Position numbers and translations under genes: made by a program. From Spirochaetales bacterium Spiro_05 (GTDB taxonomy: Bacteria; Spirochaetota; Spirochaetia; Sphaerochaetales; Sphaerochaetaceae), in assembly GCA_001603115.1 (NCBI GenBank), contig LVBG01000049.1, positions 1 through 32,334 on the forward strand: a stretch of 32,334 bases of DNA, given 5' to 3'. The notes below the pieces were generated by a model, which had not been told where the DNA came from, did no database searches, and worked only from the letters and a program-made list of their open reading frames with translations. Positions 1 to 32,334 of the stretch are shown piece after piece (position 1 is the stretch's first letter; every line of letters starts with the position of its first letter).

Positions 1-219
1 TACAGCAAGGTTCGCAAACCTTCGGCAGCTTTCGCACGAGCAAGCATCCCTGCCCCCTTCGGAGCAACTGAGTGCGCGGATGGTCTCCAAGGCGAAACTC
101 AGCCTGAGGCTGCAGCGTTCACCGCCGAACAGACTCACCTGGCTGAAGGCATGATCCTCAATCTGTGTGCGAATCTGCAAAGCCAGGGCAGGCTGGAAAC
201 GCGAAAGCTGTTCAAACAT
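1..219 (-). CDS. holB: DNA polymerase III delta' (HolB)-like clamp-loader subunit, N-terminal part only
   Basis: The 73 N-terminal codons are present; the rest lies beyond the left edge. The reading frame opens with an ATG at 219 that overlaps the cvpA stop by 8 bases (ATGTTTGA). The peptide has the clamp-loader layout: a short helix, a position where a P-loop would sit (residues about 30-38, FGGERCSLRL) but with no GKT/S, then a Cys-rich zinc-module motif CSCESC at residues 60-65. In delta' subunits the P-loop is degenerate while the zinc module is kept, so this looks more like HolB than DnaX. The clamp loader places the sliding clamp on primed DNA at the replication fork. It is the last visible gene of a murG-cvpA-holB run. 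The family call rests on a short fragment, so confidence is moderate. Confidence 0.6.
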   Translation of the reverse strand, partial: MFEQLSRFQPALALQIRTQIEDHAFSQVSLFGGERCSLRLSFALETIRALSCSEGGRDACSCESCRRFANLAV

Positions 220-739
220 GAGCTACCTGCACAGAGGAAGCAAACCAATGGACCGTATCGGGGACCATCGGCCTGACGATATTCAGGACAAACTGGCTTG
301 CATCAAAGACGGCGGAAAGGTCAAAGACCTTCTGCAGTTCAAGAATGTAGATGATCACCGATGCTGCAATCACCACCTCGATCACTCCCCAAAGGAAGCC
401 CAACAGCCCGTTCACCGCCCTCAGGCCGGTGGCATTGAGGGCTGTTTCCAGCAGATTTCCTACAATTCTCATCAAAGCATACCCGATCAAGAAAAGGACG
501 ATGAAGGACAGAAGCGCTGCAAGGATCGGAGGCAGCGCAAATGAAGCGGACACAACGTCTGCGATGATCCTGGTGAACATGAGGCCCGAAAAGAAGCCCA
601 CGATATACCCCGAGCGATGGCTGAACGCATCAGCAAAGCCTACCAGCGTGTCAGCAATCCCCCCGATGATGGCCAGGGCGAAGACGATGATGTCTATTGA
701 GTTGAAGTATACCGAACCGATGGTCAATCCCCACTGCAT
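212..739 (-). CDS. cvpA: CvpA-family membrane protein
   Basis: This 175-residue protein has about four hydrophobic segments (residues roughly 13-33, 45-65, 70-92 and 108-135), a Gly/Ala-rich second helix, and a family-typical stretch around residues 106-118 (VNGLLGFLWGVIE). CvpA proteins are small inner-membrane proteins, named for a role in colicin V production. Their cellular function is poorly defined; envelope and division-related roles have been proposed. The start at 739 is supported by an AAGGAG Shine-Dalgarno 7 bases upstream. The gene begins 11 bases after murG ends and overlaps the next gene by 8 bases, so the three are almost certainly co-transcribed. Family assignment rests on topology and overall pattern. 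Confidence 0.7.
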   Translation of the reverse strand: MQWGLTIGSVYFNSIDIIVFALAIIGGIADTLVGFADAFSHRSGYIVGFFSGLMFTRIIADVVSASFALPPILAALLSFIVLFLIGYALMRIVGNLLETALNATGLRAVNGLLGFLWGVIEVVIAASVIIYILELQKVFDLSAVFDASQFVLNIVRPMVPDTVHWFASSVQVAHV

Positions 740-750
740 ATGCTCACTCC

Positions 751-1815
751 TTATATCTGCATCAACATGTATGCGATGCGTTTAGCACTCTCCCAGTCAG
801 CACCTGCTCCCAGTGCTGTTCCCAATCCCCGTCTTGCCTCTTCATCATCAAGCAATTCGATGAGCGCCTCGGTGAAGCTGCGATCATCAACGTCCCCCAA
901 GAGTACTCTTGCCGCACCTGCATTGGCAAGACGCTGGGCATTCTCCACCTGGTCTCCACGACTGGAGGAGGTGGAGAGCGGGATGAGCAGGCAGGCACAG
1001 CCGAACAAGGCCAATTCTGCAAGACTCCCCGCCCCTGCTCGGCTCACCACCACGGTGGCATGAGAGAGCAATTGAGCCAGCTCATCCTTGATGAAGGCGA
1101 CTTCTCGGTAGCGCTCGGAGACAAGGGCCTGCCTGTCCTCTTGCCCGCTCTGGTGGTAGATGAAGGCCTTCTTTGCAATCACCTGCAGATTCCTTCTTAC
1201 CAAGGCATTGATCTGCTCCGATCCGCTGCTGCCGCCGAGCACCACCACCAAAGGCTCTCCCTCGCGCAGGAAGGCAGGCCTTGGCAACGAATCCTTTCTC
1301 TTCGCCTGTTCGGCCAGGGCCCTTCTGACAGGGTTGCCGCTCACATAGAGCTTCGAAGCAGGCAAGGACGCAAAACCTTGGTCGTGGCTTACACAAATGG
1401 TGCGGGAGAAGCGTGCATTGATCCTGGTTGCCAGTCCTGCGGTGGTATCACTTTCGTGGCTCACCACCACAATACGCAATGCAAAGGCCGCCAGAACGGG
1501 AGGGACGGAAACAAACCCTCCTTTGCTGAACAGCACATCCGGCCTCCTTTTCGAGAGGATCCTGAGAGCCTCGAAGAAAGCCAAGCAGATATTGCCGATG
1601 TCAAGCACGTTTCTCATCGAACGGTACCGTCTGAACTTGCCGCTCCTGATGGCAAAAAAGGGAAGCCCGGCAGCTTCCACCACCGCTCGTTCACGCTGTT
1701 CATTGCGCCCGATCCAGAAAGCCTCATAGGCAGGGCTTTCCTTCATCTGTTCATGCACAGCAAGGGCGGGATAGACATGACCGAGGGTACCTCCCCCTGT
1801 ATAGCAGACAACCAT
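751..1815 (-). CDS. murG: UDP-GlcNAc:undecaprenyl-PP-MurNAc-pentapeptide GlcNAc transferase (MurG)
   Basis: MurG adds GlcNAc to lipid I to make lipid II on the cytoplasmic face of the membrane. The protein opens with the hallmark glycine-rich loop (TGGGTLGHVYPAL, residues 6-18). It has a second glycine-rich loop (VLGGSSGSEQINAL) at the start of the C-terminal Rossmann domain, and the donor-site motif SRAGAGSLAEL, matching the usual SRaGa.t..E. The frame is open upstream to 1989, but the ATG at 1815 puts the first glycine loop at the normal distance from the N-terminus and gives 354 residues, the usual size. No Shine-Dalgarno precedes it; an extended -10-like TGGTACGAT sits so that transcription could start at the ATG. 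The gene lies outside the dcw operon of this window and heads murG-cvpA-holB. An inverted repeat lies 43-59 bases upstream of the start. Confidence 0.93.
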   Translation of the reverse strand: MVVCYTGGGTLGHVYPALAVHEQMKESPAYEAFWIGRNEQRERAVVEAAGLPFFAIRSGKFRRYRSMRNVLDIGNICLAFFEALRILSKRRPDVLFSKGGFVSVPPVLAAFALRIVVVSHESDTTAGLATRINARFSRTICVSHDQGFASLPASKLYVSGNPVRRALAEQAKRKDSLPRPAFLREGEPLVVVLGGSSGSEQINALVRRNLQVIAKKAFIYHQSGQEDRQALVSERYREVAFIKDELAQLLSHATVVVSRAGAGSLAELALFGCACLLIPLSTSSSRGDQVENAQRLANAGAARVLLGDVDDRSFTEALIELLDDEEARRGLGTALGAGADWESAKRIAYMLMQI

Positions 1816-1857
1816 GGCTGTATCGTACCACGGTCTGCAAGAAACGACTACCATCTT

Positions 1858-1874
1858 TGTATCAATCTGATACA
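1858..1874. promoter_or_regulatory. Perfect inverted repeat upstream of murG, possible operator
   Basis: TGTATCA-atc-TGATACA is a perfect 7-bp dyad with a 3-base centre in the secA-murG divergent region. It is centred about 51 bases upstream of the murG ATG and about 70 bases upstream of the secA -10 candidate. No T-run follows on either strand and the loop is short, so it looks more like a dimeric regulator site than a terminator. The cognate regulator is unknown. It falls inside the longer open frame in front of murG, which I regard as non-coding. Confidence 0.35.
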
Positions 1875-1909
1875 CTGTGGGTAGATTTGTCCCACCTTTT
1901 CTCACCGGT

Positions 1910-1943
1910 TTGACTTTTCTCCTTCCCAGAGAATGAGTATACT
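1910..1943 (+). promoter_or_regulatory. Candidate secA promoter with palindromic -10
   Basis: TATACT (1938-1943) is a good -10 hexamer. The only good -35 match, TTGACT (1910-1915), is 22 bases away, which is longer than ideal. The -10 sits in the self-complementary octamer AGTATACT (1936-1943), so a minus-strand -10 (1941-1936) is superimposed and could fire toward murG. Predicted transcription start is near 1950, giving a leader of about 42 bases for secA. Confidence 0.35.
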
Positions 1944-1991
1944 GGTAAGGAGGCTTTTCAAAGCCAAATTCTTCCTGTAAGCGAGACATTC

Positions 1992-4757
1992 ATGGGAACG
2001 TCACTATTTACCAAGCTGTTCGGCACCAAACAAGACAAAGACTTACGTCTGCTGCTCCCTGTCGTGGAACAAGTCAACAAGGAGGAAGCGTGGGCTTCCT
2101 CGCTCTCGAATGAACAATTCCCCCAAATCACCGAGGAGCTCAAGGAGCAGGTGAACCAGGGAGCCACGCTTCAGTCGCTGATGCCGAAGGCCTTTGCACT
2201 GGCACGGGAAGCTGCAAAGCGCGTACTGGGAGAGCGGCACTACGATGTGCAGATCATGGGTGCGGCTGTCTTGCATCAGGGAAAAATCCTGGAGATGAAA
2301 ACCGGTGAGGGAAAGACCCTTACGTGTGTTCCTGCAGCCTACCTCAATGCCCTCGAGGGCAAAGGGGTGCACATTGTCACCGTCAATGACTACCTTGCCG
2401 CACGTGATGCCTCGTGGATGGGCCCCATCTACGAGTTCCTCGGCCTATCGGTGGGAACGATTCTCTCGGATATGGACAATGAGGCGAAACGAGCCGCTTA
2501 CAGCAAGGATATCACCTACGGAACAAACAATGAGTTCGGCTTCGATTATCTGAGAGACAACATGAAGTGGTCGCAGGATGAGAAGATCCAACCCAAGCAC
2601 CACTACTGCATCATCGACGAGATCGACTCGATCCTGATCGATGAGGCCCGAACCCCCCTGATCATCAGCGGCCAGAGCGAGGATGATTCGGCCCAGGTCA
2701 TGGGCGCACAGAAGATCGCTGCTTTTCTCACCGAGTGCGAGAAAGACCCTGAAACCGGGGATTACTACGAACAGGACCCCCTTGCACGCTTTGACAGGAA
2801 TGCTCCTGCCTTCGAGGAACGAGGCGACTACAAGCTGGATGAGAAGCAAAAGAAAGTAAGTTTCACCAACCAGGGCTTGCAGCACATGGAAGAGTTGCTG
2901 AACAAGCAGCAGGTCATAAACGGCTCCATCTATGCCGACGAGAACTTTGAGTATGTGCACTATGTGACCCAAGCGGTGCGTGCCCTCAGGCTCTACCATC
3001 ATGATGTCGACTACGTGGTTGTCGACGGACAGGTCCAGATAGTCGACGAATTCACCGGGCGCATCCTGCATGGAAGGCGCTACAGCGACGGTCTGCACCA
3101 GGCCATTGAGGCCAAGGAGAAGATCAAGGTCCTGGGACAGAACAAGACGCTGGCCACCATCACCTTCCAGAACTTCTTCAGGATGTATGACAAGATCAGC
3201 GGCATGACCGGTACCGCAGACACCGAAGCACCGGAATTCTTGAAAATCTACAATCTCGATGTCGTGGTCATCCCCACCAACAAACCGGTGGTGAGAGAAG
3301 ACCATCCCGACCTCGTCTACTACAACGAAGAGTTCAAGTTCAAGGCAATCTGCGAGGAGATTGAGCGGGTGCACAAAATCGGCCAGCCGATACTCGTGGG
3401 TACCATCAGCATCGAAAAGAGTGAGATGCTCTCCGTGCTGCTGCGCAAGATGGGGATCCGCCATGAGGTGCTCAATGCAAAGAACCACGCCCGTGAGGCT
3501 ATGATCATCGAGGAAGCCGGCGCCAAGGGAGCGGTGACGATCGCCACCAACATGGCTGGGCGCGGAACGGACATCAAGCTGGGAGGCAGCCTCGATGCGC
3601 GAGCCAGACGAATCTGCGGCAGCGATGCAAGCAGTGAGGAGATGGCAGTTGCCATCAAGCAGGCCTACCCTGCCTGGAAGCGAGACTACGAGGAAGTGAA
3701 AGAACTTGGGGGACTCTACATCCTGGGTACCGAGCGCCACGAGTCCAGACGCATCGACAACCAGTTGAGAGGACGCTCAGGTCGCCAAGGCGATCCCGGT
3801 ACCAGCCGCTTCTTCGTCTCGCTTGACGACCCCTTGATGCGCCTCTTCGCCTCGGAGAACCTGAAAGGAATCCTGGGCAGGATCGGAATGCAGGATGGCG
3901 AGCCCATCGAGCACCGCATGCTTTCCAATGCCATCGAGAAAGCACAGAAACGGGTGGAAGATCGCAACTTTGAGATCCGCAAACATCTGCTCGACTACGA
4001 TGACGTACTCAATGAGCAGAGAAACTACCTCTATACCGAACGGGACGCAATCCTCAGCGACGAGCATCTCATCGAACGGGTGCGGACCATCTGTCATGAG
4101 ATAGGCGACGATCTGGTCGATCAGGTGTTCTCCGATGCAAAGGAGAGCCAGAAGGGAGCGAAAATACTTTCGGAGATGCTCACCACCTTCCATCTTGAGA
4201 TTCCGGTGCTCAAAGCCGAGGCAACCAGCGATGAGTACAAGCAGCATCTTCGCTCGTGCATCAATACGGAAATTGACGACAAGGTCGCGCTGACCGGTGA
4301 GAAACCCTTCAATGATTTCCTCCGGTTCAACTACCTCAGGCAGATTGACCTGCGTTGGCAGGACCATCTCACTGCCTTGGAAGACCTCAGGGATGCCGTG
4401 GGACTTCGCTCCTACGCCCAGAAAAATCCTTTGGTCGAATACAAGGTGGAGGGTTTTGAGATCTTCACCGAAATGCTCGAAGGCATCAAGCAGTTCATGG
4501 CCCAGACCTTGGTCCGTGTCCAGATCACCAAAAACGAAGAGAGCTACCAGCGCAAAACCCCAGCAAAACGGACAATCGAGTCCCACTCTGCACGAGGAGC
4601 GTTTGCCTCTGAATCCCAAGGCCCCAGAAGGGTCCAGGGAGGAGATCATGCAGCCGCTGTTACGGTCAGACGCGACCAGCCAAAGGTTGGACGCAATGAT
4701 CCCTGTCCCTGCGGCAGCGGAAAGAAGTACAAGTATTGCCACGGCAGGAATGCGTGA
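1992..4757 (+). CDS. secA: Preprotein translocase ATPase SecA
   Basis: SecA is the motor that drives unfolded preproteins through SecYEG. The 921-residue protein shows every landmark in order: Walker A in MKTGEGKTL (about residue 101), the DEAD-box region with [15 protein letters not shown] (about 207-221), [13 protein letters not shown] at the start of the second nucleotide-binding fold, [14 protein letters not shown], the arginine-finger region [13 protein letters not shown], the scaffold/helical-wing region, and a C-terminal zinc motif [12 protein letters not shown], which binds SecB or ribosomes in other bacteria. Length is at the upper end of normal, with an insert around residues 230-290 typical of several phyla. 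The ATG at 1992 has only a weak upstream GAGA. It is monocistronic: divergent from murG and closed by a strong hairpin at 4765-4787. Confidence 0.98.
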
Positions 4758-4764
4758 CATAAGG

Positions 4765-4791
4765 GAGGCCGGACAGTGTCCGGCCTCTTTC
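4765..4791 (+). terminator. Intrinsic terminator of secA
   Basis: A perfect 10-bp stem (4765-4774 with 4778-4787, GAGGCCGGAC/GTCCGGCCTC) with a 3-base loop is followed by TTTCTTTC. It begins 8 bases after the secA stop. On the opposite strand there is no T-run, so it should terminate mainly plus-strand transcription, although the hairpin also lies just past the convergent LysM gene. Confidence 0.9.
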
Positions 4792-4819
4792 TTTCGTATC
4801 TGACGGAGATCGGTTTCCC

Positions 4820-5923
4820 CTAGAAGAACTGGGCTGGGTCGAGTGCGATGCCTGACTGCTCGATGCTGAAAAAGAGCGTCGGCCGATCATAGGAGGTACC
4901 GCTGGTACCGATGCTGCCGATGGTCTCTCCTTTGGCAAGGGTCATGCCGATGCGCACTTCCACATTCTCCAGATGGTGATAGCTGGTCTTGTACCCACCC
5001 TCATGGCTGAGCACCACAAAACGGCCCCTGCCCTTCACCTCATAGCCGGCATCCACCACCTGACCGGCAGCCGAAGCCACCACGGCAGAGCCGTAGGAGC
5101 CGACGATCAGAATGCCGCCAAGACTCTCCTTGGTACCGGTTGCTGGATTGCTCACAGGCTGACCGAAGAGCGTGGTGATTGTACCGCTGGTTGGCTTCTG
5201 GAACTGGATGGGAGCTACATCGGCGAGTTGTGAAAGAGAGGCGCTGGTGGTATCAGGGATGAATAGCTGCTGGCCGACGAGGATGTTCTCGCTTTTCAGG
5301 CCATTCATCTCCTGAAGGGTCTTCCATCCCAGCGAAGGACTGTACTTGCGGGCAATGGTGGAGAGCATGTCCCCTTCGCGAACCGTATAGAGCTGTCCAT
5401 CACGATCGGGTATGCGAAGGGTCACCCCTTCCTTGATCGCTTGGATGTTCCTGATCTGATTGACACTGATCAAGGTCTGGGTCTTCAGGTTGTAGAGCTG
5501 TGCAATACTGCCAAGGTCCTCACCTTCGGCCACACTATGATCGATGAACTGCACGACAAGGGAGTTGGATGTGCTTCGGGCAACAGGACGGTCGGAGAGT
5601 GATCGTGCCTGGGTGTCCACTACGGGAGCGTCGGCAATAGAGACCGCTTGGGTGGGATTTGCTGGAGTCGGGGCCGCTACGATAGGAGCATCCACGATGG
5701 TCTCAACCTGGGGAAGCACCTCTCTGATCACTTCCACCTTGGAAGGATCCTTGGCTCCTTGGGCCGGGAAGAACTGGTACCAAATCACAATCACGACCAC
5801 ACAGATGGCTATGCCCAGTGCAATGGTCCAGATCAGACCCCTGCTGGGTTTGGTTCTTTCACCGTCCCGTCCCGTTCTCCATGAGGGACGTTCCTGCATA
5901 TCATCATAGTAGTCTTTCGCCAT
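4820..5923 (-). CDS. LysM-LytM envelope protein with degenerate peptidase (NlpD/EnvC-like)
   Basis: The 367-residue protein has a cytoplasmic N-terminus, one membrane segment (about 30-50) and a Pro/Ala/Val-rich linker (55-115). Two LysM peptidoglycan-binding repeats follow (about 127-171 and 178-222), then a C-terminal LytM/M23 domain (246-367). In active M23 enzymes zinc is held by HxxxD and by an HxH near the end. Here the first site reads SLGGILIVG (267-275) and the last TLFFSIE (349-355), so most ligands are gone and only the YHHL histidines (315-318) remain. This is the pattern of amidase activators such as NlpD and EnvC, not of a working endopeptidase. It is divergent from an FtsI-type PBP, which suggests a septal or wall-remodelling role. 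The activator role is inferred. Confidence 0.82.
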   Translation of the reverse strand: MAKDYYDDMQERPSWRTGRDGERTKPSRGLIWTIALGIAICVVVIVIWYQFFPAQGAKDPSKVEVIREVLPQVETIVDAPIVAAPTPANPTQAVSIADAPVVDTQARSLSDRPVARSTSNSLVVQFIDHSVAEGEDLGSIAQLYNLKTQTLISVNQIRNIQAIKEGVTLRIPDRDGQLYTVREGDMLSTIARKYSPSLGWKTLQEMNGLKSENILVGQQLFIPDTTSASLSQLADVAPIQFQKPTSGTITTLFGQPVSNPATGTKESLGGILIVGSYGSAVVASAAGQVVDAGYEVKGRGRFVVLSHEGGYKTSYHHLENVEVRIGMTLAKGETIGSIGTSGTSYDRPTLFFSIEQSGIALDPAQFF

Positions 5924-5947
5924 ACCTCGACATTACCTTTCCTACAT

Positions 5948-5979
5948 AGTAGTATAAAACAATCATGGCTACCAGTCCA
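5948..5979. promoter_or_regulatory. Divergent promoters sharing one symmetric -10 (LysM gene and PBP gene)
   Basis: Plus strand: TATAAA at 5953-5958 has its last base exactly 7 positions before the PBP ATG at 5965, placing the predicted start on the ATG itself. Minus strand: TATACT at 5956-5951 overlaps it, with TGGACT (5979-5974) 17 bases upstream, giving a start near 5944 and a leader of about 20 bases for the LysM gene. The only -35-like match for the plus strand is TCGACA at 5927-5932, 20 bases away. The two genes are therefore likely to compete for one polymerase-binding site. Confidence 0.5.
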
Positions 5980-7632
5980 AAACACTCGTATATACGGTTC
6001 TTCGCAGTGGTTGTTGCCCTCCTTTTGGGCCTTATTCTGGTCAGATTGGCATTTCTGACCCTCCACAACCCTATTGCGAGCAAACCATACACCAACCCGC
6101 AGGTAGCCTCAAAGGTGGTGCGAGGCACCATCTATGACCGAAATCATCGAATCCTGGCAATACAAACACCCTATTGGGGAGTCTATTTCCATCTCAACGC
6201 CATCAAAGACCTTCAGCTGGTAAGCGAGCTTGTCGCTCCTTATGTACAGATGAGCCCCCAACAGGTCCAGGATAAAGCAAACGAGTACACAACCTACGCC
6301 CAGATCAAAGCAAGAATCGATGAGAACCAGGTGCCGGCCCTCCTTGCAGCCTTGGAGAAGCACAAGCTCACCAAAGAGGTGACGGTGGAAAAAAGGATGG
6401 GGAGAACCTATCCTGCCCTCTTCCATGCAGCACAGACACTGGGGTTCATCAACTCAGAACAGGAGGGGATTGAGGGTGTGGAACTGAGTCAGGAGCGGTA
6501 CCTCAACCCCTACCCAGAGGTTGGGCAGGGTGAAGTCACCTATGGTGAGGACATCACCCTCACCTTGGATCTGGATGTCCAATACGCCCTTGATGTCCAG
6601 CTGCAGCTGATAGCGGATGAGCACAATCCCGATTACGCCATGGCCCTGGTGCTGGATGCAACCAATGGCGACATCCTGGGTATGTCCAGCTATCCTTGGT
6701 ACGATGTGAATGCCCTGTCAACCAGCACCGCTGTTCAGCGCAAGAACCACGCCGCAAACCTCTTGTTCGAGCCAGGTTCTGTTTTCAAGCTCTTCAGCTT
6801 GGCAACGGTTCTCCAAGCAGGAGAAGCAGATGTTCACGAGCCATTTGTTTGTGATGGTTCGTACACATTCTCCACCGGGTCCTCGAACGTCACCATCAAC
6901 TGCACGGCAAAACACGGGGTGATCGACCCCGAAACCATGATCGCAAAGTCGTGCAACGGGGCTATCGTGCACTGGGCGATGCAGACAGACCCCACCGTCT
7001 TCTACCAGACACTCTCGCTTCTGGGCTTCAACGCAAGCTACGACATCGGTCTCCCTTCCCGACCAAGAGCCCAGATAGCTTCACCTTCCGCCTGGTCTGG
7101 ACGATCACAAGCGACCATCTCGTTCGGTCAGGAGCTGCTTGCAAGCGCTTTGCACCTTGCAACGGCCGCTACCGCCCTCACCACGGAGGGGGAACTGCTC
7201 AAGCCCCATCTCATCCTCAACCGAAGCAACCCGGTGACCTCGGAGAAGACCTACCAGCGTGAACGAACCGTCCTTGCGAAGGTGTTCTCCAGCGAGGTCA
7301 CCCAAACCGTGCGAGAAGGCATGAAGCGAGCAACCGAGGAAGGGGGAACAGGGGTAAGGGCTGTCGTGGAAGGTGTGGATGTCGGTATCAAAACCGGAAC
7401 TGCGCAGATACTGAACCCCGAAACCAATACCTATGCAGATGGAACAGTTTTGGCTTCAAGCCTTGCCATGGTACCGATCGACAACCCCCGCTACATCATC
7501 TACTTCGGCGCAGGCAACCCCAAGGGCAATACCATCTGGGGATCGAATATCGCAGGACCGGCAATCGCCAACGTGGTGAAATCCCTTCTCAGCCAAGGTA
7601 AACTCGTGGCCAAGGATACTGCAATCCGTTAG
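5965..7632 (+). CDS. ftsI: Class B penicillin-binding protein / FtsI-like transpeptidase
   Basis: This D,D-transpeptidase cross-links peptidoglycan, most likely at the septum with FtsW. The 555-residue protein has one N-terminal membrane anchor (about 12-33), a PBP-dimer domain including RGTIYDRNHRILA (53-65), and a transpeptidase domain with all three catalytic motifs: SVFK (272-275), SCN (329-331) and KTG (476-478). Length fits FtsI/PBP2B rather than the longer PBP2 of elongation. There is no Shine-Dalgarno before the ATG, and a TATAAA box sits at the distance expected for a leaderless message. The stop codon overlaps that of the convergent flhF-like gene by 4 bases. In many bacteria ftsI lies inside the dcw cluster between ftsL and murE; here it is separate. 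FtsI versus another class B PBP cannot be settled by eye. Confidence 0.88.
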   Translation: MATSPKHSYIRFFAVVVALLLGLILVRLAFLTLHNPIASKPYTNPQVASKVVRGTIYDRNHRILAIQTPYWGVYFHLNAIKDLQLVSELVAPYVQMSPQQVQDKANEYTTYAQIKARIDENQVPALLAALEKHKLTKEVTVEKRMGRTYPALFHAAQTLGFINSEQEGIEGVELSQERYLNPYPEVGQGEVTYGEDITLTLDLDVQYALDVQLQLIADEHNPDYAMALVLDATNGDILGMSSYPWYDVNALSTSTAVQRKNHAANLLFEPGSVFKLFSLATVLQAGEADVHEPFVCDGSYTFSTGSSNVTINCTAKHGVIDPETMIAKSCNGAIVHWAMQTDPTVFYQTLSLLGFNASYDIGLPSRPRAQIASPSAWSGRSQATISFGQELLASALHLATAATALTTEGELLKPHLILNRSNPVTSEKTYQRERTVLAKVFSSEVTQTVREGMKRATEEGGTGVRAVVEGVDVGIKTGTAQILNPETNTYADGTVLASSLAMVPIDNPRYIIYFGAGNPKGNTIWGSNIAGPAIANVVKSLLSQGKLVAKDTAIR

Positions 7633-8627
7633 TGCGAGGGGAAAAAGTGGGAAGCGTCCAGGCTGAACAGCTTGAGGCGGGGGAGCAGGACAGAAGCTTC
7701 GGCCTGTGCAAAATCCTCAGGTATCTCTTGTCCGTCCGCCATATACAGCAAGGCAAGCCTGCTCTTATCCAAGAATGTGAGAATGTTGCCGATCGTGGTG
7801 GTCTCATCGAGTTTGGTCACAATCACCGCATCGAGAGCATGCGAACCAAACTCCTCGTATTGGGAGAGCAGATCCCCCACCTTTGCACTGGCACTGACAG
7901 TAAGGATGCGGCTTGTCTGCTCCGAGGGCAGGATGGTGAGCAATGAGCGAAGATCCTCGCGCAAGAACTCATCCTTATTGCTGCTTCCGCTGGTATCCAC
8001 AAAGACATGGTCGAACTCAGCAAGCGAGGACATAAGATGTTGTGCTGTTTGGACGGAGTCAGCCTCAAAGAGCGGGAGCGAGAAATTCTTGCAAAGCTCG
8101 CGGACCTGCTGGACAGCTCCAATTCGGTGCACATCAAAGCTCAATACCGCGACCTTGCGTCCCTGACGGGAGCGCATATGAAGGGCGGCTTTCACCAAGC
8201 TGGTGGTTTTCCCCACCCCGGCAAGGCCCATCAGGACCAAAAATTTTTGGTTGACCTCGCCTGAGAAGACCAAATCCTCAAAAAGACGCCGGACCAGCAG
8301 AATCTCAACCTCGGCCTTCTCAGATCCGCTTGCCAAGGCAAACTCATCAGCAAGCGATGGGCTCAGATCGTTCGCGAGCAACAAAGACTGAAGGTAGGCA
8401 AAGGCATCATAGGACTCCTGTTCCGGCACTGCCTCATCCTCAGCCATCGGCTCAATCGGTGGTTCGGCAACCAGGTAGAAGGTAATCCTGCAAGCCTGTT
8501 TTCGGGAGAGGGCGGAGCCTTTGCTGAAATCCTTGCGCGTATGAACGCGCACTGTATTGCCGTACTCACGTCTGGCCTGTTTCAGTGCGCTCTCATAATC
8601 GGTGGATTCAAGCGTAAGGAATTCCAA
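7629..8627 (-). CDS. flhF: FlhF-like SRP-family GTPase
   Basis: FlhF is the third SRP-type GTPase (with Ffh and FtsY) and normally directs flagellar placement at the pole. The 332-residue protein has the FlhF N-terminal motif (about 5-23, ALKQARREYG), an acidic linker (60-75), then the NG domain: G1 GLAGVGKT (134-141), G2 DVHRIGA (165-171), G3 VDTSGSS (210-216) and G4 TKLDE (271-275). The usual G3 is DTAGR; here the arginine is replaced by serine. The start is TTG at 8627, chosen because AGGAGG lies 5 bases upstream, overlapping the hslU stop. It is the last gene of the dcw-hslUV operon and no flagellar gene is nearby. It could be a relic of a flagellar operon or a GTPase with a new role. Family confidence is high, function low. 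Confidence 0.82.
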   Translation of the reverse strand: MEFLTLESTDYESALKQARREYGNTVRVHTRKDFSKGSALSRKQACRITFYLVAEPPIEPMAEDEAVPEQESYDAFAYLQSLLLANDLSPSLADEFALASGSEKAEVEILLVRRLFEDLVFSGEVNQKFLVLMGLAGVGKTTSLVKAALHMRSRQGRKVAVLSFDVHRIGAVQQVRELCKNFSLPLFEADSVQTAQHLMSSLAEFDHVFVDTSGSSNKDEFLREDLRSLLTILPSEQTSRILTVSASAKVGDLLSQYEEFGSHALDAVIVTKLDETTTIGNILTFLDKSRLALLYMADGQEIPEDFAQAEASVLLPRLKLFSLDASHFFPSH

Positions 8628-8635
8628 ACTCCCTC

Positions 8636-10015
8636 CTATAGGATGAACTTCGAGAGATCCTGGTCCTGGATGACATCACCTAGCCGTTCATCCACATAGG
8701 CACTGGTGATGGTGATGCTCTGGCCGCTGAGCTCGTCAGCACTGAAGGAGAGCTCCTCAAGCAGCTTCTCCATGATGGTGAACAACCGTCTTGCTCCGAT
8801 GTTGTCGTTGGAGGAGTTCACCTCATATGCTATCTCACTGATGCGACGGATCGCTGCATCCTCAAACTGGATCTCCACCCCTTCAGTCTTCAGAAGTTCA
8901 CGATACTGCATCGTGATGGCATTTGCCGGTTCTGTAAGAATCCGATAGAAATCGTTGCTGGTCAAGTCATCGAGTTCTACACGCAGGGGAAAGCGTCCCT
9001 GCAGTTCAGGAATGAGATCACTGGGCTTGGAGACATGAAAGGCCCCGCTGGCGATGAAGAGGATGTGGGTGGTATCGATGACCCCCCACTTGGTGGACAC
9101 GCTGGTTCCTTCGACAATGGGAAGGATGTCCCGCTGCACCCCTTCTCGGGAGACGTCGATGCCTGAACCTCCGCTGCCGCTCTTGGCAACCTTGTCGATC
9201 TCATCGATGAAGACGATGCCCATCTGCTCCACACGTTCCTTGGCCTCGTCGATGGCGCGGTCGTTGTCAACCGCCTTCTCCGTTTCTTCCTCGGTGAAAA
9301 TCTCTCGTGCCCGCTTCACGGTGAGCTTGCGGTTGTGTGCCTTGCCGTTGCCGAAGATCGAACCCAAACTCTGCATTGCTTCCTGCAGCTCTTCCATATT
9401 CGGTTGTCCGAGCACCTCGATGCCCACACGCTTCCTGCTCTGGACGTTGATTTCCACTTCACGATCATCGAACTTTCCATCACGCAACATACGACGGAAC
9501 CGTTCCCGCGTCGATTTCTGGCTGTCGGTATAGGAAGTGCCCACCTCGATGACATCCACCGAAGGGTCTGTTTGTATCTGGGGGAGGAGGATGTCCAAAA
9601 GCCGTTCCTCCACCCGCATCTGAACCTTCTCTTGCTCCCGCTGCGCGAGTTCGGCTTTCACCTGCTGTACAGCGATGCTCATCAGGTCGCGGATGATCGA
9701 CTCGACATCCCTGCCCACATATCCCACTTCGGTGTATTTGGTTGCTTCAACCTTGATGAACGGCGCATTGGAAAGCTTTGCGATTCTTCTGGCTATCTCC
9801 GTTTTTCCCACCCCGGTAGGTCCGATCATGATGATGTTTTTCGGGCTTACCTCGTCGCGGATGTCGAGCGGAAGCCGCTTGCGCCTTGTGCGGTTGCGTA
9901 TGGCCACCGCTATGGTGCGTTTCGCCTGATTCTGTCCGATGATATATTTGTCAAGTTCGCTGACGATTTGGGAAGGCTTGAGCTCATCAAGCTTCCTGCT
10001 TGCTGTATGTTCCAT
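8636..10015 (-). CDS. hslU: HslU, ATPase subunit of the HslUV protease
   Basis: HslU is the AAA+ unfoldase that feeds substrates to the HslV peptidase. The 459-residue length is normal. Visible motifs are an N-terminal YIIGQNQAKR, Walker A GPTGVGKT (65-72), the pore GYVG loop (YVGRDVES), an inserted I-domain with charged helices (about 110-230), Walker B GIVFIDEIDKVA, a sensor region (GRFPLRVEL), and the C-terminal tail ending KFIL, which docks into HslV on activation. It starts 3 bases after the hslV stop and is followed 8 bases later by the flhF-like gene. Confidence 0.97.
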   Translation of the reverse strand: MEHTASRKLDELKPSQIVSELDKYIIGQNQAKRTIAVAIRNRTRRKRLPLDIRDEVSPKNIIMIGPTGVGKTEIARRIAKLSNAPFIKVEATKYTEVGYVGRDVESIIRDLMSIAVQQVKAELAQREQEKVQMRVEERLLDILLPQIQTDPSVDVIEVGTSYTDSQKSTRERFRRMLRDGKFDDREVEINVQSRKRVGIEVLGQPNMEELQEAMQSLGSIFGNGKAHNRKLTVKRAREIFTEEETEKAVDNDRAIDEAKERVEQMGIVFIDEIDKVAKSGSGGSGIDVSREGVQRDILPIVEGTSVSTKWGVIDTTHILFIASGAFHVSKPSDLIPELQGRFPLRVELDDLTSNDFYRILTEPANAITMQYRELLKTEGVEIQFEDAAIRRISEIAYEVNSSNDNIGARRLFTIMEKLLEELSFSADELSGQSITITSAYVDERLGDVIQDQDLSKFIL

Positions 10016-10018
10016 TGC

Positions 10019-10555
10019 TTATAATACCTCTACGTGAATCGAGTCATCGGTGTAGATGCACAGCGTTGCTGCGATTTCCACACTCTTTCTTGCTATCTCG
10101 CTGGCAGAGAGCGTCGGACTGGCGTCAAGATAAGCCAAAGCAGCACTGAGAGCATAATTGCCGCCACTGCCGATGCCAATGGCATCGCGCTCGGGATCGA
10201 CCACGTCCCCTGCCCCGTTTATCAAGAAAATGCGCTTGCCGTCGCTGACCAGCATCATGGCCTCAAGCTGACGAAGTTGCTTGTCGACCCTCCACTGCTT
10301 GGCAAGCTCGACTGCAGACCGGGTGAGATCCCCGTTGAACTGCTTGAGCTTTGCCTCGAACAGCTCGAACAAGGTGAAGGCATCTGCGGTGGTACCTGCA
10401 AACCCGGTGATCACCTTGCCATCATACAGGGTTCGTACCTTGTGTGCATTCGATTTGAGAATGGTGTCACCGGCAGTCACCTGCCCGTCCCCTGCTATTG
10501 CCACATGCCCGTCCTTGCGGACTGCTACGATGGTTGTTCCTTTGAAACTACTCAT
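10019..10555 (-). CDS. hslV: HslV, peptidase subunit with short CodW-like N-terminal extension
   Basis: HslV is the proteasome-like threonine peptidase of the HslUV complex. The frame is open to 10690, but the ATG at 10555 is preferred: GGAAGG lies 7 bases upstream, and the protein (178 residues) then begins [17 protein letters not shown]. The conserved TTI.AVR follows six residues rather than directly after Met. This resembles the N-terminus of Bacillus CodW, so either a propeptide is removed or the N-terminal serine acts. Other family motifs are [21 protein letters not shown] and [11 protein letters not shown]. It overlaps the upstream xerC-like gene by 8 bases (ATGAGTAG). The order xer-hslV-hslU matches codV-codW-codX of Firmicutes. 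Confidence 0.95.
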
Positions 10556-11441
10556 GCTGCTTCCTTCCATGGGGGTGGCACGCCTCATAGACGCGAGCCA
10601 GCCGTTCTTTTGATACATGGGTATAGATTTGCGTGGTGGAGATGCTTTGGTGTCCGAGCAGTTCCTGTACCAAGCGGATATCGGCCCCATTGTCCAGAAG
10701 ATGGGTGGCGTAGGTGTGTCTCAGCACATGGGGTGTGAAGTTCTTCTGCCATCCCAGCCTTCTTCCGTATGTGGCAAACATACTACCAATGGTGCTCATC
10801 GGCAACTGTTTTCCTTTGTTTGAGACGATGAGATAGGGAGTATCGAAGCGTTCATGCTTCATGCTCAGATAGGAGGAGAGCAAGGATTGGGTACGTTTGG
10901 TATAAAAGACATACCGCATCCTTTTCCCTTTTCCCAGCACCCTGATCCGCAGCACCTCCTTCTCGATATCCTCTTCCCTGATGGAGCGCAGCTCACTGAT
11001 GCGGCAACCCGTATCGTAAAGCAGGCTGAACACAAGCTGGTCGCGGGCAGAGGGGAAATCATGCCAGGGGAGGCTGAGCAGGCTTGTCACCTCACTGACA
11101 GTCAGAACGGTCGGCAAGTGGCTTTCATGGCGATGGACACTGATGAGCGCGAACGGATTGGCAGAGCACACTTGCTTGCGTACCAAGGAGGTGTAAAAGG
11201 TACGGCAACAGCTGATCTTCCGGTTCACCGTCGCTTCCTGGTATCGCTTTTCCTTGTTCATGTGGCGGATGAACATCAGGGCATCTTCACGCTGAACCTC
11301 AGCCAACGTGATGCCCAGGCCGTGCACGTAGGATGCAAACTGTGCCAAATCACGCCCATAGCTGGTGAGGGTGTGTTCGCTTCTGCCCCTCACCGTTCGT
11401 TCCGTCTCGAGAAAAGCCTCGACCAAATGCTCATCAGTCAT
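10548..11441 (-). CDS. xerC: Tyrosine recombinase, XerC/CodV-like
   Basis: With its partner this enzyme resolves chromosome dimers at dif. From the ATG at 11441 (297 residues) all catalytic residues are present: Arg147 in CRISELR, Lys in the GKGKR loop (about 171-173), His238 and Arg241 in [12 protein letters not shown], His264 in LGHQ, and Tyr273 in QIYTH. The N-terminal core-binding SAM-like domain is complete. The 11441 start is chosen over 11489 because it removes a non-homologous leader and gives an 8-base overlap with dprA (ATGACTGA), the junction type seen repeatedly here. Placement directly before hslV-hslU supports the CodV/XerC label. Which of the two window recombinases is XerC or XerD is inferred from context only. 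Confidence 0.87.
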
Positions 11442-12309
11442 ACTGCAGACTATACCATGCTGAACCAAACCGATACAACGCATCGCCACTGGTGGTCTGC
11501 CTCAGTTGCACTGAAGCAGACCAATGAAGGAGGGATGCAAGCTCTGCATAGGATGCGAACACAGGACATCCCATCTCAAATAAGGCACGGCTGCCCTCTC
11601 CCAGCGGCCCGGAGCGCAGGGCCTCTGCATGCACATAGACATCCCGTCCTGCATCCAAGGCTGATGTGGCACAGGCAAGGGCGCCGGAACGAAGAGGCGC
11701 CTGAAGCACGACGGTCACCATCCCCAATGCAGTCGAAACGGCGTTGCGGGCAAGACAGCGGAATGGCAGGGCCTGGTCATCGGGCTCGAAGGGGGAGAGC
11801 AGATTTGCCTGGGAAAGCAGGGTGTTCGACTGGATGCGTTTGGTGGCAAGCCCTGCGTCACACACCACATACCCATCGTTTCCCAGGTCCCCGATCGCGT
11901 ACAGGCAACCCCGGTCGCTGCCAATACTGTTGCTCATGACCAAATCACACCCATTGGCCGATGCCTCAAGAGCGAAAGCATAGGCAAGATGCGAGCCTTG
12001 CCCATCAGGGTAGCGGGTTCCACAAACGGTGAGAAGCTGTGAACCCGCTTGGGGGAGCTGGCCTTGGTAGAAGAGACGGAATGGTGGATTCTCAAGCTCT
12101 GCAAGCGTTGCAGGATAGCTGGGCATACCAAAAAAGCAGACGTTGGCCTTTCCGTCAGCAAGAAAGCTGAGCATACGCTCCAAACGTGTCCTCATCTTTC
12201 CCAGCCGCCTGAGCAGAGACGAGAGAGAAGGGTTTTGGTTAGCAAGTTCCACTTTCTCACTCGTGGAGAGAGGCAAGAGGCTGATGGCAAGCAAGACGGA
12301 GAGTTTCAT
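11434..12309 (-). CDS. dprA: Divergent DprA/Smf-family DNA-processing protein
   Basis: DprA binds incoming single-stranded DNA and loads RecA during transformation; many non-competent bacteria also keep it. The 291-residue protein has the family sequence [19 protein letters not shown] (about 64-82), a Rossmann start [11 protein letters not shown], an RN.V.TALGM region corresponding to the usual RNR.iaglS, an [20 protein letters not shown] strand-helix, and a C-terminal LFEMGCPVF element. The normally strict SGlA.GID motif reads SNSIGSDRG, so the fold is kept but this loop has diverged. The N-terminal residues [10 protein letters not shown] resemble the usual start. It follows the permease gene after 32 bases and overlaps xerC by 8. 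In Treponema and Firmicutes topA normally sits between dprA and the recombinase; here it is missing. Confidence 0.78.
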
Positions 12310-12341
12310 GCAAGAGAAGATTGGGAAAATGAGAGTTTGCT

Positions 12342-13085
12342 TCAGAACATTCCCACCACCACCTTGACCAAAAGGATGGCAAGGACAAAGAGCATGACCG
12401 GCTTCACAACCTTGACGCCTACGCTTAGGGCAAGGGTGCTGCCCAGGTACCCGCCTATGATGGCACTGAGCGCACAGGGTATGGCGATGGCAAAATCGAT
12501 GACTCCATGGCGGAGGAAAACCGCCAAAGCGGCAACATTGGAAGCAAGATTGACAACCCGGGCTGTGCCACAGGCCTTCAGAAGATCCAAGCCAAGCACA
12601 GAGGTGAAGATCAGGGTGAGAAACATGCCCGTCCCCGGCCCGAAAAACCCATCATACATGCCCATCACCAAGCCGGTAATCATACCCAAGAGGATGACGA
12701 ATGGCTTTGAGCGGCTCTTCGCCTGCCCAAAATCAGGTTTGAGCATCATGAACAGGGCGAGTGCGGGAACGAGAAAAACCAGCAAGTAGTTCAGATAGGT
12801 GGAAGCATATCGGGTGGCCATGAGCGAACCGAAGCCGGAACCAAGAAAGCTGAAGATAATGGCTACCACCCCTACCAGAAGGGAGACCTGCGAATGGGCC
12901 AGGTAGCGGATGGACGCAATAAGCGTCCCGCTGGAGGAGGCAAACTTATTGTTCCCCAATGCTGTTTGGGGTGGAAGTCCCACCGCAACGTAGGCGGTGA
13001 GGGTGATCAGCCCACCTCCACCGGCTATCGCGTCCACGAAGGAGCCGAAAGCTATGACAGGGCAGAGCAGCCAGAGTATGCTCAT
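12342..13085 (-). CDS. TauE/SafE (TSUP, DUF81) family membrane permease
   Basis: The 247-residue protein has about eight hydrophobic segments and two internal repeats typical of the family. The first carries [15 protein letters not shown] with TALGNNKF (about 22-47), the second [13 protein letters not shown] with NLASN. TSUP proteins carry sulfite, sulfoacetate or other small organic or sulfur anions across the inner membrane; the substrate here cannot be predicted. It overlaps the upstream xerD-like gene by 4 bases (ATGA) and precedes dprA by 32. A transporter inside a division/recombination operon has no obvious functional link and may be a passenger insertion. Confidence 0.88.
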
Positions 13086-13972
13086 GAAGGCTCCTCATCC
13101 TTGTGAAACCGACGGTATGCATCCTGCAAGGCGGTGGTATCCACATGGGTGTAAATCTGGGTTGTCTTGATATCGCTGTGTCCGAGCAGCTCCTGGACAC
13201 TTCGCAGGTCCGCACCACCCTCCAGCAGATGTGTGGCAAAACTATGACGCAAGGTATGAACCTTCGCCTCGATATCGGAAAGTCCTGTGTACATCATGAA
13301 CCGCTTGTAGATGGCCTGACGGGTAAGCTTGCGCCCCCTTCTCCCGACAAAGAGGGCTTTGACCGAGCGTTTGGCTCCCACCAGAGAGGGACGAGCCTCC
13401 TCCAGGTATGTCTTCAGAAACGAGTGAGCAACCTCGCCCACAGGCAAAATCCTCAGTTTTCCCCGCTTCCCGAGCACCCTGAGGTACCCGTTTTGGTAGT
13501 CACTGACCTCAAGGTTGCAGGCTTCGCTGATTCTCAGGCCGCAGGAGTAGATGAGCTCGAAGATGGTGCGATCACGATACCCCAATGCATCAGAGGTATC
13601 GATGCTCTCCAGCAAGGCTTCCACCTGCTTGAGGGTAGCGACCTGAGGAAGGAGGGCTGGCTGATGGGAGCGCTGGATGAGCAGCACGGGATTGTCGATG
13701 CGAACTTTCTGCAGCTGCAGGTAGGTGAAGAAGGAGCGCAGGGCAGAGAGCATTTTCCCCACACTGCGTTCGCTGAGTGTTCGCTGTACGACCTGGTGTT
13801 GTACATAGGCCTCTATCTCATGAGCTTTCACACTCCCAAGATCCATCCCTTGCTCAAGAAGCAAGCGCACCTCATGCTCGTATACAGATTGCGTCGCCTC
13901 GCTGAGGCGACGCTGAAGGCCCAGATAGTCTCTGTACTCCTCAAGCAGGAGGAGAAAGGCAGGATCGGCCAT
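13082..13972 (-). CDS. xerD: Tyrosine recombinase, XerD-like
   Basis: The 296-residue XerC/D-type recombinase has a complete catalytic set: Arg147 (GLRISEA), Lys172 (GKRGKLR), His239 and Arg242 ([12 protein letters not shown]), His265 (LGHS) and Tyr274 (IYTHV). The N-terminal SAM-like DNA-binding domain covers about residues 5-90. The sequence is clearly paralogous to the second recombinase at 10548-11441, 1.6 kb away, and the two probably form the XerCD heterotetramer at dif. It starts 2 bases after the ftsZ stop, so division and dimer-resolution genes share a transcript. No phage or integron genes are adjacent, so this is a housekeeping enzyme. Confidence 0.88.
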
Positions 13973-13974
13973 CT

Positions 13975-15219
13975 CTATTTTTCATCCGGCTTGTTGCGTG
14001 AGTAACGCAAGACTGCAGGGATTGTGTAGTCATTGGTGTTGGTGCTCGGGCCCTTGCCAAGTTGCTTCTGCAGATCCTGCCAGCGGTTTACCTGGATAGC
14101 ACCCACATCACGCTCGTCATCGGCCTGCTTCTTGGCTGCAGGAGCACTCTCCTCTTCCCGATGTTCACTCACCTTCGCAGAAGCATAGCGACGCTTGACC
14201 ATATCCATATCGGCGAGCTCAGCCCCAACGACATCCTCTTTGCGCTCAAATCCCGTGGCGACCACCGTAACCTTGATGCGGTCCCCAAGTTCAGGGTTGA
14301 AGGCCTGTCCAGCGATTACCAGAGCGTCCTCAGCACACTTCTCGGTGACCAACTCCACAACATCCTGATACTCCTGCAAGGTGAGATTGTCACTTCCTGC
14401 TAGGTTCACCAGCACGCTCTTGGCACCTTCAATGCTTGCATTCTCAAGCAGGGGATTGTTGATTGCCTGTCTGGCTGCATCGACGGCACGATTTGCACCC
14501 TCTCCGAAGCCAATGCCCATCAGCGCATCACCCTTGCCCTTCATGACGGTACGTACGTCAGCAAAGTCAATATTGATCTCTCCCGGTTCGGTGATGAGCT
14601 CGCTGATTCCCTGTACGCCCATGTACAGCACCTCGTCAGCCATCAGGAAGGCCTGTTTGATCGGGGTGTTGTTCTCCACTACCTTGAGCAGGTACTGGTT
14701 GGGGATGATGATCAGGGTATCGACCTGCTTGCGCAGTTTCTCAATGCCGGCCTGCGCAAGCATCAGCTTTTTCTTTCCTTCGAAAGCAAAAGGAGTGGTG
14801 ACAACGGCAACAGTCAGGGCATTGCAGCTCTTGGCAATCTCGGCGACCACTGCAGCGGCGCCGGTGCCGGTACCACCTCCCATTCCTGCAGTGATGAAGA
14901 CCATGTCGGCATTCTCAATCTCGCGGCGAATGTCCTCCTTGCTCTCCTGGGCAGCCTTTTCACCGACTTCGGGGATACCCCCGGCGCCAAGCCCCCCGGT
15001 CAACTCCTTGCCGATTGGGATTCGGATTTGGGCGTTGGATCGCTGGAGGGCCTGCATATCGGTGTTCATGGTGACAAAATGCACCTTCTTCAAGCCGCTG
15101 GCGATCATGCGGTTCACCGCATTGCCACCAGCCCCACCTACCCCGACCACTTTGATGATCGTGGAGGTGGCCTGTTCGTCCTGGACCATATCCTCTACTT
15201 CAAACATTCCAAAATCCAT
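13975..15219 (-). CDS. ftsZ: Cell division GTPase FtsZ
   Basis: FtsZ is the tubulin-like GTPase that forms the Z-ring. Of 414 residues, the globular part starts at about residue 20 with [15 protein letters not shown] (25-38), the tubulin signature GGGTGTG is at 114-120, and the T7 synergy loop NIDFADVR follows later. A charged variable linker (about 325-390) leads to the conserved C-terminal peptide [11 protein letters not shown], which binds FtsA and other partners. The start at 15219 has AAAGGA 8 bases upstream. The gap from ftsA is 27 bases. Confidence 0.98.
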
Positions 15220-15246
15220 AGCCTATTCCTTTGCCCTGCGGCTCTC

Positions 15247-16494
15247 TTAGAACAATGTCCTGAAAAAATCCCGGAGCTTGGAGGATGCCCCACCCTCTTT
15301 CCGCCGCGCCCTGTCCTTGCGGGCCTTCGGTGTGGCTCCCGTCTCGCGGACCTTGCGCGCCTCGCTCTTGAGCAGTCCCAACACCGTGGTGTACTGGGGA
15401 CTGATGTACGAGCGGTCCAAGCCCCCGATCGCCTCGGGAAACCCAAGGCGTGCCGGAAGCCTGAAAATCTCACTGGCAAGCTCGGTAACGCCGCTGAGCA
15501 GTGCCCCACCGCCTACCAAAACCACCCCGCCACCAAAAGAACCTTGTACCTGGGCTTTCTCCAAATCGCTCTGCAAGCGGGAGAAAATTTCTGCCATCCT
15601 GGGTTCGATGACCTTGCTCAGCTCTTTCTTGGGCATCTTGATCGGAGGAAGGCCCCCGACCTGGGGTATCAGTATCATCTCTTCACTGCTAACCGAGGGA
15701 ACATAACTATGTCCACTCTCACATTTGATCTGCTCTGCTGCCGCGCGGGTCTTGTTCAGGATGTAGGCGATGTCATTGGTGACAGCCTCCCCTCCCAGGT
15801 TCACGCCCCCTGTGTACACAGGAGACCCGTTGGTATAGGCGATCATATTGGTGATGCCGCTTCCGATGTTGATGAGGATCGTACCCATCTCCTTCTCTTC
15901 ACTGCTGAGCACCACCTCACTGTCTGCAAGGCTTTGCAGGACAAGCCGTTGGACCGTCAGCCCGGATCGCTGGATGCATTTTCGTTCATTCTGACAGATA
16001 GCCGAAGAGGCGGTGACAATGAGCACCCTGCTCTCCAGTCGGTGCCCAAGCATGTCGATCGGATCCTTGATGCCCATCTGCCCGTCTATCTGAAAATCCT
16101 GCACCAAGGTGTGCAGTATCTCCCTGTCCTGGGGAAGTTCAAAGGCACGGGCCACTTCCAGACTGCGGAAGATGTCCTCGCGCTTGATCTCCTGGTCTTT
16201 GCCGTTGATTCCAACCACCCCTGTACTGGGGATGCCGATGATGTTCTCTCCCCCGATACCGATGATGACTTCACTCATCTCTGCTCCTGCCTGGAGCTCT
16301 GCCTCATTGATCACCGTCTGGATGGTTTTCAGCGTTTGTTCTATATTGACGATTGAACCGGCACGGACTCCCTCGCTCGGATGCTCACAGATGCTGTCGA
16401 CCATCAACTGGCCCTCACGGCTTACTGAGCCGATTACGCATCTGGTCCGGCTGGAGCCGATATCCAGTCCCATCAACATTTTGTCTCCAGCCAT
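15247..16494 (-). CDS. ftsA: Cell division actin homologue FtsA
   Basis: FtsA tethers FtsZ filaments to the membrane and recruits later divisome proteins. From the ATG at 16494 (415 residues) it has phosphate-1 GLDIGSSRTRCVIG (9-22), the 1C subdomain, phosphate-2 INIGSGITNMIAYTNG, adenosine motif VLVGGGALLSGV, and a C-terminal amphipathic membrane-targeting helix SSKLRDFFRTLF after a basic linker. The frame is open to 16635, but 16494 is chosen because AAGGGGG lies 8 bases upstream and the first actin motif then starts at the usual residue. Confidence 0.97.
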   Translation of the reverse strand: MAGDKMLMGLDIGSSRTRCVIGSVSREGQLMVDSICEHPSEGVRAGSIVNIEQTLKTIQTVINEAELQAGAEMSEVIIGIGGENIIGIPSTGVVGINGKDQEIKREDIFRSLEVARAFELPQDREILHTLVQDFQIDGQMGIKDPIDMLGHRLESRVLIVTASSAICQNERKCIQRSGLTVQRLVLQSLADSEVVLSSEEKEMGTILINIGSGITNMIAYTNGSPVYTGGVNLGGEAVTNDIAYILNKTRAAAEQIKCESGHSYVPSVSSEEMILIPQVGGLPPIKMPKKELSKVIEPRMAEIFSRLQSDLEKAQVQGSFGGGVVLVGGGALLSGVTELASEIFRLPARLGFPEAIGGLDRSYISPQYTTVLGLLKSEARKVRETGATPKARKDRARRKEGGASSKLRDFFRTLF

Positions 16495-16522
16495 TACAGC
16501 AACCCCCTTATGGTCGGTCTCA

Positions 16523-17278
16523 TTACCTTTGCACCAAGCCCTCTCGGTAGAGGTCGTATCGCCTGGTCGGCAAGCTGAGGAAGGAAAGCGCATCCTGTTG
16601 GTCCTGCTGGACCAAAAGGATGGCGGCTTGCACAAGGTGTGCCCCTACAGGCTCCCTCACCCAAATCTGGGCATTCAGGGACGAGAGTTCCAAAACCATC
16701 TTTCCAAAGCTGTTACTACTATTATTATCGTATTTTACCCTAGTTATCAAGGTGGTTTTGCCTTCGAGGGAGCGCGCCAACTCCATTACTTGGGCAAAGG
16801 CTTCATCAATTCCATGACGAGCCATCATCTGGGCATAGGAAAGCGGGACCTCGATGCTCAGAACGACCTTCTGCCAGTCAGGGACATCCCTGCTGTCCAG
16901 ATCAAGCAATCTGTCCCCTTTGACCAAGAAGAAGGCTTGCCCTTCCCCCCCTTGCACCAAGGCCAAGGCATCGATGAGCGTGAGATCCACCACCAAGGTG
17001 GAGGGCAAGGCTCGCTTGACGCTCGCCTTCTGTACCGGAGAATACGCTTTTAGCCTGCTCTCTTCTTTTCCAAGACTCAGTGCAAACAGTGAAGTCCCCA
17101 CCAGTTTTGTGAGATGGTTCGCAACCTCAGCGGGGACTTGGCCACTGCCTTGATGCGCTGTTACCTGAATGGTTCTGATCGTAAAGTGGGGAACAGAGCG
17201 CAGGATGAACAGCAGCAGCAGTACAAGCAGAGGAAGCAGCAAAAGGGCCATCTTGGCCTTGATGCCCATCCTTCTCAT
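16523..17278 (-). CDS. ftsQ: Divisome protein FtsQ/DivIB
   Basis: FtsQ links cytoplasmic and periplasmic divisome parts and holds the FtsL-containing subcomplex. The 251-residue protein has a short basic N-terminus, one membrane segment (about 10-27), a POTRA-like domain (FTIRTIQVTAHQG..., about 32-100) and a beta domain ending before a polar tail. Sequence conservation in this family is low; position between ftsW and ftsA, size and topology make the call. The start overlaps the ftsW stop by 4 bases (ATGA). Confidence 0.9.
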   Translation of the reverse strand: MRRMGIKAKMALLLLPLLVLLLLFILRSVPHFTIRTIQVTAHQGSGQVPAEVANHLTKLVGTSLFALSLGKEESRLKAYSPVQKASVKRALPSTLVVDLTLIDALALVQGGEGQAFFLVKGDRLLDLDSRDVPDWQKVVLSIEVPLSYAQMMARHGIDEAFAQVMELARSLEGKTTLITRVKYDNNSSNSFGKMVLELSSLNAQIWVREPVGAHLVQAAILLVQQDQQDALSFLSLPTRRYDLYREGLVQR

Positions 17279-18516
17279 GAGCCTTCCCCCTCATCGGGAA
17301 ACAGGATAGCCTTGCGCTGCCCCTCATCCAGCGAGCTTTTCTGCAAAGGCATCTTGCCACTGCTTATCAACAGGATCCGGTAGAGCAACGAACAGGAGGT
17401 AAGCACAATGAACAGGTTTGTCCCCCCTTGGCTGAAGAAGGGCAAGGGAATCCCGGTGGGGGGAAGCAAAGCTGTCACCACCCCCAGATTGAGAATGGCT
17501 TGGAAGAGAATCATACTTGTAAGGCCGAAGGCCGTAAGACTGAGGAAGCGGTCACGATCACGCATCCTTGCTGCCGCATTGTACCCAAGGATTGCCAGCA
17601 TTGCGAAGAGCACCAGGATGAACGAACAACCAACCAGCCCGATCTCCTCACAAATGGAGGCAAAGATGAAGTCACTCTGGACTTCCGGAAGCAATCCCAG
17701 CTTGTAGGTACCGTTTCCCAACCCCACACCGAAGAGCCCGCCCTTCTGGATGGCCTTCAGGGAGGTGGTGACTTGGTAGTTCATACCCACCGGGTCCAGG
17801 GAGGGGAACAGGAACGATACGATGCGTTTCACCCGATAGGACTGGGAGAACATCCCAACCAGGGCGGGAGGAACGAGGAATGCAAACATGATGAGAAGCG
17901 TGGAGATCTTCAGCCCGCTGGCAAGCAGAAGGGAGAAAGAAATCGCCAGAAAGAGGGCAGCTGAGGAGTAGTCCCGCTGCAGGAAAATCAAAAGAGTCAT
18001 CCCGAGACTCACCAGTAACGGAAGCAAAAAGCGTCGCAGAAGCGACTGATTGGTTCGGTCAAAGCGAAAATAATAGGCATAAAAGAGTACCAGGGCCAGT
18101 TTGGCAAACTCTGATGGCTGGAGGGAAGGAAGCGGACCAATCTGGAGCCATCGCCTGGAACCCAGACGTTCTTGGCCAAAGGGGGTGAAGAGGGTCATCA
18201 GCAGCAGAAGCAGGGAAACCAGCAGGATGGGATAGCTGAACGCCTTGAGCAAGGAGATGGGGATGAACCGTATGATGACAAAGACAACCACTGCAAGGAG
18301 AACGAACATCAGCTGGCGAGTCAAAAAGTAGTGATGAGGAAGATTGTGGATGAGCGCCTCGTTGTAGGATGCGCTGTACAGCATGATCAAGCCCAAGCTG
18401 GTGATGAGCAATACGACACAGAGGAAGGTGAAGGGGCTGAAGTCGCCCCCTACTTCGACGAGGGTCTCTTCCTGATGCTGATAATCATCGAATTCCCTGC
18501 GTATATCCATGGTCAT
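17275..18516 (-). CDS. ftsW: SEDS peptidoglycan polymerase FtsW
   Basis: FtsW polymerises lipid II into glycan strands at the septum, working with an FtsI-type PBP such as the one at 5965. The protein has about ten membrane segments, an N-terminal cytoplasmic arm, the family stretch RRWLQIGPLPSLQPSEFAK, and the conserved loop LPEVQSDFIFASICEEIG carrying the SEDS aspartate region. Later come LLPPTGIPLPFFSQGG and a short charged C-tail. Possible starts are GTG 18519, ATG 18516 (TGATG overlap with the mraY stop) and ATG 18510; 18516 is used here (413 residues). FtsW rather than RodA is inferred from the dcw context. Confidence 0.95.
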   Translation of the reverse strand: MTMDIRREFDDYQHQEETLVEVGGDFSPFTFLCVVLLITSLGLIMLYSASYNEALIHNLPHHYFLTRQLMFVLLAVVVFVIIRFIPISLLKAFSYPILLVSLLLLLMTLFTPFGQERLGSRRWLQIGPLPSLQPSEFAKLALVLFYAYYFRFDRTNQSLLRRFLLPLLVSLGMTLLIFLQRDYSSAALFLAISFSLLLASGLKISTLLIMFAFLVPPALVGMFSQSYRVKRIVSFLFPSLDPVGMNYQVTTSLKAIQKGGLFGVGLGNGTYKLGLLPEVQSDFIFASICEEIGLVGCSFILVLFAMLAILGYNAAARMRDRDRFLSLTAFGLTSMILFQAILNLGVVTALLPPTGIPLPFFSQGGTNLFIVLTSCSLLYRILLISSGKMPLQKSSLDEGQRKAILFPDEGEGS

Positions 18517-19451
18517 CACCTAGTAAGCAGCAAGGATGCTGCCCCAAACAACCAGGAAACCAGAATGAAGGAGAGGACAATATGCGTCTCCTTCATACCT
18601 TTCAATTCATAGGCATGATGCAAGGGGGCGATGATGAACACCTTCTTCCCGAACTTACGGATGGAGATGATCTGGATGAGGCTGGTTGCCAACTCCACCA
18701 GAAACAGGCCGCTTGCAACAAAAAGGGCGACTTCAGCTTTGAGCAGGAGTGCACTGATGGCAAGATACCCGCCCAAGGCATGGCTCCCGCAGTCTCCCAT
18801 GAAGTACTTGGCAGGGCGCCGGTTGAACCAGAGAAAGGCAAGGATGGCTCCAAGCAGGGCTGTGGAAGAGGGCATCGAGCGCTGATTCGAGATAAAAATG
18901 ACCAGAAGCAGCATCGGCAGGCTTGAACCGGCCGCCAGTGCGTCCAAACCATCGGTGATGTTGATCGCATTCACAAAGTAGAGGATGTACAGCAGGGCGA
19001 AGAGGTAGTAGGCAGGACCCAACGCCAGTGAGGCAAACCCAAGATCAAGGGTGGTGTCGATGAGGCCGTGCTGCTTGAGAATAATCAACAAAAGCAGTGC
19101 AGCTTGCACCTGGAGAGCCAGCTTGAGCAGCGATGGCAGACCATCCCCATTGTAGGATGTCCGCTTGAGGTGGTCATCCAAAAAGCCAACCGAGGCAAAG
19201 AGCAAGAGACCGAACATGGGATACAGGACCATCGGGGATGCAAGCTCTGGATCGATCAGGGAAACAAGAAAAGCTCCCATAACGAAGGCAATGCCCCCGA
19301 CGACCGGGGTGCCGGCCTTGGATGCGTGTACGGGTCTCAATTCAGGCTTGATCGCCACAGTACTCCTTCCCACCAATGACAAGAGGACCTTCGAGAGAAC
19401 GAAGGTCAACAGTAGCGAGGCTAAAAGGAGGATGGGCAACCTGCTAGGCAT
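18516..19451 (-). CDS. mraY: Phospho-MurNAc-pentapeptide transferase MraY
   Basis: MraY transfers phospho-MurNAc-pentapeptide to undecaprenyl phosphate, making lipid I. The 311-residue, roughly ten-helix protein has the Mg-binding pair in FLDDHLKR (Asp92, Asp93), NAINITDGLDALA (161-173, Asp167), YFMGDCGSHALGG with Asp220, and APLHHAYELKG (275-285). In most MraY the last motif is HHH followed by [FY]E; here the third histidine is alanine. Length is slightly below the usual 320-360 because the N-terminus is short. It overlaps murF by 8 bases (ATGCCTAG). Confidence 0.95.
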   Translation of the reverse strand: MPSRLPILLLASLLLTFVLSKVLLSLVGRSTVAIKPELRPVHASKAGTPVVGGIAFVMGAFLVSLIDPELASPMVLYPMFGLLLFASVGFLDDHLKRTSYNGDGLPSLLKLALQVQAALLLLIILKQHGLIDTTLDLGFASLALGPAYYLFALLYILYFVNAINITDGLDALAAGSSLPMLLLVIFISNQRSMPSSTALLGAILAFLWFNRRPAKYFMGDCGSHALGGYLAISALLLKAEVALFVASGLFLVELATSLIQIISIRKFGKKVFIIAPLHHAYELKGMKETHIVLSFILVSWLFGAASLLLTR

Positions 19452-20829
19452 AGGATCGCGCCCTCCTTTGGAGGAAGGGTATCAGTCGTTCCATCCCAAC
19501 TGACCGGGAAGCTTTCAACAGATAGAGATCCCCGGTTTTGGTCTGCTTTCCCACCTCATCTTCCAGATGGGCAAAGGATTTGGTGTAGGAGACCTCTCCG
19601 GTGAAACGGGAGCGCTTGAGACAGAATGCTGCCTCTTCCATCTCCTCCCCGTACAGGTACGCTTTGCTGAAGGAACAAAAGGAAAGCGTATCCGCTACAC
19701 TGCGATGAGCCTCGGCTGAAAGCTGGCCAAGTTCCTTCATTGGCCCAAGCACCACTTTCTTTGCCCCATCCCAGGAGAGGGATGAGAGGTAACGAAGGAT
19801 GCTGGTGGTGGAATCAAGGCTTGCATTGTAGGAGTCGTCGACGATGGTTACCCTGCTGTGATGGACAAACGAGCGCCCGTGCATCGGCTCAAAGCCTTCC
19901 AAGGCCTGGGCAATGTCCACTGCATCAGCACCAAGATACGCACCTACCCTGATAGCGCCCACCACATCTTCCAAAAGATGCTTTCCTACCGACCGAATCC
20001 TGAAGGTCTGACCACCATAGGAGAGCTGCCATCCATCAAGGCCCAGATCCATGGCTTCGATGTCATTGGCACTGTAGCGGCCAAGGGAGACTGATGCCTG
20101 CGCCTGGATCAGATCGAAATGCTTGCAGTCCCGGCTTACGAAGCCTGCCTTCAGCCCAGGGTGAAAGATCTTTGCTTTTTCTCGGGCAATCGTCGTTTCA
20201 CTGCCCATCTTCTCCAGATGGGAGATGCCTATGTTGGTCAACACAGCCACCGAAGGCTTGAGGATCGAAACCATCCGGTCCATCTCCCCTACATGGTCAA
20301 TTCCCATCTCAAAGACACCATACCTGCTCTCTCTTCCCAGTCCGAAGATACTCAAGGGGAGGCCGAATTCGCTGTTGAGATTGCCAGGAGTCCTTGCAGT
20401 CGGTCCCAAGACGCTGGTGATGCGGGCGATCGCTTCCTTGGTAGTGCTTTTTCCGCAGCTGCCGGTGATACCCACCGTCTGCAAGCTAGGGATGAGATGC
20501 AGGTACGAGCGCGCCAGAGAGTGCAAGCTGGAAAGTACATCGTCGCAGCCCAATACTGCAATGGAAACTTCCCTAAGCGCTCGAGATACCTGTTCAAACG
20601 GCACAACCACAGCACTCGCTTTGCTGGCCTCAACCTGTGCAAGGAAAGAGATGGCGTCAACTTTATCCCCTTTGAGGGCGAAAAAGAGAGAACCGGTAGT
20701 GCACTTCCTGCTGTCGATCTGCACGTTGCTGATGCGCACAGCCCCACCTCGCATGCACCTTGCATTGCAAAGAGGGGCTATTTGGTGAGGATCAAATGCA
20801 AACTGGGCAATATTCTGATGTTCACTCAT
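19444..20829 (-). CDS. murF: UDP-MurNAc-tripeptide:D-Ala-D-Ala ligase MurF
   Basis: MurF adds D-Ala-D-Ala to complete the UDP-MurNAc-pentapeptide in the cytoplasm. Of 461 residues, an N-terminal uridine-binding domain has VQIDSRKCTTGSLFFALKG (36-54). The central Mur ligase ATPase domain has P-loop GITGSCGKST (120-129), with NLNSEFGLPL and EMGIDHVGEM, and the C-terminal domain has VDDSYNAS, VLGPMKELG and LLKASRSVGME. The Mur-ligase lysine region (REKAKIF) is present. It overlaps ftsL at its start and mraY at its end, each by 8 bases. MurE, MurD and MurC do not occur in the window. Confidence 0.96.
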   Translation of the reverse strand: MSEHQNIAQFAFDPHQIAPLCNARCMRGGAVRISNVQIDSRKCTTGSLFFALKGDKVDAISFLAQVEASKASAVVVPFEQVSRALREVSIAVLGCDDVLSSLHSLARSYLHLIPSLQTVGITGSCGKSTTKEAIARITSVLGPTARTPGNLNSEFGLPLSIFGLGRESRYGVFEMGIDHVGEMDRMVSILKPSVAVLTNIGISHLEKMGSETTIAREKAKIFHPGLKAGFVSRDCKHFDLIQAQASVSLGRYSANDIEAMDLGLDGWQLSYGGQTFRIRSVGKHLLEDVVGAIRVGAYLGADAVDIAQALEGFEPMHGRSFVHHSRVTIVDDSYNASLDSTTSILRYLSSLSWDGAKKVVLGPMKELGQLSAEAHRSVADTLSFCSFSKAYLYGEEMEEAAFCLKRSRFTGEVSYTKSFAHLEDEVGKQTKTGDLYLLKASRSVGMERLIPFLQRRARSYA

Positions 20830-21169
20830 GGGCTCTCCTGGACAGCATGATCACCGCTTCCGCCCTGATCGGCTGGAAGGCGATGTCCTCTTTCCACGCA
20901 CCCTTTACCAGTTGTTCCGGCATGGAGAGCTTGGAAATTCCTGCCAACAGGACCTGCCTCTGCTCTTCCAATGCCTGACGGTTGTTCAGCAGGGTCTGGT
21001 ACTCAATCTCAAGACTGCGGTTCACCCCCCTCTGCCAGAGCGGGACAAACATGGCAGCCATGACACAGAGCAGCATCATCAGGACAACCATCTGTTCAAT
21101 GCGCACGAAGCGGCGGCTTCGCTGAGCGGGTCGTTGCTTGAGATCTGTCGTGTACCAATCGTTACCCAT
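20822..21169 (-). CDS. ftsL: FtsL-like small bitopic division protein
   Basis: The 115-residue protein has a basic N-terminus (residues 10-23), one membrane segment (about 26-44) and a predicted coiled coil with a short leucine/glutamine-rich heptad pattern (52-80). That is the FtsL architecture. FtsL sequences diverge strongly, so the call relies on position between rsmH and murF, size and topology. FtsL joins FtsQ (and FtsB where present) to activate FtsWI. AAGGAG precedes the start and overlaps the rsmH stop. It overlaps murF by 8 bases (ATGAGTGA). Confidence 0.8.
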   Translation of the reverse strand: MGNDWYTTDLKQRPAQRSRRFVRIEQMVVLMMLLCVMAAMFVPLWQRGVNRSLEIEYQTLLNNRQALEEQRQVLLAGISKLSMPEQLVKGAWKEDIAFQPIRAEAVIMLSRRAHE

Positions 21170-21179
21170 ACCCCACTCC

Positions 21180-22070
21180 TTATCGCTTCTCGATAATCCT
21201 CAGCTTTGCACTTCTGCTCGCCGGATTCTCCTCCCGTTCTGTATCACTCGGAATCAAAGGTTTCTTGGTAAGGATCCGGATGGTCGGATTCTCACCCTCC
21301 CCCAAAGCCTTGAACAACCATTTGACCTTGCGGTCCTCCAGGGAGTGAAAGCTGATCACAGCCATCCTCCCTCCATGCTTCAGAGCCTTGATGGCTCCCT
21401 TCAGGGCAGGTTCGATGCGATCCAGCTCCCGGTTCACCTCTATGCGGATAGCTTGGAAACTCCGGGTTGCCGGATGGATGTGCCCATAGCGGTAGCCTGA
21501 GGGAACAGCCTTGTAGATGATCGAGGCCAACTCCTCGCTGGTGGTGATCTTTCCGGTCTTCCGTCTCTCAACGATTGCACGGGCAATCCTGCGGGAGTAT
21601 CGCTCTTCCCCAAACTGGTAGATGACATCGGCCAGCCGTTCTTCCTGATAGCCGTTGACCACATCGAGGGCACTGATCGGGGCCGTCTTGTCCAGGCGCA
21701 TGTCCAGCACCTCATCCTTGCGGAATGAGAAGCCGCGTTCGCTCTCCTCATAGTGGTAGCTGGAAATGCCCAGATCGAAGAGCACCAGATCGAAGGAGTT
21801 CTCCTGGGCATCGGCAAAGAAATCGTCGAACCAGATATTCTTCGGTGTGAAACGATCAGCAAAACATTCCATCCGCTGGATGGCCTTCTGCTGGATTGAG
21901 CTGTCCCGATCCAGGCCGATGACACGCAAGTTCGGATAGGTGGAGAGAAAAAGATTGGTGTGCCCACCCTCCCCACAGGTACAGTCGACCATGGTAGCCT
22001 CAGTGTCCTGAGGAGGTATCAGATGCTCAAGAATCTCCTGTCTCATGACTGAGTAGTGGACATATTCCAT
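21180..22070 (-). CDS. rsmH: 16S rRNA (cytosine-1402 N4) methyltransferase RsmH
   Basis: RsmH (MraW) methylates C1402 of 16S rRNA in the decoding centre using S-adenosylmethionine. The 296-residue protein opens with the family start HYSVMRQEILEHL and has the SAM loop VDCTCGEGGHTNLFL, GLDRDSS, FDLGISSYH, RGFSFRKDEVLDMR, and the C-terminal signature AVISFHSLEDRKVKWLF and RSAKLRIIEK. The frame could start with TTG at 22073, but ATG 22070 forms a TGATG overlap with the mraZ stop and is preferred. Confidence 0.97.
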   Translation of the reverse strand: MEYVHYSVMRQEILEHLIPPQDTEATMVDCTCGEGGHTNLFLSTYPNLRVIGLDRDSSIQQKAIQRMECFADRFTPKNIWFDDFFADAQENSFDLVLFDLGISSYHYEESERGFSFRKDEVLDMRLDKTAPISALDVVNGYQEERLADVIYQFGEERYSRRIARAIVERRKTGKITTSEELASIIYKAVPSGYRYGHIHPATRSFQAIRIEVNRELDRIEPALKGAIKALKHGGRMAVISFHSLEDRKVKWLFKALGEGENPTIRILTKKPLIPSDTEREENPASRSAKLRIIEKR

Positions 22071-22525
22071 CAAAGGTCCTCCCTGATCATCTCACTGAGG
22101 GATTGAGCCGCATCGAGGAACTCTCCCATGCTCTGCGACAGGTATCGCTCATACTCAGCTCTGTTCCACAATTCCAGATAGTTGCCGGTACCCAAAAGCA
22201 CCGACTCTTCCTTGGCGGACAAGCCGACGCTCTCGCGAAGACTTTGGGGAATATTGATTCTTCCCACCTTGTCGAATTCGCAAAGCTGGGCCGGAGCAAT
22301 CATGCCTCGCTGCAATATCCTGAGCTTCCGGTCGAACATGGAGCCCGGACCGCTGATGATGGTGTTCTTCAATTTCTCAAAATCGGAAGGGAGCATGAGC
22401 CAAAGGCAGGTTTCCAGACCACGGGTCACATACAGGGCCTCCCCTTCGAGTGCCGAACGCAATCGGGAGGGGATAAGAATGCGACCCTTGTCGTCTATGG
22501 TGTTGTAAAACTCACCAGTCAACAT
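22070..22525 (-). CDS. mraZ: MraZ transcriptional regulator
   Basis: MraZ is the AbrB-fold regulator at the head of dcw clusters and represses or tunes its own operon by binding repeated TGGGN boxes. The 151-residue protein has the duplicated domain: first copy with IDDKGRILIPSRLR (10-23), second with FDKVGRINIPQSLRE. An AGGAG lies about 7 bases before the ATG. Four 10-bp-phased candidate boxes are found directly upstream (22565-22599). It is the first gene of the 16-gene operon running to 7629. Confidence 0.96.
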   Translation of the reverse strand: MLTGEFYNTIDDKGRILIPSRLRSALEGEALYVTRGLETCLWLMLPSDFEKLKNTIISGPGSMFDRKLRILQRGMIAPAQLCEFDKVGRINIPQSLRESVGLSAKEESVLLGTGNYLELWNRAEYERYLSQSMGEFLDAAQSLSEMIREDL

Positions 22526-22564
22526 GCCACGCTCCTACCTTTTTGCAACATTTTTGGGATTTTT

Positions 22565-22599
22565 TCCCACTTGTATCCAATAATGTACACTTCTTCCCA
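22565..22599 (-). promoter_or_regulatory. MraZ-box array, probable operator of the dcw operon
   Basis: On the minus strand four pentamers begin exactly every 10 bases: TGGGA (22599-22595), TGTAC (22589-22585), TGGAT (22579-22575) and TGGGA (22569-22565). In characterised bacteria MraZ binds direct TGGGN repeats with 10-bp periodicity just upstream of mraZ. The outer two are perfect and the inner two imperfect. The array overlaps the candidate -10 and the predicted transcription start. Confidence 0.65.
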
Positions 22600-22610
22600 C
22601 CACAGCACAA
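22582..22610 (-). promoter_or_regulatory. Candidate promoter of the mraZ operon
   Basis: On the minus strand TTGTGC (22610-22605) and TACATT (22587-22582) are separated by 17 bases, giving a start near 22575 and a leader of about 50 bases. Both hexamers are imperfect. The -10 overlaps the second MraZ box, which would suit direct repression. Confidence 0.4.
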
Positions 22611-22705
22611 CCGGACTTTCTCCCCTTTAGCCGGTACAATTACGAAAATCCTGTGCTATCGCTTAACAGACGTAAACCAATATGAGCAGAAAAGAAGGTG
22701 TGTCC

Positions 22706-22743
22706 GAATAATGAAAACCCCTCTCCTCTACTGAGGAAAGGGG
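22706..22743 (-). terminator. Intrinsic terminator after the GH57 branching-enzyme gene
   Basis: An 11-bp stem with one mismatch (22718-22728 with 22733-22743) and a TACT loop is followed on the minus strand by TTTTCATTATT. It lies 22 bases past the GH57 stop and insulates the mraZ promoter from upstream transcription. Confidence 0.85.
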
Positions 22744-22764
22744 TCGATTTGGGTGACAGGATTG

Positions 22765-24360
22765 TTATCGGTTGGGATTGAAAATGTTGTAATCGATGTC
22801 GCTGAAAATGCTGTTGCGCTTCTCTGCCTTCACCAACCACTCGGTATTCACCGCATTCTTGCACATATTCCCGTAGACCACATTGAAATTCTTCAGATGG
22901 TCTTTCAAACGCTTTTCTGCATACTCAGTGCTGCTCTTGTTGAAGAGAATGAAGGGCCAGTCACTCGCCATGGAAAGAAGCACTTCCCTTGCAGCCTGGT
23001 TGAGGAATCTCTGCTTGAGGCTGATCTGGTCACTGAACCGCAGGCTCAACTCTTCCATCCTCTCGATTGCCTTGTGGATATGCCGGTAGGTCCACGCATT
23101 CGCCCCATCCAGCCAGACTGCGCTGTAGCCGCCTTGGCCCCACGAGGAGAATGCAGGCCGTGCAGTCTGCAAGGTGGATCCCTCCTTCGAAAGAAAAGCG
23201 GAGGGAGAGGTCAACGCCACCGTTTGTCCGGGTTCGGCAACAAGACGGATGACCTGCTCAAGCCAATCGATTCCCTCAAACCACCAGTGGCCGAACAGCT
23301 CGGCATCAAACCCAAGGGTAAACAGCGGCTGGTTCTCCATGGAAGGGGCAAGGTCAGAGCCCTTGCGTGTGAGGTTGTAGAGGAAGTTTCGGGCATGCTC
23401 ACGAACTTTCGCCTGGGCAAGCTCACGGCGGTACGGTATCTTCTGGTCAGTTTGCCCGGTGATCGCCCAGTACTTGTAGCCGGTGAAGACACGAACCTCA
23501 GGCTCGTGGATGTACGGCTTGATGTACTCCATCGGAAGATCGTAACCGATGTCCCGATAGAATTCACGGTATACCCTGTCTGTCGGATAGCCGCTGCTGT
23601 TGGACCAGACCAGACTGGTGCCCTGGAAATCACGGGGGAAGGCGGCAACACTGTTTGGACAGCGAACCGGACGGTAATCACCATACTGGACCTTGTCCTG
23701 CGAGAGGAGCATGGACTGGCTTGCTGTCTGGAACCAGTTGATACCGTGATACTTCAGATTCTCCTCAAGACCGGGGTAGTAGCCGCACTCTGGCAACCAG
23801 AAACCTTTGGGAAGGTGTCCGAAGGTGGTCAAAAAGGATTGCACACCCAGTTCAACCTGGGCATTGATGGCAGTGGGATACTCTTTGTAGAGCGGAAGAT
23901 ATGCGTGGGTTGCCGCTGTGGTGGCAAGCTCCAGATGACCGCTGGTTTCCAGTGCCTTGAAGGCATCAAGGATGTTGTTGCGGTACAGGTCCTGATAGTC
24001 GCTGAGATTCTGCTTTGCCTGGCCGAGATAGAACTGTGCCATCTCCAAGAACTCAGGCTGACTCTCACTGCAGCGCTGCACTTCCTTGTGGCCAAGTTCG
24101 ATATGGCGTTCCAGATACTGCAAAAACCTCTCCTGAAGGATGGGGTCACTGAGCATGCAGCACAAGGTTGGGGAGAGACTGATGGTGAACTTGAAGCTGA
24201 TGCGCTCTGCTTTCAGCTTGTTGAACATCCTCAGCAGGGGAAGATAACTTTCGCTGATCGACTCGAACAACCAATCCTCTTCCAGAAATCTTGGATATTC
24301 GGGATGCCGGACAAACGGAAGATGGGCATTCAGGATGAAGGCCACAGACGTATTGGACAT
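22765..24360 (-). CDS. GH57 (DUF1957) 1,4-alpha-glucan branching-enzyme-like protein
   Basis: The family forms alpha-1,6 branches in glycogen-like glucans. At 531 residues the length matches bacterial and archaeal GH57 branching enzymes. Visible motifs are an N-terminal FILNAHLPFVRHPE (8-21), ATHAYLPL (150-157), the nucleophile strand GFWLPECGY with Glu191, the acid/base strand LGFDAELFGHWWFEG with Asp352, and a C-terminal helical domain (about 410-520). Both catalytic residues are therefore present. It overlaps the DUF4912 gene by one base (TAATG), with AGGGGG upstream, and is followed by an intrinsic terminator. Branching enzyme rather than amylase is inferred from family. Confidence 0.88.
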   Translation of the reverse strand: MSNTSVAFILNAHLPFVRHPEYPRFLEEDWLFESISESYLPLLRMFNKLKAERISFKFTISLSPTLCCMLSDPILQERFLQYLERHIELGHKEVQRCSESQPEFLEMAQFYLGQAKQNLSDYQDLYRNNILDAFKALETSGHLELATTAATHAYLPLYKEYPTAINAQVELGVQSFLTTFGHLPKGFWLPECGYYPGLEENLKYHGINWFQTASQSMLLSQDKVQYGDYRPVRCPNSVAAFPRDFQGTSLVWSNSSGYPTDRVYREFYRDIGYDLPMEYIKPYIHEPEVRVFTGYKYWAITGQTDQKIPYRRELAQAKVREHARNFLYNLTRKGSDLAPSMENQPLFTLGFDAELFGHWWFEGIDWLEQVIRLVAEPGQTVALTSPSAFLSKEGSTLQTARPAFSSWGQGGYSAVWLDGANAWTYRHIHKAIERMEELSLRFSDQISLKQRFLNQAAREVLLSMASDWPFILFNKSSTEYAEKRLKDHLKNFNVVYGNMCKNAVNTEWLVKAEKRNSIFSDIDYNIFNPNR

Positions 24361-25091
24361 TACAGAACCCCCTTGCTCAAGGTCTGGGCGATCTCACGAA
24401 GCACTGCATTGTCTACAATCTCCCCTTCACGAGTCACCAGCGAAGAAAAGTGCATGGTAAACAGATCCCCGTCCATGGCCAGCTCATCAACATGCTCCTG
24501 CCAGTACGAGGGAAACGTTTCTACACTCTTGCTCTGTGCGAGGGACATCTCATTGCCCTTCTTGTCACGCCAACACAGGTCGACCACGTAGGAAGAGCCG
24601 ATGTTCGGCAGATTGATGTTCCATTGGGTATCTTCCAGGGAGATGCTGATGTCAAACGTCCTCACCCCCTTGGTGCTCAGGTTGGTCTCCTGCACCCGCA
24701 AAAAGAGGTTGCTTTTCTCCTGTCCGTCCTCACCGAAAATCATCAGATTTGAAGCCGGGGAGAGCGACCAGTAGGCAAAGGCCCACTGGGGATCACGCAG
24801 CAAGAGGTGAATGGAAGTATCGAGGTACGATTCAGGAAGATCCTCAACACCGGGGAGCCCATTGATATGCTGCTTATTCCCACGGAAGTCGGTAAGTGCG
24901 TTGCAGTATCGGTTTCGGTTGATCTTTCCCTTCATTGCAGAAGGAAGCTCATCATCCTGTTCCCCAAAAGCTTCCTCGAGTGCATCGATGAGTTCTTCGC
25001 GGTCGAGAGACTGCCAGTTGCTCAGCCGTTCTTGCTGGGCAATGTACTGCAGCTCGGTAGTAGACAAGGAATCAATATTGATGAGAATCAT
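24360..25091 (-). CDS. DUF4912-domain protein
   Basis: This 243-residue soluble protein has unknown function. An N-terminal helical segment (about 8-45, LSTTELQYIAQQERL) resembles a Rho-N/SAP-type helix pair and is followed by a basic stretch. The DUF4912 core (about 80-230) carries LPESYLDTSIHLLLRDP and WAFAYWSL, then beta-rich sequence with conserved tryptophans (FDISISLEDTQWNINLP, YVVDLCWRD). This core looks like an Ig- or carbohydrate-module-like fold, but that is a guess. It is coupled to the GH57 branching enzyme by a 1-base overlap, so a role in glucan metabolism is likely. GGGAG lies 7 bases before the ATG. Confidence 0.75.
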   Translation of the reverse strand: MILINIDSLSTTELQYIAQQERLSNWQSLDREELIDALEEAFGEQDDELPSAMKGKINRNRYCNALTDFRGNKQHINGLPGVEDLPESYLDTSIHLLLRDPQWAFAYWSLSPASNLMIFGEDGQEKSNLFLRVQETNLSTKGVRTFDISISLEDTQWNINLPNIGSSYVVDLCWRDKKGNEMSLAQSKSVETFPSYWQEHVDELAMDGDLFTMHFSSLVTREGEIVDNAVLREIAQTLSKGVL

Positions 25092-25180
25092 GCTTACTCC
25101 CGCAACGCATCCAAATGGATGTTCTTTCCTGCAATCGTAAAAGAATCATCGGTCTTAGTCAACTGCGTGCGTTTTCCCGC

Positions 25181-25888
25181 TCAGCTGAAGAGCGTAAGCA
25201 GGGCAAGGTCGACCATTGCGTCGAAGGTGCTCTGCCGTTGTGCAGGGGGAACCTGCTCACCGGTAAGCAGGGAATCGCTTACGGTAAGCAGGGTAAGCGC
25301 CTCCACATGCTTGAGGCGGGCAAGGGTGTAGAGCTCACACGTCTCCATGTCTATGGCCATCGTTCCCACCGACTGGGCGATCAGCTTCTTCTCCTCCCCT
25401 TTCTGGTCGTAGAACTGGTCGCTGGTAAACACATTTCCCACAGCGAAGCCCATCTTCGCTGCCTGGGCATGCCCAACGGCCTTTGCCAGCAGATTGAACG
25501 AGGCGGTAGGGGCGAACTGATAGGAGCCGAATCGGCTGGGATTCATCGCGCTGTCGTTGTCCGCTGCCTGGGCAATGAGTACATCCTTGAGATGGAGGTC
25601 TTCGCTCATCGTACCGCAGGTGCCGACACGTACCAGACGTTTGGCGTGGTAGGTGTCGATCAGCTCTTGGGCATAGATGGAGAAAGAAGGCATACCCATC
25701 CCGGTTCCCTGGACCGAAACGCGGTTGCCTTGCCAGTAGCCGGTAAAGCCCAGCATTCCTCGTATCTCATTATATTGGATGACATCAGTCAGATAGGTTT
25801 GCGCGATGTGACGGGCCCTGAGGGGATCTCCGGGCAAAAGAACGGTATCTGCTACCAGATTGGGATCTGAAACGATATGGATGCTCAT
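25181..25888 (-). CDS. deoD: Purine nucleoside phosphorylase DeoD
   Basis: DeoD splits purine (deoxy)ribonucleosides with phosphate to base and (deoxy)ribose-1-phosphate. From the ATG at 25888 (235 residues) it shows VLLPGDPLRA (16-25), GTGMGMPSFSIY (61-72), VRVGTCG (86-92), the nucleoside-binding AIDMETCELY (178-187) and SDSLLTGE with the catalytic Asp205, the hexameric DeoD pattern. The start is decided by a near-perfect CAGGAGGTG ending 4 bases before the ATG; the open frame to 25948 is not used. It is divergent from the plus-strand GH57 gene. Purine salvage has no obvious link to its glucan-enzyme neighbours. Confidence 0.95.
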   Translation of the reverse strand: MSIHIVSDPNLVADTVLLPGDPLRARHIAQTYLTDVIQYNEIRGMLGFTGYWQGNRVSVQGTGMGMPSFSIYAQELIDTYHAKRLVRVGTCGTMSEDLHLKDVLIAQAADNDSAMNPSRFGSYQFAPTASFNLLAKAVGHAQAAKMGFAVGNVFTSDQFYDQKGEEKKLIAQSVGTMAIDMETCELYTLARLKHVEALTLLTVSDSLLTGEQVPPAQRQSTFDAMVDLALLTLFS

Positions 25889-25919
25889 ACGCACCTCCTG
25901 TCTTATTTTTGCCCAGAAG

Positions 25920-25948
25920 AGGATAAAGTGCAAGACGGCTTCTCCCAA
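25920..25948 (-). promoter_or_regulatory. Candidate deoD promoter
   Basis: On the minus strand TTGGGA (25948-25943) and TATCCT (25925-25920) are 17 bases apart. This predicts a start near 25913 and a leader of about 25 bases containing the strong Shine-Dalgarno. Each hexamer matches consensus at four of six positions. Confidence 0.35.
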
Positions 25949-25974
25949 AAGCCCTGTTGCACATCACTTGGCTG

Positions 25975-25983
25975 TGCTATACT
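25975..25983 (+). promoter_or_regulatory. Extended -10 promoter of the GH57/DUF3536 gene, near-leaderless
   Basis: TGCTATACT is an extended -10 (TGn plus TATACT at 25978-25983). TTGCAC at 25957-25962 is a -35-like match at a short 15-base spacing. The last -10 base is 12 positions before the ATG at 25995, so the message would carry only about 5 untranslated bases. No Shine-Dalgarno is present. Confidence 0.5.
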
Positions 25984-25994
25984 GCCCACGCAAT

Positions 25995-28325
25995 ATGAAA
26001 ACACAGAAACAAGAGAAGACCTCACTGATTCTCCACGGGCATTTTTATCAGCCTCCGCGAGAGAATCCCAGAACGGGAATCATCGGCAAGCAGCTCTCTG
26101 CCAGCCCCTTCCCAGACTGGAACGAACGGATTCATGCTGATTGCTACAGTGCAAACAGCCACTCCCGCTATCTCTCGGGTGTACGAAGAATCCTGAGCAT
26201 GACAAACAACTATGCCTCTATCAGCTTCAACTTCGGACCGACGCTCCTCAGTTGGATGGAAAAGAGGCACCCCAATACGTATGCCTTGATCTTGGAAGCT
26301 GACAAACAGAGCAAAGAGCGGCTTGGACACGGCAATGCCATTGCCCAAGCGTACAACCACTCCATTCTTCCCCTTGCCACCGAGGCGGATGCCAAGGACC
26401 AGATCCTGTGGGGTCTGGATGATTTCTCTCGTCGTTTCGGCCGCGATGCAGAAGGCCTTTGGCTTCCTGAGACGGCAATCAACCCGATGGTGACAGATCT
26501 GCTTGGCGAAGCGGGAGTCAAGTATGTCATCCTCTCGCCATGGCAATGCAAGGCCATACAGTCTGAAGATGGGCAGCGTATCGACCTCAATGGCAAACCC
26601 GCCCCCTATGGCAGGGCGTTCAAGCTGACCGGAGCGAAGGGGAACACCATCAATGCGTTCTTCTACAACCCCCAGCTTGCCGAGGGCATCAGCTTCGGCC
26701 ACTACCTCAGGGATGCAGACATGCTCTATGAGCGCTTGCTGACCATAGCAAAAACCGAAGGCCAGAACCTGATCCATACGGCAACCGACGGAGAGATTTA
26801 CGGTCATCATGAACCCTACGGTGACATGGCCCTCGCCGCCCTGATCAAAAAGGTGCATGACCGCGAGGATTTCCAGTTCACCAACTATGCAACATACCTT
26901 GCACAGCATCCTGCCACTGAAGAAGCCTTTCTTCATGATGGAGAAGAGGCGAAAGGCACCAGCTGGTCGTGCAGCCACGGGGTGTCCCGCTGGTATCGGG
27001 ACTGCGGCTGCCACACCGGTGGTGATGAGAGTTGGAACCAAAAGTGGAGGACTCCCCTGAGGCAAGCTTTCGACCATCTCGCTTGCAAGCTCGATGCCAT
27101 CTTCGAGAAAGAGGTTACCAACCTCCTGGGAACGGAGATGAAGCCTAGGGATCTTTTGCACAGTTTCTCTCCGGTCATCCTGGCACATGAGGATATGGAT
27201 ACGTTCCTCGGCCGGCATACCAAAGATCCCGATACCAAGGAAGCGCTCGCAAAACTCTTGCTCGGCCAGAAGTACAAGCATTTCTCATTTACCAGCTGTG
27301 GTTGGTTCTTCAACGATCTTGCCGGGCTCGAACCAAGGCAGAACATCGTCTATGCCCTGATGGCCTTGCGCCTCTATGAAGGGTTTACCAAGGAGAGCCT
27401 GCTTGAACTCCTGTTGGAAGACCTGCAGAAAGCGAAAGCCAACCGCAAGCAGGACGGAACCGGGAGAACATTGGCTCTTGAGGCAATGAAAGAGCTCAGC
27501 GGAGAGGTTGAGGCAGCCCTCTTCTTCACCCTCAATCGCCGCATTGCCCTGAAAGATCACTATCAGGACAGCTATGGGTACTTCAGACTGGATGAGGTGA
27601 AGCATCAGAACACGGAGACCATGGTGCTTGCGATCAGCAACACCCAATCGCTGGATCGCTATCTGTGCACCATCATCGACCCGCATCCCGAGGCCGCGGT
27701 ACTGCAGTACACGATCACCATCCAGAGCAGGGACGAAGAGAGCCAGACCTACTTCCTCACCCATGAGGACATTCCCTTGCGGATGCGTGACCAGCTGTTC
27801 ACCCAGATCGACCGGAACGTCTGCATGCTGGATGAGAAGCAGATCAAGGAGCTTTCACACAACCTGTATTACTACGCCAGCTTGGCAAAGAATGTCCCCT
27901 ATCTTCCGATGGGGTCTCTCTACCAGCAGCTGATCGGAGCCTCACTAAGTGCCATCAAGAGCTTGTTCACCTATGGAACGCTTACGATGTGGGACGAATT
28001 CAAGAGTGATTTTGAGTTGATGCTCGACTTCTTCCTCAAATACGGAAAACAACCCGATCTGGAGCTGATCGCTTCCATCTTTGATTCGGAAATGATCAAC
28101 ATGGCCAAGAAAGTGCAGACCTACGGACTTCACGATACCAACTGTCGCTTCATGCTGGAATTCTTGGAAATTGTGCGTGAAAAGCGTTTTCAGCCCGATC
28201 TCACCGCCATCCAAGACGCTGTCTATCCCTATCTGTGTATGCAGAAAAAGACAGACAGTAATGCAGACATTGCCTTGATCAATGCCTTGGGAAAGGTGCT
28301 GAACTTTGATTTAGCGATCTGCTAG
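25995..28325 (+). CDS. GH57 glycoside hydrolase with DUF3536
   Basis: This large 776-residue GH57 protein has an N-terminal barrel with LILHGHFYQPPRENP (11-25), the nucleophile strand GLWLPETAI with Glu159, and the acid/base strand TATDGEIYGHHEPYGD with Asp265. It continues into the DUF3536 C-terminal region (about 310-770), rich in helices. Both GH57 catalytic positions are present, so an active alpha-glucan hydrolase or transferase is likely, but the exact reaction is unknown. The frame is open to 25860; ATG 25995 is chosen because homology to GH57 starts just after it and the upstream sequence holds the promoter. With the branching-enzyme-like gene 1.6 kb away it suggests storage-glucan metabolism. 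Its stop overlaps the convergent GNAT stop (CTAG). Confidence 0.85.
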   Translation: MKTQKQEKTSLILHGHFYQPPRENPRTGIIGKQLSASPFPDWNERIHADCYSANSHSRYLSGVRRILSMTNNYASISFNFGPTLLSWMEKRHPNTYALILEADKQSKERLGHGNAIAQAYNHSILPLATEADAKDQILWGLDDFSRRFGRDAEGLWLPETAINPMVTDLLGEAGVKYVILSPWQCKAIQSEDGQRIDLNGKPAPYGRAFKLTGAKGNTINAFFYNPQLAEGISFGHYLRDADMLYERLLTIAKTEGQNLIHTATDGEIYGHHEPYGDMALAALIKKVHDREDFQFTNYATYLAQHPATEEAFLHDGEEAKGTSWSCSHGVSRWYRDCGCHTGGDESWNQKWRTPLRQAFDHLACKLDAIFEKEVTNLLGTEMKPRDLLHSFSPVILAHEDMDTFLGRHTKDPDTKEALAKLLLGQKYKHFSFTSCGWFFNDLAGLEPRQNIVYALMALRLYEGFTKESLLELLLEDLQKAKANRKQDGTGRTLALEAMKELSGEVEAALFFTLNRRIALKDHYQDSYGYFRLDEVKHQNTETMVLAISNTQSLDRYLCTIIDPHPEAAVLQYTITIQSRDEESQTYFLTHEDIPLRMRDQLFTQIDRNVCMLDEKQIKELSHNLYYYASLAKNVPYLPMGSLYQQLIGASLSAIKSLFTYGTLTMWDEFKSDFELMLDFFLKYGKQPDLELIASIFDSEMINMAKKVQTYGLHDTNCRFMLEFLEIVREKRFQPDLTAIQDAVYPYLCMQKKTDSNADIALINALGKVLNFDLAIC

Positions 28326-28603
28326 GGCTCGATGAGATCCCTGAGGGAGGGATCCTCCTCCATCGCCTTGCGCGCATATGAGCATAAGGGGGCTATGGTG
28401 AACCCTTCCTTGCGGGCCTTCTCGGCTGCGAGCAGCACCAACTGCTTGGCAATGCCTTGTCCCCTCAGTTGGGGCGATACATACGTATGATCAATGGCAT
28501 AGGTGCTCTCGTTGAGCTTGCGCAGGGTAATCCTTGCCAAGGGCATCTTGCCCTCTTCCCCATAGGCAAAGCCTTGTTCCAACGGGTAATACTCCATACT
28601 CAT
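28322..28603 (-). CDS. Short GNAT-family N-acetyltransferase (YjdJ-like)
   Basis: The 93-residue protein is the minimal GNAT type. It has a beta strand pair ARITLRKLNESTYAIDHTYV (23-42), the acetyl-CoA loop LRGQGIAKQL (46-55, matching R/Q-x-x-G-x-G/A), a following helix, and the family ending PLCSYARKAMEE. Substrate is unknown. A GGAG Shine-Dalgarno lies close upstream of the ATG. The start overlaps the recN stop by 4 bases (ATGA), so it is translationally coupled to recN, and the stop is shared with the convergent GH57 gene. Confidence 0.85.
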   Translation of the reverse strand: MSMEYYPLEQGFAYGEEGKMPLARITLRKLNESTYAIDHTYVSPQLRGQGIAKQLVLLAAEKARKEGFTIAPLCSYARKAMEEDPSLRDLIEP

Positions 28604-30276
28604 GGTGTCTCCTGCAAAAGTTTCTTTGCGTGTTCCAGACTCTCTGGGCTGTTATCATCGCCGCTGAGCATGCGTGCGATCTCCTTTTGCCGTTCGGATC
28701 CTTTCACAATCCTGATCGTCGAGTAGCTCATCTGGTTGCGGATATCCTTGCTCACCACGAACTGGGTATCTGCCTTGCTTGCTATCGAGGCAAGGTGGGT
28801 GATGACGATCACCTGATGGGTACGGCCAAGATGAACCAGCTGTTGGGCGACAGAGAGTGCGACACTTCCTCCAATGCCCGCATCAACCTCGTCAAAGATG
28901 AGGGTTGGGATGCTGTCGCTTTCAGCTAGCGAGGTCTTCACCGCCAGCATGATCCTGGAGAGCTCTCCCCCACTGGCAACATCCTTGATCGAGCGCATGG
29001 GAAGCCCTGGATTGGCACAGATGGCAAAGCTGACCTCATCCGCCCCGCTCGGTCCTGGCTCGATCTCCTGGAAGAGGATGGAAAAACGTGCTTCTTTCAT
29101 TCCCAGGCTCTTCAACCGCTCTTCGACTTCTCTCTGCAAGCGTTGGGCAGCTTCCCTACGCTTGGAACGCAACACCCCAGCAGCTTGTATCAGCTCTTGG
29201 TTTGCCACCGATATTTGCTTTTCCAGCTTGCTGAGCAGAATCTCGCCCTCTTCGGAGATGTTGAGCTTTTGCTGGCTTTCGGAGAGGAACGCAAGCACCG
29301 CATCCAAGCTGTATCCGTACTTCTTTTTCAGACGCTGCAAGAGAGCAAGTCGTCCCTGCAGTCGGTCGAGTTCGGCCTCACTGTAGCTCATGCCTCCCAA
29401 GTAATCACGCAGCGTCTCATAGATGTCCTCCAATTCGATGCTTGCACTCTCCAATCGCTCAGCATAGGAGGCAAGGGATGCATCCCCTTTCTTGGCATTC
29501 TCCAATTGGTTCTTTGCCTGATGCAACAGGGACAATGCTCCTTGGGGATTCTCCCCTCCACCATGCAAAAGCTCCACACACAGCGTCAGCGCCTCATATA
29601 TCTGCTCGAAGGAGGCGATGCGACGCACTTGTTCCTGGATTTCCTCGTCCTCTCCGAGCTTGGGGCCGACCTTGGTGATCTCATCCACTGCAAACCGCAG
29701 ATAGTCCTCTTCCCGTTTGGAATTTTCCAGCTGCATCCCATACTGCCGATGCTGGGCCTTGAGGTCCGCCGTTCGTTCATAGCAGCTGCGGTAGGCACTC
29801 TTCTCATCCCCTATCGTTCCATAGGAGTCAAGGACCGCCAGTTGGTGGGCAGCAGAGAGCAGGCTCTGATGATCGCGCTGTGCGCTGATGTCCAGCAATT
29901 CGCTGGTGATCAGGGCAAGATCTGCTCGGGTGCACAGCCTCCCGCACATGGTGATGGAAGACCTTCCGTTGCTCTTGATCGTACGCGAAACAAGCAAGGT
30001 GTCATCCTCAAGTGACAGCTGCTCTCGCTCCAAAAAGGATGAGAGGTGGGCAGGAGGTGGCGAAGGCACATAGAAACAGGCACTCACTGTTGCTGAATCA
30101 CAGCCGCTTCGGATCGATTGCACTTCCGTCTTCTCCCCCAACAGGAGAGAGAGTGCTCCCAAGATGATGGATTTACCGGCACCGGTTTCACCGGTTATAA
30201 CGGAGAAGCCCTTATCGAGCTCCAGAACACTGTCTTCGATTAGGGCATAGTTGTGTATCTCAAGCCGCTCAAGCAT
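28600..30276 (-). CDS. recN: DNA repair protein RecN
   Basis: RecN is an SMC-like ATPase recruited to double-strand breaks. The 558-residue protein has Walker A GETGAGKS (29-36) after the RecF/SMC-type start LERLEIHNYALIEDS, long central heptad-rich coiled-coil arms (about 150-370), the ABC signature VASGGELSRIMLAVK, Walker B PTLIFDEVDAGIGG and the switch VITHLASIA. Length is normal. It overlaps nadK by 8 bases (ATGCTTGA) and the GNAT gene by 4. Confidence 0.97.
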   Translation of the reverse strand: MLERLEIHNYALIEDSVLELDKGFSVITGETGAGKSIILGALSLLLGEKTEVQSIRSGCDSATVSACFYVPSPPPAHLSSFLEREQLSLEDDTLLVSRTIKSNGRSSITMCGRLCTRADLALITSELLDISAQRDHQSLLSAAHQLAVLDSYGTIGDEKSAYRSCYERTADLKAQHRQYGMQLENSKREEDYLRFAVDEITKVGPKLGEDEEIQEQVRRIASFEQIYEALTLCVELLHGGGENPQGALSLLHQAKNQLENAKKGDASLASYAERLESASIELEDIYETLRDYLGGMSYSEAELDRLQGRLALLQRLKKKYGYSLDAVLAFLSESQQKLNISEEGEILLSKLEKQISVANQELIQAAGVLRSKRREAAQRLQREVEERLKSLGMKEARFSILFQEIEPGPSGADEVSFAICANPGLPMRSIKDVASGGELSRIMLAVKTSLAESDSIPTLIFDEVDAGIGGSVALSVAQQLVHLGRTHQVIVITHLASIASKADTQFVVSKDIRNQMSYSTIRIVKGSERQKEIARMLSGDDNSPESLEHAKKLLQETP

Positions 30277-31132
30277 GGAAGCCTCCTCCAGACCAATTCA
30301 GTTTATCACGGAGTACTTCTATGTAATTGCGCCGTTTGCTTGTGACCAAAAGGGCTTTACTTCGGGATTTCTCGACAATGACGACATCTTCCTCCATCAG
30401 GGGGAAGTTCTGCTGGCCGTCAAGGGAGAGTGAGATGCCGGTTCTCTGCCCTGAGGGAATAGTGATGGTGATGTTCGACTCCCCACTGACCACCAGGGGG
30501 CGGTTGGAGAGCGTAAAGGGGCAAATCGGGGTAATGATGAGCGTGGAGAGATCCACGTCAAGAATGGGACCTCCTGCCGCCAAGCTGTACCCGGTCGAAC
30601 CGGTGGGGGTTGCAACGATGATGCCGTCCGAGCGAAAGAAACCTGCCTCGGTATCGCCGATACGCAAGGCCATGCTGATGACTTTGCTGATGCCGCTTGA
30701 GGAGACAACCATCTCATTGAGGGCATGGGCATAAAATACCTTGCCCCCATCGCGGATGACAGATACGCGTATCATCAACCTTCGGCTGATGCAATTTCTT
30801 CCCTCAAGATAGAAATCTATCGCCTCCTGCCACTCATCCACCGAAATCTCAGTGATGAATCCAAATGTTCCCAAGTTGATTGCCAGAATGGGGATTCCGT
30901 GGTCCTGGAGGTAGCGTGCACAGTACAGTACCGTCCCATCTCCGCCGAGACAGATGACCAAGTCCGTTCCTTTCTCGACTTGCAGCACCTCGTCTTCAGC
31001 ATTGGTTCGAAAGATTGTGCTTGTGATACCCTTCTCCTGCAAGTAGTCCGCTATGGTCTGCGACAAGGTATGCGAAGCTTCTTTTCTCCAGTTCGCGATG
31101 ATGAGTACACGTTGTACCGACCTTTGTTCCAT
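30269..31132 (-). CDS. nadK: NAD kinase
   Basis: NadK phosphorylates NAD to NADP in the cytoplasm. The 287-residue protein has the GGDGT catalytic motif (63-67), AINLGTFGFI, ALNEMVVSS for NAD binding, and the glycine-rich ATPTGSTGYSLAAGGP (about 169-184), followed by the beta-sandwich domain with LVVSGESNITI and SLDGQQ. AAGGAG lies just upstream of the ATG, overlapping the preceding stop. nadK-recN is a common bacterial pairing, and the 8-base overlap supports co-translation. Confidence 0.97.
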   Translation of the reverse strand: MEQRSVQRVLIIANWRKEASHTLSQTIADYLQEKGITSTIFRTNAEDEVLQVEKGTDLVICLGGDGTVLYCARYLQDHGIPILAINLGTFGFITEISVDEWQEAIDFYLEGRNCISRRLMIRVSVIRDGGKVFYAHALNEMVVSSSGISKVISMALRIGDTEAGFFRSDGIIVATPTGSTGYSLAAGGPILDVDLSTLIITPICPFTLSNRPLVVSGESNITITIPSGQRTGISLSLDGQQNFPLMEEDVVIVEKSRSKALLVTSKRRNYIEVLRDKLNWSGGGFHA

Positions 31133-31142
31133 AGTTGACTCC

Positions 31143-32174
31143 TTAGCTCAGGTGCGAGATGACTTTCATCAGCAATTCTACATCCGATTGCTTCAGAAAG
31201 GGATAGATTGGCAACGAAATCGCCCTGAGAAAGGGCGGAAGTGCGTTCGGAAAGAGATCGAAGCGATCGTTATGCTCTACAGCAAGTGAGGCGGCGAAGG
31301 TTTTTCTTGCAGAAACCTGATATTTGTTTGCAAATTTGATTGCATCCTCTGCCCGTGAATCGAGGACGGTACAGAAGCCGAACCCATTGCTCAGGAAATC
31401 GATGTTCCCTATTCCATAGAGTTTGTTTGGCGTCTTCAGAAGAGCCTTGGAAAAAAGAGTATAGAACTCCCTCCTTTTTGCAAGTTGCTCCTCAAGTGTC
31501 GCCAGCTGGATGATGCCAAGGGCTGCATTCATATCGGGAAGTTCGCAGTAGCTCCGTGACGAACCCAGCTGATCCTCAACAATGGCATGCCACTTCTCTT
31601 CACTGTAGACCAAGGCGGCTCCTCCGGCTGTACTCACCACCCCATCCTCTTCAAAGGCACAGACAACCAGATCCCCGAATGAGCCGGCTGATACTTCCTC
31701 ATACCTGCTGCCCAGACTCTGACTGCAATCCTCGATGACGGGCCTGCCGAACTGCCGATAGTCACAACCATAGGGTATCTGGCACATGGGCTCGTGGACC
31801 AAGAGAGCGACACACCCCTCTTCGGTAAGCCTTAGGGCCTCTTGCTGGGAAAGACAACCATGTTCACTGTCTATATCTCCGGGGACCAGCACCAGTCCCA
31901 GCTGGTCTGCCAAGTACTGATAGACAGAAGGAGAGAGCACACTCACCCCCACTTTTGCCCCCGGTGCCAGGTTGCATGCCTGCAAAGCTGTTCTCAGCGT
32001 ATCTACATAAGAACGCAGGGCAAATCCGCCTTTTGCCCCTACCAGCACACAAAACTGCCGCAAAAACTCATTCTTGCGCTCACCCGGTCCAATCCTTTCA
32101 TCGACCATGGTTTGCAATACCGCATCCATGTCCTTTCTGCGAAGGGTGGGTTTGAAGAAGGGAATCAATGCCAC
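31143..32174 (-). CDS. DegT/DnrJ/EryC1-fold protein lacking the PLP lysine
   Basis: The family are PLP-dependent sugar aminotransferases. The 343-residue protein has the typical start IPFFKPTLRRKDMDAV, GPG loop, VIEDCSQSLGSRY (matching the usual vEDaa.alG) and GSFGDLVVCAFEEDG before STAGGAALVY. In active members this last segment is sFh.tKnl...GeGG, with the lysine forming the Schiff base; here that position reads Asp-Gly, and no lysine is close. The N-terminal phosphate-binding GTaAL is also altered to RSYVDTLRTAL. The protein is therefore probably not a standard transaminase. The start is GTG 32174, chosen because GAGGAGG lies 5 bases upstream; TTG 32192 is the alternative. It is the first gene downstream of the rRNA operon and precedes nadK by 10 bases. 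Confidence 0.75.
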   Translation of the reverse strand: MALIPFFKPTLRRKDMDAVLQTMVDERIGPGERKNEFLRQFCVLVGAKGGFALRSYVDTLRTALQACNLAPGAKVGVSVLSPSVYQYLADQLGLVLVPGDIDSEHGCLSQQEALRLTEEGCVALLVHEPMCQIPYGCDYRQFGRPVIEDCSQSLGSRYEEVSAGSFGDLVVCAFEEDGVVSTAGGAALVYSEEKWHAIVEDQLGSSRSYCELPDMNAALGIIQLATLEEQLAKRREFYTLFSKALLKTPNKLYGIGNIDFLSNGFGFCTVLDSRAEDAIKFANKYQVSARKTFAASLAVEHNDRFDLFPNALPPFLRAISLPIYPFLKQSDVELLMKVISHLS

Positions 32175-32179
32175 AGGAG

Positions 32180-32197
32180 CCTCCTCGGGCAAGTATA
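32180..32197 (-). promoter_or_regulatory. -10 box and Shine-Dalgarno of the DegT-family gene
   Basis: On the minus strand TATACT (32197-32192) is a good -10. A weak -35-like TTCCTA (32220-32215) lies 17 bases upstream. GAGGAGG (32186-32180) sits 5 bases before the GTG start and fixes that start. Predicted transcription begins near 32185, inside the Shine-Dalgarno, so either this promoter is misplaced or translation relies on transcripts from further upstream. Confidence 0.35.
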
Positions 32198-32224
32198 TCC
32201 GTAAATGTAAGCAATAGGAAGGGC

Positions 32225-32250
32225 AAAAAAGAACCCTCCGGGAAGGAGGG
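32225..32250 (-). terminator. Intrinsic terminator downstream of the 5S rRNA gene
   Basis: A 6-bp GC stem (CCCTCC 32234-32239 with GGAGGG 32245-32250) with a 5-base loop is followed on the minus strand by TTCTTTTTT. It lies about 35 bases past the 5S 3' end and closes the rRNA operon. Confidence 0.8.
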
Positions 32251-32285
32251 CTGTAGGAAAAACCTGAGGATCAGAAGAAAAAAAG

Positions 32286-32334
32286 AGGCCCGGCGGCTAC
32301 CTACTCTCCCACGGCTAACCGTAGTACCATCGGC
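32286..32334 (-). rRNA. rrf: 5S ribosomal RNA, 3' end only
   Basis: The minus strand reads GCCGATGGTACTACGG, then GGGAGAGTAGG and GCCGCCGGGC, which are the conserved 3' elements of bacterial 5S rRNA. About 49 bases are present; the rest lies beyond the right edge. A T-rich stretch and a terminator hairpin follow. The exact 3' end is approximate. The rRNA operon points leftward, in the same direction as the DegT-nadK-recN genes. Confidence 0.9.

Follow-up and report, generated by a model that had tools for sequence, protein, structure and literature searches.

FliG binding by Shewanella FlhF requires the first 60 residues, which also suffice for it, and HubP is bound by the NG domain (PMC11236974). 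The S. putrefaciens protein (FliG interacting domain, FID, in 9en1 and NG domain in 8r9r; PMC11236974) shares the FID fold, a linker and an SRP-type NG domain with the protein described below. Bacillus cereus FlhF has a job beyond flagella, as a secretion factor for one secreted protein (PMC7218170); B. cereus, however, is flagellated and the interaction requires the NG domain. B. subtilis FlhF (2px0) has the NG fold in common with the protein described below and is its best PDB match by sequence (3.5e-29) and by fold. The B. subtilis gene presumably sits in a flagellar context, whereas the locus described here has no flagellar gene context. Compared with polar-flagellate FlhF, the family to which this locus belongs (f1, which we read as Sphaerochaetaceae) has no detected flagellum, FliG or FlhG (apart from one generic match), its FID residues are changed and the GTPase motifs have been lost in some lines. 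Among the papers listed in the literature searches there was no report of FlhF retention in non-flagellate spirochaetes, although an earlier Sphaerochaeta genome description might list the gene; in the literature on FlhF with Sphaerochaeta, FlhF was found only inside a reference list.

The window is the whole stretch of 32,334 nucleotides that was analysed. It carries an flhF-derived gene with the following parts:
7629..8627, minus strand: flhF-derived gene, 332 residues, TTG start (profile, fold and tree evidence)
8469..8627, minus strand: N-terminal FID fold, residues 1-53, beta-alpha-beta-beta (AlphaFold2 model and Foldseek)
8529..8549, minus strand: family-specific patch R27-x-H29-x-R31-x-D33, residues 27-33, strand beta-2 (model and alignment)
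8268..8405, minus strand: N domain of the NG GTPase, approximately residues 75-120 (structure model)
7674..8252, minus strand: G domain, approximately residues 126-318, motifs complete (Pfam, motifs, model and fold)
8205..8228, minus strand: P-loop GLAGVGKT (motif alignment)
7983..7997, minus strand: G3 motif DTSGS (motif alignment)

The original prediction had named an FlhF-type GTPase, and this identification has been borne out. The protein matches PF00448 (SRP54 GTPase) at 1.1e-31 in Pfam, and its top NCBIfam matches are FlhF models (PRK12723, 4.7e-33), with 102 bits for TIGR03499, 70 for FtsY and 67 for Ffh. The TIGR03499 cut-off of 174 bits is not reached, and no FlhF model of NCBIfam passes its own cut-off on this protein. 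Judged by its sequence, the protein is a member of FlhF by descent and is not filed as a functional equivalent under TIGR03499. It has an SRP-type NG GTPase with G1-G5, as expected of an FlhF, and an N-terminal FID/B domain, which is absent from Ffh and FtsY. In a tree of 47 rows, with the FlhF rows trimmed to the portion after residue 55, the FlhF proteins of flagellates and orphans alike were split from Ffh and FtsY at 100/100, with the flagellated spirochaete FlhFs and the window FlhF in one clade. When the window row alone was forced onto the Ffh/FtsY side, the AU test did not reject this placement (p 0.099). Taken as sequence evidence, these comparisons show that the gene is a descendant of flagellar FlhF and neither Ffh nor FtsY. 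The window FlhF is the only SRP54-family GTPase located in its assembly (2.32 Mb, 68.6% complete), where Ffh and FtsY had no match; this is taken as incompleteness because close relatives carry both.

AlphaFold2 modelled residues 1-53 as beta-alpha-beta-beta with a pLDDT of 84.6. A profile search of the FID against the PDB was set aside because chance matches ranked first and 9en1 appeared merely at E 1, and fold comparison was used instead. In Foldseek the first rank went to 9en1, the FID of S. putrefaciens FlhF, at a probability of 0.99 but a weak E value of 0.15. When the full-length model was compared, FlhF structures (NG domains) took all of the first three places. The G3 motif was predicted to have lost an arginine conserved in SRP GTPases. 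The sequence DTSGS is confirmed, and in the eight flagellate FlhFs compared the last residue is K or R (DTIGK, DTMGR and similar); the same position is variable within f1 (L, I, V, H, S, K, R and others), so the lost arginine, though real, is no lesion by itself and was dropped as a mark of decay.

A distant kinship between the FID and Jag_N (PF14804) is suggested, with every score below curated cut-offs. By eye, the two have a similar order of strands and helix. Jag_N was matched by 5 of 29 FIDs, with a best E value of 4.5e-4 that does not reach the Pfam gathering score, and the FIDs of G030 and G032 were among the genome Jag_N matches, both below cut-off. A direct hhalign comparison gave a probability of 92.6 and an E value of 4.5e-7, but an identity of just 11%, and the structure 3gku, which we take to be a Jag-type protein, came at rank 8 with the FID in Foldseek (probability 0.60). 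Most flagellated relatives encode a further Jag_N protein, about 650 residues long and presumably FapA-like, shortly 3' of flhG (L257-L271); the f1 genomes in the relatives set gave no second Jag_N match above cut-off.

The neighbours of the gene in the window, of which hslU, hslV and xerC are names that we presume from the Pfam families, are as follows:
8628..8635, minus strand: 8-nt hslU/flhF junction, read as the scar of a lost flgB...flhA block (gene-order comparison)
8636..10015, minus strand: hslU (AAA family by Pfam)
10019..10540, minus strand: hslV, start codon approximate (Proteasome family by Pfam)
10548..11489, minus strand: xerC-like recombinase (phage-integrase family by Pfam)
11434..12309, minus strand: dprA-like gene (DprA by Pfam)
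5965..7632, plus strand: convergent SpoVD/FtsI-type PBP, a conserved neighbour (Pfam/NCBIfam and locus comparison)

The flhF reading frame, exactly 7629-8627 on the minus strand, begins 8 nt past the hslU stop, directly after hslU as had been predicted, and its 3' end shares 4 nt with the stop of the PBP gene. The upstream run of HslU-like AAA, HslV-like proteasome, Xer-type integrase and DprA proteins, claimed to be kept, was recovered by Pfam. The accompanying claim that topA is missing stands for this locus, but the absence is not special: topA would not fit between the dprA and xerC matches of L081, L083, L087 and L088 either, four spirochaete loci with flgB after hslU. The window also holds two GH57-family genes (22765-25091 and 25860-28325), of which one ends in a branching-enzyme C-terminus and the other carries DUF3536, along with a DUF4912 gene in the neighbourhood of mraZ and the fts cluster.

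FlhA, FliG_C, FliF and FlhG had no match in the window's assembly (68.6% complete). In the relatives set, none of the 36 f1 genomes, including six assembled as single contigs, has FlhA, FliG_C or FliF, while FlhA and FliF were present in 21 of the 24 genomes outside f1. The other three (G037, G038 and G051) come from families f3, f4 and f17, and G037 has a single sub-threshold FliG_C match (7.4e-4). In a census of the class, FlhA was found in 284 of 394 genomes and in none of the 102 genomes of four families, f1 (92), f3 (4), f4 (2) and f17 (4). The predicted loss of flagella is borne out. Neither a flagellum nor FliG, with which a functional FlhF would work, was detected in f1. Cultured, non-motile species of Sphaerochaeta exist. 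Passages of the preprint PMC12236494 agree on the lack of motility and describe the non-spiral spirochaetes as monophyletic and nearly devoid of motility genes; its main text does not contain the word FlhF. G029, a genome of 3.9 Mb filed in f1, has a normal Jag, but neither HslU nor any SRP GTPase resembling the FlhF query was matched in it, and its assembly or placement may be odd.

Comparison with flagellated relatives offers an explanation of why flhF lies beside hslU. Thirteen of the 21 FlhA-positive relatives have hslU and flhF on the same contig and strand with flhA just upstream of flhF, and the two genes are about 20-22 kb apart in 12 of them and 9 kb apart in G043. In the other eight, the genes are split over contigs (four), hslU has no match (one) or the two are unlinked (G041, G055 and G058). 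Downstream of hslU in G059, Pfam identified two rod proteins, which we read as flgB and flgC, and fliE, fliF, fliG, fliI and fliM; flhF precedes flhG there, which encodes a ParA-type protein carrying DQAxxLR, and a sigma factor stands one gene further on. Named records supplied 30 spirochaete loci. In all 15 of these outside f1, whose flagellation is read from these genes, flgB-flgC follows hslU, and FlhF follows hslU in 14 of the 15 f1 loci, the fifteenth stopping at a contig edge. The original prediction that flhF stands where the flagellar block would begin therefore agrees with these loci. A similar operon is reportedly present in Borrelia. In all four non-flagellate families flhF comes directly after hslU: in 102 of 103 loci its start lies between -4 and +110 nt relative to the hslU stop, and in the exception, G385, at 499 nt. 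The simplest reading is that flhF stayed put and the material between hslU and flhF was lost.

This tight spacing, and the still shorter 2 nt between hslU and a gene reduced to the FID in G028 and G317, could also be expected if the FID had become an adaptor that brings substrates to HslUV, or a regulator of this protease. Since deletion alone yields the adjacency, no functional tie is needed to explain it, and dprA-xerC-hslV are conserved there too; a role as an HslUV accessory is very unlikely.

The other side of the gene raises a different possibility. FlhF has the fts cluster and the PBP gene as neighbours in the window, and a Jag_N-containing protein acts at midcell, which, with the weak FID-Jag_N kinship, could suggest a division or cell-wall factor acting with the neighbouring PBP/FtsI. 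For the polar-positioning job tied to division that the original prediction proposed as an example, operon position was the one link found, and the deletion would account for that link with no shared function. The two neighbours do not degrade together, however. In a table of 92 rows (one duplicate, L076 = G322), a PBP without SxxK, SxN and KTG adjoins an FlhF with all motifs in 26, and we consider a division factor quite unlikely. Co-decay of FlhF and PBP had been suggested by G282 and G340, which have no FlhF and a PBP without motifs, and was refuted by this wider table. The PBP-like reading frame convergent to flhF has none of the three motifs in 30 genomes of genus g37 and in G282/G340, and the protein looks catalytically dead there; the alignment is tentative, as it matches the window PBP weakly (L196-L239, L249 and L250).

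The loss appears to have happened once. A 96-row HslU tree places the 70 non-flagellates on one side of a branch supported at 100/89.6, and in a quick HslU tree f17 branches first, followed by f3, f4 and f1. The most economical account of the present distribution needs one change each for the flagellar block and for FID absence, three for FlhG and six for loss of GTPase motifs. FlhG with a DQAxxLR-type motif is still found 3' of flhF in the early branches G037, G038, G065 and G101. Among these genomes without FlhA, the FlhG Walker A looks intact in G038 and is altered in G037, G065 and G101; FlhG homologues with an altered Walker A that keep DQAxxLR in FlhA-less genomes were noted in L046 (4418-5305), L157 and L251. 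At 1e-10 no FlhG-like protein was found in the 36 f1 genomes of the relatives set save one generic match in G034.

Of 102 complete non-flagellate copies of FlhF, 77 have the P-loop, G2, G3 and G4, six have three of these, 16 have two or fewer and three are FID-only. Retention of all four motifs in so many copies, the match of the model to FlhF NG domains and the precedent of B. cereus FlhF with its secreted protein (PMC7218170) would fit a third SRP-like targeting GTPase, whose NG domain would bring certain membrane or secreted proteins to their destination. That the motifs have gone about six times, and that NG is entirely absent in one genus while the FID stays, makes such a GTPase unlikely. 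The FID-only genes lie in genus g4 (G028, G317 and G374) and consist of 60 residues in G028 and G317. In G374 (L241) the FID domain is present, but the expected start codon is missing and the first in-frame start lies inside the domain. G381 was rejected as FID-only because its gene runs into a contig edge.

The 103 loci were chosen from FID-positive genomes, so the unbiased figure for retention is that of the class census, in which the FID (FlhF N-domain) profile matched 97 of 102 genomes, 87 of 92 in f1 and 10 of 10 in f3, f4 and f17. In two of the five f1 misses (G282 and G340) hslU abuts the PBP gene, G331 meets a contig edge and two have no hslU match. FlhF is not indispensable, since G282 and G340 have none between hslU and PBP. 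Selection was estimated by the method of Nei and Gojobori on 23 pairs, which gave 39 defined dN/dS ratios; seven comparisons were dS-saturated and gave no ratio. For the window against G002, dN/dS was 0.14 in the FID and 0.083 in the rest. Ratios of 0.08-0.11 past the FID were found for G022, G023 and G010, which have neither G2 nor G3, and the FID-only pair G317 and G028 gave 0.073, with 1.18 for the four remaining codons.

The original prediction offered two fates for the gene, a decaying relic or a protein kept for another job. As a relic, flhF would merely have outlasted the deletion and now be on its way out, and the roughly six losses of GTPase motifs, the empty hslU-PBP junction of G282 and G340, the missing start codon of G374 and a dN/dS of 0.28-0.31 past the FID in G014 against G004 and G007, where the P-loop has been lost, all point in that direction. 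Against it, 34 of the 39 ratios are below 0.25, most motif-less copies included, the N-domain persists across the f1 census, and all 102 complete copies have open frames, even though some share no more than about 30% identity with the window protein. Decay is extremely improbable, and retention for another job is supported in general by selection on flhF after flagellum loss. No flagellar gene set with flhG was found elsewhere in the assembly and the tree did not place the protein with FtsY or Ffh; either outcome had been named beforehand as counting against the original prediction.

Which part of the protein matters most is suggested by distant comparisons. Mean pairwise identity is 0.49 for the FID and 0.47 for the G domain among 69 intact f1 copies, and 0.37 and 0.21, respectively, among 17 motif-less rows. 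High FID ratios occur in G015/G021 (0.48) and G014/G007 (0.38). Since dN/dS of the FID in close pairs is not below that of the NG part, the primacy of the FID rests on the long-range comparison and on the FID-only genus.

The residues conserved in the FID have also changed. F4, E6, R35 and F41 are each present in 26-27 of 28 flagellate FIDs and in 0-3 of 93 f1 FIDs, which conserve R27 (90), R31 (91), D/E33 (86), C46 (79) and H29 (69) instead. The eight FIDs of f3, f4 and f17 keep F4 in six cases and E6 in four. F4, E6 and F41 occur together in 24/28 flagellates, 0/93 f1 and 0/8 f3/f4/f17, and R27, R31 and D/E33 occur together in 85/93 f1, 0/28 flagellates and 0/8 f3/f4/f17. Since residues 27, 29, 31 and 33 alternate on strand beta-2 (26-36 in the model), they should share one face. 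The signature is limited to one clade and counts as a single origin instead of many, which limits its weight as evidence. As the FID binds FliG in Shewanella and FliG was not found here, a partner switch would be the simplest reading.

The reading that we prefer, with a probability of roughly 0.62, is that the non-flagellate clade deleted its flagellar block and that FlhF was kept by selection as a tether for a client other than the flagellum. Deletion of the block that separated hslU from flhF, together with flagellum loss, would have taken place in the common ancestor of f1, f3, f4 and f17 and left hslU-flhF-flhG. Subsequently, flhG would have been lost in several lines while flhF was kept under purifying selection. 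The retained protein may act as a two-part tether in which the FID holds another partner by the new conserved face (R27, H29, R31 and D33 on strand beta-2) and the NG domain, kept in most examined species, serves as a GTP-controlled anchor or targeting switch. Several lines would then have discarded the NG switch, with one genus reduced to a free-standing FID. It is possible, at somewhat short of even odds, that a flagellar positioning switch has been rewired so as to organise non-motile spirochaete cells in general. The FID, with a new partner, would form the core, and the control layers, first FlhG and then the GTPase, would be removable and have been dropped stepwise, with the free-standing FID of 60 residues as the end point.

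FlhF has been studied mainly as a flagellar placement factor, and here it was kept clade-wide after the flagellum went, with intermediates that span the full switch to a single domain. Because FlhF was kept without a flagellum, its non-flagellar activity is open to study without the flagellum interfering. The free-standing FID offers a small bait for a partner search, and the question of FlhF/FlhG turning into a general cell organiser becomes testable.
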